Below are positions 1-60,267 of a stretch of 60,267 nt of DNA, piece after piece. A program made the position numbers and the translations under genes. The stretch is from Weissella hellenica (GTDB taxonomy: Bacteria > Bacillota > Bacilli > Lactobacillales > Lactobacillaceae). Within the stretch, counting starts at the first letter, position 1. Every line of letters starts with the position of its first letter. Location: NCBI RefSeq assembly GCF_005405545.1, contig NZ_BJEG01000014.1, positions 1 through 60,267 on the forward strand, written 5' to 3'. The notes below the pieces were generated by a model. That model did no database searches. It was not told where the DNA came from and saw nothing but the letters and a program-made list of their open reading frames with translations.

Positions 1-117
1 TGTCAGATTCGCAAGCTATATTTCACAAACTCTTTAAGTCAATTTCACGATTTTCACGCTGTTTGACATAGAGCCATAATTTTGGCAGTTTGCGACTTTT
101 TAAAATGTTACGGTTTA
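1..117. other. Window edge without an identified gene
   Basis: No complete gene is visible here. On the minus strand, downstream of the 340-aa gene, one frame stays open for about 30 codons and ends with TGA near position 31. Its translation is charged and protein-like (it contains LPKLWLYVKQRENREID), but it has no start codon or ribosome-binding site. It may be chance or the tail of a decayed gene. Confidence 0.3.
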
Positions 118-1140
118 TTAAAATTTACTCTTGGCATAATTACGCAGATCTGACTCTAGACCAGCATGCCGATTAGCCGGTTTTACATCTAATGATTGAT
201 GAATTTGGCCCCCTGCATTAGCATAATTAGTTGACTCTGTATTTGCAATCATCTGTAATTCAGACAATGAATAATCTGTTTGTTCTTCTGAGAATACTAA
301 CGCACCACTTTTCGTCACTGTTTGATGCGCTTCAAGTGCTGGCCACATCGATATAATGTCACCTTGGGCATTAAAAATCAATTCTAAATGATAACCTGGC
401 ATGGCCATTTTGACATGACTATTATCAACGACACCACGATTATGGAAGTTAGCCTTTGGATATGAAACTGGTGTACCCGTTAATTGTACAATTTTTTCAG
501 CAACATCACCTTGTGTCAACTGATCACGTTTGACTAAGTCAACCACCGGTTTACTTAAATAATAACGCAATTGATTATCAATCACTTTATCCAATTGATG
601 GCTTGTTTCATATTTAGAACGAATCCCATTCCAAGTATGATGCTTTAATCGCATCATAAAAGCAACTTGTTTAACAAATTCTAAATAATCCTGACATTCT
701 GCCATATTTTCGATATGCAAGTAATATAAGTCTGCATTTTTATTTTCAAATCGAGTGGGCCAATGGCCTAATTTTGTCATTTTTACAAAGTTTGCTGAAC
801 TAACCGTCATCCCCAAAATAGCATATAACATCTCTAAACGATCCGTTGCTGGCACACCACCACGATGGAAGCCAGCAACATACATCTTCGTAAATAAATG
901 AGAGCCAACACGATGAGCTTCCAACCATGCTTTTGATAAAATAGCTTGCATAGTTTCATCACTTAATTGTTCATTATTAAAAATTTCATCAACATACGCT
1001 GCAATTGATTTAGGTAGCCAACCATCATTCATTAGATGCGTTGTTTGCGTCGATAAAGTAGCTGTCATTAACGTTCGACGCTTATCCACCCCATTTGGTG
1101 ACTTTATTAATTCTCGCGTTCGTTTAAACAATCCTGTCAT
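118..1140 (-). CDS. Conserved protein of unknown function (340 aa)
   Basis: I do not recognise this protein with confidence. It is cytoplasmic-looking, with no signal peptide or membrane segment. It has a central region rich in aromatic and histidine residues (GHWPTRF near residue 125, LKHHTWNG near 165) and a polar C-terminus. A resemblance to streptococcal DUF3114-type proteins is possible but unverified. The start is supported by GAGGAGGT about 10 bases upstream. It is transcribed in the same direction as the LacI-type regulator behind it, 39 bp away, and may share its transcript. No function is proposed. Confidence 0.75.
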   Translation of the reverse strand: MTGLFKRTRELIKSPNGVDKRRTLMTATLSTQTTHLMNDGWLPKSIAAYVDEIFNNEQLSDETMQAILSKAWLEAHRVGSHLFTKMYVAGFHRGGVPATDRLEMLYAILGMTVSSANFVKMTKLGHWPTRFENKNADLYYLHIENMAECQDYLEFVKQVAFMMRLKHHTWNGIRSKYETSHQLDKVIDNQLRYYLSKPVVDLVKRDQLTQGDVAEKIVQLTGTPVSYPKANFHNRGVVDNSHVKMAMPGYHLELIFNAQGDIISMWPALEAHQTVTKSGALVFSEEQTDYSLSELQMIANTESTNYANAGGQIHQSLDVKPANRHAGLESDLRNYAKSKF

Positions 1141-1179
1141 TACAAAATGACCTCCTCGCTACAAATAGCTTACCATATT

Positions 1180-2172
1180 TTACTTTAACGGTGCAGTTGA
1201 TGAACGTATAACTAATGTTGTATCAAAAGCCGTTACTTGACGTGTCATATCTGGTTGTTTAATGCGCTCTATAACTGTTTTTATTGCTGCTTTAACCACT
1301 AATTCAACTGGTTGTTGGACTGTTGTTAACGCTGGTGTAAAGAATTCGGCATAATCTGTATCATCATAGCCAACAACGGATATATCTTCTGGTACCCGAA
1401 TACCATGTGCATTTAAACCAGATATTAAGCCCACTGCTAATTCATCATTGAGTGCAAAAGCCGCCGTTGCTTGTGTAATCGAGACTGCCATTGCGGCTGC
1501 TCGACCCGCATGTTTGGTTAAATTACGTGTCGTCACCTCACTTACCTTTGCACCTGCAGCCAGCATAGTTTCTTTAAAAGAGGCTGTTCGATAAAGTAGA
1601 TTATCAGTATATAGTTGATTACCTAATAGCACCACATGTTTATGGCCTAACGATATTAGATGCTGTGCTACCAAACGCCCCCCGATTTTATCTGAGGCAT
1701 AAACAGCATCAGCATCAGATAATTCATCATGGTTTTCTAATACGACTAGCGCAACCCCACGCCTTTTCAAGCTCTGTGCAATAGCCACTGGTTGCGTCAA
1801 TTGACTAACAACAATAATCCCATGAACGCCTGAATTAACCAACGTTTCAACCGCTTGATCAGCCGCCCCTCGATCAGCCGTCATAATTGATAATGACGTA
1901 TTTTCAGGTAAATGTTCTTGCATTTTTTGCACAATATTCCCAAAAAACTGTATCTGTAAACTAGGGACTACCACACCAATCAGCATGTTAGCACCTTGTT
2001 TTAAACTGCGTGCGCTAGCATTTGGGACATACCCAATTTCATCACGAGCAGCCAATACTTTGGCCTTTGTTTTTTCAGAAAAGCGGCCACCTTTACCATT
2101 TAAAACTTGTGAAACAGTAGCAATAGATACGCCAGCTAAACTGGCCACATCTCTAATTGACACTTTTCCCAT
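1180..2172 (-). CDS. LacI-family transcriptional regulator
   Basis: This is a 330-aa LacI/GalR-family repressor. An N-terminal helix-turn-helix spans residues 4-50 (VSIRDVASLAGVSIATVSQV, then a hinge around NASARSL). A periplasmic-binding-protein-like effector domain follows from about residue 60, beginning IGVVVPSL. The NGKGGRFS stretch in the headpiece is typical of ribose- or nucleoside-type members in lactobacilli, so an RbsR-like role is possible, but no sugar operon lies nearby. The start ATG follows AGAGGTG. A promoter sits directly upstream. Its target is unknown; autoregulation or control of the neighbouring 340-aa gene are the simplest options. Confidence 0.9.
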   Translation of the reverse strand: MGKVSIRDVASLAGVSIATVSQVLNGKGGRFSEKTKAKVLAARDEIGYVPNASARSLKQGANMLIGVVVPSLQIQFFGNIVQKMQEHLPENTSLSIMTADRGAADQAVETLVNSGVHGIIVVSQLTQPVAIAQSLKRRGVALVVLENHDELSDADAVYASDKIGGRLVAQHLISLGHKHVVLLGNQLYTDNLLYRTASFKETMLAAGAKVSEVTTRNLTKHAGRAAAMAVSITQATAAFALNDELAVGLISGLNAHGIRVPEDISVVGYDDTDYAEFFTPALTTVQQPVELVVKAAIKTVIERIKQPDMTRQVTAFDTTLVIRSSTAPLK

Positions 2173-2198
2173 TTAAACACCTCTATTCCATTAATTAA

Positions 2199-2228
2199 AT
2201 TGTAGCGCGACTAGCCATTTTTTTACAA
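2199..2228 (-). promoter_or_regulatory. Putative promoter of the LacI-family gene
   Basis: On the minus strand, TTGTAA (-35, at 2223-2228) is followed by an 18-bp spacer and TACAAT (-10, at 2199-2204). The spacer contains a GC-rich near-palindrome (TAGTCGCGCTA), the kind of CG-centred element that LacI-family proteins bind, so autoregulation is plausible. Confidence 0.5.
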
Positions 2229-2334
2229 TTAAAAACAATGGATTATTTTTAAATTTAGCTAATATATATTAAAACATTTTACCAACGTTTAAACCATTTA
2301 AAAACCTTTTTAACTTTTTATTTAACAATACTTG

Positions 2335-2362
2335 TTTACTTTAAACAAAAGAACAGTATAAT
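2335..2362 (+). promoter_or_regulatory. Putative promoter of folT
   Basis: TATAAT at 2357-2362 is preceded by TTTACT at 2335-2340 with a 16-bp spacer. Transcription would start about 10 bases before the THF riboswitch aptamer. The -10 is perfect and the -35 is weak. Confidence 0.5.
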
Positions 2363-2380
2363 ATATTCTTGTAAGTCACT

Positions 2381-2489
2381 CAGGGTAGGTTAAGATGCGT
2401 CAAGTGTTGTGGAAACGGAATGTGGGCCACAGACGAAGGTTTTTCCGCGATATCTTAATCACATTCACTGCAACAAGTGAAACCCTCCA
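2381..2489 (+). ncRNA. THF (tetrahydrofolate) riboswitch, class I
   Basis: The leader of folT follows the conserved THF-I layout: AGGGTAGG at the 5' end, then GCGTCAAGTG, GGAATGT inside a small CCACA/TGTGG hairpin, ACGAAG, CGCG, and a closing strand ACCCT. This matches the order of conserved blocks in the known folE/folT aptamers. P1 is formed by AGGGT (2382-2386) and ACCCT (2482-2486). The closing strand also contains CCTCC (2484-2488), which can pair with the GGAGG ribosome-binding site just downstream, so control is probably at translation initiation. Confidence 0.8.
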
Positions 2490-2511
2490 ATTTAAAAGGA
2501 GGTGTTTTCGA

Positions 2512-3051
2512 ATGAAAACATTATCATATGGATTATCACAATTACGCACAAAGCAACTTGCCATGTTAGGCATTTTAATGGCATTACAGCTTGTCATTAG
2601 CCGCTTTTCGCTTGGTACTGCAACCATCAAAGTTGGTTTTACTTTCTTGATTGTTGGTATCATTGCTAAATGGTACGGCCCCTACTGGGGGATGTTAGTT
2701 GCAACATTTATGGATGTTATTAGTAGCTTGATGAACGGTTACGGCTATTTTTGGGGCTTCACGATTTCAGCTATCATTGCAGCTGGTATATATGGCTTTT
2801 CTTTTTATAATCGTCAAACTATTTCGATCCTTCGTGTTGTGATTACTGTTTTCTTCGTATTACTCATCGTCAATGTGATTCTCAATACACTATGGGTCAC
2901 ATTAATTGGTAATATTCATAATACAGAAACGATTTTGTCTTTAATTTGGTTACGTATTATCAAACAAATCGTCTTTTGGCCAATCCAAAGTATCCTATTA
3001 TTTTTATTACTTAATAATAAAACAATTGAAACGTTACATAGCAAAATTTAA
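2512..3051 (+). CDS. folT: Folate ECF transporter S component FolT
   Basis: This 179-aa integral membrane protein has about five to six hydrophobic segments. It is the substrate-specificity subunit of an energy-coupling-factor transporter. A basic N-terminal stretch (LSYGLSQLRTKQLAMLG) leads into the first helix, and the pattern LQLVISRFSLGT followed by KVGFTFL and a WGMLVATFMD motif is typical of FolT. The start at 2512 is chosen because AAAAGGAGGTG lies just upstream and because the longer open frame runs through the riboswitch. The THF riboswitch in the leader supports folate as substrate. The shared EcfAAT energising module is not in this window. Confidence 0.88.
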   Translation: MKTLSYGLSQLRTKQLAMLGILMALQLVISRFSLGTATIKVGFTFLIVGIIAKWYGPYWGMLVATFMDVISSLMNGYGYFWGFTISAIIAAGIYGFSFYNRQTISILRVVITVFFVLLIVNVILNTLWVTLIGNIHNTETILSLIWLRIIKQIVFWPIQSILLFLLLNNKTIETLHSKI

Positions 3052-3091
3052 TACGAAAATCATTAAGATACCCTTGGCTATCTTAATTTAG

Positions 3092-3140
3092 AAAAGCAGT
3101 AAATCAACCAATTTATTTTCGGTTAATTTACTGCTTTTTA
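3092..3140 (+). terminator. Intrinsic terminator after folT
   Basis: A long hairpin with arms AAAAGCAGTAAAT and ATTTACTGCTTTTT encloses an internal AACC/GGTT pair and ends in a T run. It reads as a terminator on both strands and also serves the convergent minus-strand gene. Confidence 0.8.
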
Positions 3141-3220
3141 ATATGTTCTAAAAACATTTACATCATAACAATCATCAAAATTACTAATTATAGAAATTAG
3201 AAATAGTTTTTAACCTATTA

Positions 3221-3535
3221 TTAGTAACTTCGATGTACGGTGAACCCCACATGACAACACGCTGCTTCAAATGAACTGGCAAATTTATTGCGCACATCTG
3301 GTGTTGCAAACAGCAATTTGGTTTCAGTATAAATATCACCACAACCAATTCGATAAACGCAACTATCATACACTTGACCAACAAATATTTCGGGGTGACA
3401 TGTTAACGTATTTTCTAATGCCCTTACTAATTGCTCGACCAAATGATCTGGAATATCTCGTGTATTCTTCAGTAAATGACGAATACCTGCACATCCGTGT
3501 GACTTATGATGATGACTTGTTTTAATTTCCGACAT
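3221..3535 (-). CDS. Small His/Cys-rich protein of unknown function
   Basis: This 104-aa protein has a histidine cluster at the N-terminus (SHHHKSH at residues 7-13) followed by Cys15, with further cysteines at 46, 59, 65, 93 and 94. It has no signal peptide or membrane helix. It is preceded by a good ribosome-binding site (GGAGGTTAATA) and is divergently transcribed from the DtxR-family regulator 180 bp away. The metal-ligand-rich composition and that neighbour suggest a metal-related role, but this is inference. I do not recognise the family. Confidence 0.7.
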   Translation of the reverse strand: MSEIKTSHHHKSHGCAGIRHLLKNTRDIPDHLVEQLVRALENTLTCHPEIFVGQVYDSCVYRIGCGDIYTETKLLFATPDVRNKFASSFEAACCHVGFTVHRSY

Positions 3536-3663
3536 TATTAACCTCCAACTATTTTACTAACAACTGATGCTTATTAATTCTATATTTTTATCATAACTAA
3601 TCATTTTTATTTTTTCAAGCATATAAAAATATTCATCATTGAAAAGAATATTAATGGGAATTT

Positions 3664-3673
3664 ATGGTATAAT
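3664..3673 (+). promoter_or_regulatory. Extended -10 promoter of the DtxR-family gene
   Basis: ATGGTATAAT carries a perfect -10 hexamer (3668-3673) with the TG dinucleotide of an extended -10 one base upstream. No good -35 is present at 17 bp. The gene start is about 43 bases downstream. Confidence 0.5.
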
Positions 3674-3715
3674 TAACCCTATTAATCAATTTACAAAACG
3701 AGGAATTTTTACACT

Positions 3716-4372
3716 ATGACCGAATCCATTTCGAAAACACAGTATCTACAAACCATATTAGAATTAAGTGGTGGCGATGAATCAACCAAAATTTCAAATA
3801 ACCAAATCGCTGAACACTTAAATGTTACCCCTTCATCCGTATCAAATATGTTAGCAAAATTACAAGAAGCTGGTGAGGTTAATGTTATTCCTTATTATGG
3901 GGTCACTTTAACAAAACCCGGTCGTGAAACTGCCCTACGTTTAATTCGTTCACATCGACTAATAGAAACTTTTGGTGCAACTAAATTAGGATTATCAATT
4001 TCTGAAGCGCATTCAAATGCAGATAACCTAGACCACGATGCTGATGATCAATTCATTAATGCGCTTGATAAATACTTAGGTTCCCCAAACCTAAGCCCAC
4101 ATGGTCTCGTTATCCCCGACATTGAGCACCACTATTCACCTAAATCATTACGATCATTACGTGAAGCTAATGATGGTGAAACTGTTAAAATTAATAGTTT
4201 CACTGAAGACTTAGAACTCTTGCAATATACAGAGACACTTAAGTTAGGACTTAATACAGTTTGGTCAATTAAAGAACGTTTACCATTTGACGGACCATTA
4301 GTGCTAGTATCAGATGATACAACGTTACAAGTAACACAACATGCAGCCGACTTCATTTATGTTAATGATTAA
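3716..4372 (+). CDS. DtxR/MntR-family metal-dependent regulator (atypical metal site)
   Basis: This 218-aa protein has the DtxR-family order: a winged helix at residues 5-75 (ISNNQIAEHLNVTPSSVSNM), a dimerisation/metal domain at about 75-140, and a C-terminal SH3/FeoA-like extension at about 150-215. Compared with B. subtilis MntR, the first-helix ligands Asp8 and Glu11 appear to be Gln, and the ExxEH motif reads DNLDH. The RSHRLIE histidine and the PHG motif are kept. Metal response may therefore differ from classical MntR/SloR. The start has AGGA 11 bases upstream. The likely targets are metal transporters elsewhere and possibly the divergent His-rich gene. Confidence 0.85.
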   Translation: MTESISKTQYLQTILELSGGDESTKISNNQIAEHLNVTPSSVSNMLAKLQEAGEVNVIPYYGVTLTKPGRETALRLIRSHRLIETFGATKLGLSISEAHSNADNLDHDADDQFINALDKYLGSPNLSPHGLVIPDIEHHYSPKSLRSLREANDGETVKINSFTEDLELLQYTETLKLGLNTVWSIKERLPFDGPLVLVSDDTTLQVTQHAADFIYVND

Positions 4373-4387
4373 CCAACAATTATAGAC

Positions 4388-4430
4388 AAAAAGGACATTA
4401 AGCTAATTTGGTCGCTTAATGTCCTTTTTT
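4388..4430 (+). terminator. Intrinsic terminator after the DtxR-family gene
   Basis: AAAAGGACATTAAG pairs with CTTAATGTCCTTTTTT around a 12-base loop, giving a stable stem followed by T6. It also faces the convergent rex gene. Confidence 0.85.
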
Positions 4431-4487
4431 AACACCGTTTATTCATCTACTTGATAGATCACGGATTTATTCCATAACACTTTCTAC

Positions 4488-5123
4488 TTATTTATCGCCA
4501 AAATTATTGATAAAGTACAATAGCGTTTGCAGCTCATTTGTTAGATCCACGTTTTGTACCCGTACATTATTAGGGACATCTAAACGTAGTGGCGTGAAAT
4601 TCAAGATTCCACGAATTCCTGCATTAGCTAGACGATTAGCAACATCTTGTGCCACATCTGCTGGTACTGTTACAATTGCAACATCAATACGTTGATCCAT
4701 TATTTGACTTTCCAAATCGGCTAAACTATAAACTGGAATACCTGATTGAATGGTATTTATAATTTCTGGCTTAACATCAAATGCTGCTGCAATACGTGCA
4801 TTAGAACTCTGATGGAAATTGAAATTCAATAATGCTTGCCCAAGATTTCCAACACCAACTAATGCAACTGAAGCTAACGTATCTTGATTCAAAATTTCAC
4901 CAAAGAAATTCATCAAAGCTTCAACATCATACCCATACCCACGTTTACCTAATGCGCCAAAATAAGAAAAATCACGTCGAATTGTTGCGGCATCAAATTT
5001 TACCGCTTCAGATAATTCGTTTGATGAAACGCGAACAGTCCCAGAATCAAGCAACAAATTCAAATACCGATAATAAATTGGCAATCGCTTTGCCGTTGCT
5101 TTAGGAATATCATGTTCAACCAT
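4488..5123 (-). CDS. rex: Redox-sensing transcriptional repressor Rex
   Basis: This 211-aa repressor senses the NADH/NAD+ ratio and controls fermentation and respiration genes. The N-terminal winged helix (about 1-80) contains the family-typical [21 protein letters not shown]. The Rossmann fold begins at about 83 with GVGNLG at 90-95. The C-terminus carries the domain-swapped helix region ending LQTLLYFIN. Length and motifs match firmicute Rex. The gene is monocistronic with Rex-box-like sequences upstream, so autoregulation is likely. It is transcribed away from the helicase gene end and converges on the DtxR-family gene. Confidence 0.95.
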
Positions 5124-5222
5124 TTGGTTCGACCTCTTTTTTCAAAATTTAACAAGTTTCACAAGCAAAAAATAACATTGTGAAACCAATACTACCTATT
5201 ATCATAACACATGCAGTGATTT

Positions 5223-5240
5223 TTGTGAACTAAATAACAA
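5223..5240. promoter_or_regulatory. Candidate Rex operator
   Basis: TTGTGAACTAAATAACAA resembles the Rex consensus TTGTGAAnnnnTTCACAA: the left half is exact and the right half keeps ACAA. Additional TTGTGAA half-sites lie nearby, at about 5174 (plus strand), 5160 (minus strand) and 5250 (minus strand). All are in the rex upstream region, consistent with autoregulation. Confidence 0.45.
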
Positions 5241-5302
5241 TTAATAATTCACAAATAGGCTTTATTTTGTAAACGGTTTCTTCAAATTGGTATACCTATT
5301 GC

Positions 5303-6640
5303 TTAATGTTTTGGCTTTCCTTTATTCTTACGGTGTTTCCTTTTCGCATGCTTTTCTTTGGCTAATCGATCTTGTCGTGATACTGTTGGTTGCGTATTAA
5401 GCGCCTTCTTAACGGTCTTCTTTGACTGTTTATTTTGGGGTGCCTCACCAGTATCATTTGCATCACTAACTACTTTACGGGCATTGTCGCTAACTGTATT
5501 TTTTGTTTTATAAACCTTATGTGCCTTATCGGCTGATGAAGTTTGTGGTTTCGCTTTATGTGATACGACCGTTTTAACACCCGTAACCGTTTTAATCTCA
5601 ACAGCGACCATTTTCTTTAAGTCACGTTGATCATGATCATTACCAAATGAAATTACTAGCCCTGCTTTACCCATACGGCCAGTACGACCTGCACGATGTG
5701 TATAGGTTTCACCATCACGTGGTAAATCAAAATTAATAACTGCTGGTAAATCTGGAATATCCAGACCACGCGCTGCCACATCAGTCGTTAATAAGAACTT
5801 GGCTGTCCCCTTACGGAAATTATCCAATGATTTAGCACGTGTCGTACTTGAGTCACCACGCACCAACGTTGCCATTGCCACATGTTCATGGGCTAAGAAA
5901 CTAGCTGTAATTTTTAGTTGCTTTGTCGTATTAAAAAATACCATTGCTTGAAAATGTTTTTGCGTAGCTAACTGACGTAACCGCTTTTGGCGTTGATCAC
6001 GTGCGGTTGGCCAAAATTCATGCTTAATTGCGGTTGGAATTTCTACATGTCGCTGATCAATACGCAAGAAATCTCGTTCAAAAAGGCCGCTTGCTTTTGT
6101 CGTGTCAACTTCAGTTGCACCAAACAAAGCAACTTGGACGTCCTCGTCTGCGATTGTATCCCAAATTTGATCAATTTGGTTGGCCGTATCGTCACGTAAT
6201 AATTCATCAGCTTCATCAAGAATCACCGTCCGTAAACGCTTTAGCTTTAATTTACCGTTACCAATGAGTTCGCTAACCCGGCCTGGTGTCCCCACCAAGA
6301 TTTCAGGATGCTTTTTTAACCGGTCTAACTGATGTTTAACGTTAGCACCACCAGTTAGTGACAATACCTTTAGTGACAAAATATTGGCCCAATCACGCAC
6401 AACTCTTGTGGTCTGCATGGCTAGTTCCTGCGATGGTGCTAAAATTAATAATTGTTCACCATCATTTGGTACTAATTTCGGCAATAATGGCCATGTAAAA
6501 GCTAATGTTTTACCAGTTCCAGTTGGTGCCAAAGCATCAATTGATTGTCCTTCGGCTAAAGGATTAGCAACTGCCTCTTGTATCGGTGTTAAAGTTGTAA
6601 ATCCAACACTTGTTAAACGTTCTTCAAAACGGGAATCCAT
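5303..6640 (-). CDS. DEAD-box ATP-dependent RNA helicase (CshB-like)
   Basis: This 445-aa two-domain RNA helicase carries the usual motifs: Q motif at about 12-21, motif I APTGTGKT at 38-45, PSQELA at 69-74, TPGR at 118-121, DEAD at 142-145, VFFNT in the second domain, TTDVAARGLD, and HRAGRTGR. Motif III reads GAT (174-176) instead of SAT. After about residue 345 the protein has a basic Lys/Arg-rich tail of about 100 residues, typical of cold-shock helicases that act on ribosomal RNA or mRNA. The compact size and tail resemble B. subtilis CshB. It lies just downstream of the oxidoreductase gene with 28 bp between them. Confidence 0.9.
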   Translation of the reverse strand: MDSRFEERLTSVGFTTLTPIQEAVANPLAEGQSIDALAPTGTGKTLAFTWPLLPKLVPNDGEQLLILAPSQELAMQTTRVVRDWANILSLKVLSLTGGANVKHQLDRLKKHPEILVGTPGRVSELIGNGKLKLKRLRTVILDEADELLRDDTANQIDQIWDTIADEDVQVALFGATEVDTTKASGLFERDFLRIDQRHVEIPTAIKHEFWPTARDQRQKRLRQLATQKHFQAMVFFNTTKQLKITASFLAHEHVAMATLVRGDSSTTRAKSLDNFRKGTAKFLLTTDVAARGLDIPDLPAVINFDLPRDGETYTHRAGRTGRMGKAGLVISFGNDHDQRDLKKMVAVEIKTVTGVKTVVSHKAKPQTSSADKAHKVYKTKNTVSDNARKVVSDANDTGEAPQNKQSKKTVKKALNTQPTVSRQDRLAKEKHAKRKHRKNKGKPKH

Positions 6641-6668
6641 CTTTTCTCCTTAATATCTAACCAGTGTG

Positions 6669-7661
6669 CTATTTGTCTGCAGGAAATACAATACCTGCAT
6701 CTTGGCGTAAGTCAAATAGTACTTGGTTAACAGTTTGACTTAGTGTCAATAATGTTTCGTAAGCTGTCTTAGTTTCAGTTTTATTGGTCATCATATCAGC
6801 AAATAGCTCTGCCTCGGAAATCATTGGATTTGTCGCAGGTGCTTGGCTTAATTCATGCGCAACCTTATCTGCATCGTAATAAGTAATATCTAATACTTCG
6901 GCAATATCACCAATCACTAATGTATCACGTAATCCTAAAATTTCTGAATTCAAATGGCTATTAGATCCTTTACCAAATTCGACTGTGACATCAAAATCTT
7001 GGTAACGTAAGATGGCTATCCCACGACCATCGGCGCCATTACGTAATGGCGTTGCAAAATAATGACTGGCTTGTGGCTTTCCAAACAATTTAATAATTGC
7101 ATAAATTGGATAGATTCCTAAATCGGTTAAAGCACCCGCACTAAATTGACGGCTCAAAACATTAGGTTCATTTCCTGCTAAATATTCGTCAAAACGTGAT
7201 GAATATTTTTCATAAACAAAAGTTGCCCCAGAAATTTTGGGCATTTTTGCGACTTGCTCTTCAATAATTTTAAAATTAGGTTGTTGAATATGACGCGCTG
7301 CTTCAAACAAGCGCACATTTTTATGTTCTGCAAGTAATTGCATAATTTGTGCATATTCATTTGGGTTTGAAAACGCTGATTTTTCTACAATTACATGAAT
7401 ATCATGTACAATAGCTGTCTTAACTTGTTCAAAGTGAACACTATTTGGGGAAGCAATGTAAACAACATCAATACCGCTGTTATAAAAAGTTTCTAAGTCA
7501 GTATAAACCGCGTCAACATTAAAATCTTGACCAAATTTTTGACCAGTCGATTCGCGACGAGAATAAATAGCTGTTAATTCATATTGACCTGACTCATTAG
7601 CTGCTTCTACGAATTGCTTCGTGATCCAATTTGTGCCAATGATTCCCAGTTTGTATGTCAT
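6669..7661 (-). CDS. Gfo/Idh/MocA-family oxidoreductase
   Basis: This 330-aa NAD(P)-dependent oxidoreductase has an N-terminal Rossmann fold with GIIGTNW at residues 5-11, a VYIASPNSVHFEQ segment (about 80-92) and a VEKSAFSN motif where most relatives have EKP. The C-terminal domain is of the GFO/IDH/MocA substrate-binding type. The start is placed at 7661 because AAAGGAGATGG precedes that ATG; a longer frame to 7700 lacks a ribosome-binding site. The substrate cannot be predicted. Relatives act on sugars, inositols or dihydrodiols. Confidence 0.85.
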   Translation of the reverse strand: MTYKLGIIGTNWITKQFVEAANESGQYELTAIYSRRESTGQKFGQDFNVDAVYTDLETFYNSGIDVVYIASPNSVHFEQVKTAIVHDIHVIVEKSAFSNPNEYAQIMQLLAEHKNVRLFEAARHIQQPNFKIIEEQVAKMPKISGATFVYEKYSSRFDEYLAGNEPNVLSRQFSAGALTDLGIYPIYAIIKLFGKPQASHYFATPLRNGADGRGIAILRYQDFDVTVEFGKGSNSHLNSEILGLRDTLVIGDIAEVLDITYYDADKVAHELSQAPATNPMISEAELFADMMTNKTETKTAYETLLTLSQTVNQVLFDLRQDAGIVFPADK

Positions 7662-7781
7662 AATCCATCTCCTTTTAATCCGTTCTGTACGATTAGCCAC
7701 TGTTTATTATACCATTTACAGCAATAAAAAAAGTTGCCTTAAATCATATAAATGATAAAAAGCAACTAACACCACCGCCAT

Positions 7782-8330
7782 TTAAATAACGGTTGCGCCA
7801 AGACTGTTTTTGAAATGTTGTAAAGCCCATTCCTGACCCTGTTTAGTAAAAGTCGCTACGCCAGCTTGCGGAATTGTCAAATTATAATTTAGATTATACC
7901 CATAGATTGCTGTATGTAGCTCACAAATATCTGTACATACGCCGACAAGCCATAAATCATCAATGTTTCGCTCTCTTAAAAAAATATCTAAGTTCGTATT
8001 TTGAAAAGCCGAGTAACGATTTTTGTCAAAACGATAAATTTTTTCATTATCTTGATTTGCTACATACCAATCCTGCAAGCGGCCGTAATATTGTTGCCCC
8101 CATGTGCCCACAATATTATGTGGGGGAAATATCTTATGCGCTGGGTGATAAATATCATTTTCAAAATGCCCGTCAGTAGGCAAAATAACATAATCATCAT
8201 TATCTAGAAATTTTTGTGATTGCTCCAAAATATATGGTTCTAAAACTTGACCTGGTTTACCGCAAGTTAAAGTACCTTTATCATCAACAAAATCGTTTGT
8301 ATAATCAATAATTAGTAGTGTTTTTGCCAT
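7782..8330 (-). CDS. pncA: Nicotinamidase/isochorismatase-family cysteine hydrolase
   Basis: This 182-aa enzyme has the catalytic triad pattern of the family: Asp9 (IIDYTNDF), Lys103 (FDKNRYSAF) and nucleophile Cys136 in VCTDIC. Metal-site residues Asp53 and His55 (TDGHF) and His71 are present, which favours nicotinamidase. It would convert nicotinamide to nicotinate for NAD salvage. The length matches small firmicute PncA-like proteins. It appears monocistronic. A non-nicotinamide cysteine hydrolase remains possible because the metal site is only partly verifiable by eye. Confidence 0.8.
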   Translation of the reverse strand: MAKTLLIIDYTNDFVDDKGTLTCGKPGQVLEPYILEQSQKFLDNDDYVILPTDGHFENDIYHPAHKIFPPHNIVGTWGQQYYGRLQDWYVANQDNEKIYRFDKNRYSAFQNTNLDIFLRERNIDDLWLVGVCTDICELHTAIYGYNLNYNLTIPQAGVATFTKQGQEWALQHFKNSLGATVI

Positions 8331-8398
8331 GTCTTGTCACCCCACGTGTATTGATTGTACCACGCTTTTAAGCGTAAAAACATCTTTGCTTTAGGTAT

Positions 8399-8451
8399 TA
8401 AAAAAGGCCATCAAGCGACCACCACTAAAAATGGCATACTTGACAGCCTTC
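8399..8451 (-). terminator. Intrinsic terminator after the RlmCD-like gene
   Basis: On the minus strand AAGGCTGTCAAG and CTTGATGGCCTT pair around a 24-base loop and are followed by T6. It ends transcription from the rRNA methyltransferase about 90 bp upstream. Confidence 0.7.
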
Positions 8452-8538
8452 AATATTTTTAAAGATTGGACTCTACTGCAGTAACCATGATAACAACATC
8501 GTTAGAAGCAACTTTATCCCGTCTCTAATCACACACGA

Positions 8539-9909
8539 TTAATTTTGACGTTCAAGCACAGTAACTGACTCAATGTGTGTCGTTTGTGGGAATTGATCAA
8601 CAGGTTTTACATCACCCTTAATCGCATATCCATTTTCTTCAAATTGCACGATATCACGTACTAATGTCGCTGGGTTACAACTGATATAAACAATCTTCTT
8701 TGGTGCCATTTTTGCAGCAGCATCAATTAACTCAGGGGTTAATCCTTTACGTGGCGGATCAACGAAGATAACATCCGGTTGCAAACCATCTTGTTGCCAA
8801 GCAACCATTTTTTCTTCAGCTTTACCTAGTTCAAACTTAACATTATGCACATTGTTTAAATCTGCATTACGCTTAGCATCATCGATTGCAGCAGGTACAA
8901 CTTCGACACCTAGAACTGACTTAACTTTATCAGCAATCGTCAATGAAATTGTTCCAATACCTGAATAGGCATCAATAACGGTTTCATCACCAGTTAGTTC
9001 AGCTTTATCAGCTGCCAACTTGTACAACACTTCTGTTGTTTGTGGATTAACTTGATAGAATGAATTTGGTCCAATTGCAAAGGTCTTATCAAACAAAGTG
9101 TCTTTGATAACCTTGTTTCCCCATAGGACATGGTTAACATCCCCTAGAATGACATTTGTTTTATCTTGATTCACATTTTGAATAATAGACGTTACTTCAG
9201 GTAATGCATTCTTAATCTCTGGAATAATAATATTTGCACCTGGGATACGCTTTGAACGCGTTACCAAGACAACCATCATTTCGTGTGAGTAGTAACCTCG
9301 ACGGACCATGATATTACGAATAACACCCTTGTGGTGAACTTCATCATAAGCAGCCACATGGAACTTACGTAAGATGTCACGAATAATCACAATTGCCTTA
9401 TCAATTTCTGGATCTTGAATATAGAAATCTTCAATCGGCATCAAACGGTGTGAGCCGCGACGGAAAAATCCAGTCGTCAATTGACCTTTAATTTCACGTG
9501 CTGGAATTTGCGCTTTGTTACGGTAACCAGTTGGATTTTCCATCCCAATTGTTGGCGCAACATTCACATCAACGTGTTGTTTACGGAATAGTTCACTGAT
9601 TTGTTGTTGCTTAAATTTTAATTGCGCATCATATTTCAAGTGCGCTAATGGCGCAATCCCTGTTGTTAAGGCTGCACTATTTACATCATTATTACGGTTT
9701 GGTGATGCTTCCAGTGTCTTAACAACACGTCCAAAAGCATAATTAGTCGCAACTTTGGTAATGCCTACCCGAATTTTTTCTCCAGGTACTGCATTTGTTA
9801 CGAAGATGGGGAAATCATCAACTTTAACAACACCGTTACCTTGGTATGTTAAGTCAATAACTTCAGCATCAAATTCTTGATTTTTAACCACTGGGGCTTT
9901 CTTCTTCAT
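8539..9909 (-). CDS. rlmD: 23S rRNA (uracil-C5)-methyltransferase, RlmCD/RumA family
   Basis: This 456-aa enzyme would methylate uridines of 23S rRNA at C5 using S-adenosylmethionine. A TRAM RNA-binding domain spans about 10-65. The methyltransferase domain carries NSFYQVNPQ, DAYSGIGTISL (SAM site), FVDPPRKGL, and ISCNPATLVRD with the catalytic cysteine near residue 405. Many relatives have a Cys-rich [4Fe-4S] motif between the TRAM and catalytic domains. Here that region reads NSAALTTGIAPLAHLKYDAQ and has no cysteines, so the cluster is lost. RNA target assignment (U747, U1939 or both) is by analogy only. Confidence 0.88.
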   Translation of the reverse strand: MKKKAPVVKNQEFDAEVIDLTYQGNGVVKVDDFPIFVTNAVPGEKIRVGITKVATNYAFGRVVKTLEASPNRNNDVNSAALTTGIAPLAHLKYDAQLKFKQQQISELFRKQHVDVNVAPTIGMENPTGYRNKAQIPAREIKGQLTTGFFRRGSHRLMPIEDFYIQDPEIDKAIVIIRDILRKFHVAAYDEVHHKGVIRNIMVRRGYYSHEMMVVLVTRSKRIPGANIIIPEIKNALPEVTSIIQNVNQDKTNVILGDVNHVLWGNKVIKDTLFDKTFAIGPNSFYQVNPQTTEVLYKLAADKAELTGDETVIDAYSGIGTISLTIADKVKSVLGVEVVPAAIDDAKRNADLNNVHNVKFELGKAEEKMVAWQQDGLQPDVIFVDPPRKGLTPELIDAAAKMAPKKIVYISCNPATLVRDIVQFEENGYAIKGDVKPVDQFPQTTHIESVTVLERQN

Positions 9910-9976
9910 TACTTTCTCCTTCTTTGGCCTTTGCGACGACCAACAATCATTTCATTGTATCACAGGCAACTACAAA

Positions 9977-10018
9977 CAAAAACACTTAACTACCAATTAA
10001 TAGTCAAGTGTTTTAAAA
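9977..10018. terminator. Bidirectional intrinsic terminator
   Basis: AAACACTTAACTA and TAGTCAAGTGTTT form a stem with A and T runs on either side. It ends the lemA-htpX transcript on the minus strand, 1-2 bases past the htpX stop. Confidence 0.75.
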
Positions 10019-10019
10019 A

Positions 10020-10907
10020 CTACATCCTTTTTAGTGCCGCAATCCGTTCTGTCATTGGTGGATGGGTTGAAAATAAATTCGTTAGTTTTTTTGTTTGTAA
10101 GGGGTTTGAAATATAGAGTGCTGCACTTTCAGGTGAAACATTTTCATCTGACATAGGCTCACTATTAGAAATCTTATTTAATGCTTGAATCAAGCCTTGT
10201 GGATTTCGTGTTAGTTCTACTGCCCCAGCATCTGCTAAAAATTCACGATTTCTAGAAATAGCTAACTGCACCATCGTGGCTGCAACTGGCGCTAAAACCA
10301 ACACCAAAATTGAAGCAACCATCGCCACAATATTACCTTCTTTATCATTACTACGGCGATTGCCACCGAAATACCAAAAATGCGTCCCAAAATTGGCAAG
10401 CATGGCAATTGCTGATGTCATTGCCACAGCAATGGTTTGCAATCGAATATCATAATTGCGCACATGGGTCATCTCATGCGCCATAACCCCTTCTAACTCT
10501 TCACGTGTTAATACCGATAAAATACCCGTCGTTGCTGCGACTGCAGCATGCTCTGGATCATTACCTGTCGCAAATGCATTAGGACTTGGATCATCAATAA
10601 TAAATACTCGTGGCATTGGCACATTTGCGACTAAGGCCATATCTTCGACAATGTGCCATAAATCAGGTGCTTGATCTGAATTGGTAATTTCTTGTGCGTG
10701 ATTCATGCTCATCACAACATCAGTTGACTGACTAAACATATAACCGGCATAAACAATTCCTGTAATTAGTGCAATCACTACGCCAGGAATCCACGCACTT
10801 AACAAGTAATACCCTAGCGCAGCACCAACAATCCCCATGAACAAAAAGAAACCAACAAATAGCACAATTGTTTTGCGCTTATTTTTTGCAATTTGTTCAA
10901 ATAACAT
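10020..10907 (-). CDS. htpX: Membrane zinc metalloprotease HtpX
   Basis: This 295-aa M48-family protease performs membrane protein quality control. Two hydrophobic segments at about 13-35 and 38-58 precede the catalytic HEMTH (144-148). Further hydrophobic segments lie at about 155-175 and 190-215, and the third zinc ligand is in NREFLADAGAVE. The active site faces the cytoplasm in characterised relatives. It follows lemA by 14 bp, the usual lemA-htpX pairing in lactic acid bacteria. Confidence 0.95.
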   Translation of the reverse strand: MLFEQIAKNKRKTIVLFVGFFLFMGIVGAALGYYLLSAWIPGVVIALITGIVYAGYMFSQSTDVVMSMNHAQEITNSDQAPDLWHIVEDMALVANVPMPRVFIIDDPSPNAFATGNDPEHAAVAATTGILSVLTREELEGVMAHEMTHVRNYDIRLQTIAVAMTSAIAMLANFGTHFWYFGGNRRSNDKEGNIVAMVASILVLVLAPVAATMVQLAISRNREFLADAGAVELTRNPQGLIQALNKISNSEPMSDENVSPESAALYISNPLQTKKLTNLFSTHPPMTERIAALKRM

Positions 10908-10921
10908 TGCTAATTACCTCG

Positions 10922-11491
10922 TTATAGTCCTTGGTCATTAAATGACACCTTAACAACTTCACGTTCTTCAGCCGGTGTCTCTAAGAATTCACTTGGCTTA
11001 AAACTGTGTAGTTTAGCAATCAAATTTGTTGGGAAAGACTGCAACTTTGTATTGTAGTTTGCCGTAGTTGTATTAAATAATTGACGAGAATAAGCAATTT
11101 TATTTTCTGTATTGCTTAGTTCTTCCATTAATTTATTATACTGATTTGATGCCTTCAAATCAGGGTATGCTTCAGCTACTGCAAAAATAGACTTCAAACC
11201 ATTTGTTAATTGGTCAGACAATGCCATTGTTTTTTGGTGATCACTTGTTGGTGTCTGCGTAATTGCATTACGTAAACTAACCACCTTTTCTAAAGTACCT
11301 TGTTCAAATTTAGCTGAACCCTTTACCGTTTCTACTAAATTTGGAATTAAATCATTACGTCGCTTTAATTGTACGTCAATTTGACTCCATGATTCCTGTG
11401 TCCGCATACGTGCTTGCACAAGTCCATTATAGATTCCCACCCACAATAGAATTAAAACTACTACTATACCGAAAATTATCCATCCAATCAT
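10922..11491 (-). CDS. lemA: LemA family protein
   Basis: This 189-aa protein has a single N-terminal membrane helix (residues 3-22), a short exposed segment, then a long helical domain with the family pattern QARMRTQESWSQIDVQLKRR followed by DLIPNLVETVKG. The LemA fold is an alpha-helical bundle outside or at the membrane; its biochemical role is not settled. It is co-transcribed with htpX, so a shared role in envelope stress is likely. Confidence 0.93.
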   Translation of the reverse strand: MIGWIIFGIVVVLILLWVGIYNGLVQARMRTQESWSQIDVQLKRRNDLIPNLVETVKGSAKFEQGTLEKVVSLRNAITQTPTSDHQKTMALSDQLTNGLKSIFAVAEAYPDLKASNQYNKLMEELSNTENKIAYSRQLFNTTTANYNTKLQSFPTNLIAKLHSFKPSEFLETPAEEREVVKVSFNDQGL

Positions 11492-11592
11492 CGTTTTCTC
11501 CTATCTTGATAAACTAGCTTCATACACTACTTTATTTAAATATATTGTACCATGTATAAAAAATACATGAAATTTTTAAATTTTTTATTCAT

Positions 11593-11619
11593 AAAAAGCC
11601 GAGACATCTCTGTCTCGAC
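11593..11619 (-). terminator. Intrinsic terminator after pgcA
   Basis: On the minus strand GTCGAGACA and GTCTCGGC pair across a five-base loop and are followed by T5, 25 bp past the phosphoglucomutase stop. Confidence 0.75.
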
Positions 11620-11644
11620 TTCCTTGATTATTTAAATGATTTTT

Positions 11645-13369
11645 TTACTTAACGTATTCTGCAAGCGATGCTTGAATAGCTGCTAATTTTTCATCAGCAA
11701 TAACTTGTGTATCCCCTTTAGTACCAACATATAGTTTTATTTTTGGCTCAGTACCAGAAGGACGAACGGCTACCCATGAACCATCCGCTAACCAATACTT
11801 CAACACGTTAGCCTTAGGCAATGTTAGTGTTGTTTCAACACCAGTTTGCGTATCTGTTTTTACTTGTAACGCAAAATCAGCTACTTCATTAACCACAATA
11901 TCACCCAATGTTACGGGTTGTTCAGAACGGAACTTAGCCATCAAATCAGCAATCTTGTCGGCGCCGTCAATCCCCTTAAAAGTTAATGACTGTGTATTTT
12001 CAATAAAGTATCCATACTCATTAAACAAATCTTGTAATCCGTCATACAAAGTCTTACCTAGTGACTTATAGTACGCAGCTACTTCTGCCAACAAAACAGT
12101 TGCCTGGATTGAATCCTTATCGCGTGCAAATGGCTTTACTAAGTAACCATATGATTCTTCAAAGCCAAACAAGAAAGTATGCGCATGTGTTTCTTCATAG
12201 TTTTGGATTTGTTCAGCAATATATTTAAATCCAGTTAAAACATTGATGGTTTCAATATTAAAACTCTTTGCAATATCAGCCGCAAATTCTGAAGATACAA
12301 TCGACTTTACCAATACACCATTAGCTGGTAATGTCCCTGCTGACTTTTTAGCTGTTAGTAGGTAATTTAATAGTAAAGCACCAATTTGGTTTCCTGTTAA
12401 TAGTTGGTATTCACCTGATGGTAAGCGTACGGCTGTTCCCATCCGATCAGCGTCTGGGTCAACCCCAATGACAACATCAGCCCCTTGTTCCTTAGCCAAA
12501 GCAATCCCCATAGCCAGAGCAGCAGGATCTTCAGGATTTGGCAATGCCACTGTTGGAAAATCACCATCTGGTTGTGCTTGTTCTGGCACAATCGTCACAT
12601 TTTTAAACCCAGCATTTGCTAGCGCTTGACCAGCAATTAAAGCACCAGTTCCATGCAATGGTGAATAAACCAATTTCATATCATGACCAGCCTCATCAAT
12701 AAGTTCTTGATTGACTGTCACATTTTTAATTTCAGCCAAATAGGCATTATCAATGTCTTTCCCAATTGTTACTAGTAAACCTGTTGCTGCCAACTCTTCT
12801 TGTGACTTAACGGGTACAGCAAACATATCTGCTTGACGAATAGATGCCGTAATGATGTCAGATTCTTTTGGTGGCATTTGACCACCGTCTTCACCATAAA
12901 TTTTATACCCATTATATTCTTTTGGATTGTGCGATGCCGTGATCATGATACCTGCATATGCATTAACATGACGTACCGTAAATGATAATTCAGGTGTTGG
13001 TCGCAATGATTCAAAGACGTAAGCTTTGATACCATGTGCCCCTAAAACCTTTGCTGATTCAATTGCGAATTCATGTGAAAAATGACGTGAATCATATGAA
13101 ATGGCAACCCCACGTTGCTTCACATCATCATTCAAGGAATCCATCAAAGTAGCCAGTCCTTCAGTTGCTTGACGAACCGTATAAATATTCATACGGTTAA
13201 TACCCGCCCCTAACAAGCCACGCATACCAGCAGTTCCAAATGATAATGGTTGATAAAAAGCATCCTCTGCTTGATTATCGTCATTCGCTAAAGCCATCAT
13301 CTCTGTTTGCAAATATTCTGGCAAATCCGTGTGTTCTGCCCATACTTGATAATTTTCTTGCCAAGTCAT
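11645..13369 (-). CDS. pgcA: Alpha-phosphoglucomutase / phosphomannomutase family
   Basis: This 574-aa enzyme interconverts glucose 1-phosphate and glucose 6-phosphate. All four family loops are visible: the phosphoserine loop TASHNPKEYNG with Ser146, the magnesium loop DPDADR at 304-309, the sugar loop FGFEESYGY near 398-406, and the phosphate loop RPSGTEPKIK near 535. Length matches firmicute PgcA/YhxB. It supplies glucose 1-phosphate for UDP-glucose, glycolipid and polysaccharide synthesis. It appears to be a single-gene unit, 102 bp from rpiA. Confidence 0.95.
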   Translation of the reverse strand: MTWQENYQVWAEHTDLPEYLQTEMMALANDDNQAEDAFYQPLSFGTAGMRGLLGAGINRMNIYTVRQATEGLATLMDSLNDDVKQRGVAISYDSRHFSHEFAIESAKVLGAHGIKAYVFESLRPTPELSFTVRHVNAYAGIMITASHNPKEYNGYKIYGEDGGQMPPKESDIITASIRQADMFAVPVKSQEELAATGLLVTIGKDIDNAYLAEIKNVTVNQELIDEAGHDMKLVYSPLHGTGALIAGQALANAGFKNVTIVPEQAQPDGDFPTVALPNPEDPAALAMGIALAKEQGADVVIGVDPDADRMGTAVRLPSGEYQLLTGNQIGALLLNYLLTAKKSAGTLPANGVLVKSIVSSEFAADIAKSFNIETINVLTGFKYIAEQIQNYEETHAHTFLFGFEESYGYLVKPFARDKDSIQATVLLAEVAAYYKSLGKTLYDGLQDLFNEYGYFIENTQSLTFKGIDGADKIADLMAKFRSEQPVTLGDIVVNEVADFALQVKTDTQTGVETTLTLPKANVLKYWLADGSWVAVRPSGTEPKIKLYVGTKGDTQVIADEKLAAIQASLAEYVK

Positions 13370-13471
13370 CTTAAATGTATCTCCTTTATTCGTTTCACAT
13401 TCCCCAACATAGCTAAAGTTAATTGTACCATAGGATGATTATATTTATTTACTGAACAAAAAACGCTACCA

Positions 13472-14155
13472 TCATTTTGTGATTATTTTTAGTTGCTCGC
13501 CACCAATAATCACTTCATCTACAATATTTAAGAATAACCCATGCTCAACGACGCCAATTATTTGCTCTAAAAAATAAGCTAAACTTTTAGGATGATCAAT
13601 CTGTTCTAAAGATAAATCAATAATATAATTATCTACATCTGTTGTTAAGCGACTCCCCGTTGCAGTACGCCTAAATGATGGGTTCAAATCAGCCTCTTCA
13701 AACCGCTTTAAAAGCTGATAGCTCCCGTAAGGTACAACTTCAACTGGTAGCGGAAACTGACCAATTACATCATGATACTTAGACTCATCAATAATCCAAA
13801 TATTTTTATGTGCATTTAACGCAACAATTTTTTCAAATAATAAAGCGGCCCCACCACCTTTGATGCCATTAAAATTTAAATCGACCTCATCAGCACCGTC
13901 AATCGTTATATCAATATACGGAACTTCGTCTACTGACGATAGTTTAATACCCAAAGATTTTGCTAATGCTGACGTTTTAGATGATGTTGTCACACCAACA
14001 ATATTTAAACCTTCAGTATTAATTCGTTTCGCTAGCATTTCAATAAAAAAGCGGACTGTTGAGCCAGTGCCTAACCCAACAACCATATTATCTTCAATTA
14101 AGGTAGCAGCATATTCCCCAGCTTGTTTTTTATATAACGTCTGTTTACTTAGCAT
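13472..14155 (-). CDS. rpiA: Ribose-5-phosphate isomerase A
   Basis: This 227-aa enzyme interconverts ribose 5-phosphate and ribulose 5-phosphate in the pentose phosphate/phosphoketolase route. The GLGTGST motif (28-34), the DGADEVD motif with catalytic Asp residues near 83-86, and KGGGAALLFEK with the catalytic Glu are present. Length is normal. The gene lies between pgcA and the fatty acid operon and is separated from the latter by a terminator. Confidence 0.96.
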   Translation of the reverse strand: MLSKQTLYKKQAGEYAATLIEDNMVVGLGTGSTVRFFIEMLAKRINTEGLNIVGVTTSSKTSALAKSLGIKLSSVDEVPYIDITIDGADEVDLNFNGIKGGGAALLFEKIVALNAHKNIWIIDESKYHDVIGQFPLPVEVVPYGSYQLLKRFEEADLNPSFRRTATGSRLTTDVDNYIIDLSLEQIDHPKSLAYFLEQIIGVVEHGLFLNIVDEVIIGGEQLKIITK

Positions 14156-14220
14156 ATCTATGTTCTCCTAATTGTCCCCTAATACTTTTATTTTAAAGTT
14201 AAATACTTTAAAAAGATACA

Positions 14221-14269
14221 AAAAAAGAGTATCAATTTAACCATTTTAAAGTGGTAAATTGATACTCTA
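14221..14269 (-). terminator. Terminator downstream of the fatty acid synthesis operon
   Basis: AGAGTATCAATTTACCAC and GTTAAATTGATACTCT form a long hairpin on the minus strand followed by T7. About 190 bp lie between accA and this hairpin, with no gene visible in them. Confidence 0.85.
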
Positions 14270-14459
14270 TACATACCCCAAAATATTTTATGTTTTCAAG
14301 ACACTATTATGCTTTGCAACAACCGCCTTCACACCATTTCCTTCAAAAGAGAACAAAAAAATCGTTTTAAAGCCGTTGTATAACGTGATTTGCTGTGTCA
14401 GCCTTGTGGAACATATTTATGTTATAAATATCGCAAGCTCATCATTAATACTTTTTGAT

Positions 14460-15245
14460 TTAAAATTTTCTAAAACGTGCCCGACGTTGTGCGAGCAATT
14501 TTTCAGCTGGCATATCTACTAATTTAATTATTTCTTCATCTAATTTAGCCCGAATCAATGAGAACACACGTGAATGTGAACGGCTTTCTGGAATAATGTA
14601 TTCAATGATATGTTTGGTTAATAAATCATTGGGGGTTAATCCCATTACTGCAGCCGCTTCATCATGACGCTTAGCATCTTTCCAAAGAATTGAAGCAAAA
14701 CCTTCTGGTGAAAGAATTGAATACGTTGCATTTTGAAACATCCAAACTTGATCGGTTGTTGCCAATGCTAGCGCACCACCCGAGCCACCTTCACCATAGA
14801 TAATCGCAATCATTGGCACTGGTAACTTTAAACTTTCAAGAATACTTTGGGCAATTGCATCCCCTTGACCTTGATTTTCAGCTGTTTTACCAGGAAAGGC
14901 ACCCGGCGTATTAACAAACGTAATGATTGGACGACCAAATTTAGCCGCCTGTTTCATCAAACGGGTTGCTTTACGATAGCCATACGGTTCTGGTGAACCA
15001 TTACGCTTCGCAAGCTTATCGCTGATATCAGTCCCTTTATCAATTGCAATAACAGTAACTGGTCGTCCATTTAAGTTAGCCAGTCCACCAATAACACTTT
15101 CATCATCACCCGCATGTCGATCACCATGTAATTCAAAGAAATCAGTGAAAATACCATTAATAATTTCACGCGCCATAAACCGATCTTCACGTGATCGTTT
15201 TACAATTTGTACAGGTGTTAACTCACGTCTAAATAAATTTACCAT
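14460..15245 (-). CDS. accA: Acetyl-CoA carboxylase carboxyltransferase subunit alpha
   Basis: This 261-aa subunit pairs with AccD to transfer the carboxyl group from biotin to acetyl-CoA, giving malonyl-CoA. It shows the crotonase-like fold elements ELHGDRHAGDD, FVNTPGAFPGKTAENQGQ and IYGEGGSGGALAL, with the oxyanion-forming glycine repeats. It is shorter at the N-terminus than E. coli AccA, as is usual for streptococci and lactobacilli. It is the last gene of the operon, starting 2 bp after the accD stop, so translation is likely coupled. Confidence 0.96.
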   Translation of the reverse strand: MVNLFRRELTPVQIVKRSREDRFMAREIINGIFTDFFELHGDRHAGDDESVIGGLANLNGRPVTVIAIDKGTDISDKLAKRNGSPEPYGYRKATRLMKQAAKFGRPIITFVNTPGAFPGKTAENQGQGDAIAQSILESLKLPVPMIAIIYGEGGSGGALALATTDQVWMFQNATYSILSPEGFASILWKDAKRHDEAAAVMGLTPNDLLTKHIIEYIIPESRSHSRVFSLIRAKLDEEIIKLVDMPAEKLLAQRRARFRKF

Positions 15246-15247
15246 GA

Positions 15248-16093
15248 CTAACGACCTCCCTGTGGTTTATGAAACTTAACAAGTTGTGATAAAACGTGCG
15301 TTAAATCTTGGCGTTGCACGACGGCATCAATAAATCCATTTTCTAATACTGTTTCAGCACGTTGAAAATCTTTAGGGACCTTCTCATGAATTGTTTGTTC
15401 AATGACTCGTTTACCTGCAAACCCAACTAACGCATGGGGCTCTGCCAATGTCACATCTCCTTGCATTGCAAAAGAAGCTGTTACACCACCAGTAGTTGGA
15501 TCAGTCAAAACGACAAAGTATGGCAAATTAGCTTCTTGATGAGCTGCAACAGCAGCTGAAACTTTCGCCATTTGCATCAATGAGTTAATCCCTTCTTGCA
15601 TACGAGCACCACCTGAAGCAGCAAATAATACAACTGGCAATTTTTGTTTCGTAGCCGCTTCAAACAAACGTGTTATTTTTTCACCAGTGACGGTTCCTAA
15701 AGATCCCATCATAAAATAAGAATCCATAATACCTAACGCAACAGTTTGCTCATCTAACACTGCTTTTCCAGTTAAAACAGATTCTTTCAAATCAGTTTGT
15801 GCCTTAGCACGTGCTAATTTATCAGCATAACCTGGGAAATCTGGATCAGCCAATGTTAAATCGGCATCCCATTCTTGAAAATCATCAGTCATTAAATTAA
15901 CACGTTCATATGCTTGCAAACGGAACCCATAACCACAATTAGGACAAACGCGTGCTTTACCTAATTGCTTAGAATACAATTGTTCACCACAATAAGGACA
16001 TGCTAAAAACAAACCATCAGGTATTTGAGCATCAACATGTGCATCTTTTTTAATTTTAGGTAGTTTGACATTCGCTTGATTAAATAAATCCAT
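15248..16093 (-). CDS. accD: Acetyl-CoA carboxylase carboxyltransferase subunit beta
   Basis: This 281-aa subunit has the N-terminal four-cysteine zinc ribbon (CPYCGEQ at about 33-36 and CPNCGYGF near 51-54), followed by the carboxyltransferase domain with FAASGGARMQEG and LTDPTTGGVTASFA. It forms the alpha2beta2 carboxyltransferase with AccA. It lies 10 bp after accC. Confidence 0.96.
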   Translation of the reverse strand: MDLFNQANVKLPKIKKDAHVDAQIPDGLFLACPYCGEQLYSKQLGKARVCPNCGYGFRLQAYERVNLMTDDFQEWDADLTLADPDFPGYADKLARAKAQTDLKESVLTGKAVLDEQTVALGIMDSYFMMGSLGTVTGEKITRLFEAATKQKLPVVLFAASGGARMQEGINSLMQMAKVSAAVAAHQEANLPYFVVLTDPTTGGVTASFAMQGDVTLAEPHALVGFAGKRVIEQTIHEKVPKDFQRAETVLENGFIDAVVQRQDLTHVLSQLVKFHKPQGGR

Positions 16094-16103
16094 CTCTTGC
16101 TCC

Positions 16104-17480
16104 CTACTTGTCAGCTGTTAATGTTTTTTGCCATGCTGGTAAAAATTCTTGTTCTAAGTATTGCGTTGTAAACAGACCTCCAGCAACGCCCGCATCATTT
16201 AGCAAAACTTCTTGGAAATCGGCATTAGTGTTAATGCCATCAATAACCATTTCATTCAAAATACGCTTCATCTTAATGACAGCTTCCTCACGAGTTACAC
16301 CGTGAACCAACAATTTCCCAATCATCGAATCATAGAACGGTTGCACAATATCACCTGAATAAACAGCTGAATCAATTCGAATACCTGGGCCACCTGTTGG
16401 CAAAAAGACAAAGTTCAATTTACCGGCACTAGGCGCAAAGTTACGCTCAGGCTGCTCAGCATTCAAACGTACTTCAATCGCATGACCATTAACTTTGATA
16501 TCGGCTTGTTGCATTGTTAACGATTCACCAGCTGCCACTTGAATTTGCATCTTAATTAAATCAACATCTGCTACCATTTCTGTAACAGGGTGCTCCACTT
16601 GGATACGTGTATTCATTTCCATAAAATAGAAATTACCATCATGATCTTCCAAAAATTCAAGGGTACCAGTATTTTCATAGTCCAAAGCATCAACAGCGCG
16701 AGTTGCAATGCCACCTAATTCATCACGCATGGCTTGTGTAACACCAACGGCTGGACTTTCTTCCATTACCTTTTGATTATTGCGTTGCAATGAACAGTTA
16801 CGTTCTGGGAAATACAGAACTTGTCCTTGTTGATCACGAATGACTTGCATTTCAATATGGCGTACATTCGTCATGACTTTTTCCACATACATGTGCCCAT
16901 CGCCGAAAGCTGCTTTGGCTTCATGTTGCGCATCATCAAATTTATCCGCTAGTTCATCTTCAGCATAAACAAAACGCATCCCTTTACCACCACCACCAGC
17001 AGCAGCTTTGAATAACAAAGGATATCCAATGCGCTCAGCAATTTTTTGAGCTTCATCAGCGTTATGAATAAATCCTTCCGACCCAGGAATAACCGGTACA
17101 CCAGCTGCACGCATAGACTCACGCGCATTAGCCTTGTTACCCATTAATTCCAAAACTTTAGGACTTGGACCAATCCATTTAATACCAACTGCCCCAACCA
17201 TCTCGGCAAAGGCTTCATTTTCTGATAAGAAACCATAACCAGGATGAATCGCTTCGGCACCAGTCAAAAGCGCTGCACTTAAAATATTTTTCATATTTAA
17301 GTAACTATCTTTTGATCTAGGACCACCTACAGCAATTGCTTCATCAGCTAGTCGCACATGTAGGCTATCCGCATCAGCTGAAGAATAGATGGCAACAGAT
17401 TGGATGCCCATTTCTTTCAGCGTTCGAATAATACGAACCGCGATTTCACCACGATTTGCCACTAAAACTTTTTTGAACAT
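16104..17480 (-). CDS. accC: Biotin carboxylase subunit of acetyl-CoA carboxylase
   Basis: This 458-aa ATP-grasp enzyme carboxylates the biotin on AccB. Motifs include VLVANRGEIAVRI at the N-terminus, the ATP-binding loop AAAGGGGKGMR (about 158-168), ERNCSLQRNNQKV, and EMNTRIQVEHPVTE. The start at 17480 is chosen because TTGGAGA precedes that ATG; an upstream TTG in the same frame overlaps the fabZ end. The gene begins 1 bp after the fabZ stop, indicating translational coupling. Confidence 0.96.
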   Translation of the reverse strand: MFKKVLVANRGEIAVRIIRTLKEMGIQSVAIYSSADADSLHVRLADEAIAVGGPRSKDSYLNMKNILSAALLTGAEAIHPGYGFLSENEAFAEMVGAVGIKWIGPSPKVLELMGNKANARESMRAAGVPVIPGSEGFIHNADEAQKIAERIGYPLLFKAAAGGGGKGMRFVYAEDELADKFDDAQHEAKAAFGDGHMYVEKVMTNVRHIEMQVIRDQQGQVLYFPERNCSLQRNNQKVMEESPAVGVTQAMRDELGGIATRAVDALDYENTGTLEFLEDHDGNFYFMEMNTRIQVEHPVTEMVADVDLIKMQIQVAAGESLTMQQADIKVNGHAIEVRLNAEQPERNFAPSAGKLNFVFLPTGGPGIRIDSAVYSGDIVQPFYDSMIGKLLVHGVTREEAVIKMKRILNEMVIDGINTNADFQEVLLNDAGVAGGLFTTQYLEQEFLPAWQKTLTADK

Positions 17481-17481
17481 A

Positions 17482-17913
17482 TTAATCTCCAACTATAAAC
17501 GTTAAGTCGGCTGTCGTAACACGTTTGCCATTGACATACGCCGTTCCTTTACCTTCGCCAATTGGGCCACGCAAACGTGTAATTTTCACTTCCAAACGCA
17601 CTTGATCGCCAGGACGAACCATCTTACGAAAACGTGCTTTTTTAATACCACCAAAGTAGGCAGTTTTTCCTTTATATTCAGGCATTGAAAGTAAAGCAAC
17701 GGCACCAGTTTGTGCTAAAGCTTCAATTGTTAAGTTACCCGGGAATGTCGGGTCACCAGGAAAATGTCCTTGAAAAATCTCTTCATTAATTGAAACATTT
17801 TTAATAGCGACGGCACTTTCACCAGGAACTAATTCCTCTACAGTATCCAACATTAACATTGGGTAACGATGAGGTAAAATTTCTTGAATTTGTTGTGTAT
17901 TTAATACTGACAT
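17482..17913 (-). CDS. fabZ: 3-hydroxyacyl-ACP dehydratase FabZ
   Basis: This 143-aa hotdog-fold dehydratase has LPHRYPML at the N-terminus, the catalytic His50 in GHFPGDPTFPG and Glu64 in TIEALAQ. Its place between accB and accC is the standard FabZ position in Lactobacillales clusters, so it is probably the general dehydratase of chain elongation. A second paralogue heads the operon. Confidence 0.94.
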   Translation of the reverse strand: MSVLNTQQIQEILPHRYPMLMLDTVEELVPGESAVAIKNVSINEEIFQGHFPGDPTFPGNLTIEALAQTGAVALLSMPEYKGKTAYFGGIKKARFRKMVRPGDQVRLEVKITRLRGPIGEGKGTAYVNGKRVTTADLTFIVGD

Positions 17914-17925
17914 TTCAAGGTCTCC

Positions 17926-18390
17926 TTATGCATCAGGCTGGATACGGAACAAAGCATGTCCATAATCCACGACATCTTCTTCTTCAACCAAGATTTCCTT
18001 AATTGTTCCTGCCACTTCACTTTTAACCGGTGTCATTAACTTCATCGCTTCAATAATTGCAACTTGTTCACCGATATTAACGTGATCCCCAACTTCTTTA
18101 AATGCGGCAGCATCTGGCTTAGGCTTCAAGTAAACCGTTCCGACCAATGCTGCTTCAATTAAGACGCTGTTGTCAGTCCCTAAATCAGCCGTTCCTTCAG
18201 TTGATTTTGATTCTGCTACAGCTACTGGTTGTGGTGCAACAGTTGATTGCGTGGTTCCTACAACTGGTTGTGACACCTCATTCTTACTTAAATGCAAATT
18301 AAAATCTTCAGCTTGTAGTGAAAATTCACGTAATGAACTATTCTCTAAATCTTGCATCAAAGTACGAATTTCATCTAATTGCAAATCCAT
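17926..18390 (-). CDS. accB: Biotin carboxyl carrier protein of acetyl-CoA carboxylase
   Basis: This 154-aa carrier has an N-terminal helical region, a Pro/Ala/Val/Ser/Thr-rich linker at about 41-72, and a C-terminal biotinyl domain with the biotinylation motif EAMKLM (Lys117). The ATG overlaps the fabF stop as TAATG, so the true start is 18390 rather than the longer frame. Biotinylation requires BirA, which is not in this window. Confidence 0.95.
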   Translation of the reverse strand: MDLQLDEIRTLMQDLENSSLREFSLQAEDFNLHLSKNEVSQPVVGTTQSTVAPQPVAVAESKSTEGTADLGTDNSVLIEAALVGTVYLKPKPDAAAFKEVGDHVNIGEQVAIIEAMKLMTPVKSEVAGTIKEILVEEEDVVDYGHALFRIQPDA

Positions 18391-19625
18391 TACTTCTCGC
18401 TCCACTTCTTAAAAATAACAACTGCATTATGGCCACCAAAACCGTAGTTAGCTGATAGCACATAATTTGGTGCAACGTGCTTGTTTGCGTCATTAACAAG
18501 TGTCACACCCATCGTATCTGGATCTTGCTCAGTTAAGCCAACGTTAACTGGTAACTGTTCACGAACAATGGCACCAATAGCAGCAATTGCTTCAATCGCA
18601 CCAGCGGCTCCTAGTAAATGACCAGTCATCCCCTTAGTTGATGAAACCAAGACACCATTTTTACCGAAAACTAATTCCATGGCTTTTGATTCGGCAGCAT
18701 CATTGGCACCAGTAGCAGTTCCATGAGCATTAACATAATCAATATCACTTGCTTGAATACCAGCATCTGCTAGTGCTAATTTAACTGACCCAGCAGGTCC
18801 AGATCCATCAGGTGTAGGACTCGTTAAGTGATAAGCATCAGAATTTGAACCATAACCAACCACTTCAGCAATAATTTCTGCACCACGTGCTTGAGCATGT
18901 TCTAGTGACTCTAAAATAAGAACCCCTGAGCCTTCACCCATAACGAAACCATGACGGTTAACATCAAATGGTGTTGAAGCCTTTAATGGATCTGGTTCGT
19001 TTGAAAGTGCTGTTAGCGCAGCAAATCCTGAAATCCCCATTTCATTAACAGAAGCTTCAGCACCACCAGTAATCATAACGTCCATCTTACCTGATTGAAT
19101 TCGCCAAAAAGCTTCACCAATCGCATTCGTAGCACTTGCACAAGCAGTTGAAACTGTATAATTAATTCCTTGTGCACCGTAACGCATTGAAACGTTACCT
19201 GACACCATGTTTGGAATTGCATTAGGTACGAACATTGGACTAACACGTTTTGGCCCTTTGTCATGCATCTTAATCACTTGTTGCTCAATGGTTGTTAAAC
19301 CACCAATTCCTGTTCCCATAATAACACCAAAGCGGGCAGGATCATCAACACCATCTACTAAGCCAGCTTGTTCAAGTGCTTCACCAGCTGCATGCACGGC
19401 ATATTGTGAAAACAAATCCATTTTACGTGATTCACGCTTACCAACACGGGCAGATGGATCAAAGTCTTTCACTTCACCAGCTACCGTAATACCTGTTTCA
19501 GTTGCATCGAATTTTGTAATTGGTGCAATACCAACTTCACTGTTAAAAATACCGTTCCAAAAATCTTCAGTACTATTTCCAACAGGGGTAACAGCCCCTA
19601 AACCTGTAATAACAACTCGAGTCAT
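18390..19625 (-). CDS. fabF: 3-oxoacyl-ACP synthase II
   Basis: This 411-aa condensing enzyme has catalytic Cys162 in VSTACASAT, His in NAHGTATGAND (about 302) and His in MTGHLLGAAGA (about 337). It elongates acyl-ACP with malonyl-ACP. It is separated from fabG by 90 bp that contain two matching palindromes and no terminator, and it is translationally coupled to accB. Confidence 0.96.
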   Translation of the reverse strand: MTRVVITGLGAVTPVGNSTEDFWNGIFNSEVGIAPITKFDATETGITVAGEVKDFDPSARVGKRESRKMDLFSQYAVHAAGEALEQAGLVDGVDDPARFGVIMGTGIGGLTTIEQQVIKMHDKGPKRVSPMFVPNAIPNMVSGNVSMRYGAQGINYTVSTACASATNAIGEAFWRIQSGKMDVMITGGAEASVNEMGISGFAALTALSNEPDPLKASTPFDVNRHGFVMGEGSGVLILESLEHAQARGAEIIAEVVGYGSNSDAYHLTSPTPDGSGPAGSVKLALADAGIQASDIDYVNAHGTATGANDAAESKAMELVFGKNGVLVSSTKGMTGHLLGAAGAIEAIAAIGAIVREQLPVNVGLTEQDPDTMGVTLVNDANKHVAPNYVLSANYGFGGHNAVVIFKKWSEK

Positions 19626-19653
19626 CTTGTTCTCCTTTATTTGTTAGCATCGC

Positions 19654-19708
19654 CATACGTATGAAAAAAGTAAGTAAAAATATAAAATAAGTGCAAAACA
19701 TACGTATA
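19654..19708. repeat. Paired CATACGTA palindromes between fabG and fabF
   Basis: CATACGTATG (19654-19663) and CATACGTATA (19699-19708) are two near-identical palindromes 45 bp apart. In RNA the two copies could pair as a 9-10 bp stem with an A/U-rich loop of about 35 bases. They could also be a paired protein-binding site or an mRNA-processing element within the operon. Confidence 0.5.
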
Positions 19709-19715
19709 AGTCGCT

Positions 19716-20438
19716 TTAAATATATAAACCACCATCAACCGTAATTGTTTGGCCGGTGATGTAATCGTTTTGAGCCAAGAAAACAGCTGTATTTGCAATT
19801 TCAGTTGCTTCACCAAAACGTTTCAATGGTACTGCTTCCAACACTTGATTTTTTACTTTATCAGATAAAGCGTCAGTCATGTCAGAGACAATCATCCCTG
19901 GTGCAATCGCATTAACACGAATGCCACGCATGGCACCTTCTTTAGCTAATGTTTTTGTTAATCCAATAATACCAGCCTTTGAAGCAGCATAATTTGCTTG
20001 ACCAACATTTCCCATTAATCCAACAACAGACGCAATATTAATAATCTGACCAGTTCGTGCACGAAGCATCTTTTTGAATACTGGTTGCGTTACATTAAAC
20101 GTACCATTTAAATTCGTATTAACAACTTGTGCAAAATCGGCTGGTTTCATTCCCATGGCTAATTTATCATTAACAATTCCTGCATTATTAACTAAAATAT
20201 CAATGTTTTTAATTTCAGCAAATAAACCGTCTAATGCTTTTTGCACGCTGGCATCATCTGCAATGTCTGCTGTAATTGCCATTGTATTTTCACTAAAGTC
20301 TGCTAAAACTTCTGCCTTTGGAGCTGAACGCCCATGCAAAATCACATTTGCGCCAGCTGCATCAAAAGCATGTGCAATTGCCAACCCAATACCACGAGTA
20401 GAACCCGTTACTAACACTGTTTTTCCTTCGAGATTCAT
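19716..20438 (-). CDS. fabG: 3-oxoacyl-ACP reductase
   Basis: This 240-aa short-chain dehydrogenase reduces 3-oxoacyl-ACP with NADPH. It shows the cofactor motif TGSTRGIG (11-18), NNAG (near 86-89), the catalytic Ser in NIASVVG and the YAASK catalytic pair. Length is typical. It follows fabD by 11 bp. Confidence 0.95.
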   Translation of the reverse strand: MNLEGKTVLVTGSTRGIGLAIAHAFDAAGANVILHGRSAPKAEVLADFSENTMAITADIADDASVQKALDGLFAEIKNIDILVNNAGIVNDKLAMGMKPADFAQVVNTNLNGTFNVTQPVFKKMLRARTGQIINIASVVGLMGNVGQANYAASKAGIIGLTKTLAKEGAMRGIRVNAIAPGMIVSDMTDALSDKVKNQVLEAVPLKRFGEATEIANTAVFLAQNDYITGQTITVDGGLYI

Positions 20439-20449
20439 TACTGCGTCTC

Positions 20450-21382
20450 CTATTCTGTTGCTGCTAGCATTTCACGTACTTCTTGATACGTTTTAAAGTC
20501 AGTTACTTTGTAACGCTTAACGTCCTTACCAACAATTTTGCGAGCAAATTTGTATAATGTATCGCTTGATCCAAATTCAATCAAAGTATCAACACCGTCA
20601 TCCACCATCGCTTGCAATGCTTGCGCAAAATAAGTTGGTGAAACAATTTGTTCCAATAAAGTCTCTTTAACGTTCGTAAACTTTTGACCTGTTGTATTTG
20701 AATAAACATCAAATGCCATTGGCGCAAATTGTTCGTCTGCCAAGCGTTCTTTTAGCTGATTAGCAGCTGGATCCATCAATGGTGTATGAAATGGTCCAGA
20801 AACTGGTAATTCAACCATCCGAGCAACACCTGCTTCAGTTAAAGCTTGCATTGCTTGATTGACATCATCCGCAACACCACCAATAACTAATTGATTAAAA
20901 GTGTTGTAATTAGCTGGATAAACTTTTCCCCCAGCTACTTGTAATGTTTTGATTGTATCAACGACAAGGTCTTGATCATCGGTCATAACGGCAACCATTT
21001 TACCAGGATTTCCTTCACCAGCAGCTTGCATATACGCACCACGATCTTTAATAATTGCCATTGCTTGATCAAAATCTAAAACATCAGCCGCTACTAAAGC
21101 ACTATACTCACCCAAACTTAGTCCAAGCGTTGCCTGAGGTGTTGGCATAACATCAGCTAATGACCGATAAATTGCCGTACTCATTGCTAGGATAGCTGGT
21201 TGTGTATATTGTGTTTGCTTAACATTTTCTTCATCATTAACAATGGTAGACATAATGTCATAACCCAACACCTTGCTGGCTTCATCAATGGTTTCTTTAT
21301 AAACAGGTACTTGCTCGTATAAATCAGCACCCATGCCAACTTTTTGAGCTCCTTGCCCGCTCATTAAAATTCCAAGTTTCAT
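20450..21382 (-). CDS. fabD: Malonyl-CoA:ACP transacylase
   Basis: This 310-aa enzyme loads malonyl groups onto ACP. The nucleophile is Ser89 in GLSLGEYSAL, the partner His is in SGPFHTPLM (about 197), and the N-terminal GQGAQKVGMG is diagnostic. The start at 21382 is supported by TTTGGAGGACAT immediately upstream; a longer frame overlaps fabK and has no such site. Confidence 0.95.
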   Translation of the reverse strand: MKLGILMSGQGAQKVGMGADLYEQVPVYKETIDEASKVLGYDIMSTIVNDEENVKQTQYTQPAILAMSTAIYRSLADVMPTPQATLGLSLGEYSALVAADVLDFDQAMAIIKDRGAYMQAAGEGNPGKMVAVMTDDQDLVVDTIKTLQVAGGKVYPANYNTFNQLVIGGVADDVNQAMQALTEAGVARMVELPVSGPFHTPLMDPAANQLKERLADEQFAPMAFDVYSNTTGQKFTNVKETLLEQIVSPTYFAQALQAMVDDGVDTLIEFGSSDTLYKFARKIVGKDVKRYKVTDFKTYQEVREMLAATE

Positions 21383-21399
21383 ATGTCCTCCAAAAAAAG

Positions 21400-22347
21400 T
21401 TAATTCAAAAGGTCTTCTGCTTGTGACCAAGTGTCTTCTAAAATATCAGCAACTGGTTTTAATTCAGTAATCAAGCCTGAGATTTGACCAGCCATGAAGG
21501 CACCTGTTGTCTTATCACCATCAACAACGGCACGACGTAATGATCCATTTTCTAGATCTTCAATCGCATCATCATCTGGCTTAGGCTTTTGAATTTCAAT
21601 ACGTTCTTGTTTAACAAAGTTCTTTGACATCTTTGTCTTCAAGACACGTGCACGATTACCCATAATTTCACCAGTAATCAATGTATCAATATCTTTCGCC
21701 TTAACCACAGCATTTTTAAAGTTATCGTGAACTTCTGATTCTTCAGATGCCAAAAAGCGCGTACCCATTTGCACACCTGAAGCCCCTAGCATAAAGGCAG
21801 CAGCAACACCACGACCATCACCAATACCACCAGCAGCAATAACCGGAATATCTACCGCATCAACTACTTGTGGTACTAAAGTCATGGTTGTTAAACTACC
21901 AATATGTCCACCGGATTCCATACCTTCTGCAACAACAGCATCGACACCTTTTTTCTCCATCATTTTAGCTAGACCAACTGATGGAATAACTGGAATAACA
22001 AAAATGTCATGACTGTGTAATTCTTCAATAAATGGCGATGGATCGCCAGCGCCAGTTGCAACGACCTTAACGCCCTCTTCGATAATGACATCAAATACTT
22101 CACGAATGTGTCGTGATAATAGCATGACATTAACCCCGAAAGGCTTATCCGTTACTTCTCGTGCACGATGAATTTCTTCACGAACTTTATCAGCTTTCCA
22201 ATATCCTGTACCAATAATGCCTAATCCACCAGCTTCTGAAACGGATCCAGCCAAGTGACCCGTACCAGCCCAAGCCATTCCACCTTGAATAATTGGATAC
22301 TTCATGCCCAACTTCTCAAAAAGTGGTTTTTTTAGCTCAAAGCTCAT
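21400..22347 (-). CDS. fabK: Enoyl-ACP reductase II (FMN-dependent)
   Basis: This 315-aa TIM-barrel flavoprotein reduces the enoyl-ACP double bond in the last step of each elongation cycle. Features are YPIIQGGMAWAGTG at the N-terminus, VVAEGMESGGHIG with the FMN-contacting residues, IAAGGIGDGRGVAAAFMLGA and MGTRFLASEES. It replaces FabI, as in streptococci. It sits 18 bp ahead of fabD. Confidence 0.95.
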   Translation of the reverse strand: MSFELKKPLFEKLGMKYPIIQGGMAWAGTGHLAGSVSEAGGLGIIGTGYWKADKVREEIHRAREVTDKPFGVNVMLLSRHIREVFDVIIEEGVKVVATGAGDPSPFIEELHSHDIFVIPVIPSVGLAKMMEKKGVDAVVAEGMESGGHIGSLTTMTLVPQVVDAVDIPVIAAGGIGDGRGVAAAFMLGASGVQMGTRFLASEESEVHDNFKNAVVKAKDIDTLITGEIMGNRARVLKTKMSKNFVKQERIEIQKPKPDDDAIEDLENGSLRRAVVDGDKTTGAFMAGQISGLITELKPVADILEDTWSQAEDLLN

Positions 22348-22377
22348 AATATCGTCCCTTCTAACTAACAGTGTTGC

Positions 22378-22617
22378 TTATGCGTTTACTTGTTCTGCTA
22401 CCTTGTTAACCAAGTCTTGAATAGTTTGAACTTCTTCTGCAACAGCTAGCTTAATATCAAATTCATCTTCAACACGGTTCAAAACTTCAAACAAGTCTAG
22501 TGAATCAGCATCGATATCTTCGCTCATGTTAGTGGCTAGCTTAACTTCGTCTTCTTCCAAATCGAATTGGTCAATCAAGATTTCGCTTACTTTGTTAAAA
22601 ATTTCTGTTTCAGTCAT
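22378..22617 (-). CDS. acpP: Acyl carrier protein
   Basis: This 79-aa acidic four-helix protein has the phosphopantetheine attachment serine at Ser39 in the DADSLDLFE motif. It carries growing fatty acyl chains for the enzymes of this operon. The acidic composition and length are normal. Confidence 0.95.
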   Translation of the reverse strand: MTETEIFNKVSEILIDQFDLEEDEVKLATNMSEDIDADSLDLFEVLNRVEDEFDIKLAVAEEVQTIQDLVNKVAEQVNA

Positions 22618-22659
22618 GTTATTATCCTCTTTTTTCTGTCTTTTAATTTTTGTTATTAA

Positions 22660-23631
22660 TTATAATTGAATGATTAATGCGCCAGCAGTTAGCCCACCAC
22701 CGAAACCAGCAAGAGCGATTCTTTGTCCATCATGAACAACGCCCTCTATGCGTAATTCATCTAACAAAATACCGATGCTTGCTGCACTAGTGTTACCATA
22801 GTTAGCGACATTAATCGGGAATTTTTCGATTGGTTGCCCAAATCGTTTTGCAATACTAGCAATAATGCGAGCATTCGCTTGATGTAATAAATACACATCA
22901 ATGCTATCAGCTGTTAAATTGGCTTTGTCTAAGGCCTCAGATAGAACTACTGGTACTTGGCGTGTTGCAAAATTATAGACCTCTCGCCCATTCATATGGA
23001 AGTAAGGATCTGCTTGTGATAACTCACCAGTAAAATAATTACTATTGCGTTGATGACCAGCAGTTAAAAATTCTGATTGCTCACCATACGTCTTCAATGA
23101 TTCGGCCAATAGGCCAACTTGGGCTGACGTTTTTTCTAACAAAACGCCGGCTGCCCCATCACCAAATAACACCGCTGTTGAACGATCCTGCCAATCAACT
23201 AACTTGCTAAGCACCTCAGCACCAATCACTAGACCACGTTGATACTTAGTGGCTAACAAAGCACTTGCCATACTGATTGTATAAACAAAACCAGAACATG
23301 CAGCAGATAAATCCCAAGCAAAAGCATTATTTGCTTTGATATTACCCTGTACTTGTTGTGCAACACTTGGTGTCAAATTATCCGGTGACATGGTACCGAC
23401 AATAATAAAATCAAGTTGGTCCGCCGTTATACCCGATTTTGCCAATAATTCATTTGCAACGCTGGTTGCTAAATCACTTGTGTTTTCATCGTTAACAACG
23501 TGCCGTTGATGAATACCTGTACGAGGATAAATCCAATCATCAGATGTATCCATAAACGTTGCCAATTCATCATTTGTTACGACTCGCTGTGGTACCACGT
23601 GGGCAGACTCAACAATTGTAAATTGTTCCAT
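22660..23631 (-). CDS. fabH: 3-oxoacyl-ACP synthase III
   Basis: This 323-aa KAS III starts fatty acid synthesis by condensing acetyl-CoA with malonyl-ACP. The catalytic triad is Cys112 (LSAACSGF), His near 249 (LLHQANARI) and Asn near 279 (NYGNTSAAS). It lies between fabT and acpP, the standard order in Lactobacillales. Confidence 0.95.
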   Translation of the reverse strand: MEQFTIVESAHVVPQRVVTNDELATFMDTSDDWIYPRTGIHQRHVVNDENTSDLATSVANELLAKSGITADQLDFIIVGTMSPDNLTPSVAQQVQGNIKANNAFAWDLSAACSGFVYTISMASALLATKYQRGLVIGAEVLSKLVDWQDRSTAVLFGDGAAGVLLEKTSAQVGLLAESLKTYGEQSEFLTAGHQRNSNYFTGELSQADPYFHMNGREVYNFATRQVPVVLSEALDKANLTADSIDVYLLHQANARIIASIAKRFGQPIEKFPINVANYGNTSAASIGILLDELRIEGVVHDGQRIALAGFGGGLTAGALIIQL

Positions 23632-23642
23632 ATCGTCCTCAA

Positions 23643-24101
23643 TTAAAACTGTATTAGCTCATGAAGATATTCTTGTAAGTCTTCGATAGCTTCTTCAACT
23701 ACCGGGGCCTTACTTTTTTCTAATGAATCAAACAATGAATGTGTCATACCACGATGAAATGCCTCATGAGCTCGAAATACGGTACGACCTTTATGTGTTA
23801 ACCCAATTCGAACCACGCGGCGATCCTTTGTGTCTCGATTACGTACGACATAGCCTTTTTTTTCAAGTTTATCAATCACGCTCGTCATGGCACTAGGTGT
23901 CAAATGCATCGTTTGTGCTAATTGAGAAGCTGTGCGTGTGTCATACATCGTAATCGCTGCAATCGTGTGCATATCTTTGATAGTAATATCTTTAAATCGT
24001 GATTTACGCAGAGAAGCTTCCTCAATCCACATCACATTATTAAATACATCTACTAATGTTTCATTCATTTTTTCAAAAGAACGCTCTTCATGTGCACTCA
24101 T
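23643..24101 (-). CDS. fabT: MarR-family fatty acid synthesis repressor FabT
   Basis: This 152-aa MarR protein has a winged helix around residues 45-105 (TASQLAQTMHLTPSAMTSVI, then the wing RDTKDRRVVRIGL). Its position between the first dehydratase gene and fabH matches fabT of streptococci. FabT binds acyl-ACP and then represses the operon. Two FabT-box-like sequences overlap the operon promoter, which predicts autoregulation. It starts 2 bp after the fabZ/fabN stop. Confidence 0.92.
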   Translation of the reverse strand: MSAHEERSFEKMNETLVDVFNNVMWIEEASLRKSRFKDITIKDMHTIAAITMYDTRTASQLAQTMHLTPSAMTSVIDKLEKKGYVVRNRDTKDRRVVRIGLTHKGRTVFRAHEAFHRGMTHSLFDSLEKSKAPVVEEAIEDLQEYLHELIQF

Positions 24102-24103
24102 AC

Positions 24104-24565
24104 TTATTTCTCCGCGCTATTAGCTGTTTTTTCTTCAGGTGAAACGACAAACATAAGCTCAGCACTTGTAGCCAACTTATCATCAACCATTGCCTTTACT
24201 TTTACCGTTCCCATATTTTCACGTAAGTTACCAAACGCAACATGTAACTTTAAAACATCACCTGGTCGAACCATATTTTTAAATTTAGCATTGTCAATTC
24301 CCGTCATATAAGCTGTTTTACCAACAAATTGTGGAGATGACAAAATTAAAATTGAAGCGGCTTGTGCCAATGATTCAATAATCAAAACACCTGGCATTAC
24401 CGGATTACCTGGGAAATGCCCCTGGAAAAACTGTTCATTGATTGTGACGTTTTTAGTTGCAACCAATGATTCTCCAGGAGTCATTTCATCAACATAATCC
24501 ATATATAAAATAGGATAGCGATTAGGAATTAAATCCATAATTTCTGTCGTAGATAGAACTGCCAC
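24104..24565 (-). CDS. fabZ: FabZ-family dehydratase, probable FabN-type dehydratase/isomerase
   Basis: This 153-aa hotdog-fold protein has IPNRYPILYMD near the N-terminus, catalytic His50 in GHFPGNPVMPG and Glu64 in IIESLAQ. It starts with GTG at 24565 after AAGGAG; the longer frame has no ribosome-binding site. It is the first gene of the operon, in the place of fabM in streptococci. It is clearly different from the second FabZ (IPNRYP versus LPHRYP, MPG versus FPG). By position it may be the bifunctional FabN-type enzyme that isomerises trans-2 to cis-3-decenoyl-ACP for unsaturated fatty acids. Isomerase activity cannot be read from the active site alone. Confidence 0.85.
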   Translation of the reverse strand: MAVLSTTEIMDLIPNRYPILYMDYVDEMTPGESLVATKNVTINEQFFQGHFPGNPVMPGVLIIESLAQAASILILSSPQFVGKTAYMTGIDNAKFKNMVRPGDVLKLHVAFGNLRENMGTVKVKAMVDDKLATSAELMFVVSPEEKTANSAEK

Positions 24566-24589
24566 AGTTATTCTCCTTCCAAAATTTAT

Positions 24590-24618
24590 TTCGAACATCG
24601 AAATATTCGATATTCAAA
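24590..24618 (-). promoter_or_regulatory. Tandem FabT-like operator boxes
   Basis: On the minus strand TTTGAATATCGAA (24606-24618) and TTCGATGTTCGAA (24590-24602) are two imperfect dyads of the TTTGAnnnTCAAA type recognised by FabT. They lie 16 bp apart and begin at the -10 element, so bound repressor would block initiation. Confidence 0.7.
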
Positions 24619-24646
24619 TCTTATTTCTTTTTAGCTGAAATGTCAA
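24618..24646 (-). promoter_or_regulatory. Promoter of the fatty acid synthesis operon
   Basis: A perfect -35 TTGACA (24641-24646) is followed by a 17-bp spacer and TAAGAT (24618-24623). It drives the 13-gene fab/acc operon; the first gene starts about 45 bp downstream of the expected start site. Confidence 0.8.
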
Positions 24647-24745
24647 CTTATTAAACACACTTATGTTTTTTATTCAATAAACAAGCGTGATACTAGCCAC
24701 TTTACAAGCAATTATTAACGCGCACTAATTTAGGCGGCTAAATCT

Positions 24746-24789
24746 AAAAAAATAGCAGATCACCAATATATTGGTGATCTGCTATTTTT
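24746..24789. terminator. Bidirectional terminator after csbD
   Basis: AAAATAGCAGATCACCAATA and its exact complement form a near-perfect 20-bp stem with A and T tails. It separates csbD from the fatty acid operon promoter. Confidence 0.9.
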
Positions 24790-24799
24790 AAATCTTATA

Positions 24800-25039
24800 T
24801 TACTTATCAAACTTAGACTTCAAATTGTCAATTGCATCTTCAGCCTTATCCTTCAAATCTTCAGCTGCATCTTCAACTTTATCCTTAGCATCGCCAAAGG
24901 CACCACGCGCCTTACCAGCTAAGCCTTGTGCCTTACCCTTAGTTTCAAGCTTTTCATCATCTGTTGCAGCACCAGCAACTTCTTTAACCTTACCTGAAGT
25001 TTCGTCTACTTTACCTTTTAAATCATCTTCAATTGCCAT
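24800..25039 (-). CDS. CsbD-like stress protein
   Basis: This 79-aa highly charged Lys/Asp/Glu/Ala-rich protein begins with MAIEDDLKGKVDETSGKVKE, the typical CsbD-family N-terminus, followed by helical repeats of the KDKVEDAAEDLKDKAED type. The start at 25039 is supported by a G-rich ribosome-binding site (GGGGGGAT); longer frames are not. CsbD proteins accumulate under general stress; the molecular role is unknown. It is monocistronic. Confidence 0.88.
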   Translation of the reverse strand: MAIEDDLKGKVDETSGKVKEVAGAATDDEKLETKGKAQGLAGKARGAFGDAKDKVEDAAEDLKDKAEDAIDNLKSKFDK

Positions 25040-25221
25040 AATTAAAATCCCCCCTATTAATAGTAAGTCCATCTTAACTAATATTAATTTATATTGCAAA
25101 CAATACGTATCATTTTATTATTTAATACAAAAATTTAATAAAAAAGATGTTTTTAAAGTTTTTTTAATAAATTTTTGATACATAGCGTCACATAAATATT
25201 TTAAATAATGATTAAATATAA

Positions 25222-25270
25222 ATAAAACCACCAATCTCACCCTTTTAGTTTGGCAGATTGATGGTTTTAA
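25222..25270 (-). terminator. Intrinsic terminator after purB
   Basis: AAAACCATCAATCT and AGATTGGTGGTTTTATTT pair on the minus strand around a 19-base loop, about 55 bp past the purB stop. Confidence 0.75.
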
Positions 25271-25325
25271 TAGATATCATCGTGGTCGTTTTACGCACTA
25301 ATTTTATAGTGCCTATTTTTTTTGA

Positions 25326-26621
25326 TTAGCTTAACCCTAAACGCTTATAAATATCATCCACGTGCTTTAAATGCCAATGATAATCAAAAGCATCATCAAT
25401 TTGGGCAGCTGTTAGATTTTGGGTAATCGTTTCATCCGCATCAACTAATTCACGGAACTGACGTTGCTCATCCCATGAACGGGCTGTTAGTGGTTGTACG
25501 GTATCATATGCAGCCTCACGTGATAGACCAGCATCAACTAATTTCAGCAATAAGCGTTGTGAATAAATTAACCCATACGTACGTGTCATATTTTGTTTCA
25601 TTGTCTCAGGGAATACTTGCAAATTCTGCAAAATATTTGTCATACGGTGCAACATATAATCAACAACTGTTGTACCATCAACCAAAATAATACGTTCTGC
25701 ACCCGAGTGAGAAATATCACGCTCATGCCATAGTGTGACATCTTCTAAAGCAGTGACTGAATAACCACGCAAAACGCGTGACAAGCCGACAACGTTTTCT
25801 GAGCCAATTGGGTTACGCTTGTGTGGCATTGCTGATGATCCCTTTTGACCACCACGGAAACCTTCCTCAACCTCATGAATTTCAGAACGTTGCAAACTAC
25901 GAATCTCAGTTGCCATTTCTTCCAAATTTGAACCAATAATTGCCAACGTTGTCATATAATCTGCATGCAAATCACGTGGTAAAATTTGTGAACCAATTAG
26001 TTGTGGCGTTAGTCCTAGCTCTTTCATTGCAACTTCTTCCACTTGTGGTGGAATATTCGCAAACGTCCCCACTGCCCCTGATAATTTACCAGTCTCAACT
26101 GCCTTGGCAACATTATCAAAACGTTCAATATTACGTACCGTTGCTTGATAAAAACGTGCCATTTTTAGACCAAACGTTGTTGGCTCGGCATGTACACCGT
26201 GCGTACGCCCCATCATAACAGTTTCTTTATACTTTAATGCTAATTGTGCTAACGTTTCTTTTAACGTTTGTAAATCAGCCTTAATTACTTGGTTTGCTTG
26301 TTGTAACCGTAATCCCTGCGCTGTATCAACAACATCAGTAGACGTTAATCCATAATGAATCCACTTTCGCTCATCACCAAGTGATTCAGAGACATTTCTT
26401 GTAAACGCGACAACATCATGACGTGTTGTTTTTTCAATTTCAGCTATGCGATCAACATCAAATTTTGCATTTTGACGGATTGCTTCTAAATCTTCTGCTG
26501 GTACGTGCCCCACTGACACCCAGCCTGCCGTAACTGCAATTTCAACATCTAACCATGATTGGTATTGATTTTCAAGCGACCAAATACGTCCCATTTCAGA
26601 ACGAGTATAACGATCAATCAT
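25326..26621 (-). CDS. purB: Adenylosuccinate lyase
   Basis: This 431-aa fumarase-superfamily enzyme cleaves adenylosuccinate and SAICAR in purine synthesis. The signature loop SSAMPHKRNP (about 262-271), MMGRTHGVHAEPTTFG with the general acid His, and TSTDVVDTAQG are present. Length is normal. It is encoded alone here, away from other pur genes. Confidence 0.96.
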   Translation of the reverse strand: MIDRYTRSEMGRIWSLENQYQSWLDVEIAVTAGWVSVGHVPAEDLEAIRQNAKFDVDRIAEIEKTTRHDVVAFTRNVSESLGDERKWIHYGLTSTDVVDTAQGLRLQQANQVIKADLQTLKETLAQLALKYKETVMMGRTHGVHAEPTTFGLKMARFYQATVRNIERFDNVAKAVETGKLSGAVGTFANIPPQVEEVAMKELGLTPQLIGSQILPRDLHADYMTTLAIIGSNLEEMATEIRSLQRSEIHEVEEGFRGGQKGSSAMPHKRNPIGSENVVGLSRVLRGYSVTALEDVTLWHERDISHSGAERIILVDGTTVVDYMLHRMTNILQNLQVFPETMKQNMTRTYGLIYSQRLLLKLVDAGLSREAAYDTVQPLTARSWDEQRQFRELVDADETITQNLTAAQIDDAFDYHWHLKHVDDIYKRLGLS

Positions 26622-26717
26622 TTTTTATCCCCTTATGCCTTTTTAAAACGCGAACGAATTATTATTTATACTAATTATTGTACCGTAAATACGAATTATT
26701 TTCAGCTGTTTTCCAAA

Positions 26718-26751
26718 TAAAAACTGCAATCATTATTGACTGCAGTTTTTA
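26718..26751 (-). terminator. Intrinsic terminator after prsA
   Basis: AAAACTGCA and TGCAGTTTTT form a short stem around a 13-base loop, starting immediately at the prsA stop on the minus strand. Confidence 0.7.
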
Positions 26752-26759
26752 TAATTTCA

Positions 26760-27689
26760 CTATTTATTATCTTGTGAACTACTACTATTGGCTGCTTTTG
26801 CTGTTGCGGCAGCTTGCGTATAAGTTGACAAAACATTTTGCAAGGTTGAATCCTTAATGTTAACATCCGCCTTACCTAATTCTTCTCCCACAATTGCTTG
26901 GACTTTATTAGTATCAGACATTGTTTGATCAACCAAAATCATCTTCATCTTTGGCTTAAGGGTCTTAAATGACTTCTTTGAAGCTTGAGAATTCTTCTTG
27001 ATAATAAAATATCCTTGTGATGATTGTGATTGTACTGGCGTCTTCGTGTACTCACCATTCTTAAGCTTAAAGGCAGCTGACTTAAAATCATCCTCTAAAT
27101 TAGCATCAGTTGAATCAAAGGCAGTCATCTTACCACCATTTTTCTTGGTATTAGTATCAATTGACTTGTCTTTTGCTAACTTAGCAAAATCGCCACCCTT
27201 ATTCAAATCATTAATGACCTTTTTAGCATCATCTTCTGACTCTGTTAAAATAACAGAAACATTTGTTTTAGGTTGGTAATCATTATAAGTTTTACGTAAT
27301 TGCTTTGTTGAATAGTTTTCATTGGCAATAACCGCTTGCTTTTCTAATGCTTGAATTTCTAATGATTGTCTGAAACTATCTTCATCCATACCATTTTGTG
27401 ACAATGTTTGTGAGAATTGCTCACCATATTGCTTTTTGGCATCCTTGAATTGGTTTTCAACAGACTTCTTTGAAACTTTATCACCATACTTATCATTCAA
27501 AACTTTTTGAATAATCATGTTGGCTAGTTCTTGTTGTCCTGCTGGAGACTTCTTCAGATTTTTGTAATACTCAGCTTGTGAAACGTTACCCGCATCAGTC
27601 GTTACGATTGATTTGGGACCGATTCCCCAGGCTGCTAGACCAACTGCTACAGCAACTGCTACTAGCACACCTAATACTTTTTTCCACAT
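26760..27689 (-). CDS. prsA: Extracellular foldase PrsA (parvulin-type peptidyl-prolyl isomerase)
   Basis: This 309-aa exported chaperone has an N-terminal hydrophobic segment at residues 4-23 (VLGVLVAVAVAVGLAAWG), an N-terminal chaperone domain, a parvulin domain around 135-225 (NVSVILTESEDDA through NGGKMTAF and QGYFIIKK), and a Ser/Ala-rich C-terminus. Classical PrsA is a lipoprotein with an LxAC lipobox. Here the cysteine position is occupied by AAW, so it is probably held by an uncleaved N-terminal anchor or is secreted. Lys/Gln richness is typical. It is downstream of the pyrR-carA-carB unit but has its own upstream gap of about 70 bp. Confidence 0.88.
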   Translation of the reverse strand: MWKKVLGVLVAVAVAVGLAAWGIGPKSIVTTDAGNVSQAEYYKNLKKSPAGQQELANMIIQKVLNDKYGDKVSKKSVENQFKDAKKQYGEQFSQTLSQNGMDEDSFRQSLEIQALEKQAVIANENYSTKQLRKTYNDYQPKTNVSVILTESEDDAKKVINDLNKGGDFAKLAKDKSIDTNTKKNGGKMTAFDSTDANLEDDFKSAAFKLKNGEYTKTPVQSQSSQGYFIIKKNSQASKKSFKTLKPKMKMILVDQTMSDTNKVQAIVGEELGKADVNIKDSTLQNVLSTYTQAAATAKAANSSSSQDNK

Positions 27690-27758
27690 GGGTAGTGCCC
27701 TCTTTCTTAATATTAATAATACAACTTTTCTAGTTTATCATATAAATACGACCGATAC

Positions 27759-30227
27759 TTAAATTAAATGGTACGTTGCACCAATCGCATAGCGCCCATT
27801 ATCTAACATCTGATCAATTTCCATATGTTCCTCAAAATCTGCATGCCAATAGGTCAATTGCGCTTTAGGAATACGCCATTGTAATGATTTTAATTGTGCC
27901 AAAAACTGTTGTTCAACATGGGTTTGACGATTCAACATATAACGAATTACCAAACGCATCCAGTCAATCCCTGTCACTTTATCCAAAAAAGCCACCATTG
28001 TAAATGGCATTGGTCGAACGACCATCAATGGTTCATCATTATGACTAGGTTGATGTTTAATCAACATTTGATATAAACCCGGTGTTTCCGAACTCATTTG
28101 TGGACGTGGTATTTTATCCCAAAGTGCTTCTGTCATCACAGATTGATCCAAAATAATACCATCATTACTTTGGCTACCCATGCCAATTAAGTAAATAGTT
28201 TGACCATCATAAAAGTAATTAACGACTGTTCGTGATGTATCATCTACAATACTACTTGGCAAATATTTTTCTTTTGCAATAACTTTTACATCAATACCAT
28301 TTTGTCGCAAACTATTAATTAATTTAATACGGTTACCTGGCACAAAAACTTGCATAGGCTGTTCAATTTCGATAACATTCATAACATCAGAAATCTCTAA
28401 TGGTTCATAATACTTCTTGTTTCCTAACTGTGGCATAAACATTAAGTCAGTTGGACTATTGTTCATTAACACCGTTTGAATACCTTGTGCTTGCAATTCT
28501 GCAGCTACCATTGCCATAACGTAAGAAGCGGCCGCACCATCCCCTAAACGAAAACCACCTGCCCCAATTACTAAGGCAGTATACTTTCCTAACCGTATAC
28601 TTTCATTTTCTGATTCAAAAGTTGAATAATACTGATTAGCAGCTTCTTCAAATTCACCTGCGGATGGCTCAAACGCTTTATAAGTTGGCAAAATACCATT
28701 ATCCCATCGATAACGACGAACTTCTTCATATTTTGCATGCCACAAACGCGCAATTAACCCGTCTGACAAACCATAATACTTTGCTAACTTAACCACATCC
28801 ATTTGCCAAGGCTTATTTTTTACTGTTTCTTCTAATTTGTTAATTTGTCTTAACTTATAAAAATAAAACGCATTAATTTTAGTCATTTCAGCCAATTCAT
28901 CAACTGTATAACCTCTCCTTAATGCCTCCAAGAGAACAAAAATGCGATTATCACGAGGATGAATAAGTTGTTCAATAATTCCATTATCTGTCAGAGCGTT
29001 CATCACGGTTGGTGAGAAGTTACGATTATTGAAATGAGCTGCTCGAATGGCTTTTTCCAACGCTTCTTCAACACTACGTCCCACCCCAATTGTCGTACCA
29101 ACTGATTTTTGCACTGTATTTAACCGGTGCTCTGTTTTAACACCATTAGATTCAAAATCACCAAATGAAAAGATTGGAAAGCGAATAACAATATGATCCA
29201 TTGTTGGTTCCAATAATGCTGTATGATTAGCCCCAATCACCGGTGTTTGAACTGCTTCTAACGTCTCGCCTAAAATCAATCGCGTGACCACTGGAATTAA
29301 TGGATACCCTGTCGCTGCAACTAATAAAGCCGCAGTTCGATCAAAATATGGTGTGACACGGGTAATAACATAATCATCAACTTTAGGATCAACTGCAAAT
29401 CTAACTTCTAATAACCCAATAACATCAAAACCACGGATAACTTTAAACGCTGCTGACCGTAATTTTTGATAGACCGGATCTGGCAAAGTTTGAATAGGCG
29501 TAATCGCAATTGAATCTGCAGAATGAATACCGACTGGATCCATGTCTTCGACGCCACCAATCAAGACAGTGGTATCTCTTTTATCACGGATTACTAGCAT
29601 CGATATTTCTTGATGGCCACGAATGCTTTTATCAATATTAACTTGATGCGTAATTGACCGGTTAAGCCCTGTTTCAACAGCTTCTTCTAAATCATCAATA
29701 TCAGTGACTTGCAACCGCAGTGTCTGTCCCATTGGCGCAATTGGTCGAATAACAACTGGCAACTCGAAGTCTCTAACGGCATCAAAAGCTTCGCTAACAT
29801 TACTAGCTAAACGTGATTGAACCGTTGGAATATTTAGCTGTTGCAATCGCTCATGTAAATATTTTGTATTTTGTGTGGCTTGCATCACTGGTAGTGACAA
29901 ACCTAAAACTTTAGGTGCACCGTTGCCCATTAACTTTAAAATATCAGCCCCTAGCCGCGTTGCTGTTGAACCACCCACTGACGTTACCATGGCTGTGATA
30001 TGTTCTTTGGCAATAACCGCCATCAGATTATCAATCGTTAATGCTTTTTCAATGACTTGAATATCGTGGCGACTAGTCGTAAACGCATACGGATTGTCAT
30101 CAACAATAACTACTTCATGACCATATTTTTTGATAACATCAACAACTTGAAACGTTGCAACATCACCTTCAGTTTCACGACCAAAATCATTAGCTGATCC
30201 ACCTATAATAAGCACTCGTTCTGTCAT
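27759..30227 (-). CDS. carB: Carbamoyl-phosphate synthase large-subunit-like protein, degenerate and shortened
   Basis: This 822-aa protein is homologous to CarB (normally about 1060 aa). Domain order is kept: first pre-ATP domain 1-120, first ATP-grasp 121-400, helical oligomerisation domain 405-545, second pre-ATP domain 548-650. The remnant of the second ATP-grasp (652-770) lacks its nucleotide-binding lobe, and the allosteric MGS domain is absent. In the first ATP-grasp the glycine-rich loop RPSFTMGGSGGG is replaced by RPIAPMGQT (161-169), the Mg ligand region NVQFAV reads EVRFAV (274-279), and EMNPRVSRS reads TRVTPYFDR. Neither half should bind ATP-Mg normally. The frame is long, uninterrupted, and begins in an ATGA overlap with carA. 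The carA C-terminal glycine codons form its ribosome-binding site. Confidence 0.85.
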   Translation of the reverse strand: MTERVLIIGGSANDFGRETEGDVATFQVVDVIKKYGHEVVIVDDNPYAFTTSRHDIQVIEKALTIDNLMAVIAKEHITAMVTSVGGSTATRLGADILKLMGNGAPKVLGLSLPVMQATQNTKYLHERLQQLNIPTVQSRLASNVSEAFDAVRDFELPVVIRPIAPMGQTLRLQVTDIDDLEEAVETGLNRSITHQVNIDKSIRGHQEISMLVIRDKRDTTVLIGGVEDMDPVGIHSADSIAITPIQTLPDPVYQKLRSAAFKVIRGFDVIGLLEVRFAVDPKVDDYVITRVTPYFDRTAALLVAATGYPLIPVVTRLILGETLEAVQTPVIGANHTALLEPTMDHIVIRFPIFSFGDFESNGVKTEHRLNTVQKSVGTTIGVGRSVEEALEKAIRAAHFNNRNFSPTVMNALTDNGIIEQLIHPRDNRIFVLLEALRRGYTVDELAEMTKINAFYFYKLRQINKLEETVKNKPWQMDVVKLAKYYGLSDGLIARLWHAKYEEVRRYRWDNGILPTYKAFEPSAGEFEEAANQYYSTFESENESIRLGKYTALVIGAGGFRLGDGAAASYVMAMVAAELQAQGIQTVLMNNSPTDLMFMPQLGNKKYYEPLEISDVMNVIEIEQPMQVFVPGNRIKLINSLRQNGIDVKVIAKEKYLPSSIVDDTSRTVVNYFYDGQTIYLIGMGSQSNDGIILDQSVMTEALWDKIPRPQMSSETPGLYQMLIKHQPSHNDEPLMVVRPMPFTMVAFLDKVTGIDWMRLVIRYMLNRQTHVEQQFLAQLKSLQWRIPKAQLTYWHADFEEHMEIDQMLDNGRYAIGATYHLI

Positions 30228-31309
30228 ATGCCACCTCCTCCACGTCGAGCCATCACCATTTCCATAAACTCAGCAAATGCCTGTGTTTCTTCTAATGGGC
30301 CTGGGGCAGCATCTGGGAAGAATTGCACACTGAAAGCTGGATAATCGCGATGTCGTAACCCTTGAATTTGATTATCCGTAATATCAATATGTGTAACAAA
30401 CAGGGGCGTATCTTTAATAGAAGTATGATCAACATAATACGCTTGCCCCTGCGTTGCAAAGATAATATCACTTGTAATTTGTTCCCGAATCGGGTGATTC
30501 ATCCCATGATGTGCTGATGCTAGTTCAGCAACTTTGGCCCCATTAGCAATAGCAAATAATTCATGACCCAATCCAATTCCAAATAAAGGAATTCGCTGCT
30601 CAAACTCACGGATAATCTCAAGAGCAGTTTCTGGTACTTGATTTGGATCACCTGGTCCAGATGAAATCACAATGCCATCTGGATCAAGATTAGCAACTTC
30701 ATCAATTGTTGCCAAATAAGGCAAAACAGTGACATTTGCATCAAAATCACTTAACATTCTTAAAATTCCGCTTTTCAGCCCAAAATCAACCACAACAACA
30801 TTGGCGCCTCGCCCTGGATTAGCGTAAGCCTTTGGTGTTGAAAGTTGCGCCACTTGTTGATTTGTTAACACCATTGCTCGCAATTGGTCAAAAGCATGAT
30901 CATCAGGTTGATCAACAATTGATGCCTTTTGTATACCAGTTTCACGTAAATGACGTGTTAAAGCGCGGGTATCAATTTGCGAAATACCAGGTACATTATG
31001 CCGTTTCAAATAATCATTTAAACTTAGTGTTCGTAAACGATTAGTTGATATTTCGGCTATTTCACGAACTACAACCCCCTTTACAGAAGGTACAATTGAC
31101 TCATCCGCATAGTGATTAATCCCTGCAGCACCAATAGTTGGTGTTGTAAACATTATAATTTGATTGTAATAAATTGGATTCGTGATAATTTCTTGATACC
31201 CGGTCATAGCTGTATTAAATACTAATTCCCCAAAAGTCGTTGCAGGCGCCCCGAAAGCTTCACCTGCATACACAGTACCATCTTGTAAAATTAAATAACG
31301 TGTTGTCAT
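30224..31309 (-). CDS. carA: Carbamoyl-phosphate synthase small-subunit-like protein lacking the glutaminase triad
   Basis: This 361-aa protein aligns along its length with CarA (LQDGTVYAGEAFGA, SQIDTRALTRHLRETG, SSGPGDPNQVPE, HHGMNHPI). The nucleophile elbow GICLGHQ reads GIGLGHE, so the catalytic Cys is Gly246. In the QYHPEASPGP motif the catalytic His and Glu are Phe331 and Asp333. All three triad residues are therefore changed; the codons read GGA, TTC and GAT, and the Cys and His changes are not single-base errors. It cannot act as a Cys-dependent glutaminase. It lies between pyrR and the degenerate carB, with a hairpin between its ribosome-binding site and start codon. No alternative start exists because a TGA lies in frame 7 codons upstream. 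Confidence 0.88.
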   Translation of the reverse strand: MTTRYLILQDGTVYAGEAFGAPATTFGELVFNTAMTGYQEIITNPIYYNQIIMFTTPTIGAAGINHYADESIVPSVKGVVVREIAEISTNRLRTLSLNDYLKRHNVPGISQIDTRALTRHLRETGIQKASIVDQPDDHAFDQLRAMVLTNQQVAQLSTPKAYANPGRGANVVVVDFGLKSGILRMLSDFDANVTVLPYLATIDEVANLDPDGIVISSGPGDPNQVPETALEIIREFEQRIPLFGIGLGHELFAIANGAKVAELASAHHGMNHPIREQITSDIIFATQGQAYYVDHTSIKDTPLFVTHIDITDNQIQGLRHRDYPAFSVQFFPDAAPGPLEETQAFAEFMEMVMARRGGGGI

Positions 31310-31318
31310 GACGTTGGT

Positions 31319-31352
31319 ATCGTTTAGTCAGAATACTAAACGATTCCTCCTT
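31319..31352 (-). promoter_or_regulatory. Hairpin separating the carA ribosome-binding site from its start codon
   Basis: The only ribosome-binding site in front of carA, AAGGAGG (31346-31352), is 36 bases from the ATG. A perfect 10-bp hairpin, ATCGTTTAGT / ACTAAACGAT with a six-base loop (31319-31344), occupies 26 of these. Folding it leaves a spacing of 10 bases, close to normal. No T run follows, so it is not a terminator. Confidence 0.65.
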
Positions 31353-31370
31353 CCCGGTTAACGGTCAAAA

Positions 31371-31886
<516 letters not shown>

Positions 31887-31904
31887 TTATTCCTTTTCTC
31901 TCAT

Positions 31905-32030
31905 TATTCACACCTAATAAAAAAGAGACACTACTCTCCTAATCTAAAAGGGTAACGTCTCGTTAGCTTTATTTATCACATTACCTTCTAGCAATCTCGC
32001 TGAACTACCTTAAGAAAGTTTCAATTTTTG
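31905..32030 (-). promoter_or_regulatory. PyrR-type transcription attenuator in the pyrR leader
   Basis: The leader RNA contains AGTTCAGCGAGATT and AGAAGG (31984-32006), matching the PyrR binding loop consensus, followed by an intrinsic terminator with arms GAGAC and GTCTC plus TTTTTT (about 31915-31964). This is the standard layout for UMP/PyrR-dependent termination and would control pyrR and the two car-like genes. Confidence 0.75.
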
Positions 32031-32038
32031 TATATCTC

Positions 32039-32067
32039 ATTTTATCATGTTAAGCACTATTTGCGAA
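32039..32067 (-). promoter_or_regulatory. Putative pyrR promoter
   Basis: TTCGCA (-35, 32062-32067), a 17-bp spacer ending in TGA, and TAAAAT (-10, 32039-32044) form an extended -10 promoter. It overlaps the 3' end region of the pseudouridine synthase gene boundary and starts transcription just ahead of the PyrR leader. Confidence 0.5.
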
Positions 32068-32079
32068 CAAATGATTTAC

Positions 32080-32985
32080 TTATTCTGCATACGGTTGTAG
32101 TTGGCTTAACATGTATTCAAAATCATCCGGTAATGGTGCTTCAAATTGCAATGCTTCTTGTGTCGTTGGTTGTGTCAAACCAAGGGTGGCTGCATGCAAA
32201 TATTGACCATTTCCCGCAAGTGTTTTTTTAGGGCCATATAAAGGATCACCTGCAACAGGATGACCAATATAATCCATATGCACGCGAATTTGATGGGTCC
32301 GTCCCGTTTCTAGGGTCACTTTCAACAAGGTATACCCAACAAAACGTTTAACCACTTCAAAATGAGTTACGGCATCACGGCCGCCAGACACAACTGCTTG
32401 TTTTTTACGATCGGCTTTTGACCGACCTAAAGGTGCAGTAATTGTCCCTCTATTTTCCGTAAATTCACCATGTACCAGTGCATAATATTGACGTAAGTTT
32501 TTCTTAGCTTTTAAATCGGCTGACAATGCTTCATGCGCTTTATCGTTTTTAGCAACCATCAAAAGACCAGATGTGTCTTTATCAATACGATGCACAATTC
32601 CTGGACGGATAACCCCATTAATAGTTGAAAGATGTGTATGGTACATTAAAGCATTTACTAACGTACCATCTGGATGACCTGCAGCTGGATGAACAACCAT
32701 CCCCTGTGGCTTATTGATTACTAATAAATCATCGTCTTCATAGACAATATCTAAAGGAATATTTTCTGGCTTAACATCTAATACAACTGGTTCTGGAACA
32801 GTAAATGTAATAACATCACCTTCATGAACCTTGTACTTTGCCTTCTTTTCATCCCCATTAACTTTTAGCACACCATCATCAATCCATTTTGAAATTTGCG
32901 TACGTGTATAGTCAGCAAAGGTATCTGCTACTACTTTATCCAGACGACCAGTCTGATCTGCAATCGTCAATGTTTCCTCAGTCAT
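32080..32985 (-). CDS. RluA/RluD-family 23S rRNA pseudouridine synthase
   Basis: This 301-aa enzyme has an N-terminal S4 RNA-binding domain (about 12-70) and a catalytic domain with the RluA-family motif HRIDKDTSGLL (132-142, catalytic Asp135). It also carries VINKPQGMVVHP, LVHGEF and the HQIRVHMDYIGHPVAGDPLYG motif. It corresponds to B. subtilis YlyB/RluD. The start directly abuts the stop of the EbsA-like gene. Confidence 0.93.
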   Translation of the reverse strand: MTEETLTIADQTGRLDKVVADTFADYTRTQISKWIDDGVLKVNGDEKKAKYKVHEGDVITFTVPEPVVLDVKPENIPLDIVYEDDDLLVINKPQGMVVHPAAGHPDGTLVNALMYHTHLSTINGVIRPGIVHRIDKDTSGLLMVAKNDKAHEALSADLKAKKNLRQYYALVHGEFTENRGTITAPLGRSKADRKKQAVVSGGRDAVTHFEVVKRFVGYTLLKVTLETGRTHQIRVHMDYIGHPVAGDPLYGPKKTLAGNGQYLHAATLGLTQPTTQEALQFEAPLPDDFEYMLSQLQPYAE

Positions 32986-33357
32986 TTACTTACCTTCAAT
33001 TTCCTTTTGTAGTTGATTTAAGAATTTTTTATTCATCCAATAACTATATCTTTCGTCTTCGTAACTAAAGATGACTGTTCTTTTAGTAAATTGAACATGT
33101 TGCATCTCCTTAAAACGAATTTTTTCTGTATGGACACCAAACATGGGTATGATTAAAATAGCATTTGCTGACAATCTAACCCGCCGTCTGAAGTACGTTA
33201 ATAACGCAATGAATAAGAACACAATCATTGCCACAATCGTCCAACTATTTAAATGTGTTACTTCAAGTTGCATAATCAGAGCAAACATTGCAATCATGAT
33301 AATCCATAGCCAATTAATTAATCCTAATAAACCAGCTGGTTGATAGTACCCTTTCAT
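32986..33357 (-). CDS. EbsA-like small membrane protein
   Basis: This 123-aa protein has two hydrophobic helices (about 8-30 and 38-58) followed by a basic segment (YFRRRVRLS) and a soluble PH-like tail. The YYQPAGLLG N-terminus and its neighbourhood next to an RNase HI-like gene resemble EbsA proteins of enterococci and lactobacilli. The start at 33357 is chosen for its upstream AAAGGA; the longer frame begins with an unsupported TTG. The function is unknown. Confidence 0.65.
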   Translation of the reverse strand: MKGYYQPAGLLGLINWLWIIMIAMFALIMQLEVTHLNSWTIVAMIVFLFIALLTYFRRRVRLSANAILIIPMFGVHTEKIRFKEMQHVQFTKRTVIFSYEDERYSYWMNKKFLNQLQKEIEGK

Positions 33358-33445
33358 TCTGAAATCCTTTCTGATTTGTGCATTATCGACCAATCATCTC
33401 ATAATATCTCTGTCTTTTAGTATAATAAACTTAGAGGTGCTTGTC

Positions 33446-33835
33446 ATGTTAATCAAAATATATTCTGATGCTGCTAGTCAAGGTAATCCTGGTCGTAGTG
33501 GCGCTGGCCTTGTTATTTTATACAACGGTCAACAAATTCAAAAACATCACTATCTTGGTATTATGTCTAATCACGAAGCTGAGTTTGCAGCAGCTATCTG
33601 GACATTTGAAGAATTAGCCAAAATTGCTAATTATGATGACACTATCATGTACTATGCAGATTCTAAATTAGTTATCGATAGTATTAAGAAACGTTACGCC
33701 AAACATTTTAGTGAACAATTAACTCAGTTGTTAATACAACAAGATTATTACCAACTTTTAATTGCCAACTGGATTCCAGAAAAACAAAATCATGGTGCTC
33801 ACCAACTCGCTTGGCAGGCTATTCATCACGCTTAA
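33446..33835 (+). CDS. RNase HI-like protein
   Basis: This 129-aa RNase H-fold protein keeps three catalytic carboxylates: Asp8 (IYSDAASQGNPG), Glu46 (NHEAEF) and Asp72 (YYADSKL). The fourth, usually in an ADxLA motif, is replaced by His119 in AHQLA. It could cleave RNA in RNA-DNA hybrids with reduced or altered activity. A TTAGAGGT ribosome-binding site precedes the chosen ATG. A TATAAT lies just upstream (33421-33426), leaving a very short leader. Its 3' end overlaps the convergent transporter gene by 17 bp. Confidence 0.82.
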   Translation: MLIKIYSDAASQGNPGRSGAGLVILYNGQQIQKHHYLGIMSNHEAEFAAAIWTFEELAKIANYDDTIMYYADSKLVIDSIKKRYAKHFSEQLTQLLIQQDYYQLLIANWIPEKQNHGAHQLAWQAIHHA

Positions 33836-35171
33836 TCTGTCCAATGCCTGTCCAAGCACTAATTAACGAGCAAATCGGTGACAACAAGGCAAAGAAAGTA
33901 AATGGCGCAAACGAAGTTACTGAAACACCTAACGTTTGTGCTGCAAAACTCCCTGCAACACCCCAAGGTACCAAGTAATTAATAACTGTTCCTGAATCTT
34001 CTAATGATCGCCCTAAAGTTAATGGGTTAATTTTTAAGCGTACAAAACTTTCCTTCCACAATTGACCAGGCAAAATAGTAGCTAAGTATTGCTCACCAAT
34101 CAAAAAATTAGCTGAAATTCCTGTAATGACCGTGCCTGTAATCACGCCCGCTTGTGTCTTAATGCGCGTTACCAACGGGGTCATAAAAGCACTAAGAATT
34201 CCTTGCTGCGTTAACAGTCCACCTAAAGCTAAGGCCAACATAATAATAATTACTGTTGGCATCATTGATAACATGCCACCACGATTTAACAAACTAGCGA
34301 GCATTTCATTTTTGATTGTTGTTGTTGAACCATTCATAATTACATCCGAAAACTGCTGTATTGAATGATTAAACATAAATATGATGCCCGTTACTGCAAT
34401 GTTCATTAACAATGTTGGAATTGCTGGCACATGACGCCAGGCCATAACAACCAACAAAATTAACGGCACCATTGACCACCAATTTGGTGATAATAATGAC
34501 GCTAAGTGTTGTAATTCGTGCACATCACTAGCAACTTTTATTTGTTTGCTTAGAAACGTAAAAAGCAATAATGAGACAAGTAATGCTGGAATAGTCGTCC
34601 ACATCAGGTTTTTAATATGAGTAAACAAATCCGTACCAGCAATTGATGATGCTAAATTAGTTGAGTCCGATAGTGGTGAACTCTTATCTCCAAAAATCGC
34701 ACCAGACAAGGCAGCTCCAGCAACAATCCCGGGATCAAATCCAATGGCTGTCCCAACACCCATCAACGCCACCCCCACGGTCGCTAAAGTAGTAAAAGCA
34801 GAGCCAACCATCGTACCCATAATTGCCATAATCAAAACAGTGCTAGGTAAAAACCATTCTACATTAGCTAACTTCAAGCCTGTCCATAGTAGCGTGGGAA
34901 TTGTATTGGTTTCCATCCAAAGACCAATTAACATACCAATTAGCAAGAACAAAAATAACGGTGCTAACGCTTGCTCAATCCCTTTTAACAATTGTCCTTG
35001 AATATCTTGCCAAGATGTTTGACGCTTTTTGGCGTATAACATGACAAAAATAAGACTTATCACCAGCGGTACATTGGGTGATAATCCAAAACCTAAAATA
35101 CTAATACTAAAAATTAAGATGACCGTAATTAATAAAACCATACTTTGTTTAAACGTTACTGACTTATTCAT
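33819..35171 (-). CDS. nhaC: NhaC-family transporter (T-box controlled)
   Basis: This 450-aa integral membrane protein has about 11-12 helices and is in the NhaC/ArsB-NhaD superfamily. It shows SGAIFGDKSSPLSDSTNLAS, a signature of the family. The start at 35171 follows AAGGAGAG; a longer frame adds six unsupported residues. A T-box leader upstream means expression responds to an uncharged tRNA, which points to amino acid transport rather than only Na+/H+ exchange. A tyrosine or other aromatic substrate is likely by analogy with tyrosine T-box-linked NhaC proteins in Firmicutes. Confidence 0.87.
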   Translation of the reverse strand: MNKSVTFKQSMVLLITVILIFSISILGFGLSPNVPLVISLIFVMLYAKKRQTSWQDIQGQLLKGIEQALAPLFLFLLIGMLIGLWMETNTIPTLLWTGLKLANVEWFLPSTVLIMAIMGTMVGSAFTTLATVGVALMGVGTAIGFDPGIVAGAALSGAIFGDKSSPLSDSTNLASSIAGTDLFTHIKNLMWTTIPALLVSLLLFTFLSKQIKVASDVHELQHLASLLSPNWWSMVPLILLVVMAWRHVPAIPTLLMNIAVTGIIFMFNHSIQQFSDVIMNGSTTTIKNEMLASLLNRGGMLSMMPTVIIIMLALALGGLLTQQGILSAFMTPLVTRIKTQAGVITGTVITGISANFLIGEQYLATILPGQLWKESFVRLKINPLTLGRSLEDSGTVINYLVPWGVAGSFAAQTLGVSVTSFAPFTFFALLSPICSLISAWTGIGQIKRDE

Positions 35172-35216
35172 ATTTATTCTCTCCTTCATTGCTACTTACC
35201 TGTTAAACAATTATCC

Positions 35217-35273
35217 TCAAAAGAGATAACGACTAAGTCCACCAACGTGATTGATATGTTTTAATACCCCAAT
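35217..35273 (-). CDS. Possible 18-aa leader peptide with ATT start
   Basis: Between the T-box terminator and the transporter lies AAAGGAG, six bases before ATT, which opens a 19-codon frame ending in TGA. Read with Met at the start, the peptide is (M)GVLKHINHVGGLSRYLF. The composition is unlike random translation and the ribosome-binding site spacing is ideal, but an ATT start is rare. The overlapping TTG one base later gives only three codons. Confidence 0.4.
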   Translation of the reverse strand: MGVLKHINHVGGLSRYLF

Positions 35274-35284
35274 GTTTTGCTCCT

Positions 35285-35489
35285 TTCAGCAATAAAAAAG
35301 CCCCAGTAACAAGTCAATTGACTCATTGCTGGGACGAAAAGTTTCCGCGGTACCACCCAAAAATTAGTTAGTACGCAAAAACTAACTCTCTTTAAGATAT
35401 TTACAATGTTTAAATAGTTCAATCATTCCACCTGCGCTACTCACAGCTACCGTAGCTTCTCTGACATACAATGAAATGTTCTACCAATG
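35285..35489 (-). promoter_or_regulatory. T-box riboswitch upstream of the NhaC-family gene
   Basis: The minus-strand leader contains the Stem I block CAGAGAAGC with a GGTAGCTGTGAGTAGC apical hairpin, a Stem III hairpin (GTTAG / CTAAC), the T-box motif TGGGTGGTACCGCGG (35344-35358) and a terminator with arms CCCAG / CTGGG plus T6 (35291-35334). A TAT triplet after GAAC is a candidate tyrosine specifier, but the specifier loop could not be assigned with confidence. Confidence 0.85.
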
Positions 35490-35495
35490 TGGATT

Positions 35496-35524
35496 ATTGT
35501 ACGCACCTATTAGTAAGGTGTCAA
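35496..35524 (-). promoter_or_regulatory. Promoter of the T-box leader
   Basis: TTGACA (35519-35524), a 17-bp spacer and TACAAT (35496-35501) form a near-consensus promoter starting transcription a few bases before the T-box Stem I. Confidence 0.8.
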
Positions 35525-35561
35525 CTAGCAATTTAAAATATGCGGATTTTTAATTTGAAAA

Positions 35562-35580
35562 ATGGTTCGAATATGGTTCG
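35562..35580. repeat. Tandem ATGGTTCG repeat
   Basis: Two copies of ATGGTTCG lie 11 bp apart (35562-35569 and 35573-35580) in a 190-bp stretch without genes between the T-box promoter and rpmE2. The same stretch also holds two AACACTTAA copies near 35618 and 35637. The 11-bp spacing resembles arm-type integrase sites. Confidence 0.4.
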
Positions 35581-35654
35581 CAGTGGACAAAAGGTGGATA
35601 AAACATGCTACTTTGCAACACTTAACAACACTGTAAAACACTTAAAAAAGCACA

Positions 35655-35699
35655 CAAAAAAGCCGTCATATAGGCATTTAGCGCTATACAACGGCTTTT
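35655..35699 (-). terminator. Intrinsic terminator after rpmE2
   Basis: AAAAGCCGT and ACGGCTTTTTT pair on the minus strand around a 23-base arm/loop region that contains GCGC. It lies 15 bp past the rpmE2 stop. Confidence 0.75.
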
Positions 35700-35713
35700 G
35701 TAAGGATTTGTGA

Positions 35714-35956
35714 TTAAGCAAGTCCATATTTCTTGTTAAACTTATCAACAGCACCGTCGACAGTAGTAAACTTTTGCTTACCAGTGTAGAATGGGTGTGA
35801 ATCTGAAGTAATTTCAACACGAATCATTGGATAAGTAGCACCCTCAAATTCGATAGTTTCGTCAGAAGTACGAGTAGAACCTGACACAAACTTGTAACCA
35901 GTAGTTGAGTCAACGAAAACCACTTGGTGGTAATCTGGATGAATTTCAGCCTTCAT
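35714..35956 (-). CDS. rpmE2: 50S ribosomal protein L31 type B
   Basis: This 80-aa ribosomal protein begins [20 protein letters not shown] and contains [12 protein letters not shown], the type B L31 pattern. It has no zinc-binding cysteines, so it is the C-minus form. The start follows AAGGAGA. It is a single-gene unit between lepA and the T-box locus. Confidence 0.96.
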
Positions 35957-36034
35957 TATTTTCTCCTTATCGCCCTGAATTTATAAAAATCAGAGTCAGT
36001 TTATTTAACTAAACTATATTAACATAAAATTTTA

Positions 36035-36071
36035 TAAAATGATAGTTTTTCACTAAAAGCTATCATTTTAT
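36035..36071 (-). terminator. Intrinsic terminator after lepA
   Basis: AAAATGATAG and CTATCATTTT form a 10-bp stem with a 14-base loop directly at the lepA stop; the T run after it is interrupted. Confidence 0.6.
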
Positions 36072-36072
36072 T

Positions 36073-37896
36073 TTATTCTTCATCAGCCTTCAAAACCGCC
36101 ATAAAAGCTTCCTGCGGAACTTCAACAGTTCCAACAGATTTCATCCGTTTTTTACCACGTTTTTGCTTGTCCAACAATTTCGCACGACGATCAGGATCAC
36201 CCGTATGAATACGTGACGTAACGTCTTTACGATAAGCCTTGATAGTTGACCGTGCCACAATTTTAGAACCAATTGCAGCTTGCACTGGGATTTCAAAATT
36301 ACGACGTGGAATAATCTCTTTTAATTTCTTCGTAATCACACGTGAGCGTTCTTGCGCAAAATCACGGTGGACAATGAAACTAAGCGCATCAACTTTGTCT
36401 CCATTTAGCAAAATATCAATCTTCACCAAATCAGATTGACGATACCCTGATATATCATAATCTAATGATGCATAACCACGCGTATTTGATTTTAATTTAT
36501 CAAAGAAATCAAAAATAATTTCAGATAGCGGCATGTAATACTTCACATTCACACGGGTCTCATCTAAATAATCCATCGTATCAAATTCACCACGCTTAGC
36601 TTGTGCCAGCTCCATAACGGCACCAACATAATCATTTGGTACCATAATTTGGGCATGCACAAATGGTTCTTCAATTGTTTTAATCTCAGCAACATCTGGT
36701 AGTTCGGATGGATTAGCAACGTCAACCATCTCACCATCAGTTGTAAACGCATGGTAGGTAACTGATGGCGCTGTTGTAATCAAATCCAAGTCAAATTCAC
36801 GTTCAAGGCGTTCTTGAATAACGTCCATGTGTAATAGACCTAAGAACCCAGTTCGAAAGCCAAATCCTAATGCTTGTGAAGTTTCAGGTTCAAACTCCAA
36901 AGAAGCATCATTTAATTGTAATTTTTCAAGTGCATCACGCAGGTCGTTATACTTCGCATTATCCGTTGGATATAGTCCCGAGTATACCATTGGGGTCATT
37001 GGCTGATATCCCGGCAATGGATTTTCTGCAGGTTGCTTAACATGTGTTATTGTATCGCCCGGTCGCGCATCGCGAATATTTTTAATAGATGCTGCTACAT
37101 ATCCAATATCCCCTGCCATCAAATAATCACGTTTAATAGGCGCTGGTGAATTCACACCGACTTCTGTTACTTCATATGAGGCACCAGAATTCATAAATTT
37201 AATTTTTTCACCTGGTTTTAAAATACCTGTTTTAACACGAACCGTTAAAATAACTCCTTTATATGAGTCATATGCCGAATCAAAGATTAGTGCTTGTAAT
37301 GGATCTGTCAAACTACCTTCTGGCGCTGGAATATCCGTAACTATTTTTTCTAATAATTCTGGAATACCAATTCCTTTTTTGGCTGATGCCAACACAGCAT
37401 TAGACGCATCAATACCGATGACATCTTCAATTTCAGTTTTCACAGCTTCTGGATTAGCAGCTGGTAAATCAATTTTATTAATAACTGGTAAAATTTCCAA
37501 ATCATTTTCAATTGCTAAATAAACATTCGCTAATGTCTGTGCTTCAACTCCTTGAGCAGCATCAACGACCAAGATAGCGCCATCAGCGGCAGCTAATGAA
37601 CGTGATACTTCATATGAAAAATCCACATGCCCTGGTGTATCAACTAAATGGAAAATATAAGTTCCACCATCATTAGCCTTATAATGCACCTCAACGGCAT
37701 TCATTTTAATTGTAATACCACGTTCACGTTCCAAATCCATCGTATCTAGTAACTGATTTTGCATTTCACGCTCAGTAACTGTGTGTGTTGCTTCCAAAAT
37801 ACGATCTGATATTGTTGATTTACCATGATCAATATGAGCCACAATACTAAAATTACGTATATGGTTTTGGCGCGCCTGCATTTCTTCTATATTCAT
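36073..37896 (-). CDS. lepA: Elongation factor 4 (LepA)
   Basis: This 607-aa ribosome-associated GTPase has G1 AHIDHGKST (about 20-28), DTPGHVDF (G3), NKIDLP (G4), EF-G-like domains and the LepA-specific C-terminal domain with [21 protein letters not shown]. It back-translocates or remodels stalled ribosomes. Length is standard. The start follows AGGAGCGCAAATA. Confidence 0.97.
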
Positions 37897-37978
37897 TATT
37901 TGCGCTCCTGTGTTGTATTTATTCTGTCCATACCATTATACAAGTATTCTTAATATCATGGTAGTACTCCCTGATCCA

Positions 37979-38107
37979 TTATTTTTTATTTAACTTATCG
38001 GTCATTTTTTTGGCTTTTTCATCGACAGATTGATTGAATTTTTTTTGACGATATTGTGTATAAATAAAACCTACCAACAAAATAATGATAATAATCCATT
38101 TAAGCAT
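37979..38107 (-). CDS. 42-aa single-helix membrane protein
   Basis: A frame of 43 codons begins MLKWIIIIILLVGFIYTQYR and ends KLNKK. It has one hydrophobic helix (residues 3-16) followed by a strongly basic, helical cytoplasmic tail. A canonical AAAGGAGAAC site sits 9 bases before the ATG. It lies between lepA and the HdeD-like gene and was likely missed by length filters. Function unknown. Confidence 0.7.
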   Translation of the reverse strand: MLKWIIIIILLVGFIYTQYRQKKFNQSVDEKAKKMTDKLNKK

Positions 38108-38225
38108 TTTTCCTGTTCTCCTTTGCTAAATAGTTAATATTTTTTGTTTTAATTCACGCTTCAATTGTATTTTACAACTTTTTCAATTACACTCAATTTA
38201 AACAACCTATTAGGGGGACATTCTT

Positions 38226-38858
38226 ATGGCTAATTTGCCAGAAATAAAACATGAAACGATCAACGACGAGGACGTGGTACCGTCAAGACTTTCCAAACAA
38301 CCACAACAATCACAAAAACCTGTTATTTCTTATTTTGTTCGTAAATTATTAGCCGCTGCCGGTGTCATTTCAATTATTTTAGGAATTTTTGCATTTGTTT
38401 TTAATACGGAATGGTTACTTGCAGTGTCGATTATTTTTGGCCTTTTTTCAATTTTTATTGCTTTTATTGATCTTATGCTATTTAGCAATAGTGTTTATCT
38501 GCGCGGGGCCCATTTAATGAGCGCCCTACTAAGTGCTGTGATGGGCCTTGTTTTGTTATTCCGTCAAGATTTCACACAAGATTTTATTGGTTTGGTATTC
38601 GGCTTTTGGATTCTATTTAATGCCACCAGTAATTTAGCCCAAACTTGGGTTCCCGAACTATTAATTGGTTGGCAACGCTTAGTTGGCTTGATTATTGGTG
38701 TTGTTGGTCTTGCTTTAGGACTATTTTTAGTATTATTTACAGGTTATACACCTCACAATATGCAAATTATTTTAGGTGTTTATACTGACCTATTGGGTAT
38801 TTTCTTCTTGCTTGTTAGTTTTTTTAGTCATAAAAACAACTTAAACAATGACAAATAA
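38226..38858 (+). CDS. HdeD/DUF308-family membrane protein
   Basis: This 210-aa protein has a polar N-terminus of about 40 residues and then six hydrophobic helices in pairs (43-200), as in HdeD/DUF308 proteins linked to acid stress in enterobacteria. A GGGGGACATTCTT region serves as ribosome-binding site. It is the only gene on its short plus-strand transcript, which ends at a strong terminator. Confidence 0.8.
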   Translation: MANLPEIKHETINDEDVVPSRLSKQPQQSQKPVISYFVRKLLAAAGVISIILGIFAFVFNTEWLLAVSIIFGLFSIFIAFIDLMLFSNSVYLRGAHLMSALLSAVMGLVLLFRQDFTQDFIGLVFGFWILFNATSNLAQTWVPELLIGWQRLVGLIIGVVGLALGLFLVLFTGYTPHNMQIILGVYTDLLGIFFLLVSFFSHKNNLNNDK

Positions 38859-38870
38859 ATATTTTCAACC

Positions 38871-38902
38871 AAAAAGGCAGCCTCAGTGAGGCTGCCTTTT
38901 TA
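38871..38902. terminator. Bidirectional terminator between the HdeD-like gene and cls
   Basis: AAAAAGGCAGCCTCA and TGAGGCTGCCTTTTT form a perfect GC-rich hairpin with a very small loop and T tails on both strands. It ends two convergent genes. Confidence 0.92.
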
Positions 38903-38915
38903 TAGCAATTATTAA

Positions 38916-40364
38916 TCACAAAATCGGTGTTAATAATCTTGAGAAAAATTGCTTAAATCGTTTCCATGATGATTGTGCTGCAAAATACTCTGACGTTAAA
39001 AGCTGTGAATCCAGCAAATCCTCTTCAAAGATAGCTTCCATTTCTAATGCTACCCGTTCACTATACAAAAACGCATTAACTTCAAAATTCAGAGAAAATG
39101 AACGAATATCCATATTAGCACTACCAACTGAGACAATACGATTATCAATTACGATTGTTTTAGCATGTAAAAACCCTTTGTTATATGCGTAAACTTCGAT
39201 TCCCTCATTAGCTAAAACACTTGCATAATATTCCGTTGCCCGATAAACAAACATATGATCAGGTTTTGATGGAATCATAATTCTAACATGTACGCCCGAC
39301 TTAGCTGCAATTGCAAGCGAGTCCATAATTGCTTGATTCGGGATAAAGTAAGGTGATTGAATCGTAATACTTTCATGAGCCATTGAAATCATACGCAGGT
39401 ACCCTTGATATATTTGATTCATATCTGAATCTGGACCTGAAGAAACAATTTGCATGGCAACATCGCCACCCGTATCATGTGACGGAAAATATTCCTCACC
39501 AAACTTCAATTTTTGGTATTTATTAGTGGCATTCCAGTCCATAAAGAAACGACTTTGCATAGCCAAGACAGCATCACCAACAACACGTAAATGCGTATCA
39601 CGCCAATAACCAAATTTGTCTAAACGACCTAAATATTGATCACCGATATTAAAGCCCCCAATGTAACCAATATCACCATCAATAATGACTAACTTACGGT
39701 GATCGTGATTATTAACATGCAAAGACATAACTTGCCATTTTGGCATTAAAAATGCTTCTACATGGCCGCCTGCTTCACGCAATCGTTGATATAATTTGTT
39801 GTTTTTACCACCAGATCCCCAGCTATCATAAATAACACGAATCCGTACGCCTTCTTTAGCTTTTTCAGTCAACAAGTCAACAAATTCATTCCCTAACTTA
39901 TCATCATAAATTGTATAATATTCAACGTTAATATGATGCTTAGCTGCTTTAATATCAATAAATAATTGCTCAAATTTTTCATGACCATCTGTTAAAATGT
40001 TTACTTCATTTTGATTCGAAAATATAGCTTGCTCATTTTGTAAAAATAAGCGAATAAACGCTTGTTCTTCCACATAACGTTCTGGATCAGATAGTGCGAT
40101 CACTTCTTTTTGCTGATTATCAGCAATTTTATCAATACCTAAAACTTCTTGTGTTTGCATATTAAAAATATGATGCCCTGATAATTTCCGACCAAACAAA
40201 AAATAAATTAAAAATCCGATTCCAGGAAACAACAATAAAACAAGCATCCACGCCCAAATAGAAGTAATATCACGATAACGATCTCTAAATACCGTTAAAA
40301 TAGCTGCAAAACTATTAACTACGAAGATGATTTCAATTAATATCATCAACCAATGTTCAGCCAT
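38916..40364 (-). CDS. cls: Cardiolipin synthase
   Basis: This 482-aa membrane phospholipase D-family enzyme condenses two phosphatidylglycerols to cardiolipin. Two N-terminal helices (about 4-55) precede two HKD motifs: HDHRKLVIIDGD (near 222) and LHAKTIVIDN (near 402), each followed by the usual IGGFN and GSANMD segments. Length matches firmicute Cls. Confidence 0.95.
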   Translation of the reverse strand: MAEHWLMILIEIIFVVNSFAAILTVFRDRYRDITSIWAWMLVLLLFPGIGFLIYFLFGRKLSGHHIFNMQTQEVLGIDKIADNQQKEVIALSDPERYVEEQAFIRLFLQNEQAIFSNQNEVNILTDGHEKFEQLFIDIKAAKHHINVEYYTIYDDKLGNEFVDLLTEKAKEGVRIRVIYDSWGSGGKNNKLYQRLREAGGHVEAFLMPKWQVMSLHVNNHDHRKLVIIDGDIGYIGGFNIGDQYLGRLDKFGYWRDTHLRVVGDAVLAMQSRFFMDWNATNKYQKLKFGEEYFPSHDTGGDVAMQIVSSGPDSDMNQIYQGYLRMISMAHESITIQSPYFIPNQAIMDSLAIAAKSGVHVRIMIPSKPDHMFVYRATEYYASVLANEGIEVYAYNKGFLHAKTIVIDNRIVSVGSANMDIRSFSLNFEVNAFLYSERVALEMEAIFEEDLLDSQLLTSEYFAAQSSWKRFKQFFSRLLTPIL

Positions 40365-40444
40365 AACCCATCTCCTTTTGAATGATAGTCTTTATTCTAT
40401 CAGGTTTATATGCCAACAATATATCAAACATTAAAATTAAAAGG

Positions 40445-41965
40445 TTACTTTAATAAATTATGCTTTTTCAAATACAAATGTGCAACTTTATCAGCAGCCT
40501 TGTGTTGGACTGTGACTTGATAATTCATATTAATCATATCTTGATTTGTTATTTTATTATTTAAGCGTTCCAAACTTTTTTTGACACTTGGATATTTTTT
40601 CAAAATATCTCCCCGGACCAATGGAGCCCCTTGGAAAGGCGGAAAATACTTTTTATCATCAACTAAGGTTACTAATTTATCAGCTTTCAATTGTGGATCT
40701 GTTGTATAAGCATCCGTCACATCAATTTGACCATTAGCTAATGCATTATAACGTAAACTAGAGGACATACTTTTCACATCTTTAAACTGTAAGCCGTAAG
40801 CCTTTTTCATGCCTGGATAGGAATCTTTTAATTCATAAAAATCATGGTCAAATCCTGCTGTTAATTGTGATGACATTTTAGTTAAATCACTAGTTGTTTT
40901 TAGATGATATTTCTTAGCATCACTTTGTCGTACTGCCAATGCGTATGTATTTTGATAACGCATCGGCGCTAAATATTCTAAATCAGCTTGTTCGTGTAAG
41001 GCTGCCCTTGCATCAAGATAGGCTTGTTCTGGTTGGTGGCTGACAGTTTGTCCCTTTATAAGATTTTGTAAAACCGTGCCGGTAAATTCCGGGTAAATAT
41101 CAACATCACCACTCTTAATCGCTTTATAAATAAATGTTGTGCCACCAAAATCAGGTTTCAACTGTACATCTAAACCTGCATTATCTGATTCAATTAATTC
41201 TTTATACATATTGATTAAAATTTCTGGTTCACCACCTAATTTACCAGCAATTGCTATGCGCCCTTTAGGCTGTGTTAATGCCTTACCAGTAAAATAACCA
41301 CCAAGCAGTATAATTGCAACCCCCACTAAGATACCCATCTTTTTCAAAGATAATTTACCGATTATTTTAATTAACCATGAAAAAGCCAGCGCCAAAACAG
41401 CAGATAAAATTGCACCTAATAATAACTGGGCGTTATCGTTTGTCTGGATACCAATCATAATAAATGAACCTAATCCACCACCACCAATTAATGCGGCTAA
41501 AGTAGCTGTTCCGATAATCATAACCGTTGCAATGCGCAATCCTGATAAAATCAATGGCATGGCTAAAGGTAACTGAATTTTAAATAACTTAAAATATTTT
41601 GAAAAGCCGAAAGCTTCAGCTGCTTCCAATAAATTTGCATCAATTTGTGTTAATCCTGCATACGTATTTTGAAAAATTGGCATAATTGCATATAACACTA
41701 ATGCTATAATGGCGGGAAATGTTCCAATACCAACAAAGGGAATTAAAACACCCAGCACAGCTAAACTAGGTATCGTTTGAATAATACCTGCAATTTGTAA
41801 AACAACTTCACCTGCTCGTCGATAATTCATTAAGGTGATTGCTAACGGAATTGCGATCACTGCCGCAATTAAGATGGCAGCCAAGGAAAGTAGTATATGT
41901 TCTTCTAGGGCTACAATAATGTCGTTTGCATGTGTCATCACAAAATGCAATAAATCATTTAACAT
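40445..41965 (-). CDS. Quaternary-amine-type ABC transporter, fused permease and substrate-binding protein
   Basis: This 506-aa protein fuses a permease (residues 1-210; five to six helices, with the EAAEAFGFSKYFKLFKIQLPLA coupling loop) to an extracellular OpuAC/ProX-type binding domain (about 235-506; GEPEILINMYKELIE, DFGGTTFIYKAI, DVDIYPEFTGTV). One helix links them. Such fusions import glycine betaine, choline or carnitine as osmoprotectants; the related EgtU proteins import ergothioneine. The ligand cannot be decided by eye. It lies 10 bp after its ATPase gene. Confidence 0.9.
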   Translation of the reverse strand: MLNDLLHFVMTHANDIIVALEEHILLSLAAILIAAVIAIPLAITLMNYRRAGEVVLQIAGIIQTIPSLAVLGVLIPFVGIGTFPAIIALVLYAIMPIFQNTYAGLTQIDANLLEAAEAFGFSKYFKLFKIQLPLAMPLILSGLRIATVMIIGTATLAALIGGGGLGSFIMIGIQTNDNAQLLLGAILSAVLALAFSWLIKIIGKLSLKKMGILVGVAIILLGGYFTGKALTQPKGRIAIAGKLGGEPEILINMYKELIESDNAGLDVQLKPDFGGTTFIYKAIKSGDVDIYPEFTGTVLQNLIKGQTVSHQPEQAYLDARAALHEQADLEYLAPMRYQNTYALAVRQSDAKKYHLKTTSDLTKMSSQLTAGFDHDFYELKDSYPGMKKAYGLQFKDVKSMSSSLRYNALANGQIDVTDAYTTDPQLKADKLVTLVDDKKYFPPFQGAPLVRGDILKKYPSVKKSLERLNNKITNQDMINMNYQVTVQHKAADKVAHLYLKKHNLLK

Positions 41966-41975
41966 TTTACGCTCC

Positions 41976-42896
41976 TTAATATTTGCTAATATACATTAAT
42001 AAATGACGCTGATTAATGATATATTGTTGGTCAATAATAACACTATCTTGACTATACAGTTCAGCTGCTAGCTCTTGGAGAGTTTGTGTACTTTTTAGAT
42101 GTGGTGCCTCAATAGACATATCAGCCGTAATTTTCTGTCCTAAGCCAGCTTCCAATAAGTCCTTAATTAACGTGATCCGTTGATTGTTAAATAATGATGA
42201 TACCAACGCATTAGCCGGTTGGTTAATAATTGTTTGTGGCTTACCGACTTGTTGTAGCTCACCATTGACCAATACACCAATTTTTGATCCCAAGCGTAAG
42301 GCTTCTTGCATATCATGTGTCACAAAAACAATTGTTGGTTTAAATTCTTCATATAAAGATAGTATTAAATCTTGTAATTGTTTACGTGATAATGGGTCCA
42401 ATGCACTAAAAGGCTCATCCATTAAAATAATTTCTGGTTTAGTAATCAGCGCACGGACAATTCCCACACGCTGTTGCTCCCCACCTGATAGTTCACTAGG
42501 CATGCGTGATCCGTATTGTTCATATGGCATACCAACTTTATGTAATAATGCTTTGACCAATTGCTGCCTTTTTTCACGTTTAACACCATTGGCTTCTAAC
42601 AAAATACCAGCATTTTGACTAATCGTAAGATTTGGAAAGAGTGCAATATTTTGTAAGACATAACCAATATGTTGCCTTAAAACTACAGTACTAGCACTTG
42701 CTATATCTTTATTATCTATCAAAATTTTCCCATGAGTTTGCTGTGTTAATCGATTAATCATTTTAAGGATGGTTGTTTTACCACTACCACTTGGACCAAC
42801 TAACACAAAAAACTCACCAGATGCAATCGTTAAATTAAGATGATTAACAACTTGTTTATTTTGATACATTTTAACAACATCCTCAAATACAATCAT
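41976..42896 (-). CDS. ABC transporter ATPase for the quaternary-amine-type system
   Basis: This 306-aa ATPase carries Walker A GPSGSGKTT (about 35-43), the signature LSGGEQQRVG, Walker B IILMDEPFSALDP and the VTHDMQEA switch His. Family members often have two C-terminal CBS domains that sense ionic strength. Here only about 65 residues follow the nucleotide domain, so the regulatory region is absent or very reduced. It pairs with the fused permease/binding protein. Confidence 0.92.
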   Translation of the reverse strand: MIVFEDVVKMYQNKQVVNHLNLTIASGEFFVLVGPSGSGKTTILKMINRLTQQTHGKILIDNKDIASASTVVLRQHIGYVLQNIALFPNLTISQNAGILLEANGVKREKRQQLVKALLHKVGMPYEQYGSRMPSELSGGEQQRVGIVRALITKPEIILMDEPFSALDPLSRKQLQDLILSLYEEFKPTIVFVTHDMQEALRLGSKIGVLVNGELQQVGKPQTIINQPANALVSSLFNNQRITLIKDLLEAGLGQKITADMSIEAPHLKSTQTLQELAAELYSQDSVIIDQQYIINQRHLLMYISKY

Positions 42897-42956
42897 AGTT
42901 ATATTCCTTTCATTTTATATGTTTTAACTCATTTCAATACTGCTTACCATAGTATA

Positions 42957-42990
42957 TAAAAAAGACTGGGCAAATAAAACCCCAGTCTCA
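42957..42990 (-). terminator. Intrinsic terminator after thiE
   Basis: AGACTGGG and CCCAGTCT form an 8-bp stem with a 10-base loop and T6 on the minus strand, 6 bp past the thiE stop. Confidence 0.85.
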
Positions 42991-42996
42991 AATTGA

Positions 42997-43614
42997 TTAC
43001 AACAAACTAATTGCTTTTTTTAATTGTTTTACCTTAGCTGCAATATCTGCTGCTTGCATAATTTCACTAACAACGGCCACACCAACGACATTAGTACCTG
43101 TTAGGGTATCGATATTGTGTTCTTTAATACCACCAATTGCAAAAACTGGTATATTAACAGTTTCCGTAATCTCTTTTAGCGTTTGTTTACTTGTTGGCTT
43201 TGTAATAACTTTTGTCTGCGTTGGAAACATTGCCCCTGTTCCTAAATAATCAGCCCCTTGTTGTTCTGCTTCAATCGCACGTGCAACCGTTTTGGCTGAT
43301 ACACCCAAGATTTTATTTGGGCCCAATAATTTACGCACTACATCAACCGGTAATTCATCATCACCAATATGAGCGCCACTAGCATCAATTGCCAAGCAAA
43401 TATCAATACGATCATCAATAATTAACGGTAAATGATACTCATCTGTTATGTTTTTAACCTTAACAGCCAGTTCATAGTACGCACGTGTCGTCAAATTTTT
43501 TTCACGTAATTGTACGAAGGTTACCCCATTTGCACATGCTATGTTAACGCGTTCCAAAAATGTTTCCTCATCCTCACCGTAGCGTGCTGTCACTAAATAT
43601 AATTCTTTTGCCAT
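42997..43614 (-). CDS. thiE: Thiamine phosphate synthase
   Basis: This 205-aa TIM-barrel enzyme joins HMP-PP and HET-P to thiamine phosphate. Visible motifs are VQLREKNL (about 34-41), [24 protein letters not shown] and [11 protein letters not shown] with the pyrophosphate-contacting residues. Its start (AAAGGGGAC upstream) lies inside the thiM coding sequence, giving a 41-bp overlap. It works with ThiM and ThiW in salvage; thiD is not in the window. Confidence 0.94.
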
Positions 43615-44410
43615 TAATAGTCCCCTTTATTTGCTCCATCCAGTTTGGGTTTTTTTCACCCAATATTGATAATTGATTTAGGAATTGTTGTCTAAAATCA
43701 GCAATCCCTGTTGTTGGTGCAATCATTTTAGCTTGTTCACCAGCAATATTTAAATAACTAATGGCCAAAACAGCAGCAGTTTCGGGTACTTTTTGCTCAC
43801 CTAATAAAGCCGCCAAAAGGGCCCCTAATACATCACCTGAACCGGTAAAACGATCTAATTCTAAAACACCATTCTCTAAAATCCAGACATTATTTTGTGC
43901 CACAATAATATCTTTTGCTCCCGTAGCAACATAAATTGAAGTAGTTGGTAATGTTTTAAGCGCAGTTATTAATTCTGTAAAAGCTGCCGGTGTTTGATCG
44001 ATTAAATTGCCGTCTACACCACGACCGTTAGTCTTCAAACCTGCAATAGCCCGCATTTCTGAAATATTACCACGTACAATAGTTGGCTCATAATTCATAA
44101 TAGCATGCGCTATATGCATCGCTGTACTAGCGCTTGCTACACCTACTACGTCTAAAACAAACGGTTTATCATGATAAGCCAGCTTACTTGCAGCCAACAA
44201 ACTTTCTTCTTTAGCTAAGGATAAGCTACCCAAATTTAACAAGATACTATTTGTTTGTTTTGCCAAATCTGAAAAGGCACGAACATCTTCCGTCATTATT
44301 GGTTTTGCACCAACATAAAGTAATGCATTGGCAACCGTTTCAACGGAAATTGTATTCGTTATACAATGAACTAACGGGGCAGTAGTTAATGGTATTGTTA
44401 CTTTTTGCAT
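43574..44410 (-). CDS. thiM: Hydroxyethylthiazole kinase
   Basis: This 278-aa kinase phosphorylates the thiazole moiety of thiamine. [26 protein letters not shown] at the N-terminus, IVRGNISE and the catalytic [12 protein letters not shown] loop (normally TGTGCxLG) are present. The residue after TGSG is Asp rather than the common Cys. The ATG overlaps the thiW stop (TAATG), and the 3' end extends 41 bp into thiE. Confidence 0.93.
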
Positions 44411-44928
44411 TATCGGATCACCCTTCTCCCATTAAACACTTGCATCATATCTTTAAACAAAGAAATTTTCTTAGCTTGTTGCCAGATTAACCAAGCAGCT
44501 ACTGCCCCCATTAATGTTGCTCCTAAAAATCTTGGTGTATATAATAACCAATACAAATCTGTTTTTGTACCTGTAAATAATACCATTACCGGGTAAGAAA
44601 CTAATGAGCCGATAATCCCTGTCCCAATAATCTCACCAATAATTGAACCATAAACATTTCGCGTTAGACGTGCACCAACACCCGCTAACAATGCACCGAA
44701 GACAGCCCCGGTTAGTGCCAATGGTGGAATGCCCATCAAAAGCATCCTAATAATACCACAGCATACAGCCATAATGGTTGCATATAATGGTCCCATTAAA
44801 ACACCAGCTAAAATGTTAATAACACTAGACATGGGTGCCATACCTTCAATACGTAAAATAGGTGACAATACAACATCCAAAGCAATCATCATTGCTAAGT
44901 AAGTTATCTTTCTAACTTTTGAATTCAT
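44410..44928 (-). CDS. thiW: ECF-type thiazole transporter ThiW
   Basis: This 172-aa membrane protein has about five hydrophobic segments and is the substrate-binding component for hydroxyethylthiazole uptake. The pattern SPILRIEGMAPMSSVINILAGVLMGP is typical. It is the first gene of the TPP-riboswitch operon and feeds ThiM. It needs the common ECF module encoded elsewhere. Confidence 0.92.
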   Translation of the reverse strand: MNSKVRKITYLAMMIALDVVLSPILRIEGMAPMSSVINILAGVLMGPLYATIMAVCCGIIRMLLMGIPPLALTGAVFGALLAGVGARLTRNVYGSIIGEIIGTGIIGSLVSYPVMVLFTGTKTDLYWLLYTPRFLGATLMGAVAAWLIWQQAKKISLFKDMMQVFNGRRVIR

Positions 44929-44971
44929 CTTAATTCTCCTAAAAACTTTTAAAGCCTATTAAATCAAAGCA

Positions 44972-45016
44972 ACAAAAAAGACCTTTTTGCAATAAAAAAT
45001 TACAAAAAAGCCTTTA
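44972..45016 (-). terminator. Terminator of the TPP riboswitch expression platform
   Basis: AAGGCTTTTTTGTAA and TTGCAAAAAGGTCTT can pair on the minus strand and are followed by T6. It lies between the aptamer and thiW, consistent with TPP-induced termination. Confidence 0.7.
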
Positions 45017-45044
45017 TAAATACAATTACTCATATTGGTATTTT

Positions 45045-45127
45045 CACAATTCCTACGCTTAAATAACTAAAACAGGTACGAAGGGTCTAGAGTAATACTC
45101 TTTCTCAGCCATAATCGGCTCCCCTTT
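45045..45127 (-). ncRNA. TPP riboswitch
   Basis: The minus strand carries the canonical thi-box: GGGGAGCC, GGCTGAGA, ACCCTTCGTACCTG and AAGCGTAGGAA in the right order and spacing, with an intervening variable P3 hairpin (AAGAGTATTACTCT). It lies upstream of thiW-thiM-thiE. Confidence 0.95.
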
Positions 45128-45182
45128 GTGATTAATATTCTATTATATTACTATCATAACACAACAATCATCAAAATACTGG

Positions 45183-46079
45183 CTAATTCATGTGTTGATT
45201 AATAGCTTGTGTTATATATTCCCAAAATAAATTGCTAGCATTAGACTCATGCTCTTGTTTTAACCGCATAAAGCCGAAATTACTGGTCGTATTTAGTCGC
45301 ACCTTGCGCTTAATAAGTTGATTGTCGTTACTAATATCAACACGCTTATCCATCACCAAAGCAATTCCCATACCATTCGAAACCATGTTCAATATTATAT
45401 CAATGCGCTTTCCACGATAAGCAACAGCTGTTTTTAGCTGCTGGCCTTCAACCATCATACTAAGTTTATTAAATACTAATGATTCTTCACCCGACAACAC
45501 CAAAATATCTTCCTGTAACATATCATTTATTGAGAGTACATTTTTAGCTGACAATGGATGATTCGCTGGTAACACAGCAACTAAATTATCTTGATCTGTC
45601 AACAACGTTTCAAGATTATTGTTTAATCCTGGCGTATATTGGCCAAAGATAATATCCGCTTGATTGTCTGATAATGAGTCAACCAGCACAAGATCTTTAG
45701 TTTCAGAAAAATGTAATGTGACTTCTGGAAAATTTTGATGAAAAGCACTCATCAATGCAAACCCTTCGTAATTTGAAAAAGCTGCCATCGTATGAATTGT
45801 TAAGACATTGTCCGACTCAATATTATGCTGATTTAAAGTTTGTTGTAATGCATCAAATTCATGAATAATTTTTTTAGCATACATTTCTGTAATACGGCCT
45901 GATTCAGTTAACGAAATACGGCGGTGTCCACGTATAAATAATTTTGTTTTTAATTCTTTTTCCAAGGCTAATATTTGTTTAGAAATATTCCCTTGTGTCG
46001 TATATAATCTTCTAGCTGTCTCAGAATAATTTTCTGTTTTAGCTAAGTCTAAAAACACATTAAGTTTATGAATATCCAT
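45183..46079 (-). CDS. LysR-family transcriptional regulator
   Basis: This 298-aa regulator has the N-terminal HTH (1-60; ETARRLYTTQGNISKQILALE) and a C-terminal effector domain with alpha/beta LysR substrate fold (VLTIHTMAAFSNYEG onwards). It is close in size and pattern to CysB/CitR/CidR-like members; the effector and targets are not evident. It stands alone between the thiamine operon and gap-pgk. Confidence 0.9.
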   Translation of the reverse strand: MDIHKLNVFLDLAKTENYSETARRLYTTQGNISKQILALEKELKTKLFIRGHRRISLTESGRITEMYAKKIIHEFDALQQTLNQHNIESDNVLTIHTMAAFSNYEGFALMSAFHQNFPEVTLHFSETKDLVLVDSLSDNQADIIFGQYTPGLNNNLETLLTDQDNLVAVLPANHPLSAKNVLSINDMLQEDILVLSGEESLVFNKLSMMVEGQQLKTAVAYRGKRIDIILNMVSNGMGIALVMDKRVDISNDNQLIKRKVRLNTTSNFGFMRLKQEHESNASNLFWEYITQAINQHMN

Positions 46080-46230
46080 AATAGGCTTCCTTATACATTA
46101 CTATTTGGAATAGTTTATCACAATTATAGACTGTATGGCATTTCAATAATATTAAAAGTGTTTAAAATATCTTAATTTAAATTAGCATTCCTGTTTAAAT
46201 CTATAATAAATAAACAAATTTATTCACGTT

Positions 46231-46276
46231 AAAAAAAGTAGTAAATCACCAAACTTGGTAACTTACTACTTTTTAA
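46231..46276 (-). terminator. Intrinsic terminator after pgk
   Basis: AAAAAGTAGTAAGTTACCAA and TTGGTGATTTACTACTTTTT pair on the minus strand around a small loop, directly after pgk. Confidence 0.85.
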
Positions 46277-46288
46277 AATATGAGATAT

Positions 46289-47509
46289 TTATTTTTCAGA
46301 AATAGCAGCAATTCCAGGCAAAGTCTTACCCTCTAAGTATTCCAATGAAGCACCACCACCGGTTGAAATATGGCTTAATTGGTCAGCAACACCTAATTGT
46401 TGTACAGCTGCGGTTGAATCACCACCACCAACAATGGTTGTTGCGCCCTTTTCAGTCACTTTAACAAGTTCTTCACCAATAGCTAATGTTCCTTTAGCAA
46501 AGTTTTCCATTTCAAATACACCCATAGGTCCATTCCAAACAACTGTCTTTGCATCCGCAAGAACTGACTTAAACAATTCAATTGACTTAGGACCAATATC
46601 TAGTCCCATGTACCCATCTTTAATATCGCCTTCAGCAACATATGACTCTGCATTGTTTGCAAAGTTATCAGCTGCAACAGCATCAACAGGCAACACTAGC
46701 TTATCGCCAGCATCAGCAATCAATTGCTTTGCCAGTTCAACCTTATCAGCTTCAAATAATGAATTACCAATTTTTTCACCTTTAGCGGCAGCGAAAGTAT
46801 AAGCCATTCCACCACCAACAATAACCTTATCAGCTTTTGCTAATAGATTTTGGATAATTGTAATTTTATCAGAAACTTTTGCACCACCAATAATGGCAAC
46901 AAATGGACGTTCTGGTTTTTCAACTGCACCACCTAAGAACTTAATTTCCTTTTCCATCAAGTACCCAGCTGCTGTTTGTTCAATATTAGCTGCAATACCT
47001 GCATTAGACGCATGTGAACGATGAGCTGTTCCAAATGCGTCATTTACAAATACATCACCCAATGAAGCCCAGTAAGCACCTAATTCAGGATCATTCTTTG
47101 ACTCACGTTTAACTTCTTCACCATTAACAACATCGGCATAACGTGTGTTTTCAAAGATTAATACTTGACCATCTTCTAATTGGTTAATGGCCGCTTCTAG
47201 TTCAGGACCTTCAATTGCAGGAACAAAAGTTACAGGTTGACCCAGTAAATCAGCCAGGCGTTGTGCAACAGGCTTCATTGATAAACCTGGCTTATCATCT
47301 TCACTCTTAACACGACCTAAGTGTGAAAACAAAACTGCACGTCCACCTGCTGACAAAACATGCTTAATAGTTGGCAAGGCTGCTACAATACGATTATCAT
47401 TAGCAACTTCTTGTTGACCATCAATCTCTTTTAGTGGAACGTTGAAGTCAACACGCATCAATACTTTTTTACCTTTTAACTCTAAGTCATCAACTGTTAA
47501 TTTTGTCAT
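46289..47509 (-). CDS. pgk: Phosphoglycerate kinase
   Basis: This 406-aa glycolytic kinase makes ATP from 1,3-bisphosphoglycerate. It shows [40 protein letters not shown] and the C-terminal GGGDSTAAV nucleotide motif. It follows gap, with a strong hairpin in the 105-bp gap between them. Confidence 0.97.
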
Positions 47510-47555
47510 AAAATCCCTCTTTTCTCTACTAAAAATAACTAAGAAATTTATATAA

Positions 47556-47594
47556 AAAACGGGTGGTTCAGACTATTACTAAACCACCCGTTTT
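47556..47594 (-). terminator. Hairpin terminator between gap and pgk
   Basis: AAAACGGGTGGTTTAG and CTGAACCACCCGTTTT form a GC-rich stem followed by T6 on the minus strand. It may be a partial terminator that sets the gap:pgk ratio or fully separates the two genes. Confidence 0.85.
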
Positions 47595-47614
47595 CAATAA
47601 TAGTTATCTCACTA

Positions 47615-48625
47615 TTAAAGTGTTGCCAAGTGCAACAAAGTACGGATCATGTTTGAAGTGAAACCATACTCATTGTCATACCAAGCAGCAGTTTGTACTA
47701 ATTGCTTATCACCAACAGTGATAACCTTAGTCAAAGTTGGATCAAACACAGCACCATGTGTGTCACCAATGATATCTGATGAAACAATTTCATCAGCATT
47801 GTATCCAAATGAATCATTTCCATACTTCTTAACAGCTTCATTAATTTCTTCAGCTGAAACAGTCTTTGACAACACCGTTGTCAATTCAGTAACTGAACCG
47901 TCAACAACACCAACACGTTGTGCATGACCATCCAACTTACCAGCAACTTCAGGAACAACCAAACCAATAGCCTTAGCAGCACCAGTTGAGTGAGGAATAG
48001 TATTTACAGAAGCAGCACGGTTTGAGCGCATCTTCTTACCCTTAGGACCATCCAAAATCATTTGAGTACCAGTGAAAGCGTGAACAGTAGTCATTAATCC
48101 AAGTTCAATACCAAATTCCTTGTCCAAGGCGTTTGCCAATGGTGCAAGTGATTGTGTAGTACATGAACCAGCAGATACAATGTTATCATCTGCAGTCAAT
48201 GTATCTTGGTTAACACCGTACACAACTGTTGGAATGTTACCAGCAGGTGCTGAAACCAACACCTTCTTAGCACCAGCATCCAAGTGAGCTTGTGACTTTT
48301 CTGCTGAAGTGTAGAATCCTGTTGACTCCAAAACAACTTCAACACCATCGTTAGCAACCCACTTTAAGTCAGCTGCGTTACGCTCAGCGTATACACGGAT
48401 CTTCTTACCGTCAACGATAATGCCCTCTTCATCAGCTGAAACTTCAGCTGCCAAAGTACCATGTGTTGAATCATACTTCAACAAGTATGCCAACATAGCA
48501 GGGTTTGTTAAATCGTTAATTGCAACAACTTCAATGTCATCTGCAGTATCCTTCAATTCAAGGATGCGACGAAATGCTAAACGACCAATACGGCCAAAAC
48601 CGTTGATACCAATCTTAACAGTCAT
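47615..48625 (-). CDS. gap: Glyceraldehyde-3-phosphate dehydrogenase
   Basis: This 336-aa NAD-dependent enzyme oxidises and phosphorylates glyceraldehyde 3-phosphate. It has [14 protein letters not shown] at the N-terminus and catalytic Cys155. The active-site motif reads [10 protein letters not shown], so the near-invariant Asn of ASCTTNC is Gln158 and the second Cys is Ser. Catalytic His lies in [10 protein letters not shown]. The start follows GGGAGGGATC. It has a strong promoter with an inverted repeat upstream. Confidence 0.96.
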
Positions 48626-48679
48626 ATTATTAAGATCCCTCCCAAAAAATTGTTTTTTTGTTACGTTCCTACATGATAT

Positions 48680-48708
48680 ATTATACGACTTTACTTATAT
48701 TTTCGCAA
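48680..48708 (-). promoter_or_regulatory. gap promoter
   Basis: TTGCGA (-35, 48703-48708), a 17-bp spacer and TATAAT (-10, 48680-48685) lie about 55 bp upstream of the gap start codon. Confidence 0.75.
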
Positions 48709-48710
48709 AC

Positions 48711-48740
48711 AAAGTAAACCTTTGAACTAATGTTTACTTT
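48711..48740. repeat. Inverted repeat upstream of the gap promoter
   Basis: AAAGTAAAC (48711-48719) and GTTTACTTT (48732-48740) are perfect 9-bp arms separated by 12 bp, ending 2 bp before the gap -35 box. The position fits an activator or repressor site. Confidence 0.6.
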
Positions 48741-48920
48741 CCAAATTTATTTTCAAAAAAAATATATTAGATCGATTACAAAAAGCTTATTTAACAATAT
48801 ATTATTATGTTTACGAGCTGATTTAAGCTTCAAAATAAACACTCACAAGCAACAATTTCCTGAATCTTCTAGCTAGTTATATAACGATTATTTATCATTG
48901 ATTAATAAAAAATTCACAAT
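48741..48920. other. AT-rich intergenic stretch without a visible gene
   Basis: About 180 bp between the gap control region and the 70-aa membrane protein gene. I find no frame with a ribosome-binding site, no tRNA and no strong hairpin. Confidence 0.6.
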
Positions 48921-49133
48921 CTATTTTTCAAGCACAAGTCGGTGAGCTTCTTTATTATCTACTCCACCTAACCTGATCAATCCATATCGCATTAATAAAT
49001 TTATTCCCCTAACATATCGGTGTAATTTTCCCATGAATAAATTTTCAAGTATAGTTACAATTGTTAATGCCACAATCCACAGACACATAAATATCCCCAA
49101 AACAATTAAAAACGCAATCATTGCATTACCCAT
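48921..49133 (-). CDS. 70-aa membrane protein, possible target of the XRE/ImmA switch
   Basis: This 70-aa protein has one long or two short hydrophobic helices (MGNAMIAFLIVLGIFMCLWI, then VALTIVTIL) and a basic C-terminal tail. The ATG at 49133 is seven bases after AGGAGG; an upstream GTG is too close to that site. The operator-like dyad TTAGTTTAAACTTAACTAA (49149-49167) lies directly upstream and shares its core with sites at the XRE gene promoter. I do not recognise the family; holin-like, toxin or immunity roles are possible. Confidence 0.7.
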   Translation of the reverse strand: MGNAMIAFLIVLGIFMCLWIVALTIVTILENLFMGKLHRYVRGINLLMRYGLIRLGGVDNKEAHRLVLEK

Positions 49134-49148
49134 AGCCACTCCTCCTGT

Positions 49149-49167
49149 TAGTTTAAACTTAACTAAT
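49149..49167. promoter_or_regulatory. Operator-like dyad before the 70-aa gene
   Basis: TTAGTTTAAACTTAACTAA is an imperfect dyad (TTAGTT / AACTAA) adjacent to the ribosome-binding site. Its AAACTTAAC core recurs at 50139-50147 in the XRE gene promoter. Confidence 0.5.
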
Positions 49168-49254
49168 ATGTCTAATTAAAGTCCTAAGTGTCTTACCTTA
49201 GGAATAAACTAAGTATATATTAGATTAAAACTAAAATCAATAGTTTTATTAGGT

Positions 49255-49710
49255 TTAATTTAACAGTCCGTTATGCCGATATAAATCTACGGTTTCTTGC
49301 GCAAAATCTAAAGGGTAACCTAAGTACTCACATAACATCCAAGCTTCAAATGGCTGATTTTCGTATTCTTTTGCAATTGTTATCATCGTTTCTTCACCAG
49401 TCATATACTTAATAACCGCCTCACGAGCAACAACTTCATCGTTATGCGCTAAATTTGCATTGTAATCTAAATGATTTCCAATATCTGAAATCGCATGATG
49501 AAATTCTTCTACCAAAGTACGCGCCTTTTCAAAAATAGGTAGTGTTTTATCAATAAAGATATACGCTTTATCTTCCTTAAGATAGGCGACGCCATCTAAT
49601 CCCGAATTTTCTTTTAAAGGCATTGTATCTAAAATAACTGGCGTCATCCCCAAATCTAATAAATCATTTTCCACTCTTATTAAGAGATTATCATAACTAT
49701 CTGTTCCCAT
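49255..49710 (-). CDS. ImmA/IrrE-family metallopeptidase
   Basis: This 151-aa protein has the peptidase motif VEEFHHAIS (67-75). As in many phage and ICE ImmA proteins, the first His of HExxH is Glu while the catalytic Glu69 and His72 are kept. The C-terminal helical part contains REAVIKYM and YLGYPLDFAQ, as expected for the family. The start overlaps the XRE gene by 14 bp and uses GAGGATC. ImmA-type peptidases cleave their partner XRE repressor to switch on target genes. Confidence 0.85.
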   Translation of the reverse strand: MGTDSYDNLLIRVENDLLDLGMTPVILDTMPLKENSGLDGVAYLKEDKAYIFIDKTLPIFEKARTLVEEFHHAISDIGNHLDYNANLAHNDEVVAREAVIKYMTGEETMITIAKEYENQPFEAWMLCEYLGYPLDFAQETVDLYRHNGLLN

Positions 49711-50083
49711 TCCGATCCTCATAATTAGCAATCAGGCCCTCAATATATGATTTAGCACGATCAATGACACGTGCTCGTTCTTCATCTGGTAAACCCGAAA
49801 TATCTATTCCCCAATGTGCTGCCATTAATACTGGCTCATCTGTCATCATCGTTTTTGAAACTTGACTTGGTTCTTCAACAAGATCTGATTTTGCAATTTT
49901 AAAATATTCGGCCATCGCTTCGATCTTGTCAATTCTTGGATATGTTTTACCATTTGACCAATCCGAAATTGTTGCTGTTGATACGCCAATTATTTCGGCC
50001 AAATGTGCTGCCGTTATCTCATTTTGTTTAATATAACGTTTAATGTTTCGGCCCATCGTGGCCTTTCCTTCTGATGATGCCAT
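49697..50083 (-). CDS. XRE-family repressor (ImmR/CI-like)
   Basis: This 128-aa protein has an HTH at about residues 20-50 (AAHLAEIIGVSTATISDW) and a C-terminal linker region that could be the cleavage target of ImmA. The start at 50083 is preferred because AAAGGTG precedes it; 50056, with AGAAGGAAAGG, and a GTG at 50092 are alternatives. Its promoter contains dyads that resemble the one in front of the 70-aa membrane gene, so it probably represses itself and that gene. Confidence 0.85.
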   Translation of the reverse strand: MASSEGKATMGRNIKRYIKQNEITAAHLAEIIGVSTATISDWSNGKTYPRIDKIEAMAEYFKIAKSDLVEEPSQVSKTMMTDEPVLMAAHWGIDISGLPDEERARVIDRAKSYIEGLIANYEDRNGNR

Positions 50084-50127
50084 TGTACTCACCTTTTCTG
50101 TTATTAATTTATACTATTATATTTTAT

Positions 50128-50183
50128 ATTATAAAGGTAAACTTAACCAACTGCAAGGTTTAACCTAACCACAGTTAGTTAAG
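50128..50183 (-). promoter_or_regulatory. Promoter and operators of the XRE-ImmA pair
   Basis: TTGCAG (-35, 50151-50156) and TATAAT (-10, 50128-50133) are 17 bp apart on the minus strand. The dyad GGTTAAGTTTACC (50136-50148) fills the spacer, AGGTTAAACCT (50156-50166) abuts the -35, and CTTAACTAA (50175-50183) is a third half-site. Confidence 0.65.
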
Positions 50184-50238
50184 CATTTTATTTCTATTGC
50201 TAATACGAATCTATTAGTTTATAATTATTATTTGTTGT

Positions 50239-50310
50239 GGACCTGTAGTGTAATGGATATCACGTTGGATTCCGGTTCCGGAGATGAGGGTTCGATTCCC
50301 CCCAGGTCCA
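50239..50310 (+). tRNA. tRNA-Arg (anticodon CCG)
   Basis: A 72-nt cloverleaf: acceptor GGACCTG / CAGGTCC with discriminator A, a short D arm, anticodon loop TTCCGGT with anticodon CCG closed by a TTGGA / TCCGG stem, and T arm GAGGGTTCGATTCCCCC. CCA is not encoded. It reads CGG arginine codons. Confidence 0.93.
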
Positions 50311-50356
50311 TATTGTAAGTGCTATAAACGTTGATTTAAGGGCATTTTAATTAATA

Positions 50357-50378
50357 TTAGTGCCGAATTAGTGCCGAA
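50357..50378. repeat. Perfect tandem 11-bp repeat near tRNA-Arg
   Basis: TTAGTGCCGAA occurs twice back to back, 47 bp past the tRNA 3' end, in noncoding DNA. The unit size and the tRNA neighbour resemble arm-type sites for a tyrosine integrase, as left behind at an old attachment site. Confidence 0.55.
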
Positions 50379-50383
50379 CTTAT

Positions 50384-50419
50384 TAACTGACTAAATCTTT
50401 ACTGATTTGGCCAGTTTTT
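50384..50419 (+). terminator. Terminator after tRNA-Arg
   Basis: AACTGACTAAATC and GATTTGGCCAGTT pair with one A-C mismatch and a G-T pair and end in T5. Confidence 0.6.
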
Positions 50420-50437
50420 AGTCCTCCGTGTTACATT

Positions 50438-50472
50438 TAAAAAGCATCGATATTTTGCTATCGATGCTTTTT
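50438..50472. terminator. Bidirectional terminator after the nuclease gene
   Basis: AAAAAGCATCGATA and TATCGATGCTTTTT form a strong stem with T runs on both strands; it serves the minus-strand nuclease gene about 40 bp away. Confidence 0.85.
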
Positions 50473-50511
50473 AATTTGTTTCATAATTTAATGAATTATT
50501 TAATTAACGGC

Positions 50512-51405
50512 TTATTCAACCAGTGTACTTGCGCCCGTTTCATAATCAATTTTGACACCCTGTTGGACATTTGGGACAAACACATTAAACTGTAGTTGAC
50601 CATCACTTGACTTAGCTTCCATGTGATTACCAGAAGGCACTAAATTATTACTACTATAAATCGGCGTTACGCGATAACGAACTCTTTTATTACTATCTAG
50701 CGCCCGACGAACCTGTGTCTCGTAATAATTTTGACCAGTGTTTTCTGCATTACCATTTGACGCTTGATTAGCCCAAGCAGTCTGTGTTGCTATATTTTGT
50801 GGATTTGCCTCAGATGGATCGAAAGCTTTAATATTACCTGCCAAAGCATAGCCGATTAAATGACCGCGATTGTACAAAGTGTGATAAGTTCCGCCAATCG
50901 TTACCTGCTGCCAGCCAACTGGATTAATTGTTTTTGAATTTCCCGTTTCATCTCTTGAACGATATTGGCGACTACTCTTGTTTAAGTAGGCATTCGCAAC
51001 CCCTGGGCGACCTAGGCTATCTTGGACTGATAATTGCACATATGGTGCCACATTAACATTGGCATTTAAATCTGTTTTATCATCATCAATGATATATGAA
51101 CCAGTGTTATTAAAGCTTACTTTATTCGCATTTAATTGTGCAACCACGTCACTCGTTAAAACAGTCTTGCTTAACGATTCACTTGGATATTTATCAGAAA
51201 CAGCACCATAATTGATGCCATCTTTAAGATTAACTGTAGCCTGATTAATCTTATGACTTGATACGCTATTCTTACTTTCCGAAGGCTGTAGCTTATTATC
51301 AAGATCAGAAATAACGCCTGTCTGTTGCAAAATAGCGACGATAATAACCAATACAACGGTGCTAATTGATACTGTCTTTGTTCGTTGTTTTTTCTTGCGT
51401 GCCAT
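50512..51405 (-). CDS. DNA/RNA non-specific endonuclease, EndA-like
   Basis: This 297-aa beta-beta-alpha-metal nuclease has one N-terminal membrane anchor (12-28) and an extracellular catalytic domain from about 115. The active-site motif reads NRGHLIGYAL (179-188), with general base His182; streptococcal EndA has DRGHLLGYAL. NPQNIATQTAWANQA and TGQNYYE match EndA closely. EndA degrades one strand during DNA uptake or degrades extracellular DNA. It lies alone next to the tRNA-Arg locus. Confidence 0.88.
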   Translation of the reverse strand: MARKKKQRTKTVSISTVVLVIIVAILQQTGVISDLDNKLQPSESKNSVSSHKINQATVNLKDGINYGAVSDKYPSESLSKTVLTSDVVAQLNANKVSFNNTGSYIIDDDKTDLNANVNVAPYVQLSVQDSLGRPGVANAYLNKSSRQYRSRDETGNSKTINPVGWQQVTIGGTYHTLYNRGHLIGYALAGNIKAFDPSEANPQNIATQTAWANQASNGNAENTGQNYYETQVRRALDSNKRVRYRVTPIYSSNNLVPSGNHMEAKSSDGQLQFNVFVPNVQQGVKIDYETGASTLVE

Positions 51406-51481
51406 ATGAATCTCCTTTTTATAACCTGAATAAGTATATCACGTCATAAAAAGTTATTACGTCCTTCCTATTTTAATTCAC

Positions 51482-52153
51482 TTAATTTTGAACAGGTTGA
51501 TTGTTATACGTCAGAATCGTTAAACCATCCAAACTTAATTCCATACGTGCAATTGATCCATTTAATGGGCGCTCATGAACTTGAATTTTACCCTCTCCGT
51601 AACGATCAGCTAAAGAAATTAAAGTATTGCCATGACTAATTAACAAAACACTATCACCATCATCCAATATTGGATTATTTAAAATACGTTTAAAACCTTG
51701 ATTTACGCGTCGCCAATATTCTTCACTATTTTCAGCATCATGCCACGGATCAGCTTCTTTTAATAAGTCTTTAGTTTTATCTACACCATATACATCAACA
51801 ATTTCTTTATACGTTTTTAACCCCACCGAAGCTCCTGCGCTTGTCCACGCGACATCCATGTTAACGCCCTCAAAACTGCCATAAAATTCTTCACGAAAAT
51901 TTGATGCTGTAATTAATTGTAAATGCTGTTTATTTTTATTACCATCAATAATTATTTTTGCTGTATCCATTGCCCTCGTGGTATCTGAACTATACGCTGC
52001 TTTCAAGTCCACATTAGATAAGGCTTGTGCAACCATCTGAGCATCTTTAATACCTTCTGCCATTAGTGGTGAATTACCCCATCCTTGTAATTTATTATAG
52101 CGATTAAAGTATGTCTTCCCATGACGAACAACATATAAATGCAACGTCTTCAT
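51482..52153 (-). CDS. Histidine phosphatase family protein
   Basis: This 223-aa branch-1 histidine phosphatase has the catalytic RHG motif YVVRHGKTYFN (His11), the GWGNSPL loop and the second His in ISHGNT (about 175). Such proteins dephosphorylate sugar phosphates or small metabolites; true phosphoglycerate mutase is less likely because of size and sequence. It lies 28 bp downstream of the DUF956 gene. Confidence 0.87.
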   Translation of the reverse strand: MKTLHLYVVRHGKTYFNRYNKLQGWGNSPLMAEGIKDAQMVAQALSNVDLKAAYSSDTTRAMDTAKIIIDGNKNKQHLQLITASNFREEFYGSFEGVNMDVAWTSAGASVGLKTYKEIVDVYGVDKTKDLLKEADPWHDAENSEEYWRRVNQGFKRILNNPILDDGDSVLLISHGNTLISLADRYGEGKIQVHERPLNGSIARMELSLDGLTILTYNNQPVQN

Positions 52154-52181
52154 AATGTTTCCCCCCTATACTTTGCAACAA

Positions 52182-52529
52182 TCACTTTCGTTTACGTTCC
52201 ATAATGCCTTTACGTCGCAATATTTGGTTGGCTTGTAAATGCTCTCTAAACAAACCAATGGCTTGTTTTGCTTTTCCACCAACAAATTCAAACGTTTTAC
52301 CATCCGTTGTTTTTACAAAAAAGCCACGATAATAGAAATTTAAAATAATTTCCATGCTAATAGATTCCACATTACGCCATGGAATTTGAATGTATCCACC
52401 GCCAGTGTTAGCACGAAATTCCATTCCACGATCTCCATAAAATATTCGCCCTTGCTGAATGTTGACAGGTGACATCATGGCATTAGCATTACCTGTTAAT
52501 GAAATATTTGAATTTAATCCTTGCACCAT
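52182..52529 (-). CDS. manO: DUF956 family protein, partner of the mannose-family PTS
   Basis: This 115-aa protein begins MVQGLNSNISLTGNA and contains IFYGDRGMEFRANTGGGYIQIPW and GFFVKTTDGKTFEFVGGK, typical of the DUF956 (ManO) proteins found after man PTS genes. The start at 52529 follows GGGAGAA; the long upstream frame is not supported. It is separated from manZ by a terminator-like hairpin, so its expression may be lower. Its role is thought to be regulatory, but unproven. Confidence 0.87.
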   Translation of the reverse strand: MVQGLNSNISLTGNANAMMSPVNIQQGRIFYGDRGMEFRANTGGGYIQIPWRNVESISMEIILNFYYRGFFVKTTDGKTFEFVGGKAKQAIGLFREHLQANQILRRKGIMERKRK

Positions 52530-52548
52530 TTTATTTCTCCCATTTAAT

Positions 52549-52595
52549 AAAAAAAGATGGGACAGCTTATCATTCACTGTCTCATCTTTTATTTT
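52549..52595 (-). terminator. Hairpin between manZ and the DUF956 gene
   Basis: AAAAGATGAGACAG and CTGTCCCATCTTTTTTT pair on the minus strand with a 10-base loop and T run, giving full or partial termination of the PTS operon. Confidence 0.8.
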
Positions 52596-52620
52596 AACAA
52601 ATTTATTTAAAATTAGTTTA

Positions 52621-53568
52621 TTATGCCATGATACCAAAAGCATATGCCAAAATACCGACAAAGAACAAACCAAAGATAATCGTAATAGCTGATACACGCT
52701 TACGTAGTAACCACAATACAATAAACATCAACAATAATGGTGCCAAACCTGGCAATAATTGATCTAATGTATCTTGCAAAGTCGTTACTTGATAAGCTGT
52801 TAACGATTGACCGTTTTGAATTTTACCAACAACATCGGCAATCTTTGAGGCTGAAACATCACCACCATTAATCGCCGTTGCCAAACCTGGAATGTCTGCT
52901 GCGGCACCGTCTTGTACCTTAACCTTTGACATGACGATTGGGAAGTTCATCGTCGTCCAACGAGGAACCAACACTCCCATGATAAACATACCTAGAATTG
53001 AGGCACCAGTGGTAATTTTTTGCATGGCACCACCAGCCAAGTCTTGCGTAATGTTAGTTCCTTCACGGTATCCTAATTGTTGTGAATACCATAAGAACAA
53101 CATACGAATAAGGTTCCAAACAACGAAGAAAATAATTGGACCCATAATTGAGCCACCTTGAGCCATACCAGCAGCAAAGGCCCCCAAAACAGGACGCATA
53201 GTTCCCCAAAAAATTGGGTCACCAACACCAGCCAAAGGTCCCATCATTCCAACCTTCACACCGTTGATGGCTTCATCGTTAATTTCTGCACCATTAGCAC
53301 GTTGTTCTTCCATTGCTAATTGGACACCTAAAATAGGTGATGCAACATAAGGGTGCGTATTAAAGAATTCCAAGTGACGCTTTAAAGCGCTAGCTCGATC
53401 TTCTTTTGTTTTGTACAAACGACGAATACCAGGGATCATTGAAAATGCCCATCCGACGTTTTGCATACGTTCATAATTCCATGCAGCTTGCAAGAAAGTT
53501 GAACGCCACCAAGTATTAACAAGATCACCTTTAGTCAAGTGAACTTCATTCTTTGTTTCTTCACTCAT
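52621..53568 (-). CDS. manZ: Mannose-family PTS subunit IID
   Basis: This 315-aa membrane protein of the ManZ/ManN type completes the mannose transporter. It has a long cytoplasmic N-terminus with LTKGDLVNTWWRSTFLQAAWNYERMQNVGW, the KVGMMGPLAGVGDPIFWGT motif, and hydrophobic segments towards the C-terminus. In lactic acid bacteria the IIC-IID pair is also the receptor for class IIa bacteriocins. Confidence 0.95.
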   Translation of the reverse strand: MSEETKNEVHLTKGDLVNTWWRSTFLQAAWNYERMQNVGWAFSMIPGIRRLYKTKEDRASALKRHLEFFNTHPYVASPILGVQLAMEEQRANGAEINDEAINGVKVGMMGPLAGVGDPIFWGTMRPVLGAFAAGMAQGGSIMGPIIFFVVWNLIRMLFLWYSQQLGYREGTNITQDLAGGAMQKITTGASILGMFIMGVLVPRWTTMNFPIVMSKVKVQDGAAADIPGLATAINGGDVSASKIADVVGKIQNGQSLTAYQVTTLQDTLDQLLPGLAPLLLMFIVLWLLRKRVSAITIIFGLFFVGILAYAFGIMA

Positions 53569-53587
53569 GATGTACTTTCCTCCAAGC

Positions 53588-54391
53588 CTAGTAATTATTT
53601 AAAATGGTATCGATTGGATCGCCACCGTTTGAGCCGCTTCCTGAACCGCCCTTACCTGAACCACCATTAAATCGTGGTGATAATTGTAGGTAAATCAAAG
53701 CTAGCACAAGACCAATCATACCCATGGCAATCAAGTTCAACTCTGAAACTGCTGACAAAGCAAATCCCAAGAAGAAAAATGGCCAAAGTTCAGCAGTAGC
53801 CATCATATTAATAACCATTGCATATCCAACAACAACAATAAAGCCACCGGCTACAGCCAATCCCTTAGTAATCACGTCAGGAATTGCGTTCAATGCATCA
53901 TTAACAGGACCAGCACCAACAGCCATGACGATAATAACAGGAATTGCAATACGCAATCCTTGTAGACTCAAGGCTGTCCAGTGAACTGTTTCAACCCCAC
54001 GCAAACTTCCCTTTTCAGCTTGCTTATCAGCAACGTGAGCCAAAGCAACTGTCAATGTACGAACACCAATTGTCAAAACTTGACCAGCTACAGCTAAGGG
54101 AATAGCAATTGCCATACCAGTATCAACGCTAACTTGTGCTGGACCAGTAACCAAGTAAGCTGAAACAGCTGATGCTAAGGCAGCATCGGGTGCGACAGCA
54201 GCTCCAATGTTCATCCAACCTAACGCCAACATTTGTAATGTTCCACCAAGAATAATTCCTTCAGTCAAATGACCATTAGCTAACCCAATTAATGTGGCAG
54301 CTACTAATGGTTGGTGAAACTGAAATTGATCTAAAATCCCATCCATTCCTGCTAGGAATGCAAATAGAACTACGAAAAACGCTGAAATCAT
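53588..54391 (-). CDS. manY: Mannose-family PTS subunit IIC
   Basis: This 267-aa integral membrane subunit has about eight hydrophobic segments and the motif NGHLTEGIILGGTLQMLALGW. Glycine/serine-rich C-terminal tail (GGSGKGGSGSGS) follows the last helix. It forms the sugar channel with IID. It lies between manX and manZ. Confidence 0.95.
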   Translation of the reverse strand: MISAFFVVLFAFLAGMDGILDQFQFHQPLVAATLIGLANGHLTEGIILGGTLQMLALGWMNIGAAVAPDAALASAVSAYLVTGPAQVSVDTGMAIAIPLAVAGQVLTIGVRTLTVALAHVADKQAEKGSLRGVETVHWTALSLQGLRIAIPVIIVMAVGAGPVNDALNAIPDVITKGLAVAGGFIVVVGYAMVINMMATAELWPFFFLGFALSAVSELNLIAMGMIGLVLALIYLQLSPRFNGGSGKGGSGSGSNGGDPIDTILNNY

Positions 54392-54427
54392 GCGTTATCC
54401 TCCCGAATAATTTTCTATAAAAAGTAA

Positions 54428-55402
54428 TTATGACTTTTTCAATAAGTCAAAAACGTCCTTGCCTTGATCAGCAGGAACTTTTCGAACATCAAACGTAATA
54501 CCATTATCACGTAGGTACTCTAAAGTTTTAATATCTTCTTCATCAACGGCAACTGCATTTGTTAGCATACGCTTACCTTCAGAATGAGACATTGAACCAA
54601 TATTCACTTTGTCTAATTTAACGCCACTTTCAACTGCTTTGGCAACATCTTGTGGTGTTTCAAACAAAAGTAAAGCTTTAACAGTAGCAAAACGAGGGTC
54701 ATCCCAAACATCAGCCAATTTTTGCACCGGCACAACATTAACCTTAACCCCTACTGGTGCAGCTTGTGTTAACAAAGTCTTACGTAGTTCATCCTTTGAT
54801 ACACTATCTGACACAACAATAATTCTATTTGGCGATACTGACTTAGTCCATGCTGTTGCAACTTGTCCGTGCAACAAACGTGAGTCAATTCGTGCTAGGC
54901 GAATGTCCATCGTTGCCGATCCAGTATGAATGACTTCATCCACATTGCCTGCCTCAACAACTGGCTCATCATCAGCACTTTTTGAAACTTCTACTGCTGC
55001 GTCCTTGGTTTCGGGTAGAGTTTTAACACCATCTCGTGCAACTGGCATCAAGTAACTTGCAATTTCAGCAGCTGTTTCCATTGTGAAACGAGCCCCATAA
55101 GCTTCTACTAACATTGGCAAATTTAGACCCGTAATAATGGCCATTCGGTCCTCCTGTACGGCTTGAATACGAGATGCAGCATTAAATGGTGAACCTCCCC
55201 ATAAATCAACAAGGAACAAAACTTGTCCCTCCGGTTCAAATGTTGCTAAAGCATCTTCGAACTTCTTCATCAAATCTTCTGGACCTTCATTCGGCATAAA
55301 TGTTACAACTTGAACATTTTCCTGTTCTCCAAAGATCATTTGACCAGATTGTCGGATACCCGCAGCAAATTCACCATGACTAGCAATAATGAAATTTACC
55401 AT
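54428..55402 (-). CDS. manX: Mannose-family PTS fused subunits IIAB
   Basis: This 324-aa cytoplasmic protein has a IIA domain at 1-130 with phosphorylated His9 ([11 protein letters not shown]), an acidic linker at 130-160, and a IIB domain at 163-324 with His178 ([13 protein letters not shown]). Phosphate passes from HPr to IIA, IIB and the incoming sugar. The start at 55402 follows AAGGAG; a longer frame is unsupported. It is the first gene of manX-manY-manZ, preceded by a cre-overlapped promoter and a palindrome. Confidence 0.95.
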
Positions 55403-55439
55403 AATTGCCACGCTCCTTAATATATATATATTTAATTCA

Positions 55440-55460
55440 ACGTACAAAAGTTTTGTACGT
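55440..55460. promoter_or_regulatory. Perfect palindrome at the man transcription start
   Basis: ACGTACAAAA and TTTTGTACGT flank a single central base. The 21-bp palindrome begins 6 bp past the -10 box and covers the expected start site, a classic position for a repressor. Confidence 0.65.
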
Positions 55461-55465
55461 CTTTT

Positions 55466-55495
55466 ATTATAAACTATATTGTATGTCCTTGTAAA
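55466..55495 (-). promoter_or_regulatory. Promoter of the man PTS operon
   Basis: TTTACA (-35, 55490-55495), an 18-bp spacer and TATAAT (-10, 55466-55471) on the minus strand. Confidence 0.75.
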
Positions 55496-55503
55496 CGGTT
55501 GCA
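55490..55503. promoter_or_regulatory. Candidate catabolite responsive element (cre)
   Basis: On the minus strand TGCAACCGTTTACA matches TGWAANCGNTNWCA at 13 of 14 positions. It overlaps the man -35 box, so CcpA binding would repress. Confidence 0.7.
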
Positions 55504-55584
55504 GTAATGCCTTTTGTTGTACTTTAGAAATCGGGACAGTTATTTTTTTTAGTCCTTTTTTTTTGGTTAGAAAATACCTGAAAA

Positions 55585-55593
55585 TGATATAAT
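55585..55593 (+). promoter_or_regulatory. Extended -10 promoter of the YfhO-type gene
   Basis: TGATATAAT carries a perfect -10 with the TG extension; no convincing -35 is present. The start codon is about 30 bp downstream. Confidence 0.45.
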
Positions 55594-55622
55594 ACTTTGA
55601 TAGTCTTTTGGAGGTATCAAAC

Positions 55623-58424
55623 ATGCCCAGGCAACTTAAACAGTCATCTAAACTTGTTATGACTTACACATTTTTATTTTTTATTTTAGCAATATGTATA
55701 TTTGCACCTTATTATTTCACCAATACATCATTAATTTGGCAATCTGATGGAATTGCCCAACATTATCCCGCCTTAGTACAATGGCAATCTGATCTTAAAA
55801 ACATTATTTTTAATCATAAATTCCCAATTAATTGGTCTTGGCAATTAGGTCTTGGTAATGATTACTACCAAACTTTTTCTTACTACACCTTAGGTGACAT
55901 CTTCACATATGGTACTGCTTTTATTTCAGAAAAGCATTTATTAACTTACTATAATGTAATGATTATTATTAGATTATATTTTGCCGGTTTAGCTTGCTTA
56001 ATGTTTATCCAACATTGGTTTAAACCATCCCACACTTGGCAATATCAAGTAGCCGCATTAACATATGTTTTTTCTGGATACACTGCTTTTTCTGCTTTTG
56101 AGCATCCTTTTTTTATTAATCCATTGATCATTTTTCCATTACTTATTTGGTCAATGCATTATGCATTGACTAAAAATAAATACTCTCCTCTTATTTTGAT
56201 GGCTTTTTGGACGATTTGGAATAATTTTTATTTTGCTTTTATGTTAATAATTGGTCTTATTGTATTCTGGATAGGCTATCATTATCAGCACAAAACTTGG
56301 CTAGCCTGGCAATCGCATCTCAAAATTCTTGTGGCAGGAATCATTGCCCTTATGCTAGCAGCACCATTATTTTTCCCTAGTGTTGATGCCGTGTTAAATT
56401 CGGCCCGTACGAACTCTGGGCTAGCCAATGGCTTAACAATTTACCCACTGTATTATTATTTGGCATTACCTGGTAATTTAATTGCTAACCTCACTACTCC
56501 GTCATTTTGGTTGACTGGTGGTTTTAGTGCTATTAGTGTTATGGTCATTATTTTTTCACTACGTCGCTGGCACCGTTATCAATTATTCAATATTTTATGG
56601 ATTATTACCTTTTTAGGATGCTGTACGCCTTTATTTGCAGCAATTTTAAATGGTGGTTCATCTCCATCTAATCGTTGGCTATTTATGTTATCCTTACCAA
56701 TTAGTGTCATGCTTTTTCAAATGCTTGAGCACCTATCAGAATTAACACTTCATGATTATCTATCATTTTTCATAATTGGTATTGTTGCCACTATTTCATT
56801 ACTTATCACCAGTAACTTCAACTTGAATATGCAGTTCGGTATGATTATTGCTATTTATTTTGTCACATTAATTATGTTGTGGTTTAGCCAATCCGTATCC
56901 GGATTTAGACCAGTATGGTTAGTTATTTTAGTATTGATCAATATTTTTTTCATAACCGCCAGAAATCATACGAATAATACTAACCCTGCTAAAACGGATT
57001 TATTATCAAATGATACTGTAAAACAATTACTAGCACAGCAAAAAGAATATCCTAAGAATAAACCAGGCTCATTCACAAGATCTTATGTAGATAATCAACT
57101 AAATAACATGACTGGTATTGCACCTGCGACAAATTTACCCATCAATGGTCCATTAAATAATATCGAAAGTTATTGGTCATTACAAAATGGTGCCGTTGGC
57201 GAAGGGCTAGCTTCCTTAAATATTAGCACTGCTAACCCAAACGACATCACTGGTAATTTAGATTCTAGAAACGTGCTTAGTAACCTATTGGGTGTGGCCG
57301 ATAGATTTGAAAATCCAGGTACATTAACACCTAATTCTTATATTGCTGACAATAATAAAACGATTAATGGTCAAACAATAACTCACTCTGATAATGCATA
57401 TCCATTGTTGTATTTAACAAATAATAATATCAATCGACAATTTTACAATAAATTAACTGCGACACAAAAAGAAGCTGTTCTAGCTGATAGTATCGTTACA
57501 CGTACTGGCAAACAACACACTTCTACCTTTGCCAATTCTGTCGTTACTGGTAATATCCGTACTGATTTAACTAAAAATCCGACACAAACTATTCATATGA
57601 CTTATACAACTCATCCTGAATTATTACCAGCCGGTTTTTATTTGAGTCCATCTAAAGCGTTAAAAGGCACTGAATTACATTTAGAAATTTCTAATATCCA
57701 ATTCAAGCCATTTACTTTTAAGCAACAACAAAAAGCCGCCTTAGCTAATTATCAATATATGTATAAACAAAACAAACAAAATCCACAAACATTAATTGAT
57801 CGTCAATATAATAAACAGGCTTACACATGGAATTGGTATAAAAAGCACATTAGTTCAATTGGAAATGGCATTAGTGGTTATACATTAACTGCCACCTACA
57901 ATGATTTTACAAATTCATTTAAACAAACTGGACAAGCCAATTTATCATTTTATAATCCATTAAAAGAAGTTACTCTTAATCTGGGTCAAGCGGCTAAAAC
58001 AAGTCAAGAAACATTCATACCACTAACTTTTAGCAAAGCTGGTCGTTATAGTTTTGATGTCCAAATTAAAGGTATTCCGACAGACAAAAGGTTTGATAAA
58101 GTTGCTAGAGAAGTAATTAATCGATCACCAGCTTATAAGTTAACCGGTAATCACATTAAAACCCATCTTAACGTTAATAAGGCGCAAATACTAGCAACAA
58201 CTATACCTTATAGTCAAGGTTGGACAATAAATGGTAATCATAAAATAATTAAACTAGATAGTGGTTTCATTGGCGTACCACTTAAGGTTGGTCAAAATAA
58301 TATTAAGCTAACTTATCGTACGCCCGGTCTGACCTTTGCAAAATATATTTGCCTATTTGGTTTCATTATTTTATTAATCGTGTTGGTATGCCAACTACGG
58401 AAACATCCAAAATTTATAAATTGA
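55623..58424 (+). CDS. YfhO-family large membrane protein
   Basis: This 933-aa polytopic protein has about 12-13 helices in its first 460 residues, an extracellular Asn/Thr/Gln-rich domain of about 430 residues, and a final helix near 905-925. The motifs [30 protein letters not shown] and GGSSPSNRW are typical of YfhO proteins, glycosyltransferase-C-like enzymes that decorate teichoic acids with sugars. Start at 55623 follows TTGGAGG; an upstream TTG is not needed. It is divergent from the man operon. Confidence 0.9.
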
Positions 58425-58454
58425 CAATTAATTTAAAAGATTTGTTGATAAACA

Positions 58455-58500
58455 TTAACCCCCGCAAGTTAGAAAATAGTCTAACTTACGGGGGTTAATT
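58455..58500. terminator. Bidirectional terminator after the YfhO-type gene
   Basis: AACCCCCGCAAGTTAG and CTAACTTACGGGGGTT form a strong 16-nt-arm hairpin. The T tract is short. The 200 bp beyond it (58501-58700) hold no gene I can support. Confidence 0.75.
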
Positions 58501-58700
58501 ATATTTGTAAAAATTTTAAATATTAATCCTTGTATCGTACACAATTCAATTATTAAAGCTAATATAATCCCAAAAACAATATATATTACTATGTTTACTT
58601 TTCTAGTTATAAGCAAGTTAAACAAAAACTGGTCGTAAATATGCCAGTTCATTCAAGAAATTTTGAATTAAAGTTCCAGGCGGTTACGCACCTTATTTGA

Positions 58701-59003
58701 TTAAAATTTATCAAGTTTAAACCATTCTTCTATTGTTATCCATTGACTATTTTGATTATTTTGGATTTTATAAGCTGTAATATCATAAAGTGTTTTACGA
58801 TCTCCATCTAATGGTGACCAATAAGTTTCATCAGCACGATGAATAACCTCCCAATGAAAATATGTTTTATCATCATTATTTTCATCACGCACTAATATAC
58901 CATTTACTAATGTTATATTTTTTTCACCAATTTGTGGTGCATCGACACCAAAATCTAACATTAACTGTTGATGATTATCGCTTGTAATTGGCTCTTTTGC
59001 CAT
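58701..59003 (-). CDS. Conserved protein of unknown function (100 aa)
   Basis: This acidic, soluble 100-aa protein (SDNHQQLMLDFG, FHWEVIHRADETYWSPL, ITIEEWFKLDKF) is preceded by a clear GGAGGTATAACG site. I do not recognise a domain. It lies 57 bp downstream of the YdcF-type gene on the same strand. Confidence 0.7.
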   Translation of the reverse strand: MAKEPITSDNHQQLMLDFGVDAPQIGEKNITLVNGILVRDENNDDKTYFHWEVIHRADETYWSPLDGDRKTLYDITAYKIQNNQNSQWITIEEWFKLDKF

Positions 59004-59060
59004 ACGTTATACCTCCACTAATATTTTAGCAGTCTAATAAATATTATTGTATCATGACAT

Positions 59061-60083
59061 CTAAAATGGCCAAGACGCAATTATCACAAAGCTAATAATA
59101 AGCAGCATAATCAAAAGTATTTTTATTTTATTTTGTACTAAAATTGCTGCATATTCACGTAATAAAGCTGAAGGTAAAAAGTAATATGACGTTGGTGCCC
59201 CTGCACCGTGCGCCTTCAACTTAGCCATATCAGCATATGTCGTGCTTCGTAAAACGTGATAATTATTCGTTGTAAACAATACATTGGGTTTGCGTGTTTT
59301 ATCAGACCAATCATTATCAATTTTAATTTTAGAATACTTCATATTTTCATAGGTTGTAGTTGATTTATCTTCTATAATAATTTGGCTATCTGGAATATTC
59401 TGTGATCGTAAATACTTCGCCATCGCAAATGCTTCACTGACCGGTTCATCTGGTCCTTGTCCGCCACTAACAACGAATTTTGCCTTTGGGTTATCCTTAA
59501 GATACATTAGGCCTTTATCTAATCGGCTTTTTAATAAAGGTGTAACTTCTTCTGAACGAATACCTGCGCCTAATACGATGATATAATCAATATTCTTTTT
59601 ATATGGCACCATTTGATTTATAACTGAATATATTAAGTAACAGATAAACAAAGATACAAAAAATACATCAATCAATAAAAACGACTCAACTATTATCGCC
59701 CAATATATATTTTTAGAAAACAAATCAATCTGTAGCATAAACAATAGCACGCCAAATATAACAAAAATGTTAAGGCCAAAAGCTGCTGATAATTTTGCTA
59801 CTAAACTACGCCCTTCTTTTAGATACATAATCCTAGTATTACGTACTAAAAAGATGCAACCCATAATAATTAAAAGCGGTATTAAAATATAAAATACAAA
59901 CAATATCGCAATTGATAAAAAGTTATTTTCAACGTTAAGCTGATTTATAAAAGTTAATGATGCAATTAATGTCATAAACAGGAAAACATCCGCAAAAATT
60001 AAACTCCAAAAAACTTTCTTTTGCCAATGTAAAATTAGCATTATTATAAAAATAACAATCAGTGATATGACATAAATATTCAT
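59061..60083 (-). CDS. YdcF/ElyC/SanA-family (DUF218) membrane protein
   Basis: This 340-aa protein has five hydrophobic helices in its first 155 residues, then an extracytoplasmic DUF218 domain. The latter shows DYIIVLGAGIRSEEVTPLLKS, KFVVSGGQGPDEPVSEA, EDKSTTTYENMKYS and TTNNYHVLRS, the full family pattern, followed by a C-terminal hydrophobic segment. Relatives affect envelope or vancomycin sensitivity and undecaprenyl lipid metabolism. Start follows GGGAGAATATC. Confidence 0.9.
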   Translation of the reverse strand: MNIYVISLIVIFIIMLILHWQKKVFWSLIFADVFLFMTLIASLTFINQLNVENNFLSIAILFVFYILIPLLIIMGCIFLVRNTRIMYLKEGRSLVAKLSAAFGLNIFVIFGVLLFMLQIDLFSKNIYWAIIVESFLLIDVFFVSLFICYLIYSVINQMVPYKKNIDYIIVLGAGIRSEEVTPLLKSRLDKGLMYLKDNPKAKFVVSGGQGPDEPVSEAFAMAKYLRSQNIPDSQIIIEDKSTTTYENMKYSKIKIDNDWSDKTRKPNVLFTTNNYHVLRSTTYADMAKLKAHGAGAPTSYYFLPSALLREYAAILVQNKIKILLIMLLIISFVIIASWPF

Positions 60084-60148
60084 TGATATTCTCCCGTATT
60101 TTATTTTATATATTGCACATTATACACAATTTATATATTTTATTATAC

Positions 60149-60186
60149 AAAAAACGAGAAAACTTATATAAGTTTTCTCGTTTTTT
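60149..60186. terminator. Bidirectional terminator after tRNA-Leu
   Basis: AAAACGAGAAAACTTATA and TATAAGTTTTCTCGTTTT form a perfect 18-bp-arm hairpin ending in T6. It ends the tRNA-Leu transcript (minus strand). Confidence 0.85.
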
Positions 60187-60191
60187 AATTA

Positions 60192-60267
60192 TGCCGTCGA
60201 TGGGGGTCGAACCCATACTCCCTTGCGAGAACTGGATTTTGAGTCCAGCGCGTCTGCCAATTCCGCC
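60192..60267 (-). tRNA. tRNA-Leu (anticodon CAA), 5' end cut by the window edge
   Basis: The minus strand shows GGCGGAATTGGCAGACGC (D arm region), anticodon loop CTCAAAA with anticodon CAA in a CTGGA / TCCAG stem, a long variable arm (TTCTCGCAAGGGAGT), T arm with GGTTCGACCCC and acceptor strand CGACGGC plus A. The first approximately 10 bases lie beyond the window. It reads UUG. Confidence 0.92.

Follow-up and report, generated by a model that had tools for sequence, protein, structure and literature searches.

As the genome of Weissella hellenica holds, in addition to an ordinary carbamoyl-phosphate synthase (CPS), two further genes resembling carA and carB directly beside pyrR, we were interested whether this second pair is still an enzyme and, if not, what it may be kept for. 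The window, i.e. the whole stretch of DNA that was analysed, comprises 60,267 nucleotides (contig NZ_BJEG01000014.1), and all features described below lie on its minus strand in the order rluD, pyrR, carA2, carB2, a PrsA-like gene and purB, with rluD, the PrsA-like gene and purB named by eye. The carB2 gene for the pseudo-CPS large subunit (822 aa; open reading frame list and residue counts) occupies exactly 27759..30227, and no internal stops were found. It shares an ATGA overlap with the reading frame of carA2 (30224..31309), which was assigned by profile matches and residue counts and encodes a pseudo-glutaminase small subunit of 361 aa. The pyrR gene (31371..31883) reached 263.9 bits with NF003548 against a cut-off of 218, and the 10-residue stretch taken as criterion for PyrR could be read in its protein sequence. 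Upstream lies a gene for an RluD-like pseudouridine synthase (32080..32985), a conserved neighbour present at this place in 52 of 53 loci; the PrsA-like gene (26760..27689) follows carB2 after 70 bases and was seen in Weissella-group loci only. The best named record for the CarB2 protein was from W. sagaensis, with 98% identity across the whole protein. The ordinary carA-carB pair is found elsewhere in the genome in a pyrB-pyrC-carA-carB-pyrD-pyrF-pyrE operon without pyrR (names by eye, pyrB also by search).

Loss and retention of CPS residues in CarB2 and CarA2

Residues are numbered after E. coli CarB and CarA, with 1bxr_A as the reference structure for CarB, and their roles follow in part PMC6245113 and PMC4655335. 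The first-pass annotation had described the large subunit as about 240 residues short and stop-free, and this agrees with a difference of 236 residues to the ordinary CarB encoded in this genome (1058 aa). CarB2 aligns with E. coli CarB residues 4-647 and stayed below the cut-offs for large subunits (TIGR01369, 448 versus 1027 bits; NF003671, 433 versus 599 bits). With the CarA-CarB enzymes of E. coli (1bxr) and of pyrimidine synthesis in the same genome the pair has in common the domain order pre-ATP-grasp 1, ATP-grasp 1, oligomerisation domain and pre-ATP-grasp 2, the two adjacent genes and a CarA2 that can be aligned over nearly its whole length; unlike these, it is without the catalytic Cys and His, the Gly-rich loop, the second nucleotide lobe and the allosteric domain, and its metal ligands are lost, with Q285 kept in part of the family. 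The oligomerisation domain was located at CarB2 residues 419-496 (28740..28973; PF02787, 75.7 bits), and the remnant of ATP-grasp domain 1 at residues 125-325 (29253..29855; PF02786, 112 bits), where the ATP and Mg residues are mostly gone and the K-loop region is retained.

Subsequent comparison of 57 CarB2 family rows with 24 rows of ordinary CarB, two of them from other phyla, showed that, of the positions with at least 95% invariance in ordinary CarB, 189 are lost in CarB2 (present in no more than 20% of its rows) and 49 are retained in at least 95% of the CarB2 rows. Only 4 of 85 invariant positions of ATP-grasp 2 and 0 of 14 of the allosteric domain were retained in at least 80% of the 57 rows. 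Judged from this alignment, CarB2 is missing the greater part of ATP-grasp 2 and all of the allosteric domain, as had been noted before for the nucleotide lobe and the allosteric part. Within ATP-grasp 1, R129 is lost in 52/53 rows, N301 in 50/53 and R303 in 53/53, while each of the loop glycines G176, G178, G179 and G180 is retained in at most 20% of 57 rows. Replacements are largely uniform, with G179 changed to R in 51/53 rows (55/57 in the larger set) and E299 to K or R in 53/53 (57/57); Tyr303 also belongs to the fixed residues. At R169 each of the 53 rows has R or K, Q285 is retained in 30/53 and is R in the protein of the window, and E208 is K or R in 31/53 and Q in 22/53, the ordinary CarB of this genome also having Q.

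E215, E235, D238, G241, H243, D246 and S247, on the other hand, are retained in 51 to 53 of 53 rows, and for this reason the site gives the impression of having been rebuilt and not just taken apart. The earlier description, in which ATP-grasp 1 is without its Gly-rich loop and both metal-ligand motifs, is largely correct, though softened by R169, the partly retained Q285 and E208. Most of the retained residues fall in the K-loop of CPS1 as given in PMC4655335 (mapping by our own offset of 418). A first reading of E215, N236 and H243 as a retained bicarbonate site was dropped: the same paper places a potassium ion in that loop of human CPS1 and bicarbonate near T544 and R721, which map by our offset to A126 and R303, both lost in CarB2. 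The K-loop region together with the basic residues at the metal-ligand position suggests a putative anion- or potassium-linked site.

The small subunit scored above the cut-offs for its family (TIGR01368, 364.6 versus 307.35 bits; NF009475, 421.2 versus 221 bits). Its Cys269 is nevertheless Gly in 57/57 rows, and His353 is replaced by Phe, Ser, Leu or Asn, again in 57/57. Further changes in the pocket are Q273E (55/57), S47I (53/57) and N240T/S (57/57). S47 and N311, which we take to be glutamine contacts, are both changed. The catalytic triad of CarA had been called absent, and this is correct for Cys269 and His353; Asp at position 355 is the ordinary state of the group (21 of 22 ordinary CarA rows) and therefore represents no loss in CarA2. 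A pocket with Gly and Glu at these places suggests a possible altered amino-acid site.

From these data the pair is very probably not a carbamoyl-phosphate synthase, and the description of both subunits as a complete pseudo-CPS pair is supported by the sequence of each. That it might still be an active, though unusual, CPS is indicated by the NCBIfam score of the small subunit, which lies above the cut-off for a glutamine-hydrolysing CPS; in view of the loss of Cys269 and His353 and the exchange of Glu299 for Lys or Arg in all 57 rows, as well as the deleted second ATP lobe, we regard this as very improbable.

Distribution, origin and selection

The pair is not peculiar to this genome but occurs in 21 of 40 sampled genera of the Lactobacillaceae, where 229 of 397 genomes carry CarB2 (C-terminal profile, hand count). 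The split between carriers and other genomes at E = 1e-15 is narrow, the weakest counted match having 1.2e-15 and the strongest uncounted one 6.1e-14; members of genus g10, which are weak in the C-terminal profile, were also judged by full-length scores, and G510 (1.3e-11) was counted for this reason; G428 was not counted. No short CarB form from another family appeared in the listed matches from 295 Lactobacillales genomes, and in 250 Bacilli genomes the C-terminal profile at E <= 1e-15 matched only the genome studied here.

In a CarA tree of 76 rows calculated by a quick method, 53 CarA2 rows formed one clade (SH-aLRT 100). This tree omits four Weissella rows that are nearly identical to others. 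Of the rows collected for CarB2, L051, an odd match from W. confusa, was not used; L049, L050 and L052 are CarB of other groups, L049 and L050 serving as outgroup rows. The order rluD-pyrR-pyrP-pyrB, followed by pyrC-carA-carB, was observed in 6 of 9 relatives without CarB2 (L168 with L161, L170 with L163, L169, L173, L174 and L176; the last gene or genes partly from the neighbouring locus), and rluD was not seen beside pyrR in the other three (L171, L172 and L175). The site of the pair thus resembles an ancestral pyr locus that would have lost pyrP, pyrB and pyrC, and CarA2-CarB2 probably descended from the carA-carB genes of that locus. A mobile origin was rejected. No relative was detected in viral contigs, and carB2 of genus g11 had no plasmid match and its locus no phage match. 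Plasmid records gave 63 matches, none of them across at least 80% of the protein; one of these, a 760-kb record of L. fermentum labelled as plasmid, has the pair beside rluD and looks like a chromosome. In L. fermentum a carbonic anhydrase gene also adjoins the pair; it had no match in any other locus searched, and the association was treated as chance.

Both genes are under strong purifying selection. Mean dN/dS over eight Weissella loci was 0.030 for carB2 and 0.033 for carA2, compared to 0.049 for pyrR, 0.041 for purB and 0.039 for rluD at the same loci (only pairs with dS of 0.1 to 1.5, giving 6 to 15 pairs per gene). Sequencing errors or a pseudogene as origin of the unusual sequences were rejected in view of these low values together with open frames of 818-901 aa in 53/53 loci, which had been chosen from good matches. 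Interrupted copies do occur, namely in genomes G420 and G595 and in the L. fermentum record, and along with the lost catalytic residues and the fast divergence of CarB2 they are what one would expect of a decaying relic without function. Such a relic is hardly credible given a dN/dS of about 0.03, the presence in 229 of 397 genomes, the constant gene order and the similar length.

Across the same seven genera the mean pairwise identity was 60.5% for CarA2 and 57.7% for ordinary CarA, versus 34.4% for CarB2 and 66.2% for ordinary CarB. CarA2 is as conserved as its ordinary counterpart and CarB2 much less so, which suggests that the strongest constraint acts on CarA2 and its rebuilt pocket. A new catalytic activity, in which the CarA2 pocket with Gly269 and Glu273 or the cationic CarB2 site would run a different reaction, is compatible with this conservation and with pocket changes that are fixed and not scattered. 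By eye, however, a new combination of nucleophile, acid and base could not be made out, Glu299 is gone throughout and Asn301 nearly so, and CarB2 diverges fast, unlike ordinary CarB; we consider this possibility rather unlikely.

Association with PyrR and independence from pyrimidine synthesis

pyrR adjoins the pair in 53 of 57 loci (49/53 and four further loci). A family of CarB proteins of about 820 aa near pyrR, as envisaged in the first-pass annotation, was thus found, but it is not restricted to such neighbourhoods: at 4 of 57 loci, in genera g3 and g9, the locus is without pyrR and PyrR is encoded elsewhere, and the locus in the L. fermentum record is also without an annotated pyrR. In W. 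hellenica the pyrR of the window is the only full PyrR match of the genome, one other match being weak and partial, and PyrR was present in 78 of 78 other CarB2 genomes tested. Adjacency of this kind would also be expected if CarA2-CarB2 were a structural scaffold that holds PyrR or another protein without sensing a ligand, and the retained oligomerisation domain and the overlap of carA2 and carB2, which suggests coupled translation, would fit this role as well. The fixed changes deep in the CarA pocket are not obviously needed for a scaffold, and the pair occurs at loci without pyrR, so that we consider it rather unlikely.

Whether the operon itself may be controlled by PyrR was approached through its leader. 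Before pyrR-carA2-carB2 a weak match to the PyrR-binding leader RF00515 is located at 31919..32021 (32.7 bits, below the gathering score of 54 bits). It contains AGTTCAGCGAGATT at 31993..32006, which in alignments of 6 and of 10 leaders is similar to the consensus of the PyrR-binding loop, and a terminator-like stem with a T tail at 31918..31959. For 7 of the 12 predicted pairs of this stem, both sides were changed in at least one of the 10 sequences (alignment with the L044 row shortened). The same place gave a weak RF00515 match in 5/5 other Weissella loci (31.6-40.4 bits, all under 54, loose setting), and in G320 (genus g10) a match of 40.9 bits directly precedes pyrR; at the gathering score no match was detected before the operon in 12 loci of other genera. 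Elsewhere in the W. hellenica genome RF00515 leaders precede pyrB (58.6 bits) and a uracil permease gene (48 bits, under the cut-off). Anywhere in the genome, a leader at E <= 0.001 was detected in 46 of 50 carriers, 27 of them above the cut-off, and was absent at this threshold in 4 of 50.

By hand count, 41 of the 229 carriers show no pyrB match, 21 of these belonging to genus g15; G056 and G564, two carriers with weak pyrB matches only, were kept separate. Retention of the pair in these 41 genomes indicates that it does not serve pathway flux alone. PyrR was found in 40/40 pyrB-less carriers tested (all but G294) and in both carriers with weak pyrB matches. As a control, genomes with neither CarB2 nor pyrB were examined (19 of 20), and 13 of these 19 hold PyrR (12 of 14 where completeness is 90% or more); in three of the 13, from genus g79, the match is weak with 42-45% identity. 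PyrR is hence not dependent on the pair, and the idea that it is kept because of CarB2 was discarded as unsupported by this control. In nine pyrB-less carriers, 14 stretches following PyrR leaders were inspected by means of the nearest open reading frame of at least 200 aa or a BLAST match. Seven of them gave uracil permease homologues and one a upp homologue; two further ones are cytosine/purine/uracil permeases by Pfam (L128, L136), two look alike by eye (L130, L134), and the remaining ones are a phosphonate-binding protein and an MFS transporter. The distance from leader to reading frame amounts to several hundred bases in some cases and to over a kilobase in L128.

Genus g15 also bears on the possibility that the pair modulates the ordinary CPS via mixed CarA/CarB complexes, a role for which the shared ancestry and the largely identical domain order may be put forward. 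Here, pyrB gave no match in 21 of 24 genomes and a weak one in a further genome, and in these 22 the C-terminal profile matched once, compared to twice in the two g15 genomes bearing pyrB; a single match is no proof of a missing CarB, as some pyrB-bearing genomes also show one. In G271 and G294, two of the 22, no ordinary CarB at E <= 1e-100 was among the matches listed. Ordinary CarB thus seems absent from these g15 genomes while the pair persists, and a modulator of ordinary CPS is in our judgement improbable.

A possible regulatory role and its relation to PyrR2

Taking these observations together, the explanation we prefer, with a confidence a little short of an even chance for the whole of it, is that CarA2-CarB2 constitutes a non-catalytic regulatory or sensing component of the PyrR regulon. 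From carA and carB of the ancestral pyr locus there would have arisen a non-catalytic, regulatory and probably ligand-binding pair, whose products may form a CPS-like heterodimer. A small molecule might bind the rebuilt pocket of CarA2 or the retained K-loop region of CarB2 without being turned over, and the bound state could then influence PyrR or the uptake or synthesis of pyrimidines. As ligands one might consider inorganic carbon, a nucleotide, and glutamine or an amino acid similar to it. The fixed catalytic losses, the low dN/dS, the single CarA2 clade, the adjacency to pyrR and the weak leader in Weissella argue for such a role. Against it stand the changed S47 and N311 and the loss of A126 and R303, which map to residues in the vicinity of bicarbonate and phosphate in human CPS1. 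The occurrence of PyrR without the pair in 13/19 genomes, of the pair without a local pyrR in two genera, a leader below the gathering score and the 4/50 carriers without any leader at E <= 0.001 also speak against it.

Dead paralogues that are kept as regulatory or assembly partners are known from HisZ-HisG and from pseudo-dihydroorotase-aspartate transcarbamoylase, the inactive dihydroorotase-like subunits of the latter acting as scaffold for aspartate transcarbamoylase. Unlike in these systems, a whole two-subunit, multi-site enzyme would be dead here, with an RNA-binding attenuation protein as its proposed partner. Human CPS1 is similar in that its S2 domain, according to PMC4655335, is an inactive glutaminase-like domain without the catalytic Cys, i.e. 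an ancestral glutaminase domain that has been kept; CPS1, however, still has its two phosphorylation sites and produces carbamoyl phosphate, whereas both sites are lost in the pair. Among the matches listed from titles and abstract openings of the open-licence literature, no description of a selected, fully dead two-subunit CPS was present.

For Lactobacillus plantarum, two PyrR genes and a response of PyrR2 to inorganic carbon have been reported in passages of PMC3582564 and PMC7911632, which do not mention a neighbouring dead CPS. A similar situation was observed in genus g11, where 5/5 genomes tested have two PyrR genes. In G507 of this genus one PyrR gene heads a pyrR-B-C-A-B-D-F-E operon and the other adjoins carA2-carB2, and the two proteins are 65.5% identical (64.0% in G231). 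PyrR1 and PyrR2 of L. plantarum reportedly share 62% identity. From this we infer that g11 corresponds to Lactiplantibacillus and that its pair-linked PyrR would be PyrR2; if so, the dead CPS would be the obvious neighbour for the carbon response. Two PyrR genes were also found in the two g15 genomes with pyrB (G369 and G628). CarA2-CarB2 might even sense bicarbonate or an amino acid, i.e. a substrate of the reaction it has lost, and signal this to PyrR; in Lactiplantibacillus it would then be the missing piece of the carbon response of PyrR2, a speculative and on balance doubtful extension of the regulatory role.

The small subunit in the L. fermentum record is annotated as CPS small subunit, and in the 41 pyrB-less carriers a CPS label would wrongly imply that pyrimidine synthesis can begin there. 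Should the pair indeed work with PyrR, it would be a concrete candidate for the means by which PyrR2 responds to inorganic carbon in L. plantarum.

Gene downstream of carB2

The gene next to carB2 (window 27759-30227, minus strand) encodes a PrsA-like protein (window 26760-27689, minus strand), with its start 70 bases past carB2, and may share a transcript with it. A PrsA-like gene at this position was observed in Weissella-group loci only.

Interrupted and unannotated copies

One in-frame stop each was detected in carB2 of two Lactobacillaceae draft genomes, G420 (contig C40, 1639-3645; completeness 87%) and G595 (contig C675, 31232-33511; completeness 89%). For the unannotated carB2 of Limosilactobacillus fermentum CP033372.1, the longest open stretch amounts to 742 aa. 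Directly past this copy, on the opposite strand, lies a carbonic anhydrase family gene (8275-8910 of L177, the stretch of CP033372.1 that holds this copy), which was unmatched in the other loci searched.

Riboswitches and a PyrR-type leader

Elsewhere in the window, a THF riboswitch (2379-2472, plus strand) and a TPP riboswitch (45033-45135, minus strand) scored above their Rfam gathering scores. In a carB2-carrying genome without a pyrB match, a PyrR-type leader precedes a gene for a phosphonate-type ABC binding protein (2132-3121 of L133, the stretch fetched after this leader). With 49.8 bits, the leader stays below the RF00515 cut-off (gathering score 54 bits), and the binding protein gene is regarded as a candidate, and unusual, member of the PyrR regulon.
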